A stretch of 64,000 bases of DNA from Thiomicrorhabdus immobilis (GTDB taxonomy: Bacteria > Pseudomonadota > Gammaproteobacteria > Thiomicrospirales > Thiomicrospiraceae). Under the pieces are notes generated by a model. It did no database searches. It saw only the letters and a list, made by a program, of their open reading frames with translations, and had not been told where the DNA came from. The stretch is taken from the NCBI RefSeq assembly GCF_021654855.1, contig NZ_AP024202.1:744001-808000 (forward strand), read 5' to 3'. Within the stretch, counting starts at the first letter, position 1, and the number at the start of each line of letters is the position of its first letter. Positions 1-64,000 of the stretch are shown piece after piece. The position numbers were made by a program, and so were the translations under genes.

Positions 1-103
1 GTTTGAGCTATTGGGTTTGCCACTAGGTGAGAATCGGGTTTTGGATGACGAACAGATTAAATTATTACAGGATTCAATCGAAAACTCGATTAATGAGGTT
101 TAA
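1..103 (+). CDS. C-terminal end of an unidentified protein (5' end outside window)
   Basis: An open frame enters from the left edge (frame starting at base 2) and ends at TAA 101-103. The visible tail is 33 residues, acidic and probably helical (FELLGLPLGENR, then DDEQIKLLQDSI), with coding-like composition. I do not recognise the family from this much sequence. It lies on the same strand as the HicA-like gene that follows after about 120 bases, and no hairpin terminator is visible between them, so read-through is possible. Confidence 0.5.
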   Translation, partial: FELLGLPLGENRVLDDEQIKLLQDSIENSINEV

Positions 104-222
104 GAAATTTTGTGCTTAATTTGAAATAACTTTTAATCGGATAAGACTTGGATTTATCGGTTAGAGTTATAAAATGAAATCAACCCAATTAAGCAAACAA
201 AATAAATAGAAAGGATTATTAA

Positions 223-489
223 ATGAGTCATAAACACAAAGCGCTTATCGAAAAAGTATTTGCTCATCCGATTGCAACGAATATTGATTGGAAAAAATTA
301 TCACATGCATTAGAGCATTTTGGAGCGACGATTGAAGTTTCAAATAGCAACAAAGCGAAAGTGTTTTTAAAAGATCAAGAGATTGTTTTAGGATTGCCAC
401 ATCATGGACATGAGTTGGCGGATAAGGCTGAAATCACTAAGCTACGCCACTTCTTAGAGTCTGTTGAATTGACTCCAGACGCTATCTAA
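223..489 (+). CDS. Small HicA/YcfA-like protein, no partner antitoxin
   Basis: An 88-residue soluble protein with an AAAGGA-type ribosome site about 8 bases before its ATG. The pattern HPI..NIDWKKLSHALEHFGA, then a hydrophobic strand with a Lys-rich edge and a His cluster (LPHHGHEL), resembles the short YcfA/HicA fold, a dsRNA-binding-like fold used by mRNA interferases. Many stand-alone relatives of this length are annotated HicA family without toxin activity being shown. No HicB-like gene lies next to it: the next gene is cspA on the other strand. Toxin function is therefore not claimed. It shares a bidirectional terminator with cspA. Confidence 0.55.
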   Translation: MSHKHKALIEKVFAHPIATNIDWKKLSHALEHFGATIEVSNSNKAKVFLKDQEIVLGLPHHGHELADKAEITKLRHFLESVELTPDAI

Positions 490-583
490 GTGTGTGCTTA
501 TATCTGGATAGTGAATAACTTTTAGTATATAAGATAAGTGGTGTGTGTCATGTAAGGTAAATACAAACAAGCACCACAAAAGC

Positions 584-611
584 AAAAAGGCCTGCATATG
601 CAGGCCTTTTT
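584..611. terminator. Bidirectional terminator between the HicA-like gene and cspA
   Basis: A perfect 28-base palindrome. Each 14-base arm runs from five A or T residues through AGGCCTGCAT to the centre. The A/T tails give a U-tract on both strands, so it can end both converging transcripts. The stem contains the AGGCCTG core that is over-represented in this window. Confidence 0.85.
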
Positions 612-634
612 TATGTCATGGTTATTGGAAAGAA

Positions 635-847
635 TTAACCTTCAACAACAACGATGTTCTCTGCTTGAGGTCCTTTTTGACCTTGAGTCACAGTGAACTG
701 AACTTTCTGACCCTCTGCTAGAGTTTTGAAGCCAGATCCTTCAATTTGACTGAAGTGAGCAAATACATCAGGTCCTGAATCTTGTGCAATAAAACCAAAG
801 CCTTTTGTTTCGTTAAACCATTTTACGGTGCCAGTAGTGGTAGACAT
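635..847 (-). CDS. cspA: Cold-shock protein (CspA family)
   Basis: A 70-residue single cold-shock domain: a five-stranded OB-fold RNA/ssDNA chaperone that melts mRNA structure. RNP1 is KGFGFI (residues 15-20) and RNP2 is VFAHF (28-32). The opening TGTVKWFN and the IEGSGFKTL loop are typical, and the length matches the family. The gene is monocistronic, reads on the minus strand and ends at the shared palindromic terminator. Its leader can fold into a two-stem structure ending just before the ribosome site, so translation may be temperature-sensitive as in other csp genes. Which Csp paralogue it is (constitutive or cold-induced) cannot be told from the protein. Confidence 0.93.
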
Positions 848-866
848 AATCTAATCCTAATTTTTT

Positions 867-926
867 CATAAGTAAAACATGCCTGATAATCAGGCGGACA
901 TTCTGAAGATAGTGCAGTTACTTATG
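867..926 (-). promoter_or_regulatory. Structured 5' leader of cspA (possible thermosensor)
   Basis: Two nested inverted repeats lie in the region that would be the cspA leader: outer arms CATAAGTAA (867-875) and TTACTTATG (918-926), and inside them the hairpin GCCTGA-TAA-TCAGGC (881-895). The outer stem is A/T-rich and its 3' arm in the mRNA ends a few bases before the AGGATTA ribosome site. That layout fits a cold/warm conformational switch, but this is inference from complementarity only. Confidence 0.45.
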
Positions 927-980
927 GAGATCAGAGCGAAACGAAAAACCGGCCGAAATGGAAAAACAAAAATAAAAGCA

Positions 981-1025
981 TTTAATCTTACGTCAATCAT
1001 TATATACACATTTAGTAAGATTAAA
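981..1025 (-). terminator. AT-rich inverted repeat downstream of the BASS transporter gene
   Basis: Perfect 11-base arms TTTAATCTTAC (981-991) and GTAAGATTAAA (1015-1025) with a 23-base spacer. On the minus strand it follows the transporter stop codon at 1140 and is itself followed by a T-rich run. It may act as a weak terminator; the long loop and A/T-rich stem make this uncertain. Confidence 0.35.
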
Positions 1026-1139
1026 AGTGAAATTAATATGACATCCTAAAAAATAATTTGAACCTATTTCTTAGGCTGTGTTTTCTTCTAATTTGTTGAA
1101 ATAAAACGGTTTTATGTGTTTATTGTTTGTCTTGATGGC

Positions 1140-2003
1140 TTAGCGGTTGTTGTGTTTGTTAATCCACCAGCCAAATGCCGCACCACTAAAAAACATAATT
1201 AATGAATAGGTTATGGCAGGAATCATCATGATTTCATTGCCTATTAAGCTACCGGCAACTAACAGTGCTAAGGTTCCGTTTTGGATTCCCACCTCAAATC
1301 CAATGGAAACGGCTTGCGCATGGGTCAGTCTGGCCAACTTAGCCATTTGGTAGCCAATCACTAGCACGACAATATTCAACAATAAAGTAGCTAGGCCAGC
1401 TTGTGCAAAGAAGTTCAGCATCTCATCCTTATTCTTCATCGCGATTAGGGCGATAATCAGAATCAAGAATAATACCGAGAACCATTTTAAGAAGTTTTCC
1501 AATTTGCCGGCAAAGTTTGACCAGCGAGAGAGGACAAACATGCCTATAGCGACCGGTATCACGGTAATGACCAGTAATTGCACAATGGTCTTTATAACCG
1601 GCAGGCTAAACTCACTACTGTTTGCCATGAAAAAACTCATGCTCAAGGCGGCCATAACAGGAATGGTAAACGGGGTGATGACACTCACTACCGCAGTAAG
1701 GCTGATAGAGAGAGAAACATCACCTTTGGATAGATAGGTGAACATATTCGAGGTTGCGCCGCCAGGAGCAAGTGCAATGATCATCAAACCAACCGCAATT
1801 TCGGGTGGAAGTTGCAGCGCAATCGCGATAATGAATGCCGCCAACGGTAGAATAAGCATTTGCCCAATCAAGCCGATAGCAACCGCTTTAGGCGATTTAA
1901 CGACGTTTTTGAAGTCGGCAATCTTGAGGGATAATCCCATGCCAAACATAATCAAGAAAAGTGATAGCGGCAAAATGACTTTGGTTAATAGGTCGGGTGA
2001 CAT
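1140..2003 (-). CDS. Sodium-dependent transporter of the bile acid:Na+ symporter (BASS/SBF) family
   Basis: A 287-residue inner-membrane protein with about nine or ten hydrophobic helices. Family signatures are GGATSN (around residues 80-86), part of the Na+/substrate crossover, and FEVGIQNG with ALLVAGSLI near residue 235. Length is normal for the bacterial SBF group. The substrate cannot be read from the sequence: relatives move bile acids, pyruvate, pantothenate or other organic anions, and the name bile acid transporter is historical. The gene stands alone, divergent from yaaA with about 160 bases between the starts, so the two promoters probably share that gap. Confidence 0.85.
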   Translation of the reverse strand: MSPDLLTKVILPLSLFLIMFGMGLSLKIADFKNVVKSPKAVAIGLIGQMLILPLAAFIIAIALQLPPEIAVGLMIIALAPGGATSNMFTYLSKGDVSLSISLTAVVSVITPFTIPVMAALSMSFFMANSSEFSLPVIKTIVQLLVITVIPVAIGMFVLSRWSNFAGKLENFLKWFSVLFLILIIALIAMKNKDEMLNFFAQAGLATLLLNIVVLVIGYQMAKLARLTHAQAVSIGFEVGIQNGTLALLVAGSLIGNEIMMIPAITYSLIMFFSGAAFGWWINKHNNR

Positions 2004-2165
2004 AGAGGTTCCTATTGATAAATTGATGATTATTGGTAGTTATTGATGTGGCATTGTATTCGAACTGATCAAAAAATCTATCATCTTAATTAATCTTTAC
2101 AAACCAAGTCTGGCATTGCATCGTTTATAATTTGAGCTATTCTGGATAAAGTAAAGGGTTTTCAC

Positions 2166-2942
2166 ATGTTAATGGTTGTCTCACCGGCAAAGGCTTTAGA
2201 TGAAACTTCTGCGGTACAAACGAATCTACATACTCAGGGGGCTTTATTGGATGAAGCCGCGCAATTAATTGATGAGTTGAAAGGGGTTGGCCCTGTTGAA
2301 ATCGGCCAGATGATGCATATCAGTGAAAAACTTTCTGAACTGAATTACGAGCGTTTTCAGGAATGGAACTTACCTTTTCCAGCAGGCAAGGCCAAACAGG
2401 CTGCCTGGTTGTTTAAAGGCGATGTTTATCAAGGTTTGGATGCGTATTCTCTGGATGCCAACGGAATCGATTATATTCAAAAGCATTTAGCGATTTTGTC
2501 TGGTTTATATGGTTTATTGAAACCTTGTGATGATATGTTGCCTTATCGTTTAGAGATGGGGACAAAATTTGCCAATCAGAAGGGCAAGGATTTATATGCT
2601 TTTTGGGGCAGTAAAATCACTCAACAATTAAATAAATTACTGGCGGAACAAGGCAGCAATACCTTGGTTAACTTAGCGTCAAATGAGTATTTTAAAGCGG
2701 TTAAGAAAAAAGAGCTTAATGCTCGAATCATTACACCCATCTTCAAAGATTGGAAAAACGGACAATATAAAATCATCAGTTTCTATGCCAAAAAAGCGCG
2801 TGGTTTAATGGCGCGTTATGCAGCGGATCATCAAGTTGAAAATGCAGAAGAGTTAAAATACTTCGATACCGACGGCTATAAATTTGACCCGCAAATGTCT
2901 TCTGAAACCGATTGGGTCTTTACCCGAAAAGTGGAAGCGTGA
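2166..2942 (+). CDS. yaaA: Peroxide-stress protein YaaA (UPF0246)
   Basis: A 258-residue cytosolic protein. It opens [12 protein letters not shown], the invariant start of the UPF0246 family. Further matches are GDVYQGLDA, the conserved [21 protein letters not shown] core (about residues 115-138), [11 protein letters not shown], and [13 protein letters not shown] near the C-terminus. In E. coli the family limits iron-driven DNA damage during hydrogen peroxide stress. A DyP peroxidase gene follows on the same strand after a short hairpin, so a small oxidative-stress group is plausible here. The gene ends at TGA 2940-2942 and is followed closely by a terminator. Confidence 0.92.
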
Positions 2943-2963
2943 AGCGCGACTAAGTAACAGCAC

Positions 2964-2989
2964 AAACCAGCAAAAATGCTGGTTTTTTT
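2964..2989 (+). terminator. Rho-independent terminator after yaaA
   Basis: Stem AAACCAGCA (2964-2972) and TGCTGGTTT (2977-2985) around an AAAA loop, running into a T-tract. It lies 22 bases after the yaaA stop codon, so yaaA and the DyP gene are probably separate transcripts, or coupled only by read-through. Confidence 0.8.
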
Positions 2990-3061
2990 GTTTCATTAAT
3001 TTAATATTGATGTTTCATAAATCCAAGCAGATAACATCAAACAAGACAGGGAAAGCCTCTT

Positions 3062-3967
3062 ATGAACAATAAGACACCGCAAGCTGGAATATTCAATGAA
3101 AATGAACGTCATATGCATTTTTTGGAATATGTTTTGACCAGCGATAATATTGTCTTAATCAAACAAGCCATCAGCAAGGCGTTGGAGATTGAACAGTCAG
3201 AACAGCTGACTTTGGTAGTCAGTTTTGGTAAACAGGCCTGGCAGAAACTGCAATCTAACTGGACGCCTGCGACACTAGAAGACTTTACCGAAATAAAAGG
3301 CAAGCAAGGGCATATTGCCGCGGCCACCCAAGCGGATGTTTTCTTTTGGCTACAGGGTGAGGATATCGGCGATGTATTTGATGCCGCAATGCATATTCAT
3401 CACGCTATGAAACAAATTGCCAATTTAACCCTTGAGCAACAAGGCTTCGATTATCATCATAAAAAAGACTTGATTGGCTTTGAAGATGGCACTGCCAACC
3501 CGAAAACAGACGAACTAAAACGTGCAGCGGCGGTTATCCCAAAAGGCCAACCTGGTGAGGGCGGAAGCCTGGTATTAAGTGAGAAGTGGGTGCATGATAT
3601 GGATAAGTGGGGAGAGGTTCCCGTGCACTGCCAAGAAGCCATTGTGGGTAGAACCAAGATAGAAAACGAAGAGTTGCAGGGTGATGCCATGCCACCGGAC
3701 TCGCACGTTAGCCGTACCGACTTGAAGGTGGATGGTGTAGCCATGAAAATCTATCGGCGTTCTGCACCTTATGGAACCGTGCAAGAAAACGGCTTGATGT
3801 TTTTGGCGTTTGCTTGTGAATTGAAACGTTTCACTAGCCAATTGGAAAGTATGTATGGTTTGGCGGATGACGGCATGATTGACCAGTTGCTCAACTATTC
3901 AAAAGCGGTGTCTGGCTCTTACTGGTTTGCGCCGGCCGTCGAAGATTTACAAACCATGCTCAAATAA
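3062..3967 (+). CDS. Dye-decolorising (DyP-type) heme peroxidase
   Basis: A 301-residue protein with the DyP double ferredoxin-like layout. The distal-face motif GFEDGTANP carries the catalytic Asp142; the proximal heme ligand is His215 in DSHVSRTDL; the distal Arg lies in KIYRRSAPYG (residues 229-238). The C-terminal FLAFACEL and SGSYWFAPA segments are family hallmarks. There is no Tat or Sec signal, so it is cytoplasmic or encapsulin-loaded, although no encapsulin gene lies nearby. The family oxidises bulky phenols and dyes with H2O2. It follows yaaA, which fits peroxide defence. The start is preceded by only a weak GGGAAAG site. Confidence 0.9.
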   Translation: MNNKTPQAGIFNENERHMHFLEYVLTSDNIVLIKQAISKALEIEQSEQLTLVVSFGKQAWQKLQSNWTPATLEDFTEIKGKQGHIAAATQADVFFWLQGEDIGDVFDAAMHIHHAMKQIANLTLEQQGFDYHHKKDLIGFEDGTANPKTDELKRAAAVIPKGQPGEGGSLVLSEKWVHDMDKWGEVPVHCQEAIVGRTKIENEELQGDAMPPDSHVSRTDLKVDGVAMKIYRRSAPYGTVQENGLMFLAFACELKRFTSQLESMYGLADDGMIDQLLNYSKAVSGSYWFAPAVEDLQTMLK

Positions 3968-4012
3968 GCTTGAACTTTTTAAGCTAAAAATAACTGTTAG
4001 AGAGGTGAGTTG

Positions 4013-4417
4013 ATGTTCGGTTTTATAGTCGCTTTATTGGTTTTGGTATCCGCGGTTGCCACCTATAAGTATTTAGATTGGGGTGTTTTGCAGATTATAG
4101 GTGTCGCGTTTGTGGTGGCCCTGGTTTATGAAATCGATGAAAAAGGTGCGGTTTGGCGAAAAACCTTATGGTCATCGCTGGCATTTTCAGCAATGGTGTT
4201 GGCACATTTTTGGATAACCGACAATTCGGTTTACTGGATAGAGGTTGCAGGTTCTGTGCTGCTCTTTATGCTTGCCGTCGCGTTGCTATTTGGTATTTTA
4301 GGCCATAAGCCAGGTGATGGCAGTGTGCTGACCGTCTATTTTTTAGGCTTGGTCATCATCGTGCCAATAGCTGGAATTCTGATGTATAAGGGCTTGGCGG
4401 GTGTTGGGTATTTATAA
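4013..4417 (+). CDS. Small integral membrane protein, function unknown
   Basis: About 134 residues with four or five hydrophobic helices (residues 3-17, 24-40, 53-70, 78-97 and 106-130) separated by short charged loops such as EIDEKGAVWRK. ATG 4013 is chosen because GAGGTG at 4002-4007 sits at the right distance; the TTG three bases upstream is less likely. I do not recognise the family. It follows the DyP gene by about 45 bases with no clear terminator and may be co-transcribed with it. It converges on hslO, with an inverted repeat between the two genes. Confidence 0.7.
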   Translation: MFGFIVALLVLVSAVATYKYLDWGVLQIIGVAFVVALVYEIDEKGAVWRKTLWSSLAFSAMVLAHFWITDNSVYWIEVAGSVLLFMLAVALLFGILGHKPGDGSVLTVYFLGLVIIVPIAGILMYKGLAGVGYL

Positions 4418-4429
4418 CTGATATGTTTT

Positions 4430-4468
4430 GGCCTGGTTGGCAATCGAATTGAATCAACCAGGCCTGGT
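4430..4468. terminator. Inverted repeat containing ACCAGGCCTGGT between convergent genes
   Basis: Perfect 10-base arms GGCCTGGTTG (4430-4439) and CAACCAGGCC (4455-4464) with a 15-base spacer. The right arm is part of a full ACCAGGCCTGGT palindrome (4457-4468). It sits between the small membrane protein gene and hslO, which converge, so it may end both transcripts. Confidence 0.6.
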
Positions 4469-4513
4469 AAAAATATAATCGAGTTGGGTAACCGTTTAAT
4501 CGATTAATGTCGA

Positions 4514-5386
4514 TTATTGAACGGTCGGTTTTTCCTCCGCAAACAGCGCATCAATATCTTCTTTATTGAAACGCATATGGAAATTGCACATTTCGTTATG
4601 AATCACAATTTCACCTTGCTCTTCAAGAATGTGACGTACCTCAGCCTCTCCCAATGATTTAAGCATATTGGTGACACGCTCTTCATCTTTTGGACATTCA
4701 TAAGCCACTTCTTCAGCGGTAAATAACTCCAATACTTCTTCATGGAATAAGCGGTGCAACAGTTCTTCCGCCGGAAGGGTGGTGAGCTCTTCATCTTTTA
4801 CCGTCGTGGTCAACTGCAAAATTCGATCCCAGCCATCTTCATCATGGCCATCGGTTTCAGGCATTTTTTGAATCATCACGCCGCCCAAACTGGTTTCATC
4901 AGCGGCCAACCAGATTTTAGAAGGTAGTTGTTCTGATTGGCTTAAAAAGGTTTCAAACGCTTCAGCAACCGTGTCGCCTTCGCGAGGCACGTAAGATTGG
5001 AAATGATGTTGGGTTTGCGTGTTTTCCAGCGTCATGAGAATCTGACCATCGCCTAACAGCTCATCCAAAGTTGTCTCGGTGGTGATAGCTTGATTGGTTT
5101 TGGCCACACCACGGATTTTAAGGTCGTGAGTGACATCGACAACCAATAAGGTGATAGGTCCTGACCCCTGAACTTGCAGGGTAATACGTCCTTCGTGCTT
5201 CATGCCGTTGGCCATTAAAACCGACATGGCCGTCAATTCACCTAGCAGTTTGATTATCGCCGGTGGATAGTGACGCTCTTCAATCATCTTCTGCCAGCTT
5301 TGTTGTAGCTGGATGTGTTGGCCACGAATATTCAGCTCTTTGAATAGAAAGCGTTGCACAGCGTTTAGCGTGTTGACTTGTGACAT
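4514..5386 (-). CDS. hslO: Hsp33-family chaperone with a changed zinc site
   Basis: A 290-residue protein homologous to Hsp33 along its whole length: an N-terminal substrate-binding domain with LLGELTAMSVLMAN (47-60) and GRITLQVQGSGPITLLVVD (66-84), and a C-terminal switch region. In classical Hsp33 four Cys (CxC and CxxC) bind zinc and form the redox switch. Here the first pair reads ECPKDEERV, keeping Cys231 but with Lys at 233. The second reads HNEMCNFHMRF, with Asn264 and only Cys267. Two of four ligands are therefore missing, so normal zinc-dependent redox activation is unlikely. The chaperone fold itself looks intact. It lies upstream of lipA on the same strand. Confidence 0.9.
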   Translation of the reverse strand: MSQVNTLNAVQRFLFKELNIRGQHIQLQQSWQKMIEERHYPPAIIKLLGELTAMSVLMANGMKHEGRITLQVQGSGPITLLVVDVTHDLKIRGVAKTNQAITTETTLDELLGDGQILMTLENTQTQHHFQSYVPREGDTVAEAFETFLSQSEQLPSKIWLAADETSLGGVMIQKMPETDGHDEDGWDRILQLTTTVKDEELTTLPAEELLHRLFHEEVLELFTAEEVAYECPKDEERVTNMLKSLGEAEVRHILEEQGEIVIHNEMCNFHMRFNKEDIDALFAEEKPTVQ

Positions 5387-5437
5387 AGTGGTTCTCGTAA
5401 ATTAATATTTAGTGGTTTTATTTCATTGCTTGAATGC

Positions 5438-6445
5438 TTAAGCAAGTTCTTTCGCTTGTAAGTCCGCGTGGTAGGATGAACGCACCATTGGGCCGGATGC
5501 CACATTGCTGAAGCCCATGGCATAACCTTCATCTTCTATTTGCTTAAACTCTTCCGGTGTCCAATACTTTTTCACACCTAAATGGAAGTCGCTAGGTTGT
5601 AAATATTGGCCTACCGTCAACATTTCAACATCATGTGCCCTTAAATCACGCATGACTTGCAGGAGTTCTTCCATGGTTTCACCCAAGCCGACCATTAATC
5701 CAGATTTGGTGACCACCTCGGGGTTCATCGCTTTAAAACGTTTTAACAAATCTAACGAGGCCTGGTAATCCGCGCCAGGACGGGCTTCTTCGTATAAGCG
5801 GGGTACGGTTTCGAGATTGTGGTTGAGAACGTCAGGCGCAGATTGCGAAAGTGTTTCTAAGGCAACTGACAGGCGGCCACGAAAATCCGGCACCAGGGTT
5901 TCAATTCGCAAGTTAGGCAAATTCGTCCTCAGTTCGCTAACGACATCGGTAAAGTGTTGAGCACCGCCATCGCGTAAATCATCACGGTCAACAGAAGTTA
6001 TCACCACATATTTCAAGTTCATCGCTTTGACGGTTTCAGCCAAGTGTTTTGGCTCATTGCGATCAAGCGGTTTTGGGCGGCCATGGGTGACATCGCAGAA
6101 CGGGCATTTGCGGGTACAGATGTCGCCCATAATCATAAAGGTTGCCGTGCCGTGGCCAAAACATTCACCTAAGTTCGGGCAAGAAGCCTCTTCACAAACA
6201 GAGTGCAGGCCTTTTTCACGCATAATGTTCTTCAGCTCAGTCACACGATGCATGTCTTTTGCTTTGGGCAGCTTGGCTTTAATCCAACGCGGTTTTTGAA
6301 GTTTATCCGCGGTTGGGTCTGGGCGATGCTTCAGTGATTTGGTTTTATATTGACCCTTTGGCATAGCTTGCAGTTGTTCTTTCAAACTTTTACGGTTGCC
6401 GATAGCATCAATGCCAATTTCTTGTATTTGTGGAGGGTTAGACAT
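5438..6445 (-). CDS. lipA: Lipoyl synthase (radical SAM)
   Basis: A 335-residue enzyme that inserts two sulfur atoms into octanoyl groups on lipoyl domains. The auxiliary [4Fe-4S] cluster Cys are 84, 89 and 95 ([12 protein letters not shown]); the radical SAM Cys are 110, 114 and 117 (CTRKCPFC). The conserved C-terminal RSSYHAD supplies the Ser ligand. An N-terminal extension of about 50 Lys-rich residues is normal for proteobacteria. It lies just downstream of lipB and ybeD on the minus strand, the usual lipoate synthesis arrangement, and would act on the octanoylated proteins made by LipB. Confidence 0.97.
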
Positions 6446-6524
6446 AAGTTTTACGAGTTTCTAAGCGAATAATAGGAGGTATTATAAAGGATTAGGAGCA
6501 AGGATTCGTATTAAGGATTAGAAT

Positions 6525-7157
6525 TTAGTGGTTTAAAGTCTTGATTCTGTGGCTAAGAATCTTGGCGATAGCCAGGCCTGCTTGTTCATTGCTAGGGCAA
6601 TTTTTTGGGCTGACTAATTCGGCGACCTGGGTCATGAGCATGCCTTGTAAACCACAAGGGTTTACTTTCTGGAAAGGGGATAAGTCCATGTTTACGTTCA
6701 AAGCCAGGCCGTGATAGCTTTTTTGTCTGCGGATTTTAAGTCCTAATGATGCGATTTTGTTGCCCTCGACATAAACGCCGGGCGCATCGGCACGTGCCTT
6801 GGAATCAATGCCTAGTTGCGCCAGGTAATCAATAATGCTGTTCTCTAACGCTGTAACAAGCGCCCGCACCCCTAATTGATTGCGTTTTAAATCCACCAGA
6901 ACATAAACCACACTTTGTCCTGGACCATGGTAGGTGATCTGTCCGCCTCGGTCGGTTTGTACGATGGGGATATCGGTCTGCTGCAACAGATGTTCGGCTT
7001 TGCCGTTTAATCCTTGGGTGAAAACAGGAGGGTGTTCAACCACCCAAAGTTCATCTGGGGTGTTTTCATTGCGATTATCGGTAAACTCCTGCATGGCTTG
7101 CCAGCAGGCCTGGTAAGGCTGTTGCCCCAGGTTTTTGATAATCATCGACATGGTCAT
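6525..7157 (-). CDS. lipB: Octanoyltransferase
   Basis: A 210-residue transferase that moves octanoyl from acyl carrier protein to the lipoyl domains of 2-oxoacid dehydrogenases and GcvH. It contains [12 protein letters not shown] (70-81), the catalytic Lys141 in ASLGLKIRR and the acyl-thioester Cys168 in NPCGLQGM. Three in-frame ATG codons occur in the first five codons; 7157 is the most upstream, and no ribosome site clearly decides between them. It lies between ybeD and lipA and completes the endogenous lipoylation route. Confidence 0.95.
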
Positions 7158-7178
7158 GGAAACAAGAAGTTGCCGCCA

Positions 7179-7463
7179 TTAAAGCGACATAAGCACTTCA
7201 GGGTGTTTTTTCAAATCACCGTAAATACCGTGGATTTGTTCCAAGCAGGTGGCGTATATCGTGACATTGACCGAGATGAATTTTCCCCCTTTAGAGTTGG
7301 TGATATGAATATTATCTCTTGGGGTGTTGGGTGCGTATCTGCAAGCGATTTCATAAACCACTTCTACAAGGGATTCGCTATTTTTTCCCATAGCTTTAAG
7401 TCTGAAGTCACATGGGAATTCAATCAAGGATTCATTGTCGGGGGTATGTAAATCTTTTGTCAT
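7179..7463 (-). CDS. ybeD: YbeD-like DUF493 protein (UPF0250)
   Basis: A 94-residue ferredoxin-like (ACT-type fold) protein. It shows LIEFPCDFRLKAMG, then a strand-rich SKGGKFISVNVTIYA and a C-terminal LKKHPEVLMSL. The UPF0250 family nearly always sits between dacA and lipB in gammaproteobacteria, as it does here apart from the aminotransferase gene. Its biochemical role is not established; a regulatory role has been suggested from the fold. It is 21 bases upstream of lipB and likely co-transcribed with it. Confidence 0.88.
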   Translation of the reverse strand: MTKDLHTPDNESLIEFPCDFRLKAMGKNSESLVEVVYEIACRYAPNTPRDNIHITNSKGGKFISVNVTIYATCLEQIHGIYGDLKKHPEVLMSL

Positions 7464-7540
7464 AACTTAACCTAATAGATTTCAATTCGAAAATTTAAAT
7501 GAATATATCCAAACGATTATTTCTTACTTAATAAGGTAAA

Positions 7541-8431
7541 TCAGTTCGCATCATTCAGTTGTTGAATGAATTGTTGTTTATGCTCTTGAAAAAACTTATG
7601 CATTTGTAACCACACTTTACCAGGCTTTCCATCGCCAACCATTTTGCCGTCTAACTGTGTGACGGGAAGCGCCTCTTTGGTCGAACTGGACAGCCAGATT
7701 TCGTCAGCCGAATTCAACTCTTCCAAGCTGATCTGTTTTTCAACAATAGGCATGTTTTGTTGTTCGGCAATCGACTCTATGACCATGCGTGTGATGCCAG
7801 GCAAAATCGAGTGGCTATTTGGCGGGGTGATCAAAGTGCCGTCTTTGACGATAAACGTGTTACTTGCGGTACCTTCGGAAACCACGCCTTCACGGCTGAC
7901 CAAAATGGCGTCATCCGCACCTTGGGCTTTAGCGGCTAATTTCATCATCACATTGGGTAGTAAAGTAATGGCCTTAATATCGCAACGTAACCAACGAATA
8001 TCCTCTAAGGTAACGACCTTGATTCCGTTTTCAATGATGTTTTGTGCAACCGGTTTTAATGGATTGGTATATGCATAAACCGTTGGTGTGAGGCAATCGG
8101 CCGGTAGATGGTCGCGTTGCATCTGTACGCCACGGGTAACTTGCAGATATAAATATTGGTCATTCCATGGATGTTTAGCCACTAGGTTTTCCAGTATTTC
8201 TAGCCATTCGTCATCGCTGAAAGGGTTAACAATGCTAGTCGCCTGTAGGCTGTTTTTTAAACGTTGTAAATGTTCCTCAAAGCGGAAGATATTGCGCTGA
8301 TAAACCGGAATGACTTCATAAACACCATCACCAAATAAGAAACCACGATCTTGCGTAGAAATTTGAGATTCCGCCATAGGAAGGAAGCTTCCATTTAAAT
8401 AAACGATTTGTTGGCTAACGCTATTGGTCAT
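7541..8431 (-). CDS. dat: Class IV PLP aminotransferase, probably D-amino acid aminotransferase
   Basis: A 296-residue fold type IV PLP enzyme. It opens with YLNGSFLP and DRGFLFGDGVYEVIPVY, typical of D-alanine aminotransferases. The PLP Lys is Lys153 (DIKAITLLPNV), and the cofactor-binding SEGTASN follows (about 185-191). The product would exchange D-alanine and D-glutamate. Its position between dacA and the lipB/lipA genes is common in gammaproteobacteria and fits peptidoglycan precursor supply. Branched-chain aminotransferase and aminodeoxychorismate lyase share the fold; the context and the RGVQMQRDHLP segment favour Dat. Confidence 0.85.
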   Translation of the reverse strand: MTNSVSQQIVYLNGSFLPMAESQISTQDRGFLFGDGVYEVIPVYQRNIFRFEEHLQRLKNSLQATSIVNPFSDDEWLEILENLVAKHPWNDQYLYLQVTRGVQMQRDHLPADCLTPTVYAYTNPLKPVAQNIIENGIKVVTLEDIRWLRCDIKAITLLPNVMMKLAAKAQGADDAILVSREGVVSEGTASNTFIVKDGTLITPPNSHSILPGITRMVIESIAEQQNMPIVEKQISLEELNSADEIWLSSSTKEALPVTQLDGKMVGDGKPGKVWLQMHKFFQEHKQQFIQQLNDAN

Positions 8432-8634
8432 GATGTTTCCTGTAATGACGTTAAATGATGAGTAAGCTGCTATCAGCTTAAAGGTGTTTAAAATAATGGC
8501 GTAATTATAATCCAGTATCTTTTTGGAGATAACTAAAAAGCGGTTTAAATTACTGGATAAAAAGAGGGGGTTGAAGTGTTTTGGATTGGCTACCTCTTTT
8601 AAGGTAGCCTGTTATCTGGGTTTATTGATTTGGG

Positions 8635-9831
8635 TTAACCAATAACAGAACTTACAAATAATTTGAACTGGTCCATAATCTTTTTAAAGAATGAACCTTC
8701 TTCAACCGCATCTAAAGCCACTAGAGGTTGTTCGACAATGACTTTATCACCTAAAGAGATATTTAGCATACCCATCTCTTGGCCTTCTTCAATCGGAGCT
8801 TTAATCTCCGGGTGAACCGAACTTTCAATTTTAATGTTTTTATACTGACCACGTGGAATCGTGATGTATAAATCCTTGTCTAAACCGACGCCGATCAAAT
8901 CGCGGGTGCCTTCCCAAACCTTGATGTCATTTAGTCGCTGTTTAGAGGCATATAGTTTATGTGTTTCAAAAAAGCGGAAGCCATAATTAAGTAGCTTCTG
9001 ACTTTCTTGAATACGCATCTTAGAACTTTCCGTACCTAGGACAATGGTGATTAAACGGGTGTCTTCACGTTTTGCAGAAGAAACCAGGCAGTAACCTGCT
9101 GACTCGGTATGCCCCGTTTTTAGACCGTCAACCGTAGAATCCTGCCATAACAGTTTGTTGCGGTTGTACTGAGTAATGCCGTTAAAGGTGAATTTTTTCT
9201 CAGAATACCATTTGTACTCTTCAGGGAATTTAGAGATCAACGCCTTGGTTAAAATCGCTAAATCATTCGCTGTCGTATAATGTTCAGGATCCGGTAAACC
9301 GGTCGCATTGACAAAATGGGTGTCGTTCATGCCTAAGCTTTTAGCGTACTTATTCATCAGCTGAGCAAAGACTTCCTCACTACCGGCAATGTGTTCTGCC
9401 AATGCCACACTCGCATCATTGCCTGATTGGATAACCATCCCTTTCATTAAGTCTTTAACGGAAACTTGTTTACCCACTTCAATGAACATCTTTGAACCAG
9501 GCATTTTCCATGCCTTATTACTGATGGTCACCATATCATCAAGACTCATATTGCCGTTAGTAAGCTCGTTGATGACAACATACCCGGTCATGATTTTAGT
9601 CAAACTTGCCGGTTCAATACGGTCATGGGCATGTTTTTCAGCTAAAACCTGGTTGCTGTTGAAATCAATCACCAAGAAAGCTTTGGCCGCAATATTTGGA
9701 GCAGACGGAATCACATGTGGAGTTGGTGCGGTAGGGGTAGGTAAGGTTTCAGCGGAAACCGTTTGTACCATTTGAATTAAGCTAAAAAAACTTAGCGTTA
9801 AAAGCGTAATTGTCTGTTTTAGAGTAAGCAT
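8635..9831 (-). CDS. dacA: D-alanyl-D-alanine carboxypeptidase (PBP5/6 family)
   Basis: A 398-residue penicillin-binding protein with an N-terminal Sec signal ending near TVSAET (residue 28). Active-site motifs are S76-L-T-K79, S136-G-N138 and K238-T-G240. A C-terminal beta domain and a final amphipathic helix (FFKKIMDQFKLFVSSVIG) would anchor it to the outer face of the inner membrane, as in PBP5. It removes the terminal D-Ala from pentapeptides. It lies downstream of rodA in the elongation block; the palindrome in the gap may separate the two transcripts. Confidence 0.95.
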   Translation of the reverse strand: MLTLKQTITLLTLSFFSLIQMVQTVSAETLPTPTAPTPHVIPSAPNIAAKAFLVIDFNSNQVLAEKHAHDRIEPASLTKIMTGYVVINELTNGNMSLDDMVTISNKAWKMPGSKMFIEVGKQVSVKDLMKGMVIQSGNDASVALAEHIAGSEEVFAQLMNKYAKSLGMNDTHFVNATGLPDPEHYTTANDLAILTKALISKFPEEYKWYSEKKFTFNGITQYNRNKLLWQDSTVDGLKTGHTESAGYCLVSSAKREDTRLITIVLGTESSKMRIQESQKLLNYGFRFFETHKLYASKQRLNDIKVWEGTRDLIGVGLDKDLYITIPRGQYKNIKIESSVHPEIKAPIEEGQEMGMLNISLGDKVIVEQPLVALDAVEEGSFFKKIMDQFKLFVSSVIG

Positions 9832-9981
9832 AGCTGCGTCTAGTTCCCTACGGTTATGGGTTTGAATCTCAAGTTCTTTGAAGACTTGTAAAAAAGGAGT
9901 AATCTAACATATTTTGGATTAAATCTAAATGACACAAGCTTGAAAAACTATGAATTGCAACGAGTTTTCACTGGTGAAATA

Positions 9982-10003
9982 AACCTACCAGGCCTGGTAG
10001 GTT
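9982..10003. repeat. 22-base perfect palindrome with ACCAGGCCTGGT core between rodA and dacA
   Basis: The 12-mer ACCAGGCCTGGT (9987-9998) is extended by complementary flanks (AACCT on the left, AGGTT on the right) to 22 bases. It lies 20 bases past the rodA stop codon on the minus strand. With only a short T-run beyond it, it could be a terminator or attenuator between rodA and dacA, or a site of the genome-wide repeat described under 48339-48372. Confidence 0.7.
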
Positions 10004-10023
10004 GTGTTTTGCAACGGTGAAAA

Positions 10024-11151
10024 CTAATCGGTCAGCAAGCGTTTATGGGTGTGTATGGACATCAATATGCCAAAGCTGATCATGAGGGTGACTAATGAGC
10101 TACCACCGTAACTGATAAGTGGCAGAGGTAAACCTACTACCGGTAACAGGCCGCTTACCATGCCGATATTGACAAAGATATAGACGAATAACGTCATGGT
10201 TAAACTTGAAGCGACCAGGCGAGTGAAGTTGTCTTGCGCTTGAGAGGCGATATATAGGCCTCGTGCAATCACAAACGAATAGAGTACCAACAGCATGATG
10301 ACACCCAACAGACCAAACTCTTCGGAAAGTACCGAAAAGATAAAGTCGGTTGTGCTTTCCGGCAAAAATTCGAGGTGAGCTTGGGTGCTACCCAAAAAGC
10401 CTTTACCTTGAATACCACCAGAACCAATGGCGATTTTAGATTGGATGATATGATAACCACTGCCAAGAGGGTCTGACTCAGGATTTAAAAAGGTTAACAC
10501 TCGCTGTTTTTGGTAAGCGTGCATAAAATGCCAAGCAATGGGGGCGCTGGCAACGGTTGTGGTGATTGCCGCTAAAATAACCTTCCAGGGCAAGCCGGCG
10601 AAGAACAGCACGAATAAACCACTCATGGCGATCAGAAGTGAAGTTCCTAAGTCAGGTTGCACCACGATTAGGCTGGCGGTTAGGGCGATAATCATCGCTC
10701 CCATCAATAAACGACGGAAGCTGGGCGGGAATTGGCTATGTGCAAATAACCAGGCCACGGTAATCGGTAGAACCAGTTTCATTAGTTCGGAAGGTTGAAA
10801 TTTAACCGGCCCCAAATCCAACCAGCGTTGTGCGCCTTTACCGATATCCCCAAAAAGAATAACGGCAATCAGCATTAAGATACCGGATAAGAATAGCCAG
10901 GGTGTGAATATGTAGATGATATTGGGGGGGATTTGTGCAAAGACAAGCATTAAAGCCAAAGCAAATCCTACACGGATGAGGTGGCGAGTTATAACGGCCT
11001 CATCACCGCCTGAAGCACTGTAAACAATTGCGGCGCTGGTGGTCAGTAGCAGTAAAAGACCAAGTAATAGCCAACCATCAATGTGCAAGGCATGTAACAA
11101 GCCTTTATTCTTGCGGTACATTTGTTGTGGTTGAACGTCATCTAATTTCAT
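10024..11151 (-). CDS. rodA: Peptidoglycan glycosyltransferase RodA (SEDS family)
   Basis: A 375-residue polytopic membrane protein with about ten helices. SEDS signatures are present: RWLDLGPVKFQPSELMKL (about 109-126), VQPDLGTSLLI, FLPESTTDFIFSVLSEEFGLLG (with the catalytic Asp) and VGLPLPLISYGGSSLVTLM at the C-terminus. RodA polymerises glycan strands in the elongasome with PBP2, whose gene lies immediately upstream with a 9-base gap. This is the standard mrdA-mrdB pair. Confidence 0.96.
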   Translation of the reverse strand: MKLDDVQPQQMYRKNKGLLHALHIDGWLLLGLLLLLTTSAAIVYSASGGDEAVITRHLIRVGFALALMLVFAQIPPNIIYIFTPWLFLSGILMLIAVILFGDIGKGAQRWLDLGPVKFQPSELMKLVLPITVAWLFAHSQFPPSFRRLLMGAMIIALTASLIVVQPDLGTSLLIAMSGLFVLFFAGLPWKVILAAITTTVASAPIAWHFMHAYQKQRVLTFLNPESDPLGSGYHIIQSKIAIGSGGIQGKGFLGSTQAHLEFLPESTTDFIFSVLSEEFGLLGVIMLLVLYSFVIARGLYIASQAQDNFTRLVASSLTMTLFVYIFVNIGMVSGLLPVVGLPLPLISYGGSSLVTLMISFGILMSIHTHKRLLTD

Positions 11152-11160
11152 AGTGAACTT

Positions 11161-13011
11161 CTATGGTTTTGTTTCGTTATTCGATGTCGGTTTAACATCT
11201 ACTTCTAAATAATGTTTAATCAAATCTACCGCCATAGGTGCGGCTGTTTTACTACCGCTGCCTCCGTTTTCGACGATGATGGCGACCGCAATTTTAGGGT
11301 TGTCTACGGGGGCGAAACCGACAAAGAGTGAGTGGTCATGTAGGCGTTTAGCGAGTTCATCGGCATTGTATTTACCCTGGTTTAAGCTAAAGACCTGAGC
11401 CGTTCCGGTTTTACCGGCCATTTTAAAAGGCAGCCCTTGCCCATGTCTGCGAGCGGTGCCTTTTTTCCCATGCATCACATTTTCCATGCCTTGAATGACT
11501 TTGTCCCAGTTAGAGATTTTTTTAATCTCAATTTGTGCGGAGGAGGAGGCTTTCAATTCATCTTTTAACAGGTGAGGTTGAATGATTTTTCCTCGGTTTG
11601 CCAAAATAGCGGTGGCTTTCGCAAGTTGGATTGGAGTCGCCAGATTGTATCCTTGGCCAATTGAGGAGATGATGGTTTCCCCACGATACCAAGGTTTTCC
11701 TTTGGTTTCCTGTTTCCATTGCTGGGAAGGTAAAATCCCTTTTGATTCCCCCAGGATATCCACCCCAGTTTTGGAGCCGAACCCGAAAGGCGCCATCGTA
11801 TCGTGGATGGCATCAACCCCCATGTCTAAGCTCAGTTCGTAAAAATAGGTGTCGCAAGATTGCTCAATCGCATCATTCAAATCAACTAAGCCATGGCCGG
11901 TTCGTTTCCAATCGCGGTAACGGTGCTCGGCATAATCAAAGTAACCCGGATCGTAGATTTTTTTAGTTGGCGAAATGTAGTCGTTTTCAATTGCCCCTAG
12001 GGCAACAAACGGCTTAATCGTCGATCCCGGTGGATATTGACCATTAATCGCGCGATTGATAAACGGGCGGTGTGGATCATACAGTAAACGATTGTAGTTA
12101 GTCTGGTCGATACCATCCACAAACAGGTTGGGGTCAAAAGTCGGCATGCTGACAAACGCAAGGATTTCGCCGCTTTGAGGGTCGATTGCCACCATGGAGC
12201 CTACCTTGTCACCAAACAACTCTTCCGCATAATTTTGTAGTTCAATATCCAGTGTTAAGTGAATGTCTTCACCCGGTGTGGCTGGAACCGTTTCCAATTT
12301 TCTTAAGATGCGTCCTCGGGCGTTGGTTTCAATTTGCTGGACTCCTGGCGTGCCGTGGAGTCGGCTTTCGTAAAAGCGTTCAATTCCCGATTTTCCGATA
12401 ATGTTGGTACCAAGATACTCTTTTTCATTCAAGTCTTTGAGTTCTTTGATATTGATTCGGCCAACATAACCCAATGCATGAACAGCTGTGTTTTTATGGG
12501 GGTAAACACGTTTTAGGCGTGCGGTTAGACTGACTCCGGGATGTTTATGGCTAATAACGGAAAAACGCGCTGCTTGCTCTTCACTAATGGAAAATGGCAA
12601 TGTGTACGACTTAGAACGATTCCATTTGCGGAATTTTTTGAAATACTCTTCTATTTTTTCGGGGTCGGTGCCGTCAAGCAGATTCATTAAATCAAGTTCA
12701 AAAGCGTGGATATCATCCATCTTTTCGCGAATCATGCTTAGGGCGTAAACGGGTTGGTTGTCAGCCAAAAGAATGTGGTTTCGATCGTAGATTTTGCCAC
12801 GAGTGGGTGGTAGCGTTTCAACGGAGATGCGGTTACCTTCAGCAAGACCGTGATAACGCTCATAGTTGTACCACTGTAGGTGTGCCATGCGACCGATTAA
12901 GAAAGCGAATAATAGAAGGACAAAGCCATAAGCAAAATAGAGGCGAAAGCGGAACAGACGTTTTTGCTGAAAAGCTTCGGCATCACTGTTAAATTTTAAT
13001 TGCTCAGACAT
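11161..13011 (-). CDS. mrdA: Penicillin-binding protein 2 (elongation transpeptidase)
   Basis: A 616-residue monofunctional class B PBP. It has a cytoplasmic N-terminus, one transmembrane helix (about 22-40), a pedestal domain with RGKIYDRN (71-78), and a transpeptidase domain with S330-T-I-K333, S385-C-D and K534-T-G. It crosslinks peptidoglycan during lateral wall growth together with RodA and the MreBCD scaffold. It lies between mreD and rodA. A normal-length, apparently intact gene. Confidence 0.96.
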   Translation of the reverse strand: MSEQLKFNSDAEAFQQKRLFRFRLYFAYGFVLLLFAFLIGRMAHLQWYNYERYHGLAEGNRISVETLPPTRGKIYDRNHILLADNQPVYALSMIREKMDDIHAFELDLMNLLDGTDPEKIEEYFKKFRKWNRSKSYTLPFSISEEQAARFSVISHKHPGVSLTARLKRVYPHKNTAVHALGYVGRINIKELKDLNEKEYLGTNIIGKSGIERFYESRLHGTPGVQQIETNARGRILRKLETVPATPGEDIHLTLDIELQNYAEELFGDKVGSMVAIDPQSGEILAFVSMPTFDPNLFVDGIDQTNYNRLLYDPHRPFINRAINGQYPPGSTIKPFVALGAIENDYISPTKKIYDPGYFDYAEHRYRDWKRTGHGLVDLNDAIEQSCDTYFYELSLDMGVDAIHDTMAPFGFGSKTGVDILGESKGILPSQQWKQETKGKPWYRGETIISSIGQGYNLATPIQLAKATAILANRGKIIQPHLLKDELKASSSAQIEIKKISNWDKVIQGMENVMHGKKGTARRHGQGLPFKMAGKTGTAQVFSLNQGKYNADELAKRLHDHSLFVGFAPVDNPKIAVAIIVENGGSGSKTAAPMAVDLIKHYLEVDVKPTSNNETKP

Positions 13012-13035
13012 GCTAATCCCATTTCACAATCAAAT

Positions 13036-13533
13036 TTAGCGGTGATTTGCAGTGAGTTTGTTTAATAGGCTTGTCATTACCGGCCAAATTAAAATCCCCG
13101 CTGCCGGCATGCTCCAATAAGGCACAAAGCTCCCATCATCTAAAACCGGAGTGAAGAACAAGGTGTTTAACGCTTGGTAAAACAACAGATAGATGCCAAC
13201 AATAAAGGCTTGTTGCCAAGCTGGGTAAGTTCGGAACTGTAGGCGGTTACGAATCATCATAAATAGCACGATGCAATATAGAAGTGCATGGGCGCCGAGC
13301 GTGGTTTGATAAAGGGTGTCAGCAAGCACGCCGAGTAAAAAGGCGGAAATAAAATAGGTTCTATCAACACAATGGCCACTCCAGTAGAGTACCGCCAATA
13401 GAGTCATTGGAGGTAAAAACTCCAGAGAGCTGTTCAGTAAAACCATGCTGTCGATAATTAGACCCAGCAAGTAAGTTAACAGAATTAACCAGCGAACTTG
13501 AGTCGAGCGAATATTAACAAAGCTTTCGGTCAT
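13036..13533 (-). CDS. mreD: Rod shape-determining membrane protein MreD
   Basis: A 165-residue protein with five or six hydrophobic helices. It begins just inside the end of mreC (4-base overlap), showing translational coupling. Sequence similarity within the MreD family is weak, but the LLTYLLGLIIDSM start, the FLLGVLADTLYQTTLGAHALLY segment and the genetic position identify it. It links MreC and the cytoskeletal filaments to the wall synthases. Confidence 0.93.
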   Translation of the reverse strand: MTESFVNIRSTQVRWLILLTYLLGLIIDSMVLLNSSLEFLPPMTLLAVLYWSGHCVDRTYFISAFLLGVLADTLYQTTLGAHALLYCIVLFMMIRNRLQFRTYPAWQQAFIVGIYLLFYQALNTLFFTPVLDDGSFVPYWSMPAAGILIWPVMTSLLNKLTANHR

Positions 13534-14399
13534 GGCGTTTTCCCTGCTGGTTCTGTTTCCTTGCCTTTTAAGTTGAAGTCCAAATTAAAATCAAAATCGT
13601 TATTCCAGTTTTCGTCTTCCTGTTGGGTAATGATCAACACCTTATGCGACTGGTTCAGTTTGGCGATTGGTGTCGCGGTCACTTTAAAGTAAGGGTTGTC
13701 ACCTTGGGTCTCAATCTGAGTGATTTTTGCCACCGGATAGCCCGCAGGGAAAATGCCGCCTAACCCCGAGCTTTCTAACATGTCACCGACTTTGATGGCG
13801 CTATTGACCGGAATGAAACCTAGTTGTGTGTGGTCATGCCCGGTGCCGCTTAAAATTCCACGCTGTCCGGTACGCTGAACACGTACCGGAATTTGATGGT
13901 CTGGGTCTGTAATCAACAAGACTCTTGAGGTTGTGGGGGTGGTTTGAATGATTTGTCCCATAATCCCTTGTGAATCGATGACCGTCTGCTGTTTCTTAAC
14001 CTTATCTAAACTCCCTTTGTTCAAGGTTAAGAATTGCGATAAAGGATTGCTGCTGTAAAAGGTGACAGTAGCGATTTGCACACTTTGGTTGGTGATTTTA
14101 CCGGTGGTACCTAATAACGATTCTAAGCGTTGAACCTGAAGTTCGAGGTTGACCAACTGTTGTTGCTTTGCTTTAAGAAGTAACACTTCCGTTTTGAGCT
14201 GTTGATTTTCCCTTTCTAACGCATTGATAGAGGTGAAATCAGTCGTGACCAGGTGATAGATTTGTTGAGGAAAGGTTGCCGCCCTTTCGATGGGGGTTAG
14301 GGTGGTTAGAAGAACACTGCGAACACTGCCTAAAATCTGACCATAATGGTCAGCCGCCATCAGCACTATGGCAAGAATGAATGCAATGATGAATTGCAT
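13530..14399 (-). CDS. mreC: Rod shape-determining protein MreC
   Basis: A 289-residue bitopic protein: an N-terminal transmembrane helix (about 1-20), a coiled coil (about 56-95, ENQQLKTEVLLLKAKQQQ) and a periplasmic beta domain with VIDSQGIMGQI, RVLLITDPDHQIPVRV and LESSGLGGIFPAGYPV. MreC activates the PBP2-RodA complex. The C-terminal tail is Asp/Asn-rich and poorly conserved. It follows mreB with an 85-base gap. Confidence 0.95.
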   Translation of the reverse strand: MQFIIAFILAIVLMAADHYGQILGSVRSVLLTTLTPIERAATFPQQIYHLVTTDFTSINALERENQQLKTEVLLLKAKQQQLVNLELQVQRLESLLGTTGKITNQSVQIATVTFYSSNPLSQFLTLNKGSLDKVKKQQTVIDSQGIMGQIIQTTPTTSRVLLITDPDHQIPVRVQRTGQRGILSGTGHDHTQLGFIPVNSAIKVGDMLESSGLGGIFPAGYPVAKITQIETQGDNPYFKVTATPIAKLNQSHKVLIITQQEDENWNNDFDFNLDFNLKGKETEPAGKTP

Positions 14400-14484
14400 T
14401 CCTTCCTGATGTGAGGATGGGGTTGTTAGGTTAATGGGTGTTCTCCTAAAGAGCTAGTTCCACAAAAGAATATAAGGCAAGGGT

Positions 14485-15910
<1,426 letters not shown>

Positions 15911-16198
15911 GTGTCTTTAGGAAAAACTGAAGTCGAATACATTTCACGTTTAGCGGCCATCGAAGTTAACGAATCAGAAGTTGATGAAGTAGCGGCTAAA
16001 CTGTCTAATATTTTAGATTTATTCTCACAAATGCAAGCCGCTGATACTGATGGCGTATTGCCAATGGCTCATCCATTGGATCAGGTTCAGCGTTTGCGTC
16101 CAGATGTGGTCACCGAAGTTGACCAGCATGAAAAATTACAATCGGTTGCTCCAGCAGTGGAAAACGGCTTGTATTTAGTGCCACAAGTGATTGAGTGA
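15911..16198 (+). CDS. gatC: Asp/Glu-tRNA(Asn/Gln) amidotransferase subunit C
   Basis: A 95-residue subunit that wraps around GatA and holds it to GatB. Family features: helical VEYISRLAAIEVNE at the start, ILDLFSQMQAADTDGVLPMAHPL in the middle and the C-terminal NGLYLVPQVIE. It starts with GTG; GGAG six bases upstream supports this. It is the first gene of gatCAB, followed by gatA after 13 bases. Confidence 0.95.
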   Translation: MSLGKTEVEYISRLAAIEVNESEVDEVAAKLSNILDLFSQMQAADTDGVLPMAHPLDQVQRLRPDVVTEVDQHEKLQSVAPAVENGLYLVPQVIE

Positions 16199-16211
16199 GT
16201 AGAGAGACAAA

Positions 16212-17666
16212 ATGCATAATTTAACCATTAAACAAATGAGCGAAAAGTTACATGCCGGTGAGATTACCAGTGTGCAGTTGACGCAACATTATCTAGATCG
16301 TATCTCTCAATATGACGCTGAATTGAATGCCTATGTCACCGTGACACCTGAACTGGCCATCGCTATGGCCAAAGAGGCCGATGAGATGTTGGCGGCCGGT
16401 AAAGGTGAGTTGCTTACTGGAATTCCGGTGGCGCACAAGGATATCTTCTGTACAGACGGTGTGAAAACCTCTTGTAGCTCAAAGATGCTGGACAACTTTA
16501 TCGCACCTTACGATGCTCATGTTGTGACCCAATTGAAAAAAGTGGGTATGCCTATTTTGGGTAAAACAAATATGGATGAGTTTGCCATGGGTTCTTCATC
16601 TGAGAGCAGTTACTACGGGCCAACTAAAAACCCTTGGGATCTGAATGCGGTTCCAGGTGGCTCTTCCGGTGGTGCGGCTGCGGTGATTGCCGCCGGTCTT
16701 GCGCCAATGGCAACCGGTACCGATACCGGTGGCTCGATTCGTCAGCCAGCCTCTTTCTGCGGTATTACCGGAATCAAGCCAACTTACGGTTCGGTTTCCC
16801 GTTTTGGTATTGTCGCTTATGCGTCAAGTTTTGACCAAGCAGGGCCTATGACACGTTCCGCAGAAGATGCGGCGTGGATGTTGAATGCCATGGCAGGATT
16901 CGATGAGCGCGACTCAACCAGTTTGGAGCGTGAAACGCCAGATTACGCGGCAGAATTGGGTCAATCTTTAAAAGGGCTGAAAGTCGGTGTTCCTGCTGAA
17001 TACTTTGAAGACGGTCTAGATCCTGATGTTGAAATCGTGGTTGTCAATGCAATCGCTGAAATTGAAAAGCTAGGTGCCGAGATTGTAGAAGTTCACCTTC
17101 CTAATAAAGATTTAGCGGTACCTTCTTATTATGTGTTGGCGCCAGCGGAAGCCTCATCTAACTTGTCACGTTTTGACGGTGTGCGTTTTGGTCATCGTTG
17201 TGAGAACCCTAAAGATTTAGAAGACCTGTATAAACGTTCACGTTCTGAAGGTTTTGGTGCCGAGGTCAAACGTCGAATCATGGTGGGGGCTTATGCGCTC
17301 TCAGCCGGTTTCTATGATGCTTATTATTTGAAAGCACAAAAACTCCGCCGTATGGTGCGTGATGACTTTACCAAAGCGTTTGAGTCGTGTGACGTGATTA
17401 TGGGGCCTGTCGCGCCAAGCACGGCATTTAATATCGGCGAAAAGTCAGATGACCAAGTCAGCATGTATCTATCCGATTTATATACCATTCCTGTTAACTT
17501 AGCTGGTTTACCAGGCCTGTCGGTTCCGGCTGGTTTTGTAAATAACCGTCCAGTGGGGTTACACATTGTTGGGCCTTATTTTAGTGAGGCTAAGTTGCTG
17601 AATATTGGACACCAGTATCAGCAAGTGACTGATTGGCATAAACAGATGCCTGAACAGTATCAATAA
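16212..17666 (+). CDS. gatA: Asp/Glu-tRNA(Asn/Gln) amidotransferase subunit A
   Basis: A 484-residue amidase-signature enzyme. The catalytic triad is Lys76 (AHKD), cis-Ser151 (GGSSGG) and nucleophile Ser175 ([11 protein letters not shown]), with the same spacing as in known GatA. It releases ammonia from glutamine and channels it to GatB. The gene is intact and translationally close to gatC and gatB. Confidence 0.97.
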
Positions 17667-17683
17667 TTAGGAGTTAACAGAAT

Positions 17684-19114
17684 ATGAGTTGGGAAGTTGT
17701 AATTGGTTTAGAGATACACGCTCAGTTAACCACAAAATCAAAGATATTTTCAGGATCATCCATCGCCTACGGTGCGGCACCAAACACCCAGGCCTGTAAT
17801 GTTGATTTGGGTATGCCGGGTATGTTGCCGGTGTTGAATGCTGCGGTGATTGATAAATCAATCGCTCTAGGTTTGGCGCTGAATGCAGAAATTGGTCGTA
17901 AATCGGTTTTCGATCGTAAAAACTATTTTTATCCGGATTTACCTAAAGGTTATCAAACCTCACAGTTGGAGTTTCCAATCGTGGGTAAAGGTACTTTAGA
18001 AATTGAAGTGGACGGAGTCAAAAAAGTGATTGGTGTCACCCGTGCCCACCTTGAGGAAGATGCCGGTAAATCCAATCACGGTATTGTGCCTGGAATGAGT
18101 GGTATCGACTTGAACCGCGCCGGAACTCCATTGTTGGAAATCGTTTCTGATCCCGACATGTCATCGGCTAAAGAAGCGGTCGCTTATGCCAAGAAAATGC
18201 ATGAACTGGTTCAGTATTTAGGGATTTGTGACGGCAACATGCAGGAAGGTTCTTTCCGTGTGGATTCCAACGTCTCGGTTCGTCGTCCAGGTGAACCGCT
18301 TGGTACACGTACCGAGTTGAAAAACATCAACTCATTCCGTTTTATTGAAAAAGCGATTGAGTTTGAGATCGAACGTCAAATCGAACTGATTGAAAACGGT
18401 GGGCAAGTGGTTCAAGAAACCCGCTTATACGATTCGGAAAATGACACCACACGTTCAATGCGTTCTAAGGAAGAGGCTAATGACTACCGTTATTTCCCTT
18501 GTCCAGACCTATTGCCGGTGATTATCACCGACGAAGATATTGAAGCGGTTAAAGCGACAATGCCTGAGTTGCCGGATGCCAAACGTGCCCGTTTTGTAGC
18601 CGAGTTCGGTTTGAGTGAATACGATGCGGAAGTGTTAACCAGCTCTCGTGAGATGGCGGAGTTTTTTGAAGCGGTGGTTGCGGCAACCGGTGCAAAAGAT
18701 GCCAAGCTGTGTGCAAACTGGATGACTTCCGGTTTTGCGGCGGCTTTAAACAAAGATAGCTTAGCGGTGAAAGATGCGCCGATTAGCGCTGAAATGCTGG
18801 CTGGCATGTTAGAGCGTATTATGGATGATACGATTTCGGGCAAAATCGCCAAACAAGTGTTTGAAGCGATGTGGAACGGTGAAGGTTCTGCCGATGAAAT
18901 CATTGAAGCCAAAGGCTTGAAACAAATCACGGATAGTGGTGCGATTGAAGCATTGGTTGATGAAGTGCTAGCGAATAACCCATCTCAAGTCGAAGCCTAT
19001 AAAGCGGGTCAAGAGAAGATGATGGGGTACTTTGTCGGGCAAATCATGAAAGCTTCAGGTGGACAGGCCAACCCTGGACAGGTCAACCAAATCTTGAAAG
19101 CAAAACTAAGTTGA
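17684..19114 (+). CDS. gatB: Asp/Glu-tRNA(Asn/Gln) amidotransferase subunit B
   Basis: A 476-residue kinase/transamidase subunit that activates Glu-tRNA(Gln) or Asp-tRNA(Asn). Motifs: [24 protein letters not shown] (about 86-99), HLEEDAGKS, and a C-terminal YqeY-like tRNA-binding tail ending [13 protein letters not shown]. It completes the gatCAB operon, which implies that this organism makes Gln-tRNA and/or Asn-tRNA by the indirect route. Confidence 0.97.
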
Positions 19115-19559
19115 TTTTAAAACCGACCAGGCCTGGTGGTTCTGTTCGGTTTCCAATTCACCTATCACAAGAGCAGTTGTTTACTCATGCTTCTTGCTCT
19201 TGTTTCTTTCCCAATCAAACTTTTCAGTAAATATTTCATCCAAAACATCTAACTTATCTATTTTTTTCAACCAAATTCAGCCCGTCTCAGAGTTTAATTC
19301 TGCACTATTCTATTCATGCAAACCAGGATTGTTAGGATTCGGTTGCTATTTTCTATATTGTTGCACGCCTATCTTTAAAAGAAAATCGGTGTAATAATCA
19401 GAGAATGATAAGGTTTAATTTATCCTGTTTTTTGGGAGTAAAAATTCCCATTATAATTATAGTGTTTTAGTATAAATACCTATAATTTTTTAAGTTTTAT
19501 TGGTGGTTTTAACACTTAGCGTGTTAGTATTAAATTTTAAAGTCTTTAGGATTTATAAA
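19115..19559. other. Intergenic region after gatB, with palindrome and possible operator
   Basis: This 445-base gap contains, 12 bases after gatB, ACCAGGCCTGGT (19126-19137) inside a larger imperfect hairpin with outer arms AAACCG/CGGTTT; there is no clear T-tract, so terminator strength is doubtful. Further on is TGGGA-N8-TCCCA (19433-19450), directly followed by TATAAT (19452-19457), a candidate operator/promoter for the PstS-like gene. The open frame at 19194-19394 has no coding character. Confidence 0.5.
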
Positions 19560-19991
19560 ATGAAACGCTTCGTCATCGCTATCGCTGGCTTTTTTTGTTT
19601 CATGAGTAGCTGGCAAATCTATGCCGCAAATGAAGTTCAAGTGATTAGCAATCCGTTATCTGACACCCGTACTCTTTCAGCGGACAAACTCAAACGCATT
19701 TATACGATGAAGCTCAAGATTTGGCCAAACGGCATGCCGGTCAAAGTCTTTGCTCTCCCTAGCAGTAATCAAATTCACCAAACCTTTGTTAAAGAATTGC
19801 TTAATAGCAATACCTATCAGCTCGACCGAGTTTGGAATCGGTTGGCGTTTAGTGGAAGAGGCTCTTCACCCATCGTTGTTGGTAATATCGAAGAGCTGTT
19901 GCAAAAGGTGCAAACCACGCCAGGTGCCATCGGTTATGTTCCAGTCGGAACCCGCATGCAAAAAGTACTACCTATTCAAGTGAGTCAATAA
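19560..19991 (+). CDS. Small periplasmic PstS-like substrate-binding protein
   Basis: A 143-residue protein with a Sec signal ending at IYAANE (about residue 23). The mature part has VISNPLSDTRTLSADKLKRIYTMKLKIWPNG and GAIGYVPVG, matching one lobe of phosphate-type (PstS-like) binding proteins. It is well under half the length of true PstS, and no pst ABC genes are present. ATG 19560 is chosen because the signal peptide begins there; the longer frame from 19500 adds residues that make no sense. It is 2 bases from the porin-like gene and upstream of a hybrid kinase, so a sensing role is more likely than transport. Confidence 0.8.
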   Translation: MKRFVIAIAGFFCFMSSWQIYAANEVQVISNPLSDTRTLSADKLKRIYTMKLKIWPNGMPVKVFALPSSNQIHQTFVKELLNSNTYQLDRVWNRLAFSGRGSSPIVVGNIEELLQKVQTTPGAIGYVPVGTRMQKVLPIQVSQ

Positions 19992-19993
19992 TC

Positions 19994-21205
19994 ATGTCAA
20001 AGTTCATTTCATCCTTTCGTCCTAAAAAAATCTTAGTCGCTTTATTGTTGGCGGGTAGTAGCCCGAGTGTATGGGCTTATGCGATTACACCGGAGCTTGA
20101 GCTAAAAGGTTTTGTTGCACAAGATTATGTTCACACCAACCGCAACCCTTATGCCACAAGTGGCACTCTAGATAACGGTAGCTTTGATTTCAGAGAAGCT
20201 GGCTTGAATTTGAATTGGCAAGTGACGCCAAAGCTACGTTTCAATACCCAGCTATTAGCCAGAGAAGAAGGGGAGATGACCGCGAATGGCTTGTCTTTAG
20301 ATTTAGCGTTGTTGGATTACAATTTTTTACAAACCCAGTCGCAAAATGGGGGAGTTAGGCTTGGCCGTGTCAAAACTCCTTACGGTTTTTATAATGATTC
20401 ACGAGACCTACCGTCTGCAAGGCCTGGTATATTTTTACCTTCTATCTATTTCGATAATATTCGTAGCCTTATGCTGTCTACCGACGGTATCAATCTTTAT
20501 GACACGCTTGAGTTGGAACAAGGCTCTTTGTCATTCGATGCCTACTATGGACATCGTCAGTTGGATGACAAGACGTTGGAATATAAGTACCTGTCCCAAG
20601 ATTATAATAGTGTAGATTTTAAGCAGCTGGACAAGGCCGGACTAAAAATTCAATTTGAACCCACAAGTATTCAGGGGTTAAGTCTGGCTTATAGTTTGTT
20701 GAACATAGAAAGTAGCATTACACCTGCGCCAGCTACTCTTAATGGTTTTACCGTTAATAAGTTCGAACTGCAAACCATTCACCATCTTGTATCGGTTCAA
20801 TACCGTTTTGATAATGTCTTTTTGACGGCCGAGGGGATGCGAGCAAGAAACCATGTCAAATCTAGTTTTACCCCTAATATAGAAATGGTTCCTGAATACC
20901 TGGATGCAGAAGGCTATTATTTACAAGCGGAATGGGCAATCTCTCCAGAAGTGTCGACTTTAGTCCGTTATGAAGAATACACACCTTATTTGGATTCACG
21001 ATATAAATCGGGTAGCAACTATTCCAGTAATTCCTACAATCTCGCTGTCCGTTGGAACCTAAGTCCAAGTTGGATGGTGCAGGCGCAATATGCCAAACAT
21101 GAGGGCAATGCCGACCTTCCAAGCTATCCAGGCCTGGGGAAAATCACCGATTTCGGAAAGTCGTGGGACCTCTTTGCATTGCAAATATCCTATCAGTTGA
21201 ATTAA
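19994..21205 (+). CDS. Porin-like outer-membrane beta-barrel protein
   Basis: A 403-residue protein with a signal peptide ending at SVWAYA (about residue 29). The rest is alternating hydrophobic/polar strands with many aromatic girdle residues (FNTQLLAREE, VRLGRVKTPYGFYNDSRD, LFALQISYQLN). The LGRVKTPYGFYND segment resembles the porin family found beside sensor kinases. It ends in Asn rather than the usual Phe or Tyr. It lies between the PstS-like gene and the hybrid kinase in one tight operon, which suggests it admits or presents the ligand that the kinase detects. Confidence 0.75.
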   Translation: MSKFISSFRPKKILVALLLAGSSPSVWAYAITPELELKGFVAQDYVHTNRNPYATSGTLDNGSFDFREAGLNLNWQVTPKLRFNTQLLAREEGEMTANGLSLDLALLDYNFLQTQSQNGGVRLGRVKTPYGFYNDSRDLPSARPGIFLPSIYFDNIRSLMLSTDGINLYDTLELEQGSLSFDAYYGHRQLDDKTLEYKYLSQDYNSVDFKQLDKAGLKIQFEPTSIQGLSLAYSLLNIESSITPAPATLNGFTVNKFELQTIHHLVSVQYRFDNVFLTAEGMRARNHVKSSFTPNIEMVPEYLDAEGYYLQAEWAISPEVSTLVRYEEYTPYLDSRYKSGSNYSSNSYNLAVRWNLSPSWMVQAQYAKHEGNADLPSYPGLGKITDFGKSWDLFALQISYQLN

Positions 21206-21217
21206 GCGGAAGTTTTT

Positions 21218-24200
21218 ATGCAAACGGCCAATAAAAACCTAGTGCAATTGAACTTTAGTGTTTTGGCGATAATGCTCGGTGTGTCACTTATTTTTGCACT
21301 CGCCATTTTGGATGACTTTAAAAAACTGGAGCAGGACAACAAACAGCTCCAAAATATTCAAGAAGTGAATGTCCTGCTGGATGCCTTGCAACTCATACAG
21401 CAAGAGGAGCATTTCGCCTATCAACTCAGTTATGACTCTTCTACAGAACTTTATCAGCGTTGGACCGAGGCTAAGTTGGACACCGATAAATTGATTTACG
21501 CGGCGTTCTTTTCCAAAAATCAAACCCCCTATTTTTGGTTTGAAGAAGCTTGGCAGAGCTACTTGGATAAACGACAGGCCATAATGGGATGTTATCTAAA
21601 AAAGACTTGCCAACAAGAGCTGGTGGAGTGGGAGTTACCCCCGAATGAAATTCAAAATGTACTGATCAATAACAGCTCTAAAAATTTACGACTTTTCGAT
21701 AATCCGGAAATCAATAGCTTGTCGGATTTCTATAGTCGCTTCTTGCAGTGGAGTCTCTCTTTTGACCGTCTATTTTCTCTGATCAAACACTATTCGATTC
21801 AGCCTAGTGAAGCCCTTTATCTAGACATCACCAACCTTAATTTTATTATGCAGCATAATGGTTACTATCTAGATTTAGATTCCAATATCCTGCAAACCTA
21901 TCCCGAGTTATCTGAGCGATTAATTCAGGTTCGTCAGCTTTATCAAGATACCGTATCCGGATTGATTCGGCCTATCAGTCAGTCACCCAACCAGTCTTTT
22001 ACTTTACCCAGTGAATTTTTGCCGATTAGAAACCAGTTGTTGGAAACCAATCTCAATCTGCTGAAAACCACCCATGCATTAATGGAACAAGCCGTTACAG
22101 ACTCGAAGAAACAAAACTTTATTTATAGTCTTTCAGCGGCCATATTGATGATGGTCATTTTAATGGGGTCGTTTTATTCGATAGTGATGTTCAGAAAACG
22201 TGCCATTTTGCCATTCCAGCAAAATGAGATTATTTTGCAAGAAGCGGCGGCAGGGATTATCCAGATTTCCGATACCGGTATCATCTTGAGAATCAATTCC
22301 GCGGCTGAAAAAATATTTGGCTATGCCGCTGAAGAGATGCGCGGGCAAAATGTCAAAATGCTAATGCCAAAGCGTTATGCCGAGCATCATGATCAATCCT
22401 TAAGCGACTTTAAACGAACGGGTGAAGCACATATTATCGGGACTGGACAAGAGTTTGAGGGCCAGCGAAAGAACGGCGAAATCTTTCCTTTGGCGTTGAA
22501 TGTCAGTGTCATCAAAAACGGCCGCAACAAAGAATACATCGGCCTGGTTACCGATCTTACCGAGCGTAATAAGGCGCAGGCGGAAACCGCTTTACGCAAT
22601 CAACTGCTGGATGCACTGAAGAATGCCACTGAAAATTTTGTGGCCTCACCCGAAAACCAAAAAGCAACCTGGCAGGAGTTGCTTCAAGCCATTCTTAAGA
22701 TTACAGGCAGCGAGTATGGCTTTATCGGAGAAGTGATTTACCAGTCTGACAATAAACGCTGTGTGAAATTGCATGCCTTGGCGGATTTTTCATGGGATGA
22801 AAATTCCGCAAAACGTTATCAGATAATGATGGACGGAGAGGATGAGTTTTGTGCCCCGGACAGCTTGGCGGGTGATGTACTCTATAAAGCTGAGCGTGTT
22901 ATCAGTAATGATGTTAACAATGACTCTCGTGGTGGATGTATGCTTAAGGGCCATCCTGAAATCAAAAGTTTTATGGGGTTGCCTATCTTTCAGGGGAATC
23001 GCTTAGTGGGGCTGTATGGCATTGCCAATAGTAAAGCGCCTTATGATGAAGTTTTGGCCGATTTTCTAGAGCCTTTCCATGCGACCTGCGGTGTGTTGAT
23101 TGCCAGTATGCATCAAGCCGAAATGCAAAAGAATCTTATGCAACAGCTTGAAGGTGCCATGAAGGATGCCATTCAATCCAGGCAGTTGGCGGAACAGGCG
23201 GCGGCAACCAAGTCCTCTTTTTTAGCCAATATGAGTCATGAGATTCGCACACCGATGAATGCCATTATCGGTATGGCCTATTTGGCATTACGTACTCAAT
23301 TAACGCCAAAACAACAAGACTATATCGAAAAAATCCACCGATCGGGTCAATCTCTGTTGCACATCATCAACGATATTTTGGATTTTTCAAAAATCGAGGC
23401 GGGTAAGCTCGACATTGAGTTTATCCCAATGAAAATCGAAGAGGTGATTAGTCACAGTGTGCAATTGCTGGCAGAGACGGCCACTAAAAAAGGTTTGGAA
23501 TTGTTGGTCAACTTTCAAACAAATGAACTGATTGATAATCAGGGTTGGTTATTAGGTGACCCTTTTAGATTGGAGCAAATTCTCAATAACCTGCTGTCGA
23601 ATGCGCTTAAATTCACGGATAGCGGCCTTGTTGTCGTGCAGGTGAATTGTCAGCCTGCACCAAACGGTGTTGAACTGATTATCAGTGTTAAGGATTCCGG
23701 TATCGGCATGACTTCGGAACAGCTCAAAGCGCTGTTTAAAGAGTTTACCCAAGCAGATGGCTCTACTACCCGAAAATATGGAGGAACCGGTTTAGGTCTA
23801 TCGATTTCTAAACGTCTGGCGCGTTTAATGAACGGGGATTTAACCGCAAGTTCAAAACCGGGAGAAGGTAGCCAGTTTACCCTGGCCTTACCATGTGAAT
23901 TCGCAGCAGAACACCATCAGCAAACATTCGATGATTTGGCCGGTAAACGTTTGTTATTGGTTGATGATTCGCCTTCGGTTCATGAAATCATGAATCAGCA
24001 AATTAATCTATTCGATATCAAAGTGAGCAATGCGTTAAGTATTCGTGAAGCGATTAAATGCTTAGAGCAAGAGGATTTTGACTTTATTGTGTTGGACTGC
24101 GTCTTGCCAGAAGAAAGTGGTGATGTTCTATTAGAGTACCTTTCAGAGCATAAACCGCATTACCTTTGTAAAACGTTGCTGATTTCAGCTTTTTCGGAAG

Positions 24201-25390
24201 AGGTTATGAACGGTATCAGCCAGCGTTTTGGTGGGCTGCATAATCTTGCCAAACCCATTTTGCCGAGCCAGTTGTACGGCACCTTGAAATTTATGGATGG
24301 TCAAGATATAGACGCCGAAAATGATTCATTTTCACGTTCTGTCGAGCTTCGCTTCGATGGCATGCATGTCCTATTGGCGGAGGATAATCCCATCAATCAG
24401 CAAATTGCGATTGAACTGATGGAATCAAGAGGGGTGCAGGTTTCTCTTGCTCAAAATGGTCAAGAAGCCCTAGAGTTGTTGAACAATCAAGCCGACGATT
24501 ATTTCCATTTGATATTGATGGATTTGCAGATGCCTGTTAAAGACGGTTATCAAGCCACAACTGAAATTCGAGCTCAGGACCAATACCAGGCATTGCCGAT
24601 TGTGGCTATGACCGCACACGCTCTGAATGAAGAGCGGGAGCGTACACACTCTATCGGTATGAATGGCCATTTAACCAAACCTGTAAATCCAGAAGAGTTG
24701 TATAACACGCTTGCCAAGTATTTTACGCAAGTGACCCAGGTTCCTAAAAACAATGTCGAACAAATAGAAACCTCGCAAAAAGAGATTGCTGGAATCAATC
24801 TTGAACAGGGATTGAAGATTACCGGCGGCAATCGTTCGTTACAGATTAAATTGCTTCAGGACTACTTCAAGAATTATGAGGGGTTTGTTGCGGACTGTAA
24901 GGAGCTATTGGCTGAACCGGGGCAAGAGGACTTTGATAAATTGCACATTCTTACTCATTCGTTTAGAGGGGTTTCCGCCAGTTTGGGTGCGGAAGCGTTA
25001 GCGTCACTTGCTGAACAACTCGAGAGTTTGATTATGAAAGCTAAAGAGGGTGATGATGTTTCAAAAAATTGGCAACGTGATGTGTTTTTAGAGCAACTTC
25101 AAAACCTAGAAGAGCAAATCGAGCCTACCTTTACTTCGCTGAAAACTTACTTGCAAGAGCATGTCTCTTCGAGCGTTAGCCAACAAGAAACCGTCACAGA
25201 AGCACCTATTGAAGATTTGAAACGGCTGTTATCCGAGTTCGATGGGGGTGACACTTTGGCGCTTTGGCAAAAACATCAAAAGGCTTTTCAAGAGATTCTA
25301 GGTATTAACCAATATCAGAAAGTAGATCAATTTATCGAACAGTTCAACTTTAACGGTGCTTTGGAAATCCTTAATGAATTATTTCCATAA
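21218..25390 (+). CDS. Large hybrid sensor histidine kinase (PAS-GAF-HisKA-HATPase-REC-REC-Hpt)
   Basis: A 1390-residue membrane kinase. Two transmembrane helices (about 11-30 and 305-325) flank a periplasmic helical sensor domain. A PAS domain follows (about 335-450, [12 protein letters not shown]), then GAF (about 465-630). HisKA carries His674 in [10 protein letters not shown], and the HATPase has N and G boxes including GTGLGLSI. Two receiver domains follow, with Asp960 (VLDCVLP) and Asp1102 (LMDLQMP). An Hpt-like domain has His1247 in LTHSFRG, with Arg where Lys is usual. This is a complete phosphorelay in one chain. It starts 12 bases after the porin gene; the probable output partner is the HD-GYP regulator downstream. 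Confidence 0.92.
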
Positions 25391-25478
25391 CAAATATGCA
25401 CAAACTAAAAATGGATTGGGCTGAGTCACTTTTAAACAGGCTTTTGTTTTTGGTAATTTCAAGGGTGAAATAAATAAT

Positions 25479-26576
25479 ATGGTTATGGCTACTAAATCAA
25501 AAATTCTCTGCGTGGATGACACGCCAACAAATTTAAAGTTATTGATTGATTTACTCTCAGATTTATATGAGGTCAAAATCGCAACCAATGGTGTACAAGC
25601 TTTAGAGATACTTGAAAGCTACCAAGCTGATTTAGTGTTGCTGGATATTATGATGCCGGAGATGGATGGTTATGAAACCTGCCAACACATCCGAAATAAT
25701 CTCAAGACCAAAGATATCCCTATTTTATTTATAACCGCCAAAAACCAGCCAGAAGATGAAGAGAAGGGGTTGAGAATAGGGGGGAATGATTTTATTTCCA
25801 AACCGATCAATCCCGGGGTGTTGTATGCTCGCATTGAAACTCAGATCAAGCTCCATGAAGCACAAAAGTCTCTGCAAGCCCATAATGAAGATTTGGAAGA
25901 GCAAGTCAAACAGCGCATAGGCGAAGTGCTACGTTTACAGGATAGCAGTATCTATGTCATGGTCTCTTTAGCGGAGTTTCGTGATGAAAATACCGGTAAC
26001 CATATTCGTCGCACCCAATATTATGTGGAAACTTTAGCCAAAGCGGCCGCCAATACAGCGTTGTTCCGCCCTTATTTATCTGATAAGAATATTGAAGTGA
26101 TCACTAAGTCCGCACCTTTGCATGATATCGGTAAAATCGCCATACCAGACCCCATTTTGCTGAAACCAGGTAAATTAACCGATGAAGAGTTTACCGTTAT
26201 GAAAACCCATGCTGAAAAAGGTTATCAAATCTTAAAGCAAGCTTCACGTTCCATGGGAGAGAGTGGCCAAGTCTTAGAGGTCGCTCAACAAATCGCACTC
26301 AGCCATCACGAAAAATGGGATGGTTCAGGCTATCCAAACGGCTTAGTCGGTGAAGCGATTCCTTTAGCGGCACGCTTAATGGCTTTAGCGGATGTGTATG
26401 ATGCTTTAACGAGCGCACGTCCCTATAAACGCGCCTTCAGTGCTGAGGAAGCTTTCGAGATTATCGAACAAGGAAGAGACTCGCATTTTCAACCAGAGTT
26501 GGTCGATTTATTCCTACAACTCAAATCTCAGTTGCAACAGATCGCCTTAGAGCACCCCGATCCCCAGGTTGAATAA
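25479..26576 (+). CDS. Response regulator with HD-GYP c-di-GMP phosphodiesterase domain
   Basis: 365 residues: an N-terminal receiver domain with phospho-acceptor Asp56 (LVLLDIMMP) and Lys108 (ISKPI), a coiled linker (about 125-155) and an HD-GYP domain. Catalytic motifs are H215-D216 (LHDIGKIAIPD), HHE 276-278 and G-Y-P 284-286, all intact. It should hydrolyse cyclic di-GMP when phosphorylated. It lies 88 bases after the hybrid kinase and is the likely end of its relay, linking a periplasmic signal to attachment or motility. Confidence 0.93.
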   Translation: MVMATKSKILCVDDTPTNLKLLIDLLSDLYEVKIATNGVQALEILESYQADLVLLDIMMPEMDGYETCQHIRNNLKTKDIPILFITAKNQPEDEEKGLRIGGNDFISKPINPGVLYARIETQIKLHEAQKSLQAHNEDLEEQVKQRIGEVLRLQDSSIYVMVSLAEFRDENTGNHIRRTQYYVETLAKAAANTALFRPYLSDKNIEVITKSAPLHDIGKIAIPDPILLKPGKLTDEEFTVMKTHAEKGYQILKQASRSMGESGQVLEVAQQIALSHHEKWDGSGYPNGLVGEAIPLAARLMALADVYDALTSARPYKRAFSAEEAFEIIEQGRDSHFQPELVDLFLQLKSQLQQIALEHPDPQVE

Positions 26577-26714
26577 ATCTTGAGTGGGTTTTTAGCGAAA
26601 ATTTTCAAAAAATGACCAATCTGTTTCAAGCCGTGATAATGCCGGTTTGTAAAGGGCTTTAAGTTAGGCCTTTATGGTTTTACGCACAATAATTCATCTA
26701 AACATCAATTAAAA

Positions 26715-26742
26715 CTTGAAAGGTCATAAAAAAACCTTATAG
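26715..26742 (+). promoter_or_regulatory. Sigma-32-like heat-shock promoter of htpX
   Basis: CTTGAAA (26715-26721) is followed after 13 bases by CCTTATAG (26735-26742), about 65 bases before the htpX ATG. The -35 is identical to the sigma-32 consensus; the -10 matches CCCCAT partly. The same layout occurs upstream of htpG at 46313. Confidence 0.55.
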
Positions 26743-26807
26743 TTATCTATGTTGGAATTCAATGCTGGGATTCGCTCAAGAGTCTCAATCTTTTTTAGGA
26801 GAAAAAA

Positions 26808-27704
26808 ATGAAACGTATTGGTTTATTTCTATTAACAAACATCGCGGTCATTGCAGTTGCAATGCTTGCCATGAACATCTTGGGTGTAGGCAACTACATG
26901 CAAGGTACGAGCCTTAACCTAAACAACCTATTCATGTTCGCGTTGATTTTTGGTTTTGCCGGTTCATTTGTTTCTTTAGCTATGTCGAAGTGGATGGCAA
27001 AAATGTCTACTGGTGCACAGGTTATCACTCAGCCTCGTAATGCGGATGAGCAATGGTTGGTTGAGACAGTGACTCGTCAGGCGGCAAAAGCAGGGATTAA
27101 AACACCTGAAGTGGCGATTTACGATTCTCCAGAACCAAACGCGTTTGCAACTGGTATGACTAAAAACAACTCTTTAGTAGCGGTTTCCACGGGTCTTATG
27201 CGTAGCATGCGTCAAAACGAAGTGGAAGCGGTATTAGGCCACGAAGTCGCTCACGTAGCCAACGGTGATATGGTGACTATGGCTCTTTTACAAGGTGTAT
27301 TGAACACGTTTGTTATCTTCTTCGCGAAAATTGTCGCTTACATTGTTGACCGCGTGGTGCTTAAAAACGAACAGGAAGGCCATAGCTGGACATTCATCAT
27401 TGTCGATATGGTTGCCCAAATCCTATTCGGTATCTTGGCCAGCATGATTGCGATGGCGTTCTCTCGTTACCGTGAGTTCCATGCCGATAATGGTGGGGCT
27501 TACCTAGCAGGTAAAGAGAATATGATTGCGGCACTACGTCGTTTACAGACTATGCAGCCTGGTGAATTACCAGACCAGATGGCGGCATTTGGTATCTCAG
27601 CTAAGAAGTCGTCTTTTGGTGATCTATTCAAGTCTCACCCAGATCTTGAAGACCGTATCGCACGTCTAGAAGCGACTTCACAAGAGCAGTTAAAAGTCGC
27701 TTAA
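26808..27704 (+). CDS. htpX: Membrane zinc protease HtpX
   Basis: A 298-residue M48 family protease of the inner membrane. Two N-terminal helices (about 5-25 and 40-60) precede the catalytic domain with H145-E-V-A-H149, and EFHAD supplies the third zinc ligand. Two further hydrophobic helices lie between these motifs. AGGAG sits 7 bases before the ATG. HtpX degrades misfolded membrane proteins together with FtsH and is heat-induced in E. coli, which fits the sigma-32-like promoter. Confidence 0.97.
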
Positions 27705-27730
27705 TTTAGCCACTTTCAACGCTTAATAAA

Positions 27731-27765
27731 AAGCCCCGCTTAGGACTTCCTAGCGGGGCTTTTTT
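27731..27765 (+). terminator. Rho-independent terminator after htpX
   Basis: Strong G/C hairpin: AAGCCCCGCT on the left and AGCGGGGCTT on the right, extended inward with one bulged T, then a T-run. It separates htpX from the AT-rich HsdR-N gene. Confidence 0.9.
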
Positions 27766-27859
27766 ATTGTCATAAGCAGTGTTTGTGTTTTAATGCTTAA
27801 TGGTAGTATTATGTTCACCTAGATAAGTAAAATAAATTATTTATGAGAGGGTGAGTAAG

Positions 27860-28927
27860 ATGGATTTGATTGATCGTATAGGTGAGATTTCAAAAAGAAT
27901 ATCAACTTTGGGGCCAACTTTGGTAACAGAAGAAGCAACTAAGAACGCTTTAATAATGCCTTTTATTCAGGCTTTAGGATATGACGTCTTCAATCCTCTA
28001 GAAGTTGTTCCTGAATATACAACTGACCATGGTGTTAAAAAAGGTGAGAAAGTTGATTACGCAGTCAAAAAAGATGATGAGATTATTATGCTTATTGAGT
28101 GTAAGAAGTTTGGTTCTAATCTTTCGCCAGACCATGCTAGCCAGCTTTATAGATATTTTTCAGTATCAGAGGCGAGGTTTAGTGTTCTTACAAATGGTAT
28201 TGAATATATGTTTTTTTCAGATTTGGAAAAGGCAAACCAAATGGATTCAAAACCATTTTTCATAATTGATTTAAATAAGTTTGAAAAACATGAAATTGAA
28301 GAACTTAAGAAATTTACTAAAACTGCATTTAATCTAGATGATATTTTGAATACAGCAAGTGATTTGAAATATACAAATGAGGTTAAAAAGATACTAAATA
28401 AAGAACTTGAATCACCTTCTGATGAATTTGTTCGTTTCTTTGCATCAAAAATATATAGTGGTCGTTTGACGCAAACTGTTATGGAGCAATTCAAAGAGAT
28501 AGTTTTAAAGGCTAGAAAGCAATTTATCAATGAAAAAATTAATGAGCGTTTAGAGTCTGCGCTATCACACCCTGAACAACAAGATGAAAAGTCAAAGGTT
28601 GGAGTAGAATTTCTTGAAACAGAGCCTAAGATTGATAATGATATTGAAACTACTGAAGAAGAAATAGAAGCATATAACATTGTTAAAGCTATTTTAAGAG
28701 TAGAGGCAGATGTAAACAGAATAACCCTTAGAGATACTAAGTCATATTGCGGTGTTTTGCTTGATGATAATAACCGTAAACCTTTATGTAGGTTTCACTT
28801 CAATACTAAACAAAAGTATATTGGTTTGCTAACAAATAAAGTCGAAACTCGAGTAGCTATTGATTCATTAGATGATATTTTTAATTATTCCAAAGAGTTG
28901 ATAAAAACAATAAAAGAATATAAGTAA
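27860..28927 (+). CDS. Orphan HsdR N-terminal-type nuclease-domain protein
   Basis: About 355 residues. The first 150 match the type I restriction HsdR N-terminal domain: TEEATKNALIMPFIQALGYDVFNP, then the PD-(D/E)xK-type core with Asp in KVDYAV and Glu/Lys in IECKKFG. The C-terminal half is Lys/Glu-rich and unrecognised; there is no helicase domain and no hsdM or hsdS nearby. ATG 27860 is preferred over GTG 27851 because GAGAGGG is correctly spaced only for the former. It is visibly more A/T-rich than its neighbours and is followed by a 605-base inverted-repeat element, which suggests horizontal origin. Restriction activity is not shown. Confidence 0.75.
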   Translation: MDLIDRIGEISKRISTLGPTLVTEEATKNALIMPFIQALGYDVFNPLEVVPEYTTDHGVKKGEKVDYAVKKDDEIIMLIECKKFGSNLSPDHASQLYRYFSVSEARFSVLTNGIEYMFFSDLEKANQMDSKPFFIIDLNKFEKHEIEELKKFTKTAFNLDDILNTASDLKYTNEVKKILNKELESPSDEFVRFFASKIYSGRLTQTVMEQFKEIVLKARKQFINEKINERLESALSHPEQQDEKSKVGVEFLETEPKIDNDIETTEEEIEAYNIVKAILRVEADVNRITLRDTKSYCGVLLDDNNRKPLCRFHFNTKQKYIGLLTNKVETRVAIDSLDDIFNYSKELIKTIKEYK

Positions 28928-28969
28928 ATTGTGAATATCAGCAGAAAAGAAAATTTAAATTCACTAATA

Positions 28970-29574
28970 ATTGAGAAGCCTTTTGAAATTTATAGGTCTT
29001 TAAATTCAGAGGCTTGGCTTCCCGTCACTTTATTTGCTTGTCCAAATAAAGTAACCAAACAAAAGACACCCTGCTGACACAATCTATTTCACTAAGCTTG
29101 CTGGCTAACGTTTCAAAACTCGCTTCGCTCAGACAGTTGAAACGTTTTAACGCCCTCTACGCTAAGTGAAATGACGATTGCTTACAGAAGGGAGGCTTTT
29201 TCTACGTTAACTCCGTATTTTCATTGTTCAGATGTTCTTGTGCTGTAATTTTTATCAGGCCTGGTGATTTTGTTTTTTATTCTGCAAATCCAGCTACAAG
29301 CGCCCAAATTCCCCTTGGAATAAATTGTGCAAAGTTCTTAACGCAGTGAACGTTTAAAAACTTCAGCTGTTTCTTGTCTCTCCGCTTCGCTACAGCCAAG
29401 TTCTTCGTTTGAGCGAAGCGAGTTCTGAAGTTTCAGTGAACAAGTTTAGAGCTTGCCAATTTATGGAGTGGGGTGCCTTTTTTCTGGTTACTCTTTTTAG
29501 GCAAGTAAAAAGAGTAACGGGAAGCCTAAAAGCCAATAACAAAGGTATATAAATATCTGTAAAGGCTTCTCAAT
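28970..29574. mobile_element. 605-base non-coding element with imperfect terminal inverted repeats
   Basis: The left end ATTGAGAAGCC (28970-28980) is the exact inverse of the right end GGCTTCTCAAT (29564-29574). The arms stay related for about 120 bases: both carry a CTTCCCGT block, a hairpin and an ACTCGCTTCGCTCA-like block in mirrored order. The left hairpin is ACTTTATTT/AAATAAAGT (29027-29035, 29044-29052); the right is GTTACTCTTTTT/AAAAAGAGTAAC (29487-29498, 29507-29518), both with 8-base loops. No open frame is inside and no target duplication is evident. It looks like a MITE-type or REP-derived interspersed element. Confidence 0.6.
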
Positions 29575-29607
29575 AGCTAAGACAAGTTAAACCTTAAAAG
29601 CCAAACA

Positions 29608-29618
29608 ACCAGGCCTGG
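29608..29618. repeat. Partial copy of the CCAGGCCTGG palindrome
   Basis: ACCAGGCCTGG, 11 of the 12 bases of the repeat, between the inverted-repeat element and the trpB terminator. Another partial copy (TCAGGCCTGGT) lies inside the element near 29256. Confidence 0.6.
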
Positions 29619-29691
29619 CCTGCCCTGTGGTCATGCATACGTTGTGAGCATAGGGTGACTTTATGAAAACAATCAAATTCAAGACATAAAA

Positions 29692-29711
29692 AAGCCCCAA
29701 TTAAGGGGCTT
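29692..29711 (-). terminator. Rho-independent terminator of trpB
   Basis: AAGCCCC (29692-29698) and GGGGCTT (29705-29711) with an AATTAA loop. On the minus strand it follows the trpB stop codon by about 20 bases and runs into a T-tract. Confidence 0.85.
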
Positions 29712-29732
29712 AGTTATTTAGTTGCGCGGTGT

Positions 29733-30929
29733 TTATTCACCTGTACCAAAGTTTTCGGCAACGTAATCAATATCCTTGTCTCCACGACCAGATAGGTTGA
29801 TTAGGATGGTGCTACCAGGGTTTTCCTTACCATGTTTCATCGCCCATGCAACTGCATGTGAGCTTTCTAGGGCGGGAATGATTCCTTCCATGCGCGAAAG
29901 CTTATAAAAGGCGTCTAGGGTTTCATCATCTGTCACCGCATGGTAGTCAACTTTCCCCATGGTTTTTAGGTAAGAGTGTTCTGGGCCAACACCTGGATAA
30001 TCCAAACCTGAGGCGATGGAGTGAACCGGCGCTGGATTACCTTCTTCATCTTCTAGCAATAAACATTTAAAGCCGTGAATCATACCTGGCTTGCCGTAGG
30101 TCATCGTGGCTGAGTGTTCACCAATATTGGTTCCACGACCCAGCGGTTCAACGCCATTTAAGCCAACGTTTTCATCTTCGATAAAACCAGCGAACATACC
30201 CATGGCATTTGAGCCGCCACCGACACAAGCGCCGACTTGATCAGGCAGTTCCCCTGTCATCTCAAGAAACTGTTCACGGGCTTCATGGCCAACCACCGAT
30301 TGGAAGTTACGCACCATCATTGGGAATGGGTGTGGCCCTACAACCGAGCCGATGGCAAATAGAGCGGTATCGGCTTGCGGAACGTAAGAATCAAAGGCGG
30401 AATCGACCGCCTCTTTTAAACTACGACCACCAAAAGAAACCGGTACCACTTTTGCACCAAGTAGCTTCATTCGGGTAACGTTAGGCGCTTCTTTAGCAAT
30501 ATCGATTTCACCCATATGAATTTCACATTCCATACCAAAATAAGCTGCGGCGGTAGCTAGAGCCACTCCGTGTTGCCCTGCGCCTGTTTCGGCAATCAGC
30601 TTGGTTTTACCCATGTGTTTGGCCAGTAAAGCTTCTGCCATGCAGTGATTAAGCTTATGTGCACCAGAGTGGTTTAGGTCTTCACGTTTGAGATAGATGT
30701 GTGCGCCACACTCTTTACTTAAGTTGTGTGCGTAATAAACCGGGGTCGGACGGCCTTGATAGTGTTTACGAATGTATTTGAGTTCATTTAAAAAGTCTGC
30801 TGAACGCCCAAGTTCCATATAGGCTTTATTGATTTCTTCAAAATGCGGAATTAATACTGGCGGTAAAAATGCACCACCAAAATCACCAAAAAAACCTTCT
30901 TGGTTAGGAAAACTTTTTAAATAAGACAT
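29733..30929 (-). CDS. trpB: Tryptophan synthase beta chain (solitary)
   Basis: A 398-residue PLP enzyme that joins indole and serine. The PLP Lys is Lys92 (SGAHKLNH), the catalytic Glu is Glu114 (AETGAGQHG), and the phosphate loop is [17 protein letters not shown] precedes the start. No trpA or trpF is adjacent, unlike the usual gammaproteobacterial cluster. The signatures [23 protein letters not shown] and GVEPLGRG resemble TrpB forms I associate with Campylobacterota and similar groups, so it may be a second, acquired copy; this is inference. It has its own terminator and a palindrome upstream. Confidence 0.93.
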
Positions 30930-31069
30930 TCGTTCATCTCCTCTGTATTTTTATTAACGAATTTGAAAAAGCTTGTTTAGGATACACATAAAACTACTTA
31001 GTGTGAAATGCTAAATTTACCCTGTGTGAATCATTTATTTGCAAAATAATTTAGGATTATTTGATTGTC

Positions 31070-31081
31070 ACCAGGCCTGGT
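31070..31081. repeat. ACCAGGCCTGGT palindrome between sufE and trpB
   Basis: A perfect 12-mer, extended by one base pair to CACCAGGCCTGGTG. It lies beyond the sufE terminator and upstream of trpB. Confidence 0.85.
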
Positions 31082-31114
31082 GGGATTTGTGGTCGAGTTT
31101 TTGAAGAGACAAAA

Positions 31115-31134
31115 AAGCCTCAATTAAGAGGCTT
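31115..31134 (-). terminator. Rho-independent terminator of sufE
   Basis: AAGCCTC (31115-31121) and GAGGCTT (31128-31134) around AATTAA. On the minus strand it is followed by a run of T. It lies 35 bases past the sufE stop codon. Confidence 0.85.
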
Positions 31135-31168
31135 GTATATGTATGTGTATTTCTGTTTGTTTAGAACA

Positions 31169-31603
31169 TCAGGCCATCCGCTTTTGGCCTTCGGCTTGGA
31201 TGCGTTTAATCATGTGGTACAAGCCGGTGGAACGATTTGGCGATAGTTGTTGTAACAGGCCGATTTTCCCTAAGAAATCTAACGGTGCGGTCGCTACTTC
31301 TTGTGGGGTTCTTCCATGGTAGATTTTAAGTAGCAAAGCGATTAAACCCGATACGATGGCCGCATCGCTTTTGGCTTGCATGAACAGGCGACCATCTTTT
31401 TCTTCAATATGAATCCATACTTGTGACTGACAACCGTGAATGCGGTTTTCTTCGGTCTGGTAGCTGTCATCCAATTGCTGCAGTTGCTTACCCATATCAA
31501 TCAGGTATTTATAACGATCTTTGGGGTTGGCGAAGTGGGTAAAGCGTTTGGTCAAGTCCGCTTGTACTTCTTCGATGCTTTTTTCTGGAACGGTGTAGTC
31601 CAC
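31169..31603 (-). CDS. sufE: Cysteine desulfuration protein SufE
   Basis: A 144-residue sulfur acceptor. The reactive Cys is Cys58 in HGCQSQVW. Other family features are FTHFANPKDRYKYLIDMG (21-38), DAAIVSGLIALLLKIY and LGLLQQLSPNR-like FLGKIGLLQQLSPNRSTG near the C-terminus. It takes persulfide from SufS and passes it to SufB for Fe-S cluster assembly. No other suf genes are nearby. It is monocistronic with its own terminator. Confidence 0.93.
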   Translation of the reverse strand: MDYTVPEKSIEEVQADLTKRFTHFANPKDRYKYLIDMGKQLQQLDDSYQTEENRIHGCQSQVWIHIEEKDGRLFMQAKSDAAIVSGLIALLLKIYHGRTPQEVATAPLDFLGKIGLLQQLSPNRSTGLYHMIKRIQAEGQKRMA

Positions 31604-31809
31604 TACAAAATCCTTTTAACTTTGAATGCGGCATAGTTTACCAAATTCTAAGGTCTTTGTATTTTCCAAAATCCGTGGGGTTATTTTTGTGTTTTTTGAT
31701 TGGATGAATGCCGGTTTGAAGGTCTGTAAACCTAACAATTGCCTAAATAACCGAAAAGCCTGTTTTCAAAATGATTCCGCTAAACGATTGGTCAATCTGT
31801 GTAATCGGG

Positions 31810-32673
31810 CTAACGCAGGTGATAACTGACGGGTACCTTGATTAACCAACGGCTACGGGTGATTTCCTTAGGGAAGGCTTTAAAGTGGTTGTGCATTTTT
31901 TCTTGAAATATCTCTAAAGCGGCTTGATCTAAAATCGCTCTTTCGGAGCTTTGCAATATTTTCAACTTAGTGATGTTTCCATTAGGGGTCAACACAAATT
32001 CGATTGAAACTTCACCCTCCCAACCGCGTCTTTTGGCTCTTCTTGGATAGGTGTCTTTAGCGAAAGTGATAATCTGTTTTCGTAATTCATGTAGATAGGC
32101 TTGTTCGGCATCAACGATTTGTTGTTGGCTGTATTTTGGTTTGCTCGGTTTAGCCTTTGTTATAACGGTTTGCGGCTGGCTAGCGGCGACAGTTTGCTCC
32201 GTTTTCTTTTCAGGCGTTTCTGGAACGGCTTGTGGCTGTTTTACGGGTTCGGCTTTTGGTTGGGTTTGCGTAATCGGTGTTTTTTGAGGTTCGCTTACCT
32301 GTTTTGGTTCAGCTTTTGGTTTGATTTCTTGTTTAAGCTCTTTTTTGGGTTCTTTTTTAGGTTCAGGCTTTTTCGGTTTAATTGGCTTTACTGCGGCAAC
32401 GAGTTCAGGTGGCTGAATCGGCTGAATGGGTTTTGGTTGGCTAATGGGTTCTATTTCAGGCTTGATTTCCGGTTGTACAATCGATTCGATGACTGGCTCA
32501 ACCATCGGTTGAACGCTGGATTCTTGAAACATCGCAAGCGTCACGGGCACAGGTTTGAGTTGTTCTTTTATCGGGGTGTTGGCGCTCAGTGTCCACAGCC
32601 AGTAACCAAGCAATAGCAATGCTGTGTAGAGTATGGCGGCTATGATAAAAGAAAGGGTGGTGCTCGATTTCAT
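31810..32673 (-). CDS. tonB: TonB energy-transducing protein
   Basis: A 287-residue protein: one N-terminal membrane helix (about 7-27), a long Pro/Lys/Glu-rich periplasmic spacer (about 60-190, repeated KPxPKKEP patterns) and a C-terminal TonB domain with RRGWEGEVSIEFVLTPNG and SRWLIKVPVSY. It carries proton-motive energy from ExbB/ExbD to outer-membrane receptors. It overlaps exbD by 4 bases, in an exbB-exbD-tonB operon. No TonB-dependent receptor gene is in the window. Skewed base use over the Pro/Lys repeat opens a long spurious antisense frame. Confidence 0.93.
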   Translation of the reverse strand: MKSSTTLSFIIAAILYTALLLLGYWLWTLSANTPIKEQLKPVPVTLAMFQESSVQPMVEPVIESIVQPEIKPEIEPISQPKPIQPIQPPELVAAVKPIKPKKPEPKKEPKKELKQEIKPKAEPKQVSEPQKTPITQTQPKAEPVKQPQAVPETPEKKTEQTVAASQPQTVITKAKPSKPKYSQQQIVDAEQAYLHELRKQIITFAKDTYPRRAKRRGWEGEVSIEFVLTPNGNITKLKILQSSERAILDQAALEIFQEKMHNHFKAFPKEITRSRWLIKVPVSYHLR

Positions 32674-33074
32674 TGTTGTTGCGATTTAGTCAAGATAGAG
32701 AGGTTGTTAAGTTCTTGGCCTTTTAAAGCGTCAACGAGTTTTACAAAAGTGCCAAATTCCGCTTTCTTATCCACTTGCAGGGTAATGGCTTGTTCTTTGG
32801 ACAGTTTGCTTAATCTCTGGGAGATATTGGCAAAACTTTCTGGTTGTTCATTTATGAAATATTGGTTTTCGGCATTGATATGCAGCAGAACAGGTGTGAT
32901 GTTTTCCGCTGGGACATAGGTTTGGGTATTAGTGGTTTCAGGTAGCTCGATATTCAGACTATCTTTAACGATAAAACTCGCTGTCATTAACACTATGGCA
33001 AGCAGGACTAGCATAACGTCAATTAAAGGGATGACGTTCATGGTGTCAAATCGTTTAAGTTCGGAGCGTCGCAT
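32670..33074 (-). CDS. exbD: Biopolymer transport protein ExbD
   Basis: 134 residues: a cytoplasmic N-terminus, one membrane helix with the essential Asp19 (NVIPLIDVMLVLLAIVL), and a periplasmic domain (about 45-130). It is the proton-responsive partner of ExbB. It is placed between exbB (23 bases upstream) and tonB (4-base overlap). Confidence 0.93.
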   Translation of the reverse strand: MRRSELKRFDTMNVIPLIDVMLVLLAIVLMTASFIVKDSLNIELPETTNTQTYVPAENITPVLLHINAENQYFINEQPESFANISQRLSKLSKEQAITLQVDKKAEFGTFVKLVDALKGQELNNLSILTKSQQQ

Positions 33075-33097
33075 TATGCAAGGATATCCTAAAGCAA

Positions 33098-33544
33098 CTA
33101 TAGTGTTTTAGTGGCTGGGTTAGCAGGCTGATGAATGCTATATAGTGAGTTGATCACTTCGACTTTTCTGAGTAAACCGTTATAGGCAATGATGGTTGGA
33201 ATCGCTATAGCAATACCTGCCGCGGTGGCTTTTAAGGCCAAAGCCAGCCCCACCATAATGGCTCCGGTTTCAATGGCTTGGTTTTGACCGATATCATAGA
33301 AGGTAATCAAGATACCGATAACCGTGCCAAGTAGACCAACAAATGGGGTGTTTGCGCCAATAGTCGACAATATCGTAAGGTTGCGTGTTAAATCGATATT
33401 GAGTAAGACTTGTTGGTCGTAGCTTTCAAGGCGTAAGTTACGGTAAAAAATGATACGCTCGACGGTGACCCATAGAGCGATGAATCCCATTAATCCTAAA
33501 AGGCCAAAGACAGTAAGGTCTAGATAGGTCTTAATCAATTCCAT
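33098..33544 (-). CDS. exbB: Short-form ExbB proton-channel subunit
   Basis: A 148-residue MotA/TolQ/ExbB-family protein with three helices (about 8-28, 65-88 and 97-122). Channel motifs include LSTIGANTPFVGLLGTVIGIL and a LALALKATAAGIAIAIPTIIAYN helix. It is much shorter than E. coli ExbB (about 240 residues) and looks like the compact ExbB2 type common in Campylobacterota. It is the first gene of the TonB operon and is divergent from the metallo-beta-lactamase gene. Confidence 0.9.
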   Translation of the reverse strand: MELIKTYLDLTVFGLLGLMGFIALWVTVERIIFYRNLRLESYDQQVLLNIDLTRNLTILSTIGANTPFVGLLGTVIGILITFYDIGQNQAIETGAIMVGLALALKATAAGIAIAIPTIIAYNGLLRKVEVINSLYSIHQPANPATKTL

Positions 33545-33590
33545 GGTGTTGAAAATCCGTATATAAAATTAAATGAATCAGCGTATTTTA

Positions 33591-33623
33591 ATACTTTATA
33601 GATGAATATAGTGAATAAAGTAT
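33591..33623. promoter_or_regulatory. Inverted repeat between divergent exbB and the MBL-fold gene
   Basis: Perfect 9-base arms ATACTTTAT (33591-33599) and ATAAAGTAT (33615-33623) with a 15-base spacer, about 50 bases upstream of exbB. It could be an operator for the TonB operon. It does not resemble a Fur box. Confidence 0.35.
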
Positions 33624-33749
33624 GAATATGGGGGAGGGATGAATGGTCTAGGTGGTTTTACTGTGCGTATATTGCTGTATTAATTTTTAAGCAAAAGGTG
33701 TTAAAATCGTCAGGTTAAACAATTAAAAAAATACAGTTGGGAGATTGTT

Positions 33750-34745
33750 ATGAAACGTCGTGACTTATTAAAATCGGCATTCGGTTTATCGGCAGGTTTG
33801 ATTGGGATGTCGGCATTGAAGCCGCTATATGCAAATGATGAGTTGGTAATGAAGGCTGACCCAATGTATGACGTACCTGTTACCAAGGTATCAGATCGTT
33901 GCTATTACCTTTTGGCGAAAGATCCTGAGCCGTCACCAGAAAACCACGCATTTTTTAATAATCCGGGTTTCATTGTCACAAGTGAAGGTGTTGTCGTTAT
34001 CGATACCGGTAGTTCTGTGCAAATTGGTGAAATGGTTATTCGCCAAATTAAGACGGTAACGGATAAACCGATTCTTGCGGTTATTAATACCCATTATCAC
34101 GGTGACCACTTTTTAGGAAACCATGCCTTTATCGCTGCAAACCCTAAATTGGATATTTATTCACATCAAGCGACCATTGATAATATCAAGAAAGGTGGTG
34201 GAGAGTTTTGGGTTGGTTTCATGCAACGTAACTCAAACAATGGGATTTCAGGTACTGTGGTAACACCGCCTAATAAAACGGTTAAGGGTGGCGAAACCAT
34301 GAAATTTGGTGATACGACAATCAAAATCCACCAGTGGGGAACTGCGCATACCGAGTGTGATTTAATTGTTGAAGTCGTTGAAGATAATGTTGCATTTTTA
34401 GGCGATACGGCAATGCGTCGTGTAGCGAACATGGCCGATGGTTCTTTCCCAGGAACGGTCGAGGTGATGAAAAAAGCGAAAGCTTTGGGTTGTGATCATT
34501 ACATCCTTGGTCATGGTCCTCATGATAATGTTTCAATCTGTGAAGATATGCAGAAGTTCTGTGAAATTATTTATGGAGATGCGACTAAGTACTATGAAGA
34601 AGGGCTTTCTGACTTTGAAATGAAGCCTAAAATCATGGCGAATCCATTTATGAAAGATGTGGCAAGCAGCTGGCCTGGTTATGAACATACGATTGGTAAG
34701 TTCATTGCTGTCGCTGTCGCAGAAGTAGAAAAAAGTATGTTCTAA
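33750..34745 (+). CDS. Tat-exported metallo-beta-lactamase-fold hydrolase
   Basis: A 331-residue protein. The N-terminus MKRRDLLKSAFGLSAG is a twin-arginine signal, cleaved near LYAND, so a folded metalloprotein is exported. The zinc motif is H115-Y-H117-G-D119-H120; later ligands lie in GTAHTECD, FLGDTAMRR and LGHGPHD. Relatives (SoxH-type and quinoprotein-associated MBL proteins) occur in sulfur and methylotrophic oxidisers, but their substrates are mostly unknown. GGGAG is well spaced before the ATG. It is divergent from exbB, and its transcript ends at a strong hairpin. Confidence 0.85.
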   Translation: MKRRDLLKSAFGLSAGLIGMSALKPLYANDELVMKADPMYDVPVTKVSDRCYYLLAKDPEPSPENHAFFNNPGFIVTSEGVVVIDTGSSVQIGEMVIRQIKTVTDKPILAVINTHYHGDHFLGNHAFIAANPKLDIYSHQATIDNIKKGGGEFWVGFMQRNSNNGISGTVVTPPNKTVKGGETMKFGDTTIKIHQWGTAHTECDLIVEVVEDNVAFLGDTAMRRVANMADGSFPGTVEVMKKAKALGCDHYILGHGPHDNVSICEDMQKFCEIIYGDATKYYEEGLSDFEMKPKIMANPFMKDVASSWPGYEHTIGKFIAVAVAEVEKSMF

Positions 34746-34778
34746 CACACGTTAGATAACTTTTTTCACTCTACAACG

Positions 34779-34815
34779 AAAAACCCCGAAAAGAGACTTC
34801 TTTTTGGGGTTTTTT
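34779..34815 (+). terminator. Terminator after the MBL-fold gene
   Basis: Hairpin with AAACCCCGAAAAG on the left and CTTTTTGGGGTTT on the right (one G-U pair), followed by T residues. It lies about 35 bases past the stop codon at 34743-34745. Confidence 0.85.
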
Positions 34816-34844
34816 ATTGGCGAATTCAAGCCGAAAATAAACTG

Positions 34845-34856
34845 ACCAGGCCTGGT
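34845..34856. repeat. ACCAGGCCTGGT palindrome between convergent MBL and serB genes
   Basis: A perfect 12-mer 15 bases from the serB stop codon on the minus strand. Confidence 0.85.
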
Positions 34857-34871
34857 TGCTTTATATTTGAT

Positions 34872-35711
34872 TTATTCAATAAAGTCTAAAATCGCATCTA
34901 AACCGGCAAAGTTCAGAGAGGTGGTCGCCTGTTGCTGAACCGCCGGTTTTGCATGGTAAGCGACCGAAAGGCCGGCTTGATTCATCATCAGCAGATCATT
35001 GGCACCATCGCCGACAGCGATGACCTGGTTAGGTTCAATTGCCAGTTTTTCGCAAAGTTCGTGTAGAAAATCGGCTTTCGCTTGTGCACCGATTATGCCG
35101 CCAATCACTTCACCGGTCAGCTCCCCATTGCTCTCGCCCAGTAGGTTTGCTCTGGTAAAGTCTAAGTTTAATTCTTTTTGTAAACGCTCCGTAAAGAAGG
35201 TGAATCCTCCAGATACCAAAGCGAATTTAATTCCGTTCTTGTGTAAACCGGAAATCCATTTTTCAGCCCCAGGATTGAGGGTTAGACGGTCATTGTAAAC
35301 ATAGCTTAAAGCATGGGTGTCTAGCCCTTTTAACAGGCCTACTCGTTGCATAAGCGATTCTTCAAAATTCAGTTCACCGCGCATTGCCGCTTCGGTAATG
35401 GCTGCTACCTCAGGTTTAAGATTGACGTAGTCGGCAATCTCGTCCACACATTCGATGCTGATTAAGGTCGAATCCATATCGCTGATGACCAGCTTAATCT
35501 CTTTGCCATCAAACCCTTCAGGAAGTAGGTTGATGTCAACTTGAATCTCTTCAGCGATGGCTTTCAGGGCCTCTATAGAGGGGGCTTGCTCCAGTTCAAG
35601 GCGAAAGTGGTTGTTGATTTTAACGGGTTTACCAGCTTGACCATAGGCTCGTTCAATGACTTTGTATTGTTCAAAGTTCAGGGCGTTGCTGTGAATAATA
35701 ATGGTGGCCAT
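34872..35711 (-). CDS. serB: Phosphoserine phosphatase
   Basis: A 279-residue HAD-superfamily enzyme for the last step of serine synthesis. Motif I is D78-M-D80-S-T-L, then SIECVDEIADY; motif II is LVSGGFTFFTERL; motif IV is GDGANDLLMM. A short N-terminal ACT-like segment (about 1-65) is present, as in proteobacterial SerB. It is on the minus strand, with an RDD membrane protein gene just upstream. Confidence 0.95.
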   Translation of the reverse strand: MATIIIHSNALNFEQYKVIERAYGQAGKPVKINNHFRLELEQAPSIEALKAIAEEIQVDINLLPEGFDGKEIKLVISDMDSTLISIECVDEIADYVNLKPEVAAITEAAMRGELNFEESLMQRVGLLKGLDTHALSYVYNDRLTLNPGAEKWISGLHKNGIKFALVSGGFTFFTERLQKELNLDFTRANLLGESNGELTGEVIGGIIGAQAKADFLHELCEKLAIEPNQVIAVGDGANDLLMMNQAGLSVAYHAKPAVQQQATTSLNFAGLDAILDFIE

Positions 35712-35776
35712 ATCGTTTCCTATTTGCTGTGATGACTAAGCCTTTGGCTAGTTACTTTTGGCTAATTTGTGAGCAG

Positions 35777-36181
35777 TTATTTTTGAGTGTGGACTATTTT
35801 AGTCTTTGCGAATCGATCCTGCAAAAGTTGTTGCTTGGGGAAAAACAGGCCAAGCCAACCGATTAGAAAAAATAGAATGGTAAAGATGAATCTTAGGTTG
35901 GCAGAGTGTCTAGAGAGTAACCGATTGTCTTCAGTGACAAGCTGTAATTTCCACGTTCTCAGACCTGGTGTTTGCCCTGATTGAATCCAGAAGTAGGTGA
36001 GATACACATATGTTATCGCCACAATGTAAATCTGAAAGGCTAAGGTTACCGTCGGATTGTCGGTAAATTCTTTACCCTGCCAAAGTACAAAAGGGACGGC
36101 GGCAACAAACCAAATGGCGATTAGCAATAAAAGGTCGTATAGATTGGCAAAAAGTATTTTAAATCCGCTCATGATGCTCAA
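35777..36181 (-). CDS. RDD-family membrane protein
   Basis: 134 residues, with three or four membrane helices (about 12-32, 45-65 and 95-115). The family feature QSGQTPGLRTWKLQLV (about 68-83) is clear, and the name-giving Arg-Asp-Asp region at the start is degenerate (NLYDLLLLIAI). Function of the family is poorly known; some members affect Na+/H+ exchange. It lies 65 bases upstream of serB and is divergent from the CbiM-like gene. Confidence 0.8.
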   Translation of the reverse strand: MSIMSGFKILFANLYDLLLLIAIWFVAAVPFVLWQGKEFTDNPTVTLAFQIYIVAITYVYLTYFWIQSGQTPGLRTWKLQLVTEDNRLLSRHSANLRFIFTILFFLIGWLGLFFPKQQLLQDRFAKTKIVHTQK

Positions 36182-36283
36182 GGCTTATAATTGTTGTTAA
36201 AATTTCAAGTATTGTACACGTTTCGCGTTAATTTAATAATAGAGTTGCTTAACGGTGTTAAGGACGGATTTGGAGATGTTATT

Positions 36284-36952
36284 TTGAATTTACTCGCTGA
36301 AAGTCTAGGTTTGACGACCATCGTAGGTGGTTGGGTTGTCTTTATATTGGCGCTACTCTGGGCTTTGAAAACCGCTCCTTGGCATAAGGTCAATGGAGAT
36401 AAAGCCGCACAACACGTCTTATTGGGGTTGTCGGTAATTGTTTTTTTTGTTTGGCAGTTCGGAGCAAATCTAGATAACGGAATTACCTTTCACTTTTTAT
36501 TGATGACCTTGATGACCTTGATGTTTGGACCTCAATTTGCCATTGTTGGGATGCTGTTAGCTTTAATCGGTGTTACTTATCAAGCGGATTTAGGGTGGTT
36601 GTCTTTTGGTATCAATGCCGTGTTGATGGGGATTGTGCCGATTACCGTGACCTGGGTGTTGTATCGACTGGGAGCCAAGTTTTTAGAGGCCAATTTTTTT
36701 GTCTATATCTTTTACAATGGTTTTTTTTCGTCTGCGGTCGGAGTGGTTGTATCTTTAGGCTTGTCCGCTTTGGTGTTGGGGTTAAATGAAGTTTATTCAC
36801 CGCAAATATTGGAGCAAAGCTTTATTGTCTATATCCCTTTGATGGCAACACCGGAAGGTTTTGTGAATGGCATGCTATTGGCCGCATTGGTGGTGTTAAA
36901 GCCCAATTGGATCGCAACCTTTCACGATCAAACCTACATTAATGGCAAATAG
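36284..36952 (+). CDS. CbiM-like energy-coupling factor transporter permease
   Basis: About 222 residues with six or seven helices. The frame opens upstream at 36191, but TTG 36284 is preferred: GGAG lies 8 bases before it and the product then starts NLLAESLGL as relatives do. The segments NFFVYIFYNGFFSS-like EANFFVYIFYNGFF and PLMATPEGFVNGML (near the C-terminus) resemble single-gene CbiM-like permeases of proteobacteria. CbiM proteins form the S-component for cobalt or nickel in ECF transporters; no ATPase or CbiQ gene is adjacent, so the metal and the partners are unknown. Confidence 0.7.
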   Translation: MNLLAESLGLTTIVGGWVVFILALLWALKTAPWHKVNGDKAAQHVLLGLSVIVFFVWQFGANLDNGITFHFLLMTLMTLMFGPQFAIVGMLLALIGVTYQADLGWLSFGINAVLMGIVPITVTWVLYRLGAKFLEANFFVYIFYNGFFSSAVGVVVSLGLSALVLGLNEVYSPQILEQSFIVYIPLMATPEGFVNGMLLAALVVLKPNWIATFHDQTYINGK

Positions 36953-37115
36953 TCTCATTTAGTTATCCAGGTTTTTTTAAGAAAGTCGGTTATTGCGAGC
37001 TTTATCACCAATAGCTTAGCTGTTTGCGATAGGGGGGTATTGTAAGAGTGGCTTGAAAGGGTGGTTTGATAAGTTGGTTTTGATAAGGTTTGGACATGAA
37101 AATTTTGACATAAAA

Positions 37116-37137
37116 AAACCGGCCATTTGGCCGGTTT
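37116..37137 (-). terminator. Rho-independent terminator of the SoxK-like lipoprotein gene
   Basis: AAACCGGCC (37116-37124) and GGCCGGTTT (37129-37137) with an ATTT loop. On the minus strand it continues into a T-run. It lies 20 bases past the stop codon. Confidence 0.85.
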
Positions 37138-37157
37138 CTCTCAGAACAGATAAGGAA

Positions 37158-37487
37158 TTATTTTTCCCAACCTGCTTTCAATCCTTTCCATGACTCCATC
37201 TGAGTCACTTCAGCGTTTGCTGATTTGTACGCTTCTTTAGCAAACTTAAGTGCAGTTGCTTCATCGCCTTTCTTCTTAGCTTCGTCCGCTTTTGAAAGGT
37301 AAGTGTCAACATAAGATTGTTTCATCTTTTTCTGTTTCCACACGTTGTTAACAGCTTTGGCTTTTGCGTGAGCCGCATTAGCGCCTTCAACGTAGTCTGC
37401 ATAAGTTACAGGTGTTGATTGTGTAGCAGTACAACCACCCATTCCTAATGCTGCAACGATTGCTGTTCCGATTAATAATTTTTTCAT
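37158..37487 (-). CDS. Small lipoprotein, SoxXA-binding (SoxK)-like
   Basis: A 109-residue protein with a lipoprotein signal (lipobox GMGGC, Cys19) and a mature helical hairpin rich in Ala and Lys. The pattern AHAKAKAVNNVWK, then YLSKADEAKKKGDEATALKFAKEAYKSANAEV (quoted in parts) resembles SoxK/SAXB, a small partner that stimulates the cytochrome SoxXA in thiosulfate oxidation. The similarity is in low-complexity helices, so the call is tentative; a TPR-like or Lpp-like lipoprotein is the alternative. No sox genes are in the window. Confidence 0.55.
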   Translation of the reverse strand: MKKLLIGTAIVAALGMGGCTATQSTPVTYADYVEGANAAHAKAKAVNNVWKQKKMKQSYVDTYLSKADEAKKKGDEATALKFAKEAYKSANAEVTQMESWKGLKAGWEK

Positions 37488-37842
37488 TTGGTATCCTCCA
37501 GATTAAAAAGAGCTTTACTAGCTTTTAAGCTTATATATTTTTTTATATATTTTATTATGTCGTTGGCCATTGTAATCGTAATTGACATAATGTTAAAGCT
37601 TAATACGAACACTTTTTTTGCTGTTTTCGCATGGTTGTATACGTTATTAAGTTTACCCCGGTCGTGTCAATCTTTATAATACCCAGTATTGGATGTAAAT
37701 AACGTTATTTTTCGAGTGTTTTTTAGTTCAGTTAATGTATAACTGTATGAAATTTAACGAATTTAACTTTTTAGTAAAGTTTTTTGGTTTTTTTTAGAAA
37801 AATAACTAATTAGCCTATAAGTTTTATATAAGGTAGAAAAAA
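37488..37842. other. Divergent AT-rich spacer between the lipoprotein gene and guaB
   Basis: 355 bases, strongly A/T-rich with long T runs. It must hold promoters for both genes, but none can be assigned with confidence. AAGG precedes the guaB ATG by about 9 bases. No coding frame or strong hairpin was seen. Confidence 0.55.
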
Positions 37843-39303
37843 ATGAGAATTTTGCAAGATGCATTAACTTTTGATGATGTTTTATTGGTTCCAGCACACT
37901 CAACTGTGTTGCCAAAAGATGTTTCACTGAAAACAAAATTAACCAAAGAAATTACGCTTAATATTCCGTTTGTTTCTGCTGCAATGGATACGGTTACCGA
38001 AGCGCGTCTAGCAATCTCTATGGCGCAAGAGGGTGGTATCGGAATTATCCACAAGAATATGACTGTTAAAGAACAGGCTCATGTCGTAAGTAAAGTGAAA
38101 AAATATGAGCACGGTGTGATTTTAGAGCCGATTACCGTTCAGCATACAGATACGGTTGCGGACGTGGTTAAGAAAACCAAAAAGAACCGAGTCTCTAGTG
38201 CGCCGGTTATGGATGGAACTGACTTGGTTGGTATTGTGACCAGTAGAGATATTCGTTTTGTAACGGACATGTCACAACCGGTTTCAAAAATCATGACACC
38301 AAAAGAAAATTTGGTAACGGTAAAAGAGAAAGAAGACCCAGAAGTGGTTCTGAATCTTTTGCATGAAAACCGCATTGAACGTGTATTAGTGGTGAATGAT
38401 AGTTTTCAGCTTAAAGGTATGATTACCGTTTCTGACATGATGAAACAATCTGACCATCCAAATGCGTGTAAGGATTCTGAAGGCCGTTTACGTGTTGGTG
38501 CGGCAGTGGGAACGGGCGCGGAAACCGAAGATCGTGTAACGGCTTTGGTTAAGGCGGGTGTAGATGTAATTATCGTTGATACCGCTCACGGACATTCACA
38601 AGGTGTACTTGATCGTGTGGCGTGGGTAAAACAGAACTTCCCACAAGTGCAGGTTATTGGTGGGAATATCGCCACCGGTGAAGCGGCTCTTGATTTGGTT
38701 GCCGCTGGTGCGGATGGCGTTAAAGTCGGTATCGGTCCAGGTTCAATCTGTACAACTCGTATCGTTGCAGGTGTTGGTGTTCCACAAATCACGGCAATCT
38801 CAAATGTAGCTAAAGCCTTAGAAGGCACTGGCGTTCCATTGATTGCCGATGGTGGTTTACGTTTCTCTGGTGATGTGGCTAAAGCATTGGTCGCTGGGGC
38901 ATCTGCTTGTATGATTGGAAGCATGTTTGCGGGTACGGAAGAATCTCCTGGTGAGATCGAATACTACCAAGGGCGTGCATATAAGTCATATCGTGGTATG
39001 GGTTCATTAGGCGCAATGGCTCAACCTTCTGGTTCAAGTGACCGTTATTTCCAGGCCTCTAACGCAGAAGATAAATTGGTACCAGAAGGGATTGAAGGAC
39101 GTGTTGCCTACAAAGGGCCTTTATCCCCAATTATCCACCAGTTGGTGGGTGGTATCCGTTCAAGTATGGGTTATACCGGTTGTAAAGATATCCCAACCAT
39201 GAACACTAAACCTTCTTTTGTTAAAGTAACTTCTGCGGGTATGGCTGAAAGTCATGTTCACGATGTAACTATTGTTAAAGAAGCGCCTAACTACCGTGTG
39301 TAG
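37843..39303 (+). CDS. guaB: IMP dehydrogenase
   Basis: A 486-residue enzyme converting IMP to XMP with NAD, the first committed step to GMP. A TIM barrel is interrupted by two CBS domains (about 90-205). The catalytic loop is [11 protein letters not shown] with Cys303; the flap contains [13 protein letters not shown]. It starts [17 protein letters not shown] as usual. guaA follows after about 150 bases, the usual guaBA order. Confidence 0.98.
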
Positions 39304-39451
39304 TTAACGCATAAAAAGTTACATAGGCTTTTATAAGCGATTACTCATTATTGGTTGTTAGCTATATTTAAGTCTTCAAAGCTTTTGTGGAATACCGCAA
39401 AAGCTTTTTGCATTTAAATCGTTTTTTATTACCCTACATTTTGGACTCACT

Positions 39452-41032
39452 ATGACACAAGCAAATATTCATGATCATCGTATTCTTATTCTTGACTTCG
39501 GTTCACAGTACACACAATTAATTGCTCGTCGTATTCGAGAAATTGGCGTTTACTGTGAAGTAGAACCTTGGGATATCGATGCAAAAGATGTTGAAGCTTT
39601 TGGCGCTCGCGGAATCATCCTTTCTGGTGGGCCAGAAACGGTTATTGGTGATGATGCTCCAGTAGCACCGGATATTGTGTTTAATTTGAATGTTCCGGTT
39701 TTGGGTATTTGCTATGGTATGCAAACCATGGCTCAACAGCTAGGCGGCCAAGTTATCAATGCGGATGAGCATGAGTACGGTTATGCCAAAGTACGTGCTC
39801 ATGGACATACCAAATTATTGGTGGACATTGAGGACGAGGTGACTGCTGAAGGTTATGGCATGCTTGATGTTTGGATGTCGCATGGTGACCGTGTTGAATC
39901 AATGCCGGAAGGTTTCAAATTGATGGCAAGCACGCCAAGTTGCCCGATTGCAGGTATGGCCAACGAAGAGAAAAACTTCTACGGTATCCAGTTCCACCCA
40001 GAAGTCACGCATACCAAGCAAGGCTTGCGTATGATCGAACGTTTTGTGGTTGAACTTTGTGGTTGTGAAAAACTTTGGACTACGGCAAACATCATTGAAG
40101 ACAGCATTGCGCGTGTGCGTGAACAAGTGGGTACTGACCAAGTCATGCTAGGTCTTTCCGGAGGTGTGGATTCATCTGTTGTGGCGGCACTTCTCCACAA
40201 GGCGATTGGTGACCAATTGACCTGTGTGTTTGTCGACCATGGTTTGCTGCGTTATAAAGAGGGTGATCAAGTTATGGCCATGTTTGCTGAAAACATGGGT
40301 ATCAAGGTGATTCGTGCGGATGTTGAAGATCGTTTTATGACGGCTTTAGCAGGTGAAGCCGATCCTGAGAAAAAACGTAAAATCATCGGTCGAGAGTTCA
40401 TTGAGGTCTTTGATGAAGAGTCAGCCAAGTTGAAAGGGGTCAAGTGGTTGGCGCAAGGCACTATTTATCCGGATGTTATTGAATCAGCGGGTTCAAAAAC
40501 CGGTAAGGCTAAAGTCATCAAGTCACACCATAACGTAGGCGGTCTACCTGAAGATATGGAAATGTCTTTGATTGAACCATTACGAGAATTGTTCAAAGAT
40601 GAAGTACGTAAACTAGGTGTCGCTTTAGGGTTGCCTTATAACATGGTTTATCGTCACCCATTCCCTGGACCAGGCCTGGGCGTTCGAATTTTAGGCGAAG
40701 TCAAGAAAGAGTATGCCGATATTCTGCGTTTAGCGGACAACATCTATATCGAAGAATTGGTTAAATGGGAGCTTTACGACAAAACCTCTCAAGCGTTCAC
40801 GGTGTTTTTACCGGTGAAATCGGTTGGTGTGGTCGGTGACGCTCGTCGCTATGATTATGTAGTGGCTTTACGAGCGGTTGAAACCATCGATTTCATGACG
40901 GCGCGTTGGGCGCATTTACCTTACGAATTCTTGGAGCATGTCTCAGGTCGAATCATCAATGAGATTCCACGTATTTCTCGTGTCGTTTACGATATTTCAA
41001 GTAAACCACCTGCAACAATCGAGTGGGAATAA
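39452..41032 (+). CDS. guaA: GMP synthase (glutamine-hydrolysing)
   Basis: A 526-residue bifunctional enzyme. The N-terminal class I glutamine amidotransferase has Cys87 (GICYGMQ) and FHPEVTHT; the ATP pyrophosphatase has the P-loop [10 protein letters not shown] (about 234-243); the C-terminal dimerisation domain ends [24 protein letters not shown] is invariant in the family, so its CCAGGCCTGG sequence is at least partly explained by protein conservation. It converts XMP to GMP. Confidence 0.98.
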
Positions 41033-41053
41033 TCCTAAAGATGGATTTGTTTT

Positions 41054-41081
41054 AAAGGCCTTATACATTAAGGCCTTTTTT
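41054..41081 (+). terminator. Rho-independent terminator after guaA
   Basis: AAAGGCCTTA (41054-41063) and TAAGGCCTTT (41069-41078) with a TACAT loop, then T residues. Confidence 0.85.
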
Positions 41082-41112
41082 GTATCTGTAAATAACCTTT
41101 TGAGTTTAAGTT

Positions 41113-41643
41113 ATGGTTTCGAAAATTGAATGTCCTGAAGGAATAAATCAGCAACAGCAGGATGAGTTTTGGATGGAATATGCCCAGCAATGTGCTCGTA
41201 AAGCCGAAGATATGGGGGAGGTTCCTGTCGGGGCTGTGGTTGTTTTGGATAACCGATTGATTGCCGAGGGGTGGAATCAGTCAATCACGAACCATGACCC
41301 AACGGCGCATGCCGAGGTGATCGCTTTGAAGGAGGCGGGTAAAGCCGTGGGTAATTACCGGTTAGTCGATGCAACGTTATATGTCACCTTAGAGCCTTGC
41401 GCCATGTGTGCCGGCGCTATGGTGCATGCCCGAGTAAAGCGGGTCGTGTTTGGTGCTTATGATGCTAAAACTGGTGCAGCGGGTTCGGTTTTCAATATTG
41501 TCGATGCACCACAGTTAAACCATCAGTTGTTGATTACTGGAGGCATCAGAAAGCTGGAGTGTGCAGAACAAGTCAGTCAATTTTTTCAAAAACGTCGTAA
41601 AGCCCATAAATTAAAAAAGCGGAAAGCTAATGAAATTTCATAA
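41113..41643 (+). CDS. tadA: tRNA-specific adenosine deaminase
   Basis: A 176-residue zinc deaminase that makes inosine at position 34 of tRNA(Arg). The active site is H66-A-E68 (zinc ligand and proton shuttle) and P95-C-A-M-C99. NHDPTAHAEVIAL and VHARVKRVVFGAYD are typical TadA. The C-terminus is Lys/Arg-rich (RRKAHKLKKRK), suited to tRNA binding. It is preceded by the guaA terminator. Confidence 0.95.
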   Translation: MVSKIECPEGINQQQQDEFWMEYAQQCARKAEDMGEVPVGAVVVLDNRLIAEGWNQSITNHDPTAHAEVIALKEAGKAVGNYRLVDATLYVTLEPCAMCAGAMVHARVKRVVFGAYDAKTGAAGSVFNIVDAPQLNHQLLITGGIRKLECAEQVSQFFQKRRKAHKLKKRKANEIS

Positions 41644-41719
41644 GCAAGTTTCTTGCTGATTACACCAAACAATGCGAATATAGAAATGCTGTTTTATAAC
41701 TTTAGTTAATTTTTAGTGT

Positions 41720-41747
41720 TTGACTCTTTGGCAATATAATTTATAAA
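41720..41747 (+). promoter_or_regulatory. Candidate sigma-70 promoter of the che genes
   Basis: TTGACT (41720-41725), 16-base spacer, TATAAA (41742-41747), 20 bases before the cheD ATG. No sigma-28-type flagellar element was recognised. Confidence 0.45.
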
Positions 41748-41767
41748 GAAAAACCAATCGTTTAATT

Positions 41768-42343
41768 ATGCAAAAAAATATCGATCCTGCAGAAGGAATC
41801 ACCACAGTCAAAATTTTGCCAGGTGAGTTTTATGTCACTAAAGATAATGAGAGAATTGAAACGATTTTAGGCTCTTGCATTTCTGCTTGTGTAAGAGACC
41901 CCATTGCGGGTGTGGGCGGTATGAACCACTTTATGCTACCAGTTGATAAGAGCAATAATCGCGGTACAGAATTGTCAGATGCGAACCGTTACGGCAACTA
42001 TGCAATGGAGAATTTGGTCAATGCTTTATTGAGCCAAGGAGCCAAAAGAGAACGTCTTGAGTTTAAACTTTTTGGCGGCGGACGTATTATGAGCTCGATG
42101 ACTAACGTAGGTTGGTACAATATTGGCTTTGCATTTGATTATATTTACACGGAAGGGTTTAAAATCGTCTCCCAAGACATTGGCGATATTTATCCCCGCA
42201 AAGTTTTATATTACCCTATAACGGGCCGAGTCCGTGTAAGACGGTTGAACGCGATGCACAATCAGTCACTGGCTGACGAAGAGAATCGCTATATTAATAA
42301 AATTGAATCTAAGCCTGTTGAAGGCGATGTAGAACTTTTCTAA
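41768..42343 (+). CDS. cheD: Chemoreceptor glutamine deamidase CheD
   Basis: 191 residues. The catalytic Cys lies in TILGSCISACVRDP and the His in GGMNHFMLP, followed by FKLFGGGRIM and a Thr/Gly-rich end. CheD deamidates receptor glutamines and can modulate kinase activity. The C-terminal extension of about 35 residues is longer than in the minimal Bacillus or Thermotoga form. cheA follows after 11 bases. Confidence 0.95.
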   Translation: MQKNIDPAEGITTVKILPGEFYVTKDNERIETILGSCISACVRDPIAGVGGMNHFMLPVDKSNNRGTELSDANRYGNYAMENLVNALLSQGAKRERLEFKLFGGGRIMSSMTNVGWYNIGFAFDYIYTEGFKIVSQDIGDIYPRKVLYYPITGRVRVRRLNAMHNQSLADEENRYINKIESKPVEGDVELF

Positions 42344-42354
42344 GGAACGATGCT

Positions 42355-44448
42355 ATGGATATGATGGAAACATTTCGCCAAACTTACCTTGAAGAGAGTT
42401 TTGAAGGCCTTGATGTTATGGAAACAGGCCTGTTAGAACTTCCTCCAGGTATTCCGGATAATGAAAAAATTAACGAAATTTTCCGTGCTGCCCACTCCAT
42501 AAAAGGAGGGAGCGGGACGTTTGGCTTTAGTGAAATCGCAGGTTTTACTCATGTTCTAGAAACTCTTTTGGATGAGATGCGTGATGGTCGCCGTGATGTT
42601 ACTCAGGAATCGATTGACGCTATGCTTGCAGCGGTCGATGTCTTAAGAGATATGTTAACTAAGCTTCAAGATCACGAACCTATCGATGAAGAGCGTGCTA
42701 GCGCAGTCCAAGGCATTTTAGAAGCGATTTTAGGCGGAGGGGATGTTGATACTGCCTCAGGGCAGGAATCGGCTGGTTCAGCAGTGGCTGCAGCGGGTGG
42801 TGAATGGAATATTCAAATTATCCCTGAAAAAGAACTGTTGCAAACCGGTAACGAACCTTTACGAATCTTCAGAGAGCTTGAAACCATCGGTACCTTAAAG
42901 GTATCTGCAGATTGGCAAGCATTGCCTGATAGTTCTACTTTTGACCCGGAATCACTCTATATAAAATGGAATCTGTCGCTTTCAGGTGATTCTGTAAATG
43001 AAGACGATATTAAAGAAGTCTTTGAATGGATTGATGGAGATGGTGCTGAAATCAAGATATCCGCTCCAGTTTCCGAAGAGAAAGCCGTTAGCCCAGTAGT
43101 CGTAGAAACGGCTAAGGAAGTCGAGGTTATGGCAACTTCTGCCACTGCAGAGCCTGAAACGGTTAAACCTGCTCCTAAAGCTTCCGCCAAACCAGCCGCT
43201 AAGGCGGCCGATGCCAAGGCGCCTAAGCAAGAGGGTTCAATTCGTGTCGATTTGAGTAAGATTGACCAAATGGTGAACTTAGTGGGTGAGCTGGTTATCA
43301 CGCAATCGATGTTAAGCCAGTTTGGAGAGCAAGCTGAACAAAGTTCCGAAAACACTCAAGAAGCTAATATGGAGTGGGTCGATAAACTTAAAGAAGGGTT
43401 AACACACTTGGAGCGACATACTCGAGAACTCCAAGAGTCGGTAATGAATATTCGTATGTTACCTGTAAGTTTTGCGTTTAACCGTATGCCACGCATTGTG
43501 CATGATGTTAGCCAGAAGTTAGGTAAGCAAATCGAGTTGGTGATGGAAGGTGAAGGTACCGAACTGGATAAAACCATGTTGGAACAACTTACCGATCCGC
43601 TTGTTCATATTGTACGTAACTCAATTGACCATGGTATTGAAAGTCCGGCGGTTCGTGCCGCGGCGGGTAAACCTGAAAAAGGTACTGTCAAAATGGCAGC
43701 CTTCCACCAAGGTGGCAATATTCTTATTCAGATTACCGATGATGGTGCGGGGATTGATTATCGTAGAATCGAAGCAAAAGCCATTGAGAAAGGGGTGATT
43801 GAAGAAGACCATAATCTAAACAAAGATGAGATAGTGGATTTGATTTTCCATGCCGGTTTCTCAACGGCTGAAGTAGTGAGTGATATTTCTGGACGTGGTG
43901 TAGGTATGGATGTGGTTCGTCGAAACATTCGTGGCTTAGGTGGCTCTGTTGATGTTAAAACCACGATTGGCGAGGGCAGTGTCTTCACAATCCGTCTACC
44001 TCTAACTTTAGCGATTTTAGATGGGCAGTTATGTTCAGTTGGTAGTCAGACTTATGTATTCCCATTGATTTCAATTATCGAGTCTATCCAGGTTGATAAG
44101 TCGCATGTAAAAGGCATTGCTGGAGAGACGGAGCTCTATAAATTGCGTGATAGCTATATTCCGGTGATTCGTCTGCATAAGAAACTGGGCGTCAAAGATG
44201 CTCAGGAGGACTTATCTGATGGCCTGTTGGTCGTGGTGGAAGATGCGGGTCAACGTGCAGGTATTTTTGTTGATGATTTATTGGGTCAACAACAGGTGGT
44301 TATCAAAAGTTTAGAAAGTAACTTTATGAAAATTGAAGGCATCGCCGGAGCGACTATTTTAGGTGACGGTACGGTTTCATTGATTTTAGATGTTACCGAA
44401 ACGGTAAGCTCTCACAAGGGTGGTAATGCTAAGTTGAATGTAGCATAA
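42355..44448 (+). CDS. cheA: Chemotaxis histidine kinase CheA
   Basis: A 697-residue soluble kinase. The P1 Hpt domain carries phospho-His47 (AAHSIKGGSG). A region of about 150 residues without clear CheY-binding P2 identity follows, then an Ala/Pro/Lys linker (about 255-295). P3 dimerisation (SKIDQMVNLVGELVITQSM) and P4 ATPase (DPLVHIVRNSIDHGIE, SGRGVGMDVVRR) come next, and the P5 CheW-like domain reaches the C-terminus. It phosphorylates CheY in response to receptors. No cheY, cheW or cheB lies in the window; the next gene is a candidate CheZ-like phosphatase. Confidence 0.96.
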   Translation: MDMMETFRQTYLEESFEGLDVMETGLLELPPGIPDNEKINEIFRAAHSIKGGSGTFGFSEIAGFTHVLETLLDEMRDGRRDVTQESIDAMLAAVDVLRDMLTKLQDHEPIDEERASAVQGILEAILGGGDVDTASGQESAGSAVAAAGGEWNIQIIPEKELLQTGNEPLRIFRELETIGTLKVSADWQALPDSSTFDPESLYIKWNLSLSGDSVNEDDIKEVFEWIDGDGAEIKISAPVSEEKAVSPVVVETAKEVEVMATSATAEPETVKPAPKASAKPAAKAADAKAPKQEGSIRVDLSKIDQMVNLVGELVITQSMLSQFGEQAEQSSENTQEANMEWVDKLKEGLTHLERHTRELQESVMNIRMLPVSFAFNRMPRIVHDVSQKLGKQIELVMEGEGTELDKTMLEQLTDPLVHIVRNSIDHGIESPAVRAAAGKPEKGTVKMAAFHQGGNILIQITDDGAGIDYRRIEAKAIEKGVIEEDHNLNKDEIVDLIFHAGFSTAEVVSDISGRGVGMDVVRRNIRGLGGSVDVKTTIGEGSVFTIRLPLTLAILDGQLCSVGSQTYVFPLISIIESIQVDKSHVKGIAGETELYKLRDSYIPVIRLHKKLGVKDAQEDLSDGLLVVVEDAGQRAGIFVDDLLGQQQVVIKSLESNFMKIEGIAGATILGDGTVSLILDVTETVSSHKGGNAKLNVA

Positions 44449-44518
44449 TGCATTCAGTTAATTTAAAGGGCATTCGCTGTAGCCCTTTATGTCCGTTTTC
44501 TTAAGTTAGAGGTCGTTT

Positions 44519-45100
44519 ATGTCAGAGCAAAATTCAGATTATGTGTTGGGTGCTAAAGAGGTTCAACAAACCATATTGGTTTTAAATTTGTCTATTGCTC
44601 AAATTGATTTGTCGATTACTGAAGGTGATAATTCCGTAAACACCTTGATTGACTCTTTCACTTTCATGTCTCACCACATTGAACAGATTCAGCAAGCGGG
44701 TAATAGCCTTGCTGAAATAAGTGGCGATGGTGAAAATGTGGCTCAACATAAAAGTCTTTTGTTGAGTGAAGCGGGAGAGCTTTCTGTCAAAATGCAACAA
44801 GCGATTATTGCGTTTCAGTTTTACGATAAATTGAGCCAGCGTTTAGAGCACGTTTCCCATGGTCTAACAGGCCTGGCAGAAATCGTTTCTCATGAGATGC
44901 GTGTCAAAAACGAAGAAGAGTGGGAAGCCTTTAAGACCAGTGTTCGTAAAGGAACGACTATGCGAGAAGAGGAAGAGTTGTTCGAACTTATCTTTGATCA
45001 GCATGTTCCTACTGAAGAAGCGATAGAGATTATGAAAGATAGAATGCGTCAGCGTATGCATGATCAGGATGAAGTTGAAGAAGAAGTTGAGTTCTTCTGA
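44519..45100 (+). CDS. Helical chemotaxis-linked protein, candidate CheZ-like phosphatase
   Basis: A 193-residue, almost entirely helical, acidic protein. Residues 98-112 (AFQFYDKLSQRLEHV) hold Asp103 and Gln107 in the D-x3-Q arrangement of CheZ (E. coli Asp143/Gln147), which dephosphorylates CheY-P. The C-terminus is acidic and ends in two Phe (EEEVEFF), comparable to the CheZ tail that tethers CheY. It is the third gene after cheD and cheA (70-base gap) and is closed by a terminator. Overall similarity to CheZ is otherwise low, so the role is inferred from the motif and the context. Confidence 0.6.
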   Translation: MSEQNSDYVLGAKEVQQTILVLNLSIAQIDLSITEGDNSVNTLIDSFTFMSHHIEQIQQAGNSLAEISGDGENVAQHKSLLLSEAGELSVKMQQAIIAFQFYDKLSQRLEHVSHGLTGLAEIVSHEMRVKNEEEWEAFKTSVRKGTTMREEEELFELIFDQHVPTEEAIEIMKDRMRQRMHDQDEVEEEVEFF

Positions 45101-45128
45101 TTTTAAAAAAATAATCTCATGTTTTTTA

Positions 45129-45154
45129 AAAGCCCGCTTATAGCGGGCTTTTTT
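45129..45154 (+). terminator. Terminator of the che gene group
   Basis: AAAGCCCGCT (45129-45138) and AGCGGGCTTT (45142-45151) with a 3-base loop, then a T-run. Confidence 0.88.
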
Positions 45155-45303
45155 ATTGATGGCGGTTTTGTATAAGGGATTTTTGCCGATAGCTTATTTA
45201 GTCATAAAAAAATTTAACTTTTGTAATTAAGTAAAATTTATAACAATGGTGGCCGAGTTAATAGTTTAATTCAAAAAAATACGAAATAATCAACGAGGCA
45301 ACA

Positions 45304-46245
45304 ATGAAGTTATCATTTAACACAGGCTCAATCAGAGTCTCTTTTTTTAGTGCAATATTCACATTTTTACTTCTTCCATTTAACGCATTCGCTTCAGGCT
45401 TAATGCCTTTCATTTTGGGCGATAATTCAACAGAATCTTCTGTTAAAGCCGCAGCGGCGAAAACACAGCAAGCATTGAAGGATAATGGTTTTACCGTTGT
45501 GGGTAGTTACTCGCCAAACAGTAAGTCGACTGTGATTGTGGTTACCAATGCACACCTTAAGAAATTAGCGGCCATGTCTAAAAATGGTGGTTTTGGCGCA
45601 ATGGAACGTGTCGCGGTTGTCGATAATGGCGGTAAGATTGAAGTGAGTTATACCAACCCTAGCTATCACTGGAATGTTTATCGCATGAAAGGTGATATTG
45701 CACCTATTCAAACGGCTATGGAAAAAGCTTTAGGTAACCAGTCAGGTTATGGTGCGGATAAAGGACTATCTGCAGATGAATTACGTGGTTATCATTACAA
45801 GATGATGATGCCTTATTTTGACGATGAAGATGAGCTGGCTGAGTATGGTTCATATAAAGAAGCGGTAGCTGCCGTTGAAGCCGGTTTGAAATCAGGCCAC
45901 GCAGGTTCTAAAAAAGTGTATCGTATCGATGTTCCAGGCCAGGATATGACTGTATTTGGTGTGGCTTTAAAGCATAAAGAAGGTGCGGATAGTTTCATTG
46001 CTAAACAGATCGATATTAAAGGTCACTCTCATGCGGCACATTTTCCATATGAAATCCTTGTGGTGGGAGATGAAGTGGTTGCTCTAAACGGTAAGTTCCG
46101 TATCGCTATCAACTGGCCAAGTCTTTCTATGATGGGTAACGGTAGTTTTATGAGCATCTCTGGCGCTCCTGACAATATTACCGAGGCGTTAAAAGCGGTT
46201 GCTAAAAATCAAAAAATTGAAAAAGAGTCTGAAGGTTTAATTTAA
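45304..46245 (+). CDS. Secreted DUF302-type protein
   Basis: A 313-residue protein with a Sec signal ending at FNAFASG (about residue 31). The mature part has two alpha/beta units of the DUF302 kind: SVKAAAAKTQQALKDNGFTVVGSYSP (quoted part of an opening helix-strand) and the later FPYEILVVGDEVVALNGKFRIAI strand pair. An acidic patch, YFDDEDELAEYGSYKEA (about 175-191), lies in the middle. DUF302 proteins are mostly of unknown role and frequent in sulfur and metal oxidisers. It is monocistronic, with a terminator. Confidence 0.7.
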   Translation: MKLSFNTGSIRVSFFSAIFTFLLLPFNAFASGLMPFILGDNSTESSVKAAAAKTQQALKDNGFTVVGSYSPNSKSTVIVVTNAHLKKLAAMSKNGGFGAMERVAVVDNGGKIEVSYTNPSYHWNVYRMKGDIAPIQTAMEKALGNQSGYGADKGLSADELRGYHYKMMMPYFDDEDELAEYGSYKEAVAAVEAGLKSGHAGSKKVYRIDVPGQDMTVFGVALKHKEGADSFIAKQIDIKGHSHAAHFPYEILVVGDEVVALNGKFRIAINWPSLSMMGNGSFMSISGAPDNITEALKAVAKNQKIEKESEGLI

Positions 46246-46273
46246 TCAGATTCAATTCGATTACGAGCACGGT

Positions 46274-46302
46274 AAAAGCACAGAATTTTCTGTGCTTTTT
46301 TT
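46274..46302 (+). terminator. Terminator after the DUF302-type gene
   Basis: AAAAGCACAGA (46274-46284) and TCTGTGCTTTT (46289-46299) with an ATTT loop and following T residues. Confidence 0.88.
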
Positions 46303-46312
46303 GTTTTGAGCC

Positions 46313-46340
46313 CTTGAAAAGGCATTTTTAAACCTTATTT
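46313..46340 (+). promoter_or_regulatory. Sigma-32-like heat-shock promoter of htpG
   Basis: CTTGAAA (46313-46319), 13-base spacer, CCTTATTT (46333-46340), about 55 bases before the htpG ATG. Same -35, spacer length and CCTTAT -10 as upstream of htpX. Confidence 0.6.
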
Positions 46341-46395
46341 ATTAAGCACATTTTTAAATTATTCGTTCACATAAACCAAATTAGGAGATGTATTA

Positions 46396-48291
46396 ATGAG
46401 TGCAACAGAAACTCACGCGTTTCAGACCGAAGTCAATCAACTGCTTAAGTTGATGATTCACGCTTTATATTCCAACAAAGAAATCTTTGTAAGAGAATTA
46501 GTTTCTAATGCTTCTGACGCCCTAGATAAATTGCGTTTTGAAGCGGTTTCCAATGATGCTTTAACTGAAGGTGAAGAAGAGTTAGCAATTCAGCTTGAGT
46601 TCAATAAAGAAGCTCGCACCATTACTATTAGCGATAACGGTATTGGTATGACTCGTGATGAAGTCATTGCCAATATTGGTACAATCGCCAACTCAGGCAC
46701 TAAAAAATTCCTAGAGTCGATGACCGGTGACCAGGCTAAGGATTCACATCTAATCGGTCAGTTCGGTGTTGGTTTCTACTCGTCATTTATTGTCTCTGAT
46801 GAAGTGGAGTTGATTACTCGTAAGGCCGGTACCGCTGTTTCTGAAGGGACTAAGTGGGTCTCTAAAGGTGAGGGTGAATTTACCCTGGAAAACGTTGAAA
46901 AGGCGTCTAAAGGTACGGTCATCACGTTACACCTTAAAGAAGATATGGACGAGTTTTTATCTGAACACCGTCTAAAAGGCATTGTGACCACTTATTCTGA
47001 CCATATTAACTTCCCGATTAAGATGGAAAAGTCTGAATGGGATGAAGAAGCCAAAGAAAGTAAAGCAACCGGTGAGTTTGAGCAGGTCAACAAAGCGACG
47101 GCCATCTGGACACAACCAAAGTCAGAACTGTCTGATGAGGATTACACCAATTTTTATCAAACCATCTCGCATGACTTCAATGAGCCGTTAGCGCATATTC
47201 ATAACAAAGTTGAAGGTACGCTGGAATATACTTCATTGCTTTATATTCCAAAAAATGCGCCGTTTGACCTATATGACCGTGAACGTCGTTATGGTTTGAA
47301 GCTATATGTTAAGCGTGTATTCATTATGGATGACGCTGAACACCTAATGCCGACTTATCTGCGTTTTGTCCGCGGGGTAATCGATTCAGCCGATTTGCCT
47401 TTAAACGTATCGCGTGAAATCTTACAGAGCAACAAGGTGGTTGATAAGATTCGTTCCGCTTCGGTCAAGCGTGTATTGGACCAGTTGGCCAAATTTGCCA
47501 AGGCTGATGACCAAGAAGCTTATAACACCTTCTGGGATCAATTTGGTCAAGTCATGAAAGAGGGTGTGGTTGAAGATTTTGCCAATAAAGACAAAATTGC
47601 CAAATTGCTACGTTTTGCCTCTACCCATGATGATGCTTCTAAAGCACAGCGTATCTCTTTAGAGAGCTACGTCGACCGTATGCAAGAAGGCCAGGAAGCG
47701 ATTTACTATATAGTGGCAGACACGCATGCCGCCGCTAAAGGTAGCCCACACTTAGAGATGTTCCGTAAAAAAGGCATTGAAGTGTTGTTGATGTCGGACC
47801 GTATTGATGAGTGGTTGGTTTCACACTTAACCGAATTTGAAGGTAAACAATTAAAATCGATTACTTCGGCAGACTTAAAAGAGTTTGAAGAAGAAGCGGA
47901 CAAAGATTTATCTGACGATGAAAAACAAGCGCGTGAAGCCTTAACCGAAAAAGTTAAAAAAGCGATTGAAGATAAGGTTTCAGATGTGCGCATCACTCAT
48001 CGTTTAACCGATTCTCCGGCGTGTGTTGTCAGTGCGGAAGGTGATATGTCTGCACATATGGCTCGCTTGATGGAACAAATGGGGCAAAGCATCCCTAAAC
48101 AGAACCCTGTTTTAGAGTTAAACCCTGACCACGTTCTAGTTAAAAAGCTGGAAGGTATCGAGGATGAAGCTAAGTTAACCGAATGGTCGCTATTCTTGTT
48201 AGAGCAGGCGCAGCTTGCTGAAGGTGACCAGTTGGAAGAACCGGCTCTGTTCATTCAACGTATGAATAAGTTGTTAAGCGAAGCCATGTAA
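46396..48291 (+). CDS. htpG: Chaperone HtpG (bacterial Hsp90)
   Basis: A 631-residue ATP-dependent chaperone. The GHKL ATPase domain shows [21 protein letters not shown] (start of helix and N box), ISDNGIGMT, and [13 protein letters not shown]. The middle domain has [22 protein letters not shown] and [11 protein letters not shown]; the C-terminal dimerisation domain ends [21 protein letters not shown] is well placed. It is transcribed alone from a sigma-32-like promoter and ended by an unusually perfect palindromic terminator. Confidence 0.98.
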
Positions 48292-48338
48292 CCGCTATTG
48301 CTTTGGTTTAAATTCACTGAACGCTGTTCAGTGAGCTC

Positions 48339-48372
48339 AAACCCGAACCACCAGGCCTGGTGGTTCGGGTTT
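48339..48372. terminator. 34-base perfect palindrome terminator with ACCAGGCCTGGT core (htpG)
   Basis: Both 17-base arms pair with no mismatch: the left starts AAACCCGAACC at 48339 and the right ends GGTTCGGGTTT at 48372, with ACCAGGCCTGGT (48350-48361) at the centre. T residues follow. There is no separate loop, so the hairpin tip comes from the GGCC centre. It shows the repeat being used as a terminator stem. Confidence 0.9.
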
Positions 48373-48513
48373 TTTTGTTTATAAACTCAGACACTTAGAC
48401 TCGATTTATGGCACAATAGCGCCCAAATTTAATGCGACTGGATTTTAAGCTATTTGCGCTTTAAAAGCGTATGCACTCTAGATTCGCAACCTCTTATACA
48501 TAAGGACAGTATT

Positions 48514-50115
48514 TTGATTTCAACAGCCAATATCACCATGCAGTTTGGTGAAAAACCTCTTTTTGAAAATATCTCAGTTAAATTCGGTGGCGGCAAACGT
48601 TACGGTTTAATCGGCGCAAACGGTTGCGGTAAATCTACCTTTATGAAAATTTTAGGGGGCGATTTAGAGCAAACTTCAGGTACGGTGAGCATTGACGAAA
48701 ATGAGCGTGTTGGTAAGTTAAAACAGGACCAGTTCGCCTACGAACAATACAGTGTTATCGACACGGTGATTATGGGCCAGCCCGAACTTTGGGAAGTGAA
48801 AAAAGAGCGTGACCGTATCTATAGCTTACCTGCCATGTCAGAAACCGAAGGGATGCTGGTTGCCGATTTAGAAGTACAGTTTGGTGAAATGGACGGTTAT
48901 ACGGCCGAGTCGCGTGCCGGTGAGTTGCTAATGGGCTTGGAGATTCCGGTAGAACAGCATTATGGTCCAATGAGTGAAGTGGCTCCAGGTTGGAAATTAC
49001 GTGTGTTATTGGCACAAGCCCTGTTCGCCGACCCGGATATTTTGTTATTGGATGAGCCTACCAACAACTTGGACATCAACACTATCCGCTGGTTGGAAAA
49101 CATTTTGAACGAACGTAAAAGCACCATGATCATCATCTCGCATGATAGACACTTCTTGAACAGTGTCTGTACCCATATGGCAGATTTGGATTATGGTGAG
49201 CTGCGTATTTACCCTGGTAACTACGATGAATACATGACCGCTTCGACCATGGCTCGAGAGCAGTTATTGTCGGATAACGCTAAGAAGCAGGCGCAGATCA
49301 ATGAACTAAAAACCTTCGTGAGCCGTTTCTCAGCCAACGCATCAAAAGCCAAGCAGGCGACTTCGCGTGCTAAGTTGATTGATAAAATCGAACTTTCGGA
49401 AGTGAAAGCGTCTAGTCGTGTGAATCCGTTCATTCGTTTTGAACAGGATAAGAAACTGTTCCGTTTGGCGTTAGAGATTGAAAACTTGGGCAAAACCTAT
49501 GATAACGATGGTGAGCCTAATGAAGTGCTGAAAAACCTGAATTTAATGCTGGAAGTGGAAGAGCGTTTGGCGGTATTAGGGGCTAACGGTATCGGTAAAA
49601 CCACCTTGCTAAAATGTTTGGTGGGTGATGAACAGCCGACTACGGGGGTGGTCAAATGGTCTGAAAACGTCAAAATCGGTTACTATGCGCAGGATCACGC
49701 GCACGATTTTGAAGAAGACCTATCTTTGCTTGAATGGATGGCTCAATGGAAACAAGAGAGTGATGATGAGCAAGCGTTGCGTGCTGTTTTAGGTCGTTTG
49801 CTGTTCTCTCAAAAAGATATCGATAAGTCGGTTAAGGTGCTGTCCGGTGGTGAGCAAGGCCGCATGTTGTTCGGTAAGCTGATGCTGCAAAAGCCGAACG
49901 TCTTGATCATGGATGAGCCAACCAACCACTTGGATATGGAATCGATTGAATCATTAAACCTGGCGATGGAAAACTTCCCAGGAACGATTATCTTTGTCTC
50001 GCATGACCGAGAGTTCGTTTCGTCGATTGCCACCCGTCTACTGATTCTAAAAGAAGATGGCATAGAAGATTTCCGTGGTGATTACGAGTCTTATCTGCAA
50101 ACTCAAGAGTCGTAA
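48514..50115 (+). CDS. ybiT: ABC-F family ATPase YbiT
   Basis: About 533 residues: two ABC ATPase domains and no membrane part. The first Walker A is GANGCGKST with [11 protein letters not shown], the second GANGIGKTT with [11 protein letters not shown]; each has its signature. The sequence follows E. coli YbiT very closely. TTG 48514 is chosen as the start because AAGGA lies about 8 bases upstream and the protein then begins [11 protein letters not shown] as YbiT does; the ATG at 48454 would add 20 unrelated residues. ABC-F proteins act on stalled ribosomes. Confidence 0.95.
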
Positions 50116-50158
50116 TATTCAACAGAAAAATCAAGTTGAGCATCAAGTTGCTTAATAG

Positions 50159-50194
50159 AGCCCGCTGGTTTATCGAAACTAAGCGGGCTTTTTT
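50159..50194 (+). terminator. Terminator after ybiT
   Basis: AGCCCGCT (50159-50166) and AGCGGGCT (50182-50189), with an inner GTTT/AAAC pairing and a following T-run. Confidence 0.85.
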
Positions 50195-50239
50195 ATAGCG
50201 AACAGGTCAATCGATTTAAGGCCTTTTGTTTGATTCTTT

Positions 50240-52987
50240 TTAAAGGTTCTGTTCAGCTTTTTCTGTTTTGTTATTTGGTGGAATTGGATAGAGATAACCT
50301 ATAACCAACAAAATACCACCGACAGCAATAAAACTCACAATTCTCGCAATGCTACCGCTACTGGCTAAATCGATAGTGAATACTTTCAACAGTACCAAGC
50401 CCAATAAAGCGCTTCCGGCAATCCACAAGGTTCGGCTTTGAATCTTGTTCGAGACACTGATAATGATAAATCCTAACAAACTCCAGCTAATGGATAAGGT
50501 CGCTTGGGTAAGAATGGAGTGCATCCAAGCATGCGGGTTATAGCTGACAGCAAACCAATGATGTAGAGTTCTTAATAGCATCGCATTAAATGCTAAAAAA
50601 CCGACCAGGCCTGCTAGATATGGTCCCCAAATAGTTATCTTTAACCAGTTTTGCCGCTCTGGCAGTTTCCACCATTGTAAAATCACCATTAGAGAGACTA
50701 GGCTAACGAAATCTAACAGGTTTAAAACCGGTATATAGGGCATAAAGCTTGCGCCACCAGGCGATTGCAGGTTTAAGCTTAAATTCCAGATAACAATGAT
50801 GCCAATGGTTGGCCAAGCAATCAAATTGCGATATAAACTTTTATGGCTTTTAAAAGGCCAAAACTTCGCTTTAACAATTAAGTAGATGGCCAACACAAGC
50901 GGTAAAATCAGCATTAAGCCGCTTTGCGTAATCCAATCATTATAATATTCTTGGGCAAGCCACTGAGATTCATAACTCAATAAGCCTAAAAACAGTGCGA
51001 AGCTTAAGGCGTGCAAGGTTGTTGGGTTATTTAATTGTGTTTTAAGGTTAGATTCAAACCAGTATAGAATTCGATAGAAAAGATAGGCGTTGAGTAACCA
51101 GCCCCAAACGGCGTAATTGGCAAAAGGGTGGGGCTGGGAATCGATATTCAAGCCAATCATGATTGCAAGTAGGATGAGCCATCCTAAACGGCCATGTTGC
51201 AGGGTTGTCCATTGATAACGCACCTCAATTCGAGTGACGATAATGGCACTTAGGGCGAGGTGTAGTAGTAATATGATTAAAGAATATTCTCTTGGAATAA
51301 AAGCCTCTATTTCTCGCCAAGCGCTGGTGAACCACCAAGTAAGTCCCCATAAAAGCAGTATGATATCAATCCCTTGATAACTTTTTGAAAGCTGATGTTG
51401 CGCTTTGAATAAGAAAAAAGCACTGAACAGTGAAGAGAGGGCGATCATCATGCCGCCCATAAAATAAGGGTTTAGGATAGCAATATCATGCGCCTGAAGG
51501 TTCAATGAAACCTCCAATACATAAAGCAGGCTCGCCCCTAATAAAACCATTAAACCAAATGCCAAACTCAGGGTTCTTTGTTGGCGAAGGCTAATCCAGA
51601 TAACGCCAGCTCCTTCAATCGCCCAAGCAGCCGAACTCCAGTTATTATCGAATGCAAGCGGAATGGTGAGCGTAAAGAAGATAACGCTTAACGCAAAAAA
51701 AGCCTGGTATAAGGTTTGCAGTTCGGCACGGTTTTTTTGGTAGAAAAAGCCTGCCAATACAAGATAAAAAGCACCTAGACTCAAGGTGCTGTAGGCGATG
51801 CCATAGGCAAAAGGTTCAACCAAAATTGCCTGAATGGTTGCACCGATAATCGGTGGACCAAACAGCAGTGTGCCGTCTACCAGGCCTTTTAAATTAGGCG
51901 GCTGTTTTAAGGCGTGAAGAATGGAAATGACCACATACAATAAGAAGAATAAGATCAAGAAGAACTCGGTACTGGCAAAATGGTCGGTTTGGTATTTCAG
52001 TACCCCCCAGATAACCCCGATAATAAAGGTCATAACAAAACCAAGCAGGTTCAACTCGCGCCAAGATTTAAACCAAGCGATGACAAAGATGCTGAAATTC
52101 AACAGTGCATAATAACTAAATAGAACAATGTGGTTGCCTTCTCCGGTAGAGGCCACTATTGGAGCTAAAAAGCCGCCCGCCGCACCAATAAATGCGAGTA
52201 CTTTGGCATCTTGATAAAGTGCCAACAGTAAAGCGATTGCCATAATGACAATCAGTAAAACAAAGCCTAGCTCAACCGAAACCACATCATAAAGTTTAAA
52301 TGAGGTATAGGCGGTTAAATAGAGAATGGCGACCGAACCTCCTTGTAACACCAAGGCGTAAAGCGGATTTTTGTACCGTAATCGCCAACCTAGATAACCG
52401 AGTGCGGATGCACCCATCGCCACAAAAGTCAGTCGGAACTCTATGGGCAGTAAGCTGTTATCGGCGGCGTATTTAAGCAAGAAGGCCACTCCAAAAAACA
52501 GCACCACAATACCGGCTTTAACGGTGAGATTTCCTGTGGTGGTAAATTCAATTAAGCGGTTAAGCCATTGATTGGTTTGGGGAGCCTTAGGAAGATTTTC
52601 AAAGCGTGTTTCAGTGAGAGATGGTTGAGTTTTCAGTGCCGGCTTTTCTTCTGTTTGCGTGTCAGTTTCCCAGGGGGATTGCAAACGTTTACTGTGCTCG
52701 ATATCGGCAGAGATGCTGTCATCAACGGGCGGTTCTTCTATGAGTGAACTATCGGGCTTGGTCTCTTTTGTGTTCTCTGTTTTTAATGGCTGGGTGTTTG
52801 CGGCATCGGGCGTGATGTTTTTTTGGTTAAGTAACGTTAACTCTTGTTTGAGATTTCTCAGTTGTTTATGAATATTCTTGTTTTCAAAAAACAGGTATAA
52901 AACCAATAGCGCCAAAAAAGCGTAAGAGAAACTTTCGCTCATCAATACGCTAATCAATAATCCGATGGTTATTAATATCTCAGCCAT
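50240..52987 (-). CDS. Large DUF2339-type polytopic membrane protein
   Basis: 915 residues. N-terminal helix (about 3-32), then a coiled-coil stretch (about 36-60) and a charged linker to about 135, then more than 20 hydrophobic helices running almost to the C-terminus. The segment LTVKAGIVVLFFGVAFLLKYAADNSLLPIEFRL (quoted in part) is typical of DUF2339 proteins. The role of the family is unknown; the number of helices suggests transport or envelope assembly. It is monocistronic on the minus strand. Confidence 0.85.
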   Translation of the reverse strand: MAEILITIGLLISVLMSESFSYAFLALLVLYLFFENKNIHKQLRNLKQELTLLNQKNITPDAANTQPLKTENTKETKPDSSLIEEPPVDDSISADIEHSKRLQSPWETDTQTEEKPALKTQPSLTETRFENLPKAPQTNQWLNRLIEFTTTGNLTVKAGIVVLFFGVAFLLKYAADNSLLPIEFRLTFVAMGASALGYLGWRLRYKNPLYALVLQGGSVAILYLTAYTSFKLYDVVSVELGFVLLIVIMAIALLLALYQDAKVLAFIGAAGGFLAPIVASTGEGNHIVLFSYYALLNFSIFVIAWFKSWRELNLLGFVMTFIIGVIWGVLKYQTDHFASTEFFLILFFLLYVVISILHALKQPPNLKGLVDGTLLFGPPIIGATIQAILVEPFAYGIAYSTLSLGAFYLVLAGFFYQKNRAELQTLYQAFFALSVIFFTLTIPLAFDNNWSSAAWAIEGAGVIWISLRQQRTLSLAFGLMVLLGASLLYVLEVSLNLQAHDIAILNPYFMGGMMIALSSLFSAFFLFKAQHQLSKSYQGIDIILLLWGLTWWFTSAWREIEAFIPREYSLIILLLHLALSAIIVTRIEVRYQWTTLQHGRLGWLILLAIMIGLNIDSQPHPFANYAVWGWLLNAYLFYRILYWFESNLKTQLNNPTTLHALSFALFLGLLSYESQWLAQEYYNDWITQSGLMLILPLVLAIYLIVKAKFWPFKSHKSLYRNLIAWPTIGIIVIWNLSLNLQSPGGASFMPYIPVLNLLDFVSLVSLMVILQWWKLPERQNWLKITIWGPYLAGLVGFLAFNAMLLRTLHHWFAVSYNPHAWMHSILTQATLSISWSLLGFIIISVSNKIQSRTLWIAGSALLGLVLLKVFTIDLASSGSIARIVSFIAVGGILLVIGYLYPIPPNNKTEKAEQNL

Positions 52988-53066
52988 AATTCCTCACAAC
53001 AAAAACAGAAATGTAAGTTTCGATTCTTATTTAAACATAGAGTGCGGTTTTTAGCATATATGGATT

Positions 53067-53082
53067 TAACCAGGCCTGGTTA
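53067..53082. repeat. TAACCAGGCCTGGTTA palindrome
   Basis: A 16-base perfect palindrome with the 12-mer core at 53069-53080, in the gap between the DUF2339 gene start and the peptide cluster. Confidence 0.85.
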
Positions 53083-53132
53083 GATTAAAACGGTTATCTG
53101 ATTAAGTTGGTTTTATGACATGAAAAATGAAG

Positions 53133-53165
53133 AAGCCCGTAAACACTTAAAGTGTTTACGGGCTT
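53133..53165 (-). terminator. Long hairpin terminator of the peptide cluster
   Basis: 16-base arms AAGCCCGTAAACACTT (53133-53148) and AAGTGTTTACGGGCTT (53150-53165) with a single-base gap, one of the strongest stems in the window. It lies about 90 bases past the last peptide stop. A second inverted repeat (CTTAGCCGCT near 53175, AGCGGCTAAG near 53214) lies between it and the last peptide gene. Confidence 0.8.
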
Positions 53166-53253
53166 TTATTGTTCTTAGCCGCTAGGCTAGGAGGAGAGAT
53201 AAAGAGGCATTTAAGCGGCTAAGAAACAAAGGGTGATAGGCTTTTAAACGAGA

Positions 53254-53388
53254 TTAAAAAACCATATCTAAATGCGGTGACCAATCTGGAATATAGATGC
53301 CAGCATCTTCATATTCAGCCATGTGGTGAGCGGATGCTACTGATGAAATTCCAAAAGTCAAAATCGCTGCTAATAGTACTTTTTTCAT
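53254..53388 (-). CDS. Secreted micro-peptide 1 of three (His-His start, HLDMVF end)
   Basis: A 44-residue gene product. The N-terminal 20 residues form a clear Sec signal (MKKVLLAAILTFGISS, cleavage after ASA). The predicted mature peptide begins HHMAEYEDAG, continues IYIPDW and ends SPHLDMVF. AAGGAAA sits about 8 bases before the ATG. Two paralogues lie just upstream in tandem with the same length, signal type and end. It is the last gene of the set, followed by a strong hairpin. I do not recognise the family. The acidic, His-rich mature peptide could bind a metal, but that is inference. Confidence 0.8.
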   Translation of the reverse strand: MKKVLLAAILTFGISSVASAHHMAEYEDAGIYIPDWSPHLDMVF

Positions 53389-53441
53389 GTTATTTCCTTT
53401 ATATTGCTTTTTGATAATTCAAATTTTAAAAGCGGCTCAAT

Positions 53442-53576
53442 TTAGAACACTAGTTCTAAATGTCCTGAGTTGTCATTGATGTTTCCACCGGCGTTATCGC
53501 TTGGTGAATTATGATGAGCCGAAGCGGTGGTTACTAATCCAAAGGTTAATAAAGCGGCTAAAAATACTTTTTTCAT
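53442..53576 (-). CDS. Secreted micro-peptide 2 of three (divergent middle copy)
   Basis: Also 44 residues with a signal (MKKVFLAALLTFGLVTT, cleavage after ASA). The mature peptide starts HHNSPSDNAGGNIND and ends SGHLELVF. It keeps the His-His start, the (D/N)AG near position 9 and the HL-acidic-aliphatic-VF end, but the middle is Gly/Asn-rich instead of carrying the IPD and aromatic residues of its neighbours. TAGGAT is a plausible ribosome site. Spacing is 53 bases to copy 1 and 48 bases to copy 3. Keeping only the ends points to functional ends with a variable centre. Confidence 0.78.
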   Translation of the reverse strand: MKKVFLAALLTFGLVTTASAHHNSPSDNAGGNINDNSGHLELVF

Positions 53577-53624
53577 TGTTCTATCCTATTTTTTATTAAG
53601 TCTATATATCTTTTGTTATTCAGG

Positions 53625-53759
53625 TTAAAAAACCATATCTAAATGTGGTGATGTATCAGGGATAAACTCACCTGCATCTGGGTTAGCGGCCATGTGGTGT
53701 GCTGAAGCGGCTGTACTGATTCCAAAAGTTAGTAGTGCTGCAAAAATAATCTTTTTCAT
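53625..53759 (-). CDS. Secreted micro-peptide 3 of three (first in transcript)
   Basis: 44 residues; the signal peptide MKKIIFAALLTFGISTA is cleaved after ASA. The mature peptide starts HHMAANPDAGEFIPD and ends SPHLDMVF, very close to copy 1. CAGGAAAAG is well spaced before the ATG. It is the first gene on the minus-strand transcript; two related 17-base inverted repeats lie about 155-210 bases upstream. Signal peptides of all three copies are nearly identical, indicating recent duplication or gene conversion. Confidence 0.8.
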   Translation of the reverse strand: MKKIIFAALLTFGISTAASAHHMAANPDAGEFIPDTSPHLDMVF

Positions 53760-54129
53760 GTTCTTTTCCTGTTAATAGCTTTTTTAAAAATTTACTAAGT
53801 TTCTTAATAGTTGGAGAAATGTGATTCACTCATTCTTTATACTTACTGAGTTTTGCATCACGCTTAATAAGATAAGGCTTTTATACGTTTAACTAGTTTA
53901 AGGATTTTCACTAAATGTTAAAAAGTTACATATCTTGATTTGCATATTAAATGTAAAAATATTACATGTCAAATATAATATGCATTATTTTTACAGTAAA
54001 TAGCCATTTTTTTAGTTAACTTTATGAAAGTAATGGGTTTTATGGATACGAAAAAAGATTTTTAGTGTTGGTGGAAACATTGAGAGGGGGATTTATTAAA
54101 GGTTTAACAAGAATTTAAATAATAAAAAA
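53760..54129 (-). other. Upstream control region of the peptide cluster
   Basis: 370 bases without coding frames, A/T-rich, between the first peptide gene and the terminator of the large lipoprotein gene. A TATAAA on the minus strand (complement of 53880-53885) is a possible -10 element. The two 17-base inverted repeats at 53915-53931 and 53951-53967 lie upstream of it. Confidence 0.5.
53915..53967. promoter_or_regulatory. Pair of 17-base inverted repeats, probable operators
   Basis: ATGTTAAAAAGTTACAT (53915-53931) and ATGTAAAAATATTACAT (53951-53967). Both have the form ATGT(T/A)A-N5-TTACAT; the second is a perfect inverted repeat, the first has one mismatch. They start 36 bases apart. The layout suggests two dimeric regulator sites upstream of the peptide promoter. 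The regulator is unknown. Confidence 0.5.
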
Positions 54130-54155
54130 GGCCATTACATATTAATGTAATGGCC
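54130..54155 (-). terminator. Terminator of the large lipoprotein gene
   Basis: GGCCATTACAT (54130-54140) and ATGTAATGGCC (54145-54155) with an ATTA loop; on the minus strand it runs into T residues. It separates the lipoprotein gene from the peptide cluster. Confidence 0.85.
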
Positions 54156-54224
54156 TGGTTTTAAGAATTAAGCCTTAATATTAGATGAATCTTAATAACT
54201 AAGGCTTAAGTTACTGACTCGCTA

Positions 54225-57191
54225 TTATTCAGGAACTTCTTCAGTGTAGTCTTTACGCTGAGCCCAAATGTCGCTACCTAATAGATAGTCTGCCGCACTA
54301 TCAGGTGCTTCTTCTGGGTCTAGTTCTTGTAACCAGATTGAGTAAAGTGTTTTACCATCAGGAGAAGCAATATTCTGTACCTCTTTCTCTTCAGCAACTG
54401 ATTGGGCAATCGCTTCATTCATGTCATCAACAGGTACTGCTGCATCAGGATTTGATGGTACTTTTTCCCAGGTGTCACCACCATCGGTTGAGCGAGTTAG
54501 GAATAAATCTTCCTCAATCCCCGTTCCCATTTCGACTGTTCCGTAGGTTATAAACACGGTATTTGGATCTCTAGTTTCTAACCCAGGAATCGCTTCAGAG
54601 GTTGGAATCAATCTTGGATCCAAGGTTGAAATGATGTTATTGGTAATGTTTGATACATTAAATGGAGTTGTCCAGTTTGTACCATTATTATCAGAACGAG
54701 TTACTGTAAAGTTGTTAGACAAGTGCCCAACCCCTGTTAAACGCCATGATGGGGTATATTCATAACCAATAAAGATAGTGTTGCCACTTAAGTAACCACG
54801 TGGAGAGAAGGTGTTCTCCCAGTTGTTTTCCCAAGTTGCATCATCTAAGTTAGCTTCACTCCAAGAACCCACGGTTCCTTCATCATCAACCGCAACGTGC
54901 GAGCTTAAGTTCCAGCTATTAGAAGGCCATGTTTCAGTACCCATAATGGCTGCCATATCTTCTTTGGTATTTAAGTTAGATACATCGTAACCACCTTTGG
55001 CTAAACGTAAATACATGTCAGAAGAGGCACCTTGGGTTTCAATTCCAGATTTATATAGAATTCCCCATAAATGCGCATCCGGAGCTATCGCATCAGTTCC
55101 TAGACCATCCGTTCCTAGAACATCTTTAGAATCAACTTGAGTAATCAATGTTAGACGACGGACGTTTTCAAGCACAGGTGTGCCATCTTCTTCATTGGGT
55201 CTAAGCTCATTAACAATTGTTCCCGCAGCAATTGGAGTTGGAGTTGTCATGTCAAAAGAGTGTACATAAGCGATTTTACCTTGGTCTTGAACCGGAATGG
55301 TATCTAAGGTTTCACTATTTGGAACCCCTGGTAAGCTGGTCGCTTCACCTTTTGTTTCTTCATAACCTAAGATAACTTTATTGCCAAATAGGCCAATAAT
55401 TGGTCGTGAAGCTCCTGTATCACCATTTAACAGCTGTTTTTCTACAATGTCAGGCGTATCGTTGTAAATTGCTCTGATTGGATCATCGTAGTTGCTAAAA
55501 CATTTACCGTTATCGCGGTCATCTTCACCAGGGGCAGCTGTAAAGGTACCATTGTCTGCACAAAGTTTTGCACAATATTGAGCACCTGTGCCATTGTCTA
55601 CGTTCTCTTGTAAACAGACTGCGTTATCACTGATTGGCACTGGCGTTGCAAAGCTATACAGTGCTTTTGGTTTTAAGGTTTCATTATCGGTATCAGGAGT
55701 GCCACCTATTTCTGCATTTGGGTCAGCAATATCAAATTTTTCCATTTCGATGTAGCTATACCAAATGTCGGTTTTATGATTTGTGGTTGCTCCACTCCAT
55801 CCTTCACCTGGACCAGAACCACTACCAGGTCGTAAACCATCTGGGTCTTCTTGCCATGAAAGTACAAAACCTGTTGTATCTGATGCAATCGTCACTTTGT
55901 TTGAATCACGACGACCAGAGGTTAATTGTTCAGGAGCAAACCAGTCAATATCGTGTTCTTCTTCATTTAACACACCACGAGCCACCCAAATACAACTAAA
56001 AGGTACTTCGTGAGCTTCAACGGTTTCTCCGGCATATTCTTCAATCCCTTCATAGTTGATTGTACCTTGAGGGCCATTGACTAAATATAAGTCGTCTGGA
56101 TAAGTGGTTTTACCATCTACAATAACCTGTTCAAGATTGGATGGGTTACCGCTTGGGCAAAACTTATCATTCCAAGCCACCAAGACTTTGTTACCTTCGG
56201 TTTTCATTGCAGGTTTAAAAGAGTGACCATAGTAAGGCAGTTTTTCACCGTTACCATAGTAGTCGACTTCAATAGATGAGTTTTCTGCCGTGTTTGAAAT
56301 ATTAACTGGTTTCCAGGTAGCTCCCTTATCAAGTGATAAGGCCACAAAGGTATCGGCAAAGTGTTCAATATCTGGAAGTTCAGAACTACCTGTTCCCATT
56401 AAAAAGTCACCTGTCATGGTGTCTGTATAGCTTACTAATAAGGGTCTTACTGCGGGTGCAGTATCATCTACAATGCCTGCGGCAGAAGTTTGTGCAGTAT
56501 GTAGCATCATGCTGGCAATGCTGTGACCGCCACTTCCCATCGCAGGGGTTCTAGAGATGTTCTTGTGTACAGTAATATCACCACTGATTGCGGAATCGAA
56601 ATGGTATTCAGCTTCCTGTTCCGTTACAACGTGATCATCTGTTGATTCTGTTTCGTCAACTACGGTTTGTAATATAGTGGCTAATTGAGTAGCAAAAGTT
56701 TCTGCTTCAGCAGGCGTCATCGCTGAAAAATCGATTTCATCCAAGTTGATGCCTTCATCATCCAACGCTTTTTCTAAAGCGGCAATGGATTCTTCTGTAA
56801 TGGTAATGCCATTTGAAGCTACACCATCACTATCCAAAGACTGTAATAAAACCAAAATATTCAACACTCGTTGGTCTAGAGTGGCATCAGGTCCAAAGAA
56901 ATCTTTTGGCGTCACGTCTTCTACCGAACCAAGTAATTGGCCTAGCCGAATCTTGTCACCAAGATAGAACGTTACCATGCTACCAGGTGCAAAATTGTAA
57001 TGACCACCATTTTCTGTTTTACCGTTGTATCGACCTTTATAGGTTAAGCCATCAACCGCCCCATCCACAAACGTCCCAACAGATGCTGAATCAGATGAAT
57101 CACTAGATGAACTATCAAAACAGCCTCCTAAAGTTCCACCAATTGCCATGGCAACAGCTATGGCAACCGGGTTTTTTAATAATTTTTTCAT
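54225..57191 (-). CDS. Very large Asp-box (BNR-like) surface lipoprotein
   Basis: About 988 residues. ATG 57191 is preferred over 57224 because AGAGG is properly spaced and the lipoprotein signal (MKKLLKNPVAIAVAM, lipobox TLGGC) starts there. After the Cys comes a Ser/Asp-rich tether, then VGTFVDGAVDGLTYKGRYNG. Asp-box motifs (S-x-D-x-G-x-x-W) occur as LDKGATWKP, DNNGTNWTT and TDGGDTWEK, indicating a sialidase-type beta-propeller. It is highly acidic. I recall similar proteins being named choice-of-anchor type, but a ligand is not known. It is divergent from the nitrilase-family gene and next to the micro-peptides. Confidence 0.75.
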   Translation of the reverse strand: MKKLLKNPVAIAVAMAIGGTLGGCFDSSSSDSSDSASVGTFVDGAVDGLTYKGRYNGKTENGGHYNFAPGSMVTFYLGDKIRLGQLLGSVEDVTPKDFFGPDATLDQRVLNILVLLQSLDSDGVASNGITITEESIAALEKALDDEGINLDEIDFSAMTPAEAETFATQLATILQTVVDETESTDDHVVTEQEAEYHFDSAISGDITVHKNISRTPAMGSGGHSIASMMLHTAQTSAAGIVDDTAPAVRPLLVSYTDTMTGDFLMGTGSSELPDIEHFADTFVALSLDKGATWKPVNISNTAENSSIEVDYYGNGEKLPYYGHSFKPAMKTEGNKVLVAWNDKFCPSGNPSNLEQVIVDGKTTYPDDLYLVNGPQGTINYEGIEEYAGETVEAHEVPFSCIWVARGVLNEEEHDIDWFAPEQLTSGRRDSNKVTIASDTTGFVLSWQEDPDGLRPGSGSGPGEGWSGATTNHKTDIWYSYIEMEKFDIADPNAEIGGTPDTDNETLKPKALYSFATPVPISDNAVCLQENVDNGTGAQYCAKLCADNGTFTAAPGEDDRDNGKCFSNYDDPIRAIYNDTPDIVEKQLLNGDTGASRPIIGLFGNKVILGYEETKGEATSLPGVPNSETLDTIPVQDQGKIAYVHSFDMTTPTPIAAGTIVNELRPNEEDGTPVLENVRRLTLITQVDSKDVLGTDGLGTDAIAPDAHLWGILYKSGIETQGASSDMYLRLAKGGYDVSNLNTKEDMAAIMGTETWPSNSWNLSSHVAVDDEGTVGSWSEANLDDATWENNWENTFSPRGYLSGNTIFIGYEYTPSWRLTGVGHLSNNFTVTRSDNNGTNWTTPFNVSNITNNIISTLDPRLIPTSEAIPGLETRDPNTVFITYGTVEMGTGIEEDLFLTRSTDGGDTWEKVPSNPDAAVPVDDMNEAIAQSVAEEKEVQNIASPDGKTLYSIWLQELDPEEAPDSAADYLLGSDIWAQRKDYTEEVPE

Positions 57192-57266
57192 AAAGCCTAT
57201 CCTCTTTATTGGTAATAAGTACAAATCCTCAGTAGATACTATATTTGTATAGTGATTGGGTATATA

Positions 57267-57282
57267 TCACCCTAGTGGGTGA
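57267..57282. promoter_or_regulatory. Inverted repeat between the lipoprotein and amidase genes
   Basis: TCACCC-TAGT-GGGTGA, perfect 6-base arms, in the 180-base divergent gap about 75 bases upstream of the lipoprotein start. A possible operator. Confidence 0.4.
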
Positions 57283-57372
57283 AATTAAAAATAATCGTTG
57301 AAAAAGTTGATTTAAAATAATTAAAAATAAAAGGTGGTAAATTTCGCTTAATTACAGGATTGATAAGAATAT

Positions 57373-58167
57373 ATGGGGCTTAAATTAGGAATCATTCAGT
57401 TTGATGCTGTTTGGCAGAATACGCCGGTCAACCTGCAGCACCTTAAAAATAGCTTGGTGAAACAGGATTGGTCAACAATGGATGTCTTGCTTTTACCAGA
57501 GATATTCCATGCAGGGTTTGCTATGCAACCGCAGTTGTTTGCCGAATCCATCGACGGGCTAGTGAGTCAGTGTTTGGCTGATTTGGCGATGGAGTATTCT
57601 GTTACGATTGTAGCGGGGGTGGCGCAACGAAGGGTGCGTGCAGATTGCACAGGACAGCAATTAAGTTTTTTCAATAACGCTTTGGTGTTTGATAAAAGTG
57701 GTGAGCAAACTGCCTCTTATACTAAACAGACTCTTTTTAGTTATGCCAATGAGCAGCAGGTGTATCAAGCGGGTCATAAATCGAAAATAGTGGAGATAAA
57801 CGGCCAACCATTCGGTTTGTTTATTTGCTATGACCTCCGTTTTCCTGAGCTGTTTCGTAAGATTGCCAAACAGGTTAAAGGGATGATTGTTTTGGCTAAT
57901 TGGCCTGAAAGTAGACAGAATCACTGGGAGAGTTTGCTTAAAGCCCGTGCGATTGAAAACCAGTGTTTTGTGATTGGCGTAAACCGCATCGGTCAAGATG
58001 GTAATGGTTTGATTTATGCTGGCGGGTCTTGCGTGATTTCTCCCTTAGGGGAGGTGTTGGCTTATGCTGATGCAGAGCAGACATGGTTAACTGGCGAAAT
58101 TGAACTGCAACAAGTGGACGAGGTGAGAGAACAATTTCCATTTTTGGAGGATATGTACGTTTTATAA
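57373..58167 (+). CDS. Nitrilase-superfamily carbon-nitrogen hydrolase (omega-amidase-like)
   Basis: A 264-residue enzyme with the catalytic triad Glu43 (LLPEIFHAGF), Lys118 (YTKQTLF) and Cys152 (FICYDLRFPE). The sequence around the Cys and the overall length match the YafV/omega-amidase branch that hydrolyses alpha-ketoglutaramate or ketosuccinamate. It probably serves metabolite repair after glutamine transamination. It is monocistronic; the terminator begins right after the stop codon. Confidence 0.88.
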   Translation: MGLKLGIIQFDAVWQNTPVNLQHLKNSLVKQDWSTMDVLLLPEIFHAGFAMQPQLFAESIDGLVSQCLADLAMEYSVTIVAGVAQRRVRADCTGQQLSFFNNALVFDKSGEQTASYTKQTLFSYANEQQVYQAGHKSKIVEINGQPFGLFICYDLRFPELFRKIAKQVKGMIVLANWPESRQNHWESLLKARAIENQCFVIGVNRIGQDGNGLIYAGGSCVISPLGEVLAYADAEQTWLTGEIELQQVDEVREQFPFLEDMYVL

Positions 58168-58168
58168 T

Positions 58169-58194
58169 AAGCCACCAGGCCTGGTGGCTTTTTT
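58169..58194. terminator. Palindromic terminator with ACCAGGCCTGGT core after the amidase gene
   Basis: A 22-base perfect palindrome (58169-58190) whose arms are AAGCCACCAGG and CCTGGTGGCTT, followed by T residues. The 12-mer core is 58174-58185. It lies 1 base past the stop codon and also faces the end of the convergent Trx-fold gene. Confidence 0.88.
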
Positions 58195-58201
58195 GTCGGA
58201 T

Positions 58202-58735
58202 TTATTGCGGAATTTGTTTTGGGTTGTTTAACGCTTTAAGCGATTGATTAATAGACTGTTTTAAATAAAACGGATAAAAATCATAAGCACCGGAAAGCAG
58301 TTGATTAGTAATCACTTCTCCCTCACCATCCACAAAAATCACTACCGGTAAACTGCTTAAATTATAAAGGGCTTTAAACTCTTCATTGGCAAGTGTTTCA
58401 CCATAAAAGTCCACGGTGGTTTCGTCCACATTCACATTGATTTCCGTCATCAACACATAACCATCAAGCTGTCCTGAATAGAGTGTGGGTAGAATGGCTT
58501 CGTCTTTTAGGTTTTCTGTTGATTTCAAGCCTTTGGCCGAGAACAGAATCGCAATCGGCAAATTCTGTTCTGTGGCTTGTTTGCCTAATTCTTGTAGGTT
58601 TTTTGCAATTGGTAATACGCTGGTATCGCTATAAGCCGAGTTTGAAAACAATACAAAAAATGCAATCACCAGGCCTGGTAGTAATTTTTTAGCAGCCAAC
58701 ATAAGGTGTAAAAGAGAGCCTTGAATAGAACGCAT
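58202..58735 (-). CDS. Exported thioredoxin-fold protein lacking the CxxC motif
   Basis: A 177-residue protein with a signal/anchor segment (about 17-35, cleavage near SAYSD). The fold is Trx-like: a helix-strand PIAILFSAKG and the cis-Pro loop LSSLPVVIFVDGEGEV. Where CxxC should be the sequence reads SAKGLKS, and the protein has no Cys, so it cannot act as a disulfide reductase. It resembles SoxW/DsbE-like periplasmic proteins in layout. A full ACCAGGCCTGGT copy (58668-58679) is part of its signal-peptide coding region. Confidence 0.75.
   Translation of the reverse strand: MRSIQGSLLHLMLAAKKLLPGLVIAFFVLFSNSAYSDTSVLPIAKNLQELGKQATEQNLPIAILFSAKGLKSTENLKDEAILPTLYSGQLDGYVLMTEINVNVDETTVDFYGETLANEEFKALYNLSSLPVVIFVDGEGEVITNQLLSGAYDFYPFYLKQSINQSLKALNNPKQIPQ
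58668..58679. repeat. ACCAGGCCTGGT palindrome inside a coding region
   Basis: The only full 12-mer of the window that lies inside a gene; on the minus strand it encodes part of the signal peptide (LPGL region) of the Trx-fold protein. A near copy (ACCAGGCCTGAT) is 103 bases away at 58771-58782. Confidence 0.85.
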
Positions 58736-58927
58736 GATTTTTAACCTATTAAAAATAATTTATTCATCTTACCAGGCCTGATAAGTCGATTTGCAAAATT
58801 TTAAGATTGAGATAATTAAGGAGTAAAAACCAAGGGCAAAAAGGCGAGGGAAATTAGACGGTGTCTGTTTTGAGCTGAATTAGAGGTAACTCAGCTCAAT
58901 GAGGTTAAGTCATTCGACTTAGATGGG

Positions 58928-59548
58928 TTAAGCCATGATCTCAAGTAGTTCAACATCAAAAATCAATGCTGAATAAGGTGCTATTTTTCCACCAGAACCT
59001 TGAGCGCCATAGGCCAATTCTTGAGGAATATATAAACGCCATTTTGAACCGGTAGGCATTAACTGCAACGCTTCAGTCCAACCTGCAATCACACGGTTAA
59101 CCGGGAATTGAGCTGGCTGACCACGTTCAACCGAGCTATCAAAAACCGTACCGTCAATCAATGTTCCGTGATAGTGTGTGGATACCACAGATTCCGGGCC
59201 AGGTTTTTCACCCGTACCTTCGGTTAATATTTCATACTGTAGACCTGAAGCGGTGACAAAAACGCCTTCTTTTTGGGCGTTTCCAGCTAAAAAGGCTTCA
59301 CCTTGCGCACCGGCAACTTTAGCTTGTTCAGCATGTTTGGCTTGCATGATATCGTTAATTTCTTGGAATGCTTGAGCAAACGCTTCTTGGCTAATCGGGC
59401 TTTCAGTCCCTTCCAAAGCATCCAATACACCCGCAGCAACCGCTTGAGGGCTGACGCCTTCAAATGGATCTGAAGCCAACTGCTCACCCATCTGGCGACC
59501 GATACCGTAACTTACAATTTCTGGTGTGGTAGTAAAGTTGTTAGACAT
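58928..59548 (-). CDS. fklB: FKBP-type peptidyl-prolyl isomerase (FklB/Mip-like)
   Basis: About 206 residues: an N-terminal helical dimerisation domain (about 1-95, ISQEAFAQAFQEINDIM) and a C-terminal FKBP domain with VSTHYHGTLIDGTVFDSS, VIAGWTEALQLM and YGAQGSGGKIAPYSALIFDVELL. ATG 59548 is preferred over TTG 59554 because AGGA is well spaced for it. It has no signal peptide, so it is the cytoplasmic FklB form. It assists protein folding by proline isomerisation. Confidence 0.92.
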   Translation of the reverse strand: MSNNFTTTPEIVSYGIGRQMGEQLASDPFEGVSPQAVAAGVLDALEGTESPISQEAFAQAFQEINDIMQAKHAEQAKVAGAQGEAFLAGNAQKEGVFVTASGLQYEILTEGTGEKPGPESVVSTHYHGTLIDGTVFDSSVERGQPAQFPVNRVIAGWTEALQLMPTGSKWRLYIPQELAYGAQGSGGKIAPYSALIFDVELLEIMA

Positions 59549-59653
59549 GTTCAAAGTCCTGTTGAATGAAAAACGAGCATCTTAGCATAAATGAGCTGTT
59601 GACGCTGATTGGGTTGGTTAAACAGGTTCATTGAACGGTTGCAGATTTGGCGC

Positions 59654-60295
59654 TCAACCTAAACCTCTTTTTATGCCTATCACTAATGAAATGACACCTA
59701 AAATCTGTATTAGATGATAAATTCCGTTGTGGTCAAATAGCCAGATAAGGGTTACAGAAAGTTCAGTGGTTTGAATAAAAGAAGCTGTAATTGTGATTAA
59801 GATTCCCAGTGTCATATAAACGGAACCTTTTAGTTTGTCTGTATAAGCCAACCAAAAGTAACCCGATAAAGAATATAGCATGATTGTGAGCTGATAAATG
59901 ATGAAAATATTAAAACTATCAGGCCAAAATAAGGTGCTTACAAAGAAAATTAGAGCGATGAATAGAACAAAGGGTAAGACTCTTCTAGAGGTTTTTTCGC
60001 TAAAAATATCGTTGGTGCTGGCAATCGCAAATAGGCTGACCAGTAAGGCTAGAGAAAAATTGAGAAGATGCCATAAATTGGTTTGCAATTCAAAAGGGAT
60101 TTTAAAACCATGAACCACTGCACCAAGGCTAGAGGCAAAAGTTAGGACACCAAATAGTCCAACCCAGATCTGGAGTTTCCATTTTTGCGTAGTTAAATTT
60201 TGGCGAAGATAAACTAAACTGGCTAAAGCAATCAGCGCCAAAAGCGCATCGGTAATCGCGGTGCTTTGTTCGTTGGCTAAATCAATAAATTCCAT
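59654..60295 (-). CDS. Seven-helix membrane protein, unrecognised family
   Basis: A 213-residue protein with about seven hydrophobic helices and short loops. A His-rich end, WLFDHNGIYHLIQILG (about 185-200), recalls the metal-site helices of some seven-helix membrane hydrolases. I do not know the function. It is preceded by a normal-looking start (AAAGG about 8 bases upstream) and by a region with the tandem repeats. Confidence 0.65.
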   Translation of the reverse strand: MEFIDLANEQSTAITDALLALIALASLVYLRQNLTTQKWKLQIWVGLFGVLTFASSLGAVVHGFKIPFELQTNLWHLLNFSLALLVSLFAIASTNDIFSEKTSRRVLPFVLFIALIFFVSTLFWPDSFNIFIIYQLTIMLYSLSGYFWLAYTDKLKGSVYMTLGILITITASFIQTTELSVTLIWLFDHNGIYHLIQILGVISLVIGIKRGLG

Positions 60296-60380
60296 AATGA
60301 CCTTTCAGAAAAGGTAACGGTAGCTTGCATGATAAGCCAGGTGTTTGGGGATTTGTGCAAGATTTAAATGATTTCTAGCC

Positions 60381-60428
60381 TTAACTCATGCTTTAACTCA
60401 TGCTTTAACTCATGCTTTAACTCATGCT
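60381..60428. repeat. Four tandem copies of a 12-base repeat
   Basis: The unit TTAACTCATGCT is repeated exactly four times without variation and runs directly into TTAACCAGGCCTGGTTA. It lies between the seven-helix gene and the DUF1415 gene, 15 bases beyond the latter's stop codon on the minus strand. Confidence 0.95.
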
Positions 60429-60429
60429 T

Positions 60430-60445
60430 TAACCAGGCCTGGTTA
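60430..60445. repeat. TAACCAGGCCTGGTTA palindrome overlapping a stop codon
   Basis: A 16-base perfect palindrome; its last three bases (60443-60445) are the complement of the TAA stop of the DUF1415 gene. The 12-mer core is 60432-60443. Confidence 0.88.
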
Positions 60446-61006
60446 CTTTTTGAAGATATGCGGAAACAAAGCTATTTTTTGTTCTTGGCTTAACCCACAC
60501 ACCGTTTCAATATTCTGTTCAGGAATCGATTCTGGATTTGGATAATGGGCAATGGCTTTTTCCAGGCTGGCTTCACGCAATAAATGCAAAATAGGGTAGG
60601 GTGCACGGTTGGTTAGGTTCTCGTCATCTTCGGGCTCGGTACCCCCAAACTGATAGTCTGGATGAAAGGTCGCCACCTGGAAAACTCCTTCCCATTCGTT
60701 GTCTTCAATCAAGGCGTCTACATATTCTAAAAAGTCATTGTAGTCGTAAAAGTCTTCTAGCATATTCGGCACTATCAACAGGGTGGTCTCAATGCTTTCT
60801 GCTTTGGTTTCGGCCAATAAATTCAACTCATTTTGTAAATCTTCCAGTAAACACGCATCGGTATTGCAGTGTGATATCGCAAAACGGATTTGTTGGTTTT
60901 TATAAGGTTGGGAGGCAAAAGGGCAGAGATTTAAGCCAATAACGACCTTGTCTAACCACTGGTTAACGTCATTCAAAATCTGTTCATTGTTGGTTGGGTT
61001 AGACAT
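60443..61006 (-). CDS. DUF1415 family protein
   Basis: A 187-residue soluble protein. The conserved start region VNQWLDKVVIGLNLCPFA (14-31), the acidic LIVPNMLEDFYDYNDFLE and FQVATFHPDYQFGGTEPEDDENLTNRAPYPILHLLRE (in part) are the hallmarks of DUF1415. Its role is unknown. It lies 11 bases downstream of the next gene upstream on the minus strand and is likely co-transcribed with it. Confidence 0.88.
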   Translation of the reverse strand: MSNPTNNEQILNDVNQWLDKVVIGLNLCPFASQPYKNQQIRFAISHCNTDACLLEDLQNELNLLAETKAESIETTLLIVPNMLEDFYDYNDFLEYVDALIEDNEWEGVFQVATFHPDYQFGGTEPEDDENLTNRAPYPILHLLREASLEKAIAHYPNPESIPEQNIETVCGLSQEQKIALFPHIFKK

Positions 61007-61017
61007 AAGGTCTCTCT

Positions 61018-61872
61018 CTAAACGATTTTTTGTTGCAGGATAGAGCTGTTTTTTAATTCAGCCAGTTCACCGGTTAAATGGGCATAAACTTCATCTGCGC
61101 TGTTTAACGAAGCATCGTAAACATAGATAGCCACCTGGTCACCAGGTTGAAGAAATACGCTTTCACCAAATTCGGTATAGGTGGTGGCACCCAAACTCAC
61201 CATGATTTGAGCAGGGTATTGCGCCTGTTGCAAGATCTGGTGGAGGTTTTCCAATGGCCCGAAATCTTGTTGCTGATTGAGTTTTTCAATCATCCAGTCG
61301 TTGAGTTGTTGATGAAAATAGGAATAGGTCAACACCGAACTGTCTTTACCATAAGCGTGGATTTGTCCATCGCGAATTAAAAAAGAGGCGATTCTAAACG
61401 TGTCTAATTCACAATCTGGTTTAAAGCTGTTCATTTCAATAAACTGCTCGGCAACCCCTTTGGTTGCTTTCCCCCAGTTTTTCTTTTCGCTGATTTTTTT
61501 GGCGCCTGGTTTGCGAATGGAGCAATCATTGAATGCCGCAAACGCTTGTGGTTTAAGTTCAATCACTTTTCCATCATCGTATTCAACATTAAATAACACA
61601 CATACCTCAGGTTCGGCTTGCAGGTGCGCATTGTCGGCTAGGTTTTCTGGGTAGCGAATTTCTGTTGAAGAGAGCGGGTAAACACCTAGCTGTTTGTCTG
61701 AACTTTTAACGTAATAAGGAAAGATGCCTTTAGGCGCATTGGTGGTTGCGGTTTTTACATTGACAAAATCCGGGGTTTCTCCGGCTTGTTCTAGGTGGCC
61801 GGCAAAGTTGCCCGCCACTCCAAACCCTACAATATCTTGTAGGGTGGTTTGATCAATTGGAAAATAACTCAT
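61018..61872 (-). CDS. Conserved protein, FAH-like fold (DUF5718-like)
   Basis: A 284-residue cytosolic protein. It opens LQDIVGFGVAGNFAGHLEQAGE; EPEVCVLFNVEYDDGKVIELKP and AFAAFNDCSIRKPGA follow, resembling the substrate/metal-binding part of fumarylacetoacetase-fold proteins. I associate it with DUF5718, but am not sure. The function is unknown. It lies 6 bases downstream of cytochrome b561, so the minus-strand run 62430 to 60443 is probably one operon. Confidence 0.65.
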   Translation of the reverse strand: MSYFPIDQTTLQDIVGFGVAGNFAGHLEQAGETPDFVNVKTATTNAPKGIFPYYVKSSDKQLGVYPLSSTEIRYPENLADNAHLQAEPEVCVLFNVEYDDGKVIELKPQAFAAFNDCSIRKPGAKKISEKKNWGKATKGVAEQFIEMNSFKPDCELDTFRIASFLIRDGQIHAYGKDSSVLTYSYFHQQLNDWMIEKLNQQQDFGPLENLHQILQQAQYPAQIMVSLGATTYTEFGESVFLQPGDQVAIYVYDASLNSADEVYAHLTGELAELKNSSILQQKIV

Positions 61873-61878
61873 AGGCCT

Positions 61879-62430
61879 TTAGATTTCTTTTTTGTTTTTA
61901 CCTAACATGCGTAACAAGGTGGCGTCTTTATAGACCAAGTGGTGTTTCAAAGCTCCGGCAATATGAAGTGCAACGATGGCAATCAATAGGTAACCCGCAG
62001 TGCCGTGGATTTCTTCGGCAATTTCATGAATCATCTCATTTTCACCAATCAACACCGGTAGCGTGAATAGGTTAAAGAAAGAGACGTCATGACCACCCGT
62101 GGTTGACATGATCCAGCCTGAAATCGGCATCATGATCATCGCAAGATATAAAATACCTTTTACCGCATGGCCTAGAATATGTTCAAACTTGCTGTTAGAG
62201 ATTTGTTCAGGGTTCGGGCTGATTTTCAGCCATAATAAACGTACCATCATCAACATGAAAAGACCGATTCCCAATGATTTATGCAGTTGATACATCTCAA
62301 GTCTTTCTGGGCCTTTTTCCATTTCATGCATATAGATACCCAAACCAATAAGGCCAATAAACAATGCGGCCGAAAGCCAATGGTTGGCACGAGAAACCAG
62401 GCCATAATTTTGTTCACTATTTTTCAACAT
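61879..62430 (-). CDS. Cytochrome b561
   Basis: A 183-residue four-helix membrane di-heme protein. Heme-ligand His candidates lie in SRANHWLSAALF, YQLHKSLGIG, HAVKGILYLAMI and IVALHIAGALKHHLV. It moves electrons between the quinone pool and periplasmic or superoxide-linked reactions. It lies upstream of the DUF5718-like gene and downstream of the CnoX-like gene (31-base gap). Confidence 0.9.
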   Translation of the reverse strand: MLKNSEQNYGLVSRANHWLSAALFIGLIGLGIYMHEMEKGPERLEMYQLHKSLGIGLFMLMMVRLLWLKISPNPEQISNSKFEHILGHAVKGILYLAMIMMPISGWIMSTTGGHDVSFFNLFTLPVLIGENEMIHEIAEEIHGTAGYLLIAIVALHIAGALKHHLVYKDATLLRMLGKNKKEI

Positions 62431-62461
62431 TTATATACCCTCTAATTTATATTTTGTATTT

Positions 62462-63328
62462 TTAATAAAGTAAGCTTTGGAATTTTCTTCGATACATTGT
62501 AACCAATTCAGGGGCTTTTGCAGTAAGCATTTCAAAGGCTTTTAAAATGGTTTTTTGCGGCAAACCTTCCTGATAAGTTCGATCGATTGTGAAAAGTTTG
62601 AACAGGGTTTGTAGTGCTTTTTCGGCATGGCCGTTGAGCATTAAGTAACCCGCTAAAGCGTAGAGTGCATCAACGTCATTTTGATTTTCTGCCAAGGTCG
62701 CTTGAATAACTTCAATCTCAGGTGCTTGCTCCAGCGCTTCAGAAAAGAATAGAATCCCATCAAGTTCTTTACCTTTGGGGTCTTTCTGTGCCTCTTCCGG
62801 TAGTTTATAGAACAGGTCTTTGGCCTTGTCCAAGTGCCCGGTGTGTAAATACATTTGCACTAAATCCAGGTGGATCTTGAAGTTGTTGGCGTTCACTTTG
62901 GCGGCTTCGCCAAGCAGTTGAATAGCTTGGTCATATTGGCCTTGCGCAAAAGCTTCGCCAGCTTGTTTGCGTAAAACCTCAGAAGGTTCTTCTTTGATAT
63001 TGGCATTTAACATCGATCGATAGGCTTCTTCACTTAATAAGCCTTCGTATTCGGTAACGATATCGCCATCAATAATCAGTTTATAAAGCGGTACGCCAGG
63101 TAAACCAAACTTTTGCGCGATGTCTTTCTCTTTGTCCACATTGAGTTTGGCGAAAATGAACTTGCCGGCCATCTCATTCGCTAACTTTTCCAAGATGGTA
63201 TTGGCGAGCTTACTTTGCTCGTTCAGCGGCGACCAGCAGTTTAGGAGCACCGGAAAACGTTTGGAGTTTCTAATCACCATCTCTTGAATGTTGTTAGCGG
63301 TGATATCGACAATCATGGCTTCAGACAT
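62462..63328 (-). CDS. cnoX: CnoX/YbbN-like co-chaperone (Trx-fold plus TPR)
   Basis: 288 residues. The N-terminal thioredoxin fold (about 1-110) keeps KFIFAKLNVDKEKDIAQKFG and the cis-Pro in GLPGVPLYKLI, but the active site reads CWSPLNEQS instead of WCGPC, so it has no CxxC. TPR-like helices follow (about 120-280, AFAQGQYDQAIQLLGEAAK). E. coli CnoX also lacks a classical redox pair and holds clients for GroEL and DnaK. AAGGAAAT precedes the ATG. Confidence 0.85.
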   Translation of the reverse strand: MSEAMIVDITANNIQEMVIRNSKRFPVLLNCWSPLNEQSKLANTILEKLANEMAGKFIFAKLNVDKEKDIAQKFGLPGVPLYKLIIDGDIVTEYEGLLSEEAYRSMLNANIKEEPSEVLRKQAGEAFAQGQYDQAIQLLGEAAKVNANNFKIHLDLVQMYLHTGHLDKAKDLFYKLPEEAQKDPKGKELDGILFFSEALEQAPEIEVIQATLAENQNDVDALYALAGYLMLNGHAEKALQTLFKLFTIDRTYQEGLPQKTILKAFEMLTAKAPELVTMYRRKFQSLLY

Positions 63329-63393
63329 GAACTATTTCCTTAATTGATTCTTTTGGTTTAATGCTTGTTGTTTGAACAGTCTGTTAACTTTGA

Positions 63394-64000
63394 TTAACTG
63401 TTTTTTAATGTGGCTTTAAGTTCGTATAACGCATCCAGCGCTTTTCTTGGCGTCAGCTCATTCGGATCAATCTCTTCCAAGAGTTGCTGTACTTTTTCTA
63501 AAGCAGGATTAGGTTGTACGCTAAACATATCAAACTGTTGAATGGGTTCTGCAACTGGACTCGTTTTTGTAGCGGAAGTTGCAGGCGGTGTAGCGTTTTT
63601 TTGAGTAACCGCTTGATTCTCCAGCTGGCTTAAATGCTGTTTAGCCAATTGAATCACATTTTGCGGTACACCTGCCAATGCCGCTACTTGTAAACCATAG
63701 CTTTGTGATGCCGGCCCGTCTTGTACTTGGTGTAGAAATACAATGCTGTCTTGATGCTCTATGGCGTCTAAATGTACGTTGATTGTGTTGTCAAAGCGTT
63801 CATTCAAAGTGGTGAGCTCAAAGTAGTGGGTGGCAAACAGGCAGTAACCTTTCACATTTTGCGCAATGTGTTCCGCAATGGCCCAGGCTAAAGCCAAACC
63901 GTCAAACGTAGAGGTTCCTCGACCCACTTCATCCATCAAAATCAACGAGTTTTCAGTGGCGTGGTGCAAGATGTTAGCGGTTTCCGTCATCTCCACCATA
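63394..64000 (-). CDS. mutS: DNA mismatch repair protein MutS (C-terminal part, cut by window edge)
   Basis: The visible 202 residues are the end of Mut[11 protein letters not shown]-like [14 protein letters not shown], Walker [33 protein letters not shown], the dimer helix [20 protein letters not shown] and the C-terminal tetramerisation tail [14 protein letters not shown]. The start lies beyond base 64000. MutS recognises mismatches and small loops. No frameshift is visible in this part. Confidence 0.97.

Follow-up and report, generated by a model that had tools for sequence, protein, structure and literature searches.

Tandem genes of Thiomicrorhabdus immobilis belong to a family of short peptides, probably exported and beginning His-His, that is linked to a gene set of exported proteins

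What is the role of three very short tandem genes in the sulfur-oxidizing bacterium Thiomicrorhabdus immobilis whose products appear to be secreted peptides beginning with two histidines? The genes lie on the minus strand of the window, the 64,000-nucleotide stretch of contig NZ_AP024202.1 that was analyzed, at 53625..53759, 53442..53576 and 53254..53388 in array order. These coordinates agree with the first-pass annotation, which had called three tandem frames of exactly 135 bp, and each gene has a ribosome site of its own, as claimed, with AGGA 6–7 bases 5′ of the ATG in all three. The 44-residue precursors carry Sec signals that do end in ASA, but alignment of the three copies corrects their description as almost identical to similar. 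With cleavage after ASA, as predicted from the AXA pattern, the mature peptides would be HHMAANPDAGEFIPDTSPHLDMVF for the first gene, HHNSPSDNAGGNINDNSGHLELVF for the second and HHMAEYEDAGIYIPDWSPHLDMVF for the third. All three have the described architecture of 24 residues, an HH start, A-G at positions 9–10 and an H-L-(D/E)-(M/L)-V-F end. The second copy is the most divergent, with Leu replacing Met22 and no Met3. The precursors align without gaps and with 23 of 44 columns invariant; identity to the 53254 copy is 57% for the 53442 copy and 73% for the 53625 copy. When the 53625 gene was used to query the complete 2.54-Mb genome, a single contig, the other two copies were returned at E-values of 7.3e-17 and 2.8e-10, which excludes a chance resemblance, and no further place was found at E up to 1.

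Conservation of the frames in relatives had been named beforehand as a check, and the frames are kept in 8 of the 32 genomes of the genus. A profile search of 62 genomes of the family, the same set that an order-level search covers, singled out these eight by strong matches (best E of at most 2.8e-23), with full-length relatives at E-values of 1e-22 to 1e-31; weak partial matches in 10 further family genomes (E ~0.01–0.1, mostly to the signal peptide) were left out of the relatives. Intact copies number three in the window's genome (G000), three each in G025 and G027, two in G031, seven in G046, six in G047 and four in G049, while G024 holds one together with pieces flanking a run of N. All 29 are 44 codons long. 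The full model had no match in 368 other genomes of a class sample at E up to 1e-4, the mature-part model none in 397 others of a phylum sample at E up to 0.01, and searches of plasmids, phages and viral contigs gave none at the thresholds used. A pattern scan of genome contigs returned one genus member among the matches listed, Thiomicrorhabdus sp. ZW0627 (L031). So far, then, the peptides appear to form a family restricted to one genus. Neither Pfam nor NCBIfam gave a match at a curated cut-off, and literature searches, judged from their listings, returned nothing relevant; going by these searches, the family is apparently undescribed.

Across the 29 intact copies, HH directly after ASA, His19 and Phe24 are invariant and Met22 is present in 28. 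Every mature part is free of Lys, Arg and Cys and has 2–5 acidic residues. There are 14 distinct mature sequences among the 29, and the subtypes AEYxDAGIYIP and xANPDAG come back in several species. Purifying selection, another check named beforehand, was found in both parts of the precursor. Taking a single copy from each species (the third for G046, the second for G047, otherwise the first) gives a pN/pS of 0.197 for the whole precursor (codon bootstrap 0.108–0.292), 0.146 for the signal part (0.061–0.259) and 0.221 for the mature part (0.100–0.371), values that are rough because synonymous differences are near saturation and that are still far from 1.

The arrays of all eight genomes share one chromosomal place, where they are convergent with an ABC-F ATPase gene that adjoins htpG (a name given by eye). 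In the window the array and the ABC-F gene are separated by a DUF2339 gene. The ABC-F flank was read in 30 genomes, and in 22 of them other genes occupy the place of the array. Absence was read at the site in these 22 and comes from the model search elsewhere, including G037 and G040; G033 and G036 offer only short flanks, and an array behind an insertion, as in G000, would escape a 1.5-kb flank. The genome tree was built from this single gene for the 30 genomes, and 11 of its 26 inner branches have good support; p values in the analysis take no account of kinship among the genomes. The repeat units of G046 (200 bp) match at 97% and those of G047 (180 bp) at 99%, and each of these genomes has five protein-identical precursors. 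Copy number has thus been raised recently in both.

The array is preceded by a predicted sigma-70-type promoter, TTGACA-17-TAATAT (53944..53972, minus strand). A palindrome, ATGTAATATTTTTACAT (53951..53967, minus strand), sits inside the −35/−10 spacer, and a second, ATGTAACTTTTTAACAT (53915..53931, minus strand), lies 36 bp downstream of it with one mismatch to ATGKRANNNNNTYMCAT; both are putative operators. The inverted repeats that had been noted upstream of the genes are present (53945–53967/53980–54002), but the conserved elements are instead these two 17-bp palindromes. In the window, ATGKRANNNNNTYMCAT has one exact match, the first palindrome, against 0.14 expected, and two matches with one mismatch against 2.8 expected; from the window alone this is weak evidence, and it is the recurrence in other genomes that carries the case. 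Counted from the predicted −10, transcription would begin with a 5′ leader of about 178 nt (53760..53937, minus strand), which has no riboswitch match over the gathering score in Rfam. Short blocks of this leader, GTGATGCAA.ACTC and GAATCACATTTC, are kept in four species. After the array comes a terminator-like stem-loop (53133..53165, about 53131–53167, minus strand) of 15–17 pairs with a perfect stem of 15–16 bp. The first-pass annotation had called it a strong terminator; the long stem is there, but the U-tract on the array strand is weak (CTTCATTTTT).

Read by eye, the TTGACA-17-TANNNT layout is also found in G027, G031, G049, G024, G046 and G047. A 17-bp palindrome lies within the promoter spacer in seven of the eight array promoters (compared by eye), and in these seven a second one follows 36–41 bp downstream. 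At the G025 array the first palindrome immediately precedes the −35, and the second comes 64 bp further on. The form is ATGTAA-N5-TTACAT in G000, G027, G031 and G049, with the second one of G000 and G027 one letter off, and ATG(G/T)(A/G)A-N5 with a looser mirror in G024, G046, G047 and G025.

Over the eight array genomes, ATGKRANNNNNTYMCAT sites number 42, against 14 for a backward control. The excess comes from G000, G025, G027, G031 and G049 (34 against 8); G024, G046 and G047 together have 8 sites against 6, hardly above the control. Contexts were read for 36 of the 42 sites, and 31 of these are at genes of one module, with five elsewhere, four of which are a single conserved junction of two genes. 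The array accounts for 11 of the 31 and the main secreted DUF2202 genes for eight; two more, in G031 and G049, stand in the gap that separates a second DUF2202 gene from a divergent neighbor. Another five are at genes for Met/Gln-rich or Gln-rich secreted proteins that head an operon with DUF6502 and an SGFGGTG-repeat protein, four are at a Gln-rich secreted gene beside a LuxR gene, and one, in G049, is at a gene for a TsoY-family membrane protein that stands immediately behind a perfect palindrome (L129 2620–3852). The palindrome precedes Met/Gln-rich and Gln-rich secreted-protein genes in four of the eight genomes; no site precedes the Gln-rich gene of G024, and the site at its G046 and G047 counterparts has a mismatch. 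The operon of Met/Gln-rich (Gln-rich in G025) secreted protein, DUF6502 and SGFGGTG-repeat protein was seen in L117 (2758–5304), L126, L130 and L139. In G024, G046 and G047, DUF6502 and the SGFGGTG protein also come after an RND pump, and the SGFGGTG protein of G047 matches DUF5666.

Judged by eye, the palindrome of the array, DUF2202 and Gln-rich genes covers part of the core promoter or start region, a placement that would suit a repressor. Where it lies upstream of a −35 instead, as with the Met/Gln-rich operon of G000 and G027 and the G025 array, the placement suits an activator. The shared 17-bp palindrome may therefore act in either mode, with a repressor site the likelier.

The genomes with a main DUF2202 gene are the same eight as those with arrays, and in all eight a perfect palindrome stands upstream of it. 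Among seven second DUF2202 genes the site is upstream in two and absent in five, and three distant DUF2202 genes of array-free genomes have no palindrome upstream. The solved protein matched by DUF2202 is MJ0754 (E 6.5e-53); we take it, and DUF2202 with it, to be ferritin-like. Two plasmid records also carry DUF2202, in an uninformative context. We regard it as very probable that the peptides are a real family tied to this gene set of exported proteins.

A choice-of-anchor O gene (NF040591; 54225..57191, minus strand) is the array's neighbor in the window. Its product is lipoprotein-like by an LGGC motif, and its listed start is a TTG at 57224, with the ATG of MKKLLKN at 57191. The gene has a terminator-like site of its own (54129–54156) and is therefore probably transcribed separately from the array. 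For this reason, and since no copy stands beside the array in G025, G027, G031 and G046, we rejected it as a co-transcribed partner and keep it as a gene that co-occurs with the array outside its operon: it is found in 9 of the 32 genus genomes, the eight with arrays and G021. A GAF-LuxR regulator gene has a similar distribution, in seven of the eight array genomes and G021. It could not be accepted as the proven regulator, as G025 has palindromes without a detected LuxR gene and G021 has the gene without a palindrome in the stretches read. The G025 contig C37 begins 86 bases before its choice-of-anchor F frame, and at that very spot G000 has the LuxR gene. G021 (L190–L192, L150) is a natural half-module of two choice-of-anchor O genes and a GAF-LuxR gene; it has no array, no DUF2202 at E 1e-15 and, in the stretches read, no palindrome within one mismatch. 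DUF6502 is a rival candidate for the regulator, with an HTH-like stretch by eye and presence in all eight array genomes. A look-alike is also seen by eye in the array-free G041, and the DUF6502 structural model is poor (pLDDT 58), with no Foldseek match at E under 0.001.

Other arrangements recur around these genes. A trio of choice-of-anchor O, CPBP protease and secreted DUF2202 genes is present in G024, G025, G046 and G047 (L173 2960–6567 in G025, L136–L138). The protease was assigned by profile (as MrtJ) in G046 and by eye in the others, JDVT-CTERM is confirmed in G025, and PCuAC, TonB receptor and CobN-like genes come after the trio in G025. Choice-of-anchor F is followed by a small exosortase-family gene in L170 2124–4426 (G000) and L173 87–2521 (G025), and by eye in L191 (G021). 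The second gene is closest to XrtH/XrtX, under their cut-offs, and the two are possibly an unnamed exosortase and its target. The paper library searched gave no paper for DUF2202, DUF6502 or "choice-of-anchor O".

Our preferred reading, to which we give a probability of about 40%, is that the HH peptide is an extracytoplasmic metal-binding peptide, with copper the favored metal, amplified for dose. A metal role had already been suggested from the N-terminal His, and it is consistent with HH, His19 and Met22; membership among the His-brace proteins is not supported. The genes would yield short exported peptides, acidic and free of Cys, that begin His-His once the precursor is cleaved. A transition metal would be bound outside the cytoplasm by the free N-terminus, His1/His2 and His19-x-x-Met22, and tandem amplification would raise the peptide dose. 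The peptides would be one output of an exported-protein set that includes DUF2202 and the Met/Gln-rich and Gln-rich secreted proteins under a common promoter palindrome, and with which choice-of-anchor O surface proteins and the GAF-LuxR gene co-occur. Three His in a peptide of 24 residues do not by themselves imply that it has a ligand.

The gene context suggests metal, and copper is backed in G025 only. In G024, G046 and G047, genes for a response regulator, a kinase, a TolC-like protein, an adaptor and a heavy-metal RND pump run divergently from the array (families were tested for G046 and for the pump of G047, to which the other two pumps are 87% identical). The G047 pump scores 1022.7 bits, above the CusA/CzcA family cut-off of 701.45, is nearer the zinc pump ZneA (680 bits) than CusA (575 bits), and has Q, D and E at what we take to be the places of CusA's three Met. 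As a diagnostic partner, the RND efflux genes were rejected and count as weak context only: a relative of at least 64% identity, in three cases over part of its length, is present in 29 of the 32 genus genomes, with or without arrays. In G025, a lipoprotein-type choice-of-anchor O gene lies 357 bases after a set of CusB-, CusA- and outer-membrane-type genes; its CusA-type pump retains the three Met and scores 1319 bits to CusA, and a PCuAC gene adjoins DUF2202. The window's own array has no recognized metal gene alongside among the neighbors inspected with Pfam and NCBIfam.

The peptides were compared with several known systems. With the His-brace copper proteins (CopC, LPMO, PmoB) they would share an N-terminal His, given the predicted cleavage, and further His in the chain. 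The beta-sandwich fold of those proteins carries the second His, however, and 24 residues are far short of such a fold; with no Pfam or NCBIfam match at a curated cut-off either, membership is not supported. SilE and PcoE are periplasmic, disordered metal-binding proteins with repeated H-x-x-M/M-x-x-H motifs. Like them, the HH peptides are small, Cys-free and apparently exported, with an H-x-x-M-type His/Met pair, and heavy-metal RND and two-component genes are near the array in three relatives. Unlike them, they begin His-His and have a single HLxM each (28 of 29 copies), the repeats being between genes and not within them; Pfam and NCBIfam gave no match at a cut-off here either. The PA0050 family (NF047882) is alike in length (~45 residues) and signal peptide, but the three window copies score 13.5, 15.0 and 14.2 bits against a cut-off of 45, over residues 1–20/21, the signal only. 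Bufferins and other MNIO-modified copper peptides are also small and exported with a possible copper role in common; they carry conserved Cys, whereas all 29 HH copies have none, and no maturase was seen among the array neighbors inspected. Class II microcins and bacteriocins differ in their double-glycine leader, in place of which all 29 copies have a hydrophobic Sec-type signal ending ASA.

Other roles can be weighed against the same observations. The peptides might be structural partners that coat or bind choice-of-anchor O/F proteins or the extracellular matrix with no metal involved, which we rank next after metal binding but consider doubtful. It would account for the joint occurrence of array and choice-of-anchor O (9 of 32 genomes), and it fits the choice-of-anchor F and exosortase-family genes beside the LuxR gene in G000, the JDVT-CTERM on the G025 choice-of-anchor O protein with its protease MrtJ in G046, and the match of the regulator's HTH to the biofilm regulators CsgD and EpsA, far under their cut-offs. 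Yet a coat does not require invariant His, and G021 lacks an array although it has two choice-of-anchor O genes and the regulator gene. A cell-to-cell signal, which the GAF-LuxR regulator might sense or whose release might report on that regulator's state, is improbable in our judgment, although the gene accompanies the array in seven of eight genomes, peptide subtypes differ among species, and the Foldseek top ranks for the regulator model are quorum-sensing LuxR receptors (SdiA, E 1.1e-8, with a TM of only ~0.37).

The small size, export, tandem layout and between-species variation would also be expected of an antimicrobial or toxin-like bacteriocin, a role that the first-pass annotation had allowed. 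It is now disfavored and seems very improbable: none of the 29 mature copies has Lys or Arg, each has 2–5 acidic residues, no conserved immunity gene or dedicated exporter was seen on inspection of the array site, and selection is purifying rather than diversifying. That the frames are untranslated or their product functionless, as cis-regulatory repeats or chance frames would be, is scarcely credible given pN/pS of ~0.2 overall (0.15 signal, 0.22 mature), a constant 44 codons in 29 of 29 intact copies and the strength of the profile matches (E 1e-22 to 1e-31).

The metal-binding reading can be taken further, at odds that we put as low. The HH peptides could be ribosomally made, amplifiable chelators or carriers of an undescribed extracytoplasmic system of Gammaproteobacteria for a metal, copper, in which surface-anchored choice-of-anchor O/F proteins would receive or display the peptides, secreted ferritin-like DUF2202 would oxidize or store the metal, and GAF-LuxR would control the whole through the palindrome. 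A 24-residue peptide is easy to synthesize, so that metal binding is quickly decidable. One DNA site and a new peptide family tie together the uncharacterized DUF2202, choice-of-anchor O and F, and DUF6502, and since several uncharacterized exported families are linked to the one site, their functions are testable together. Metallothionein genes undergo amplification, and the tandem, homogenized HH copies would be a small bacterial counterpart of it.
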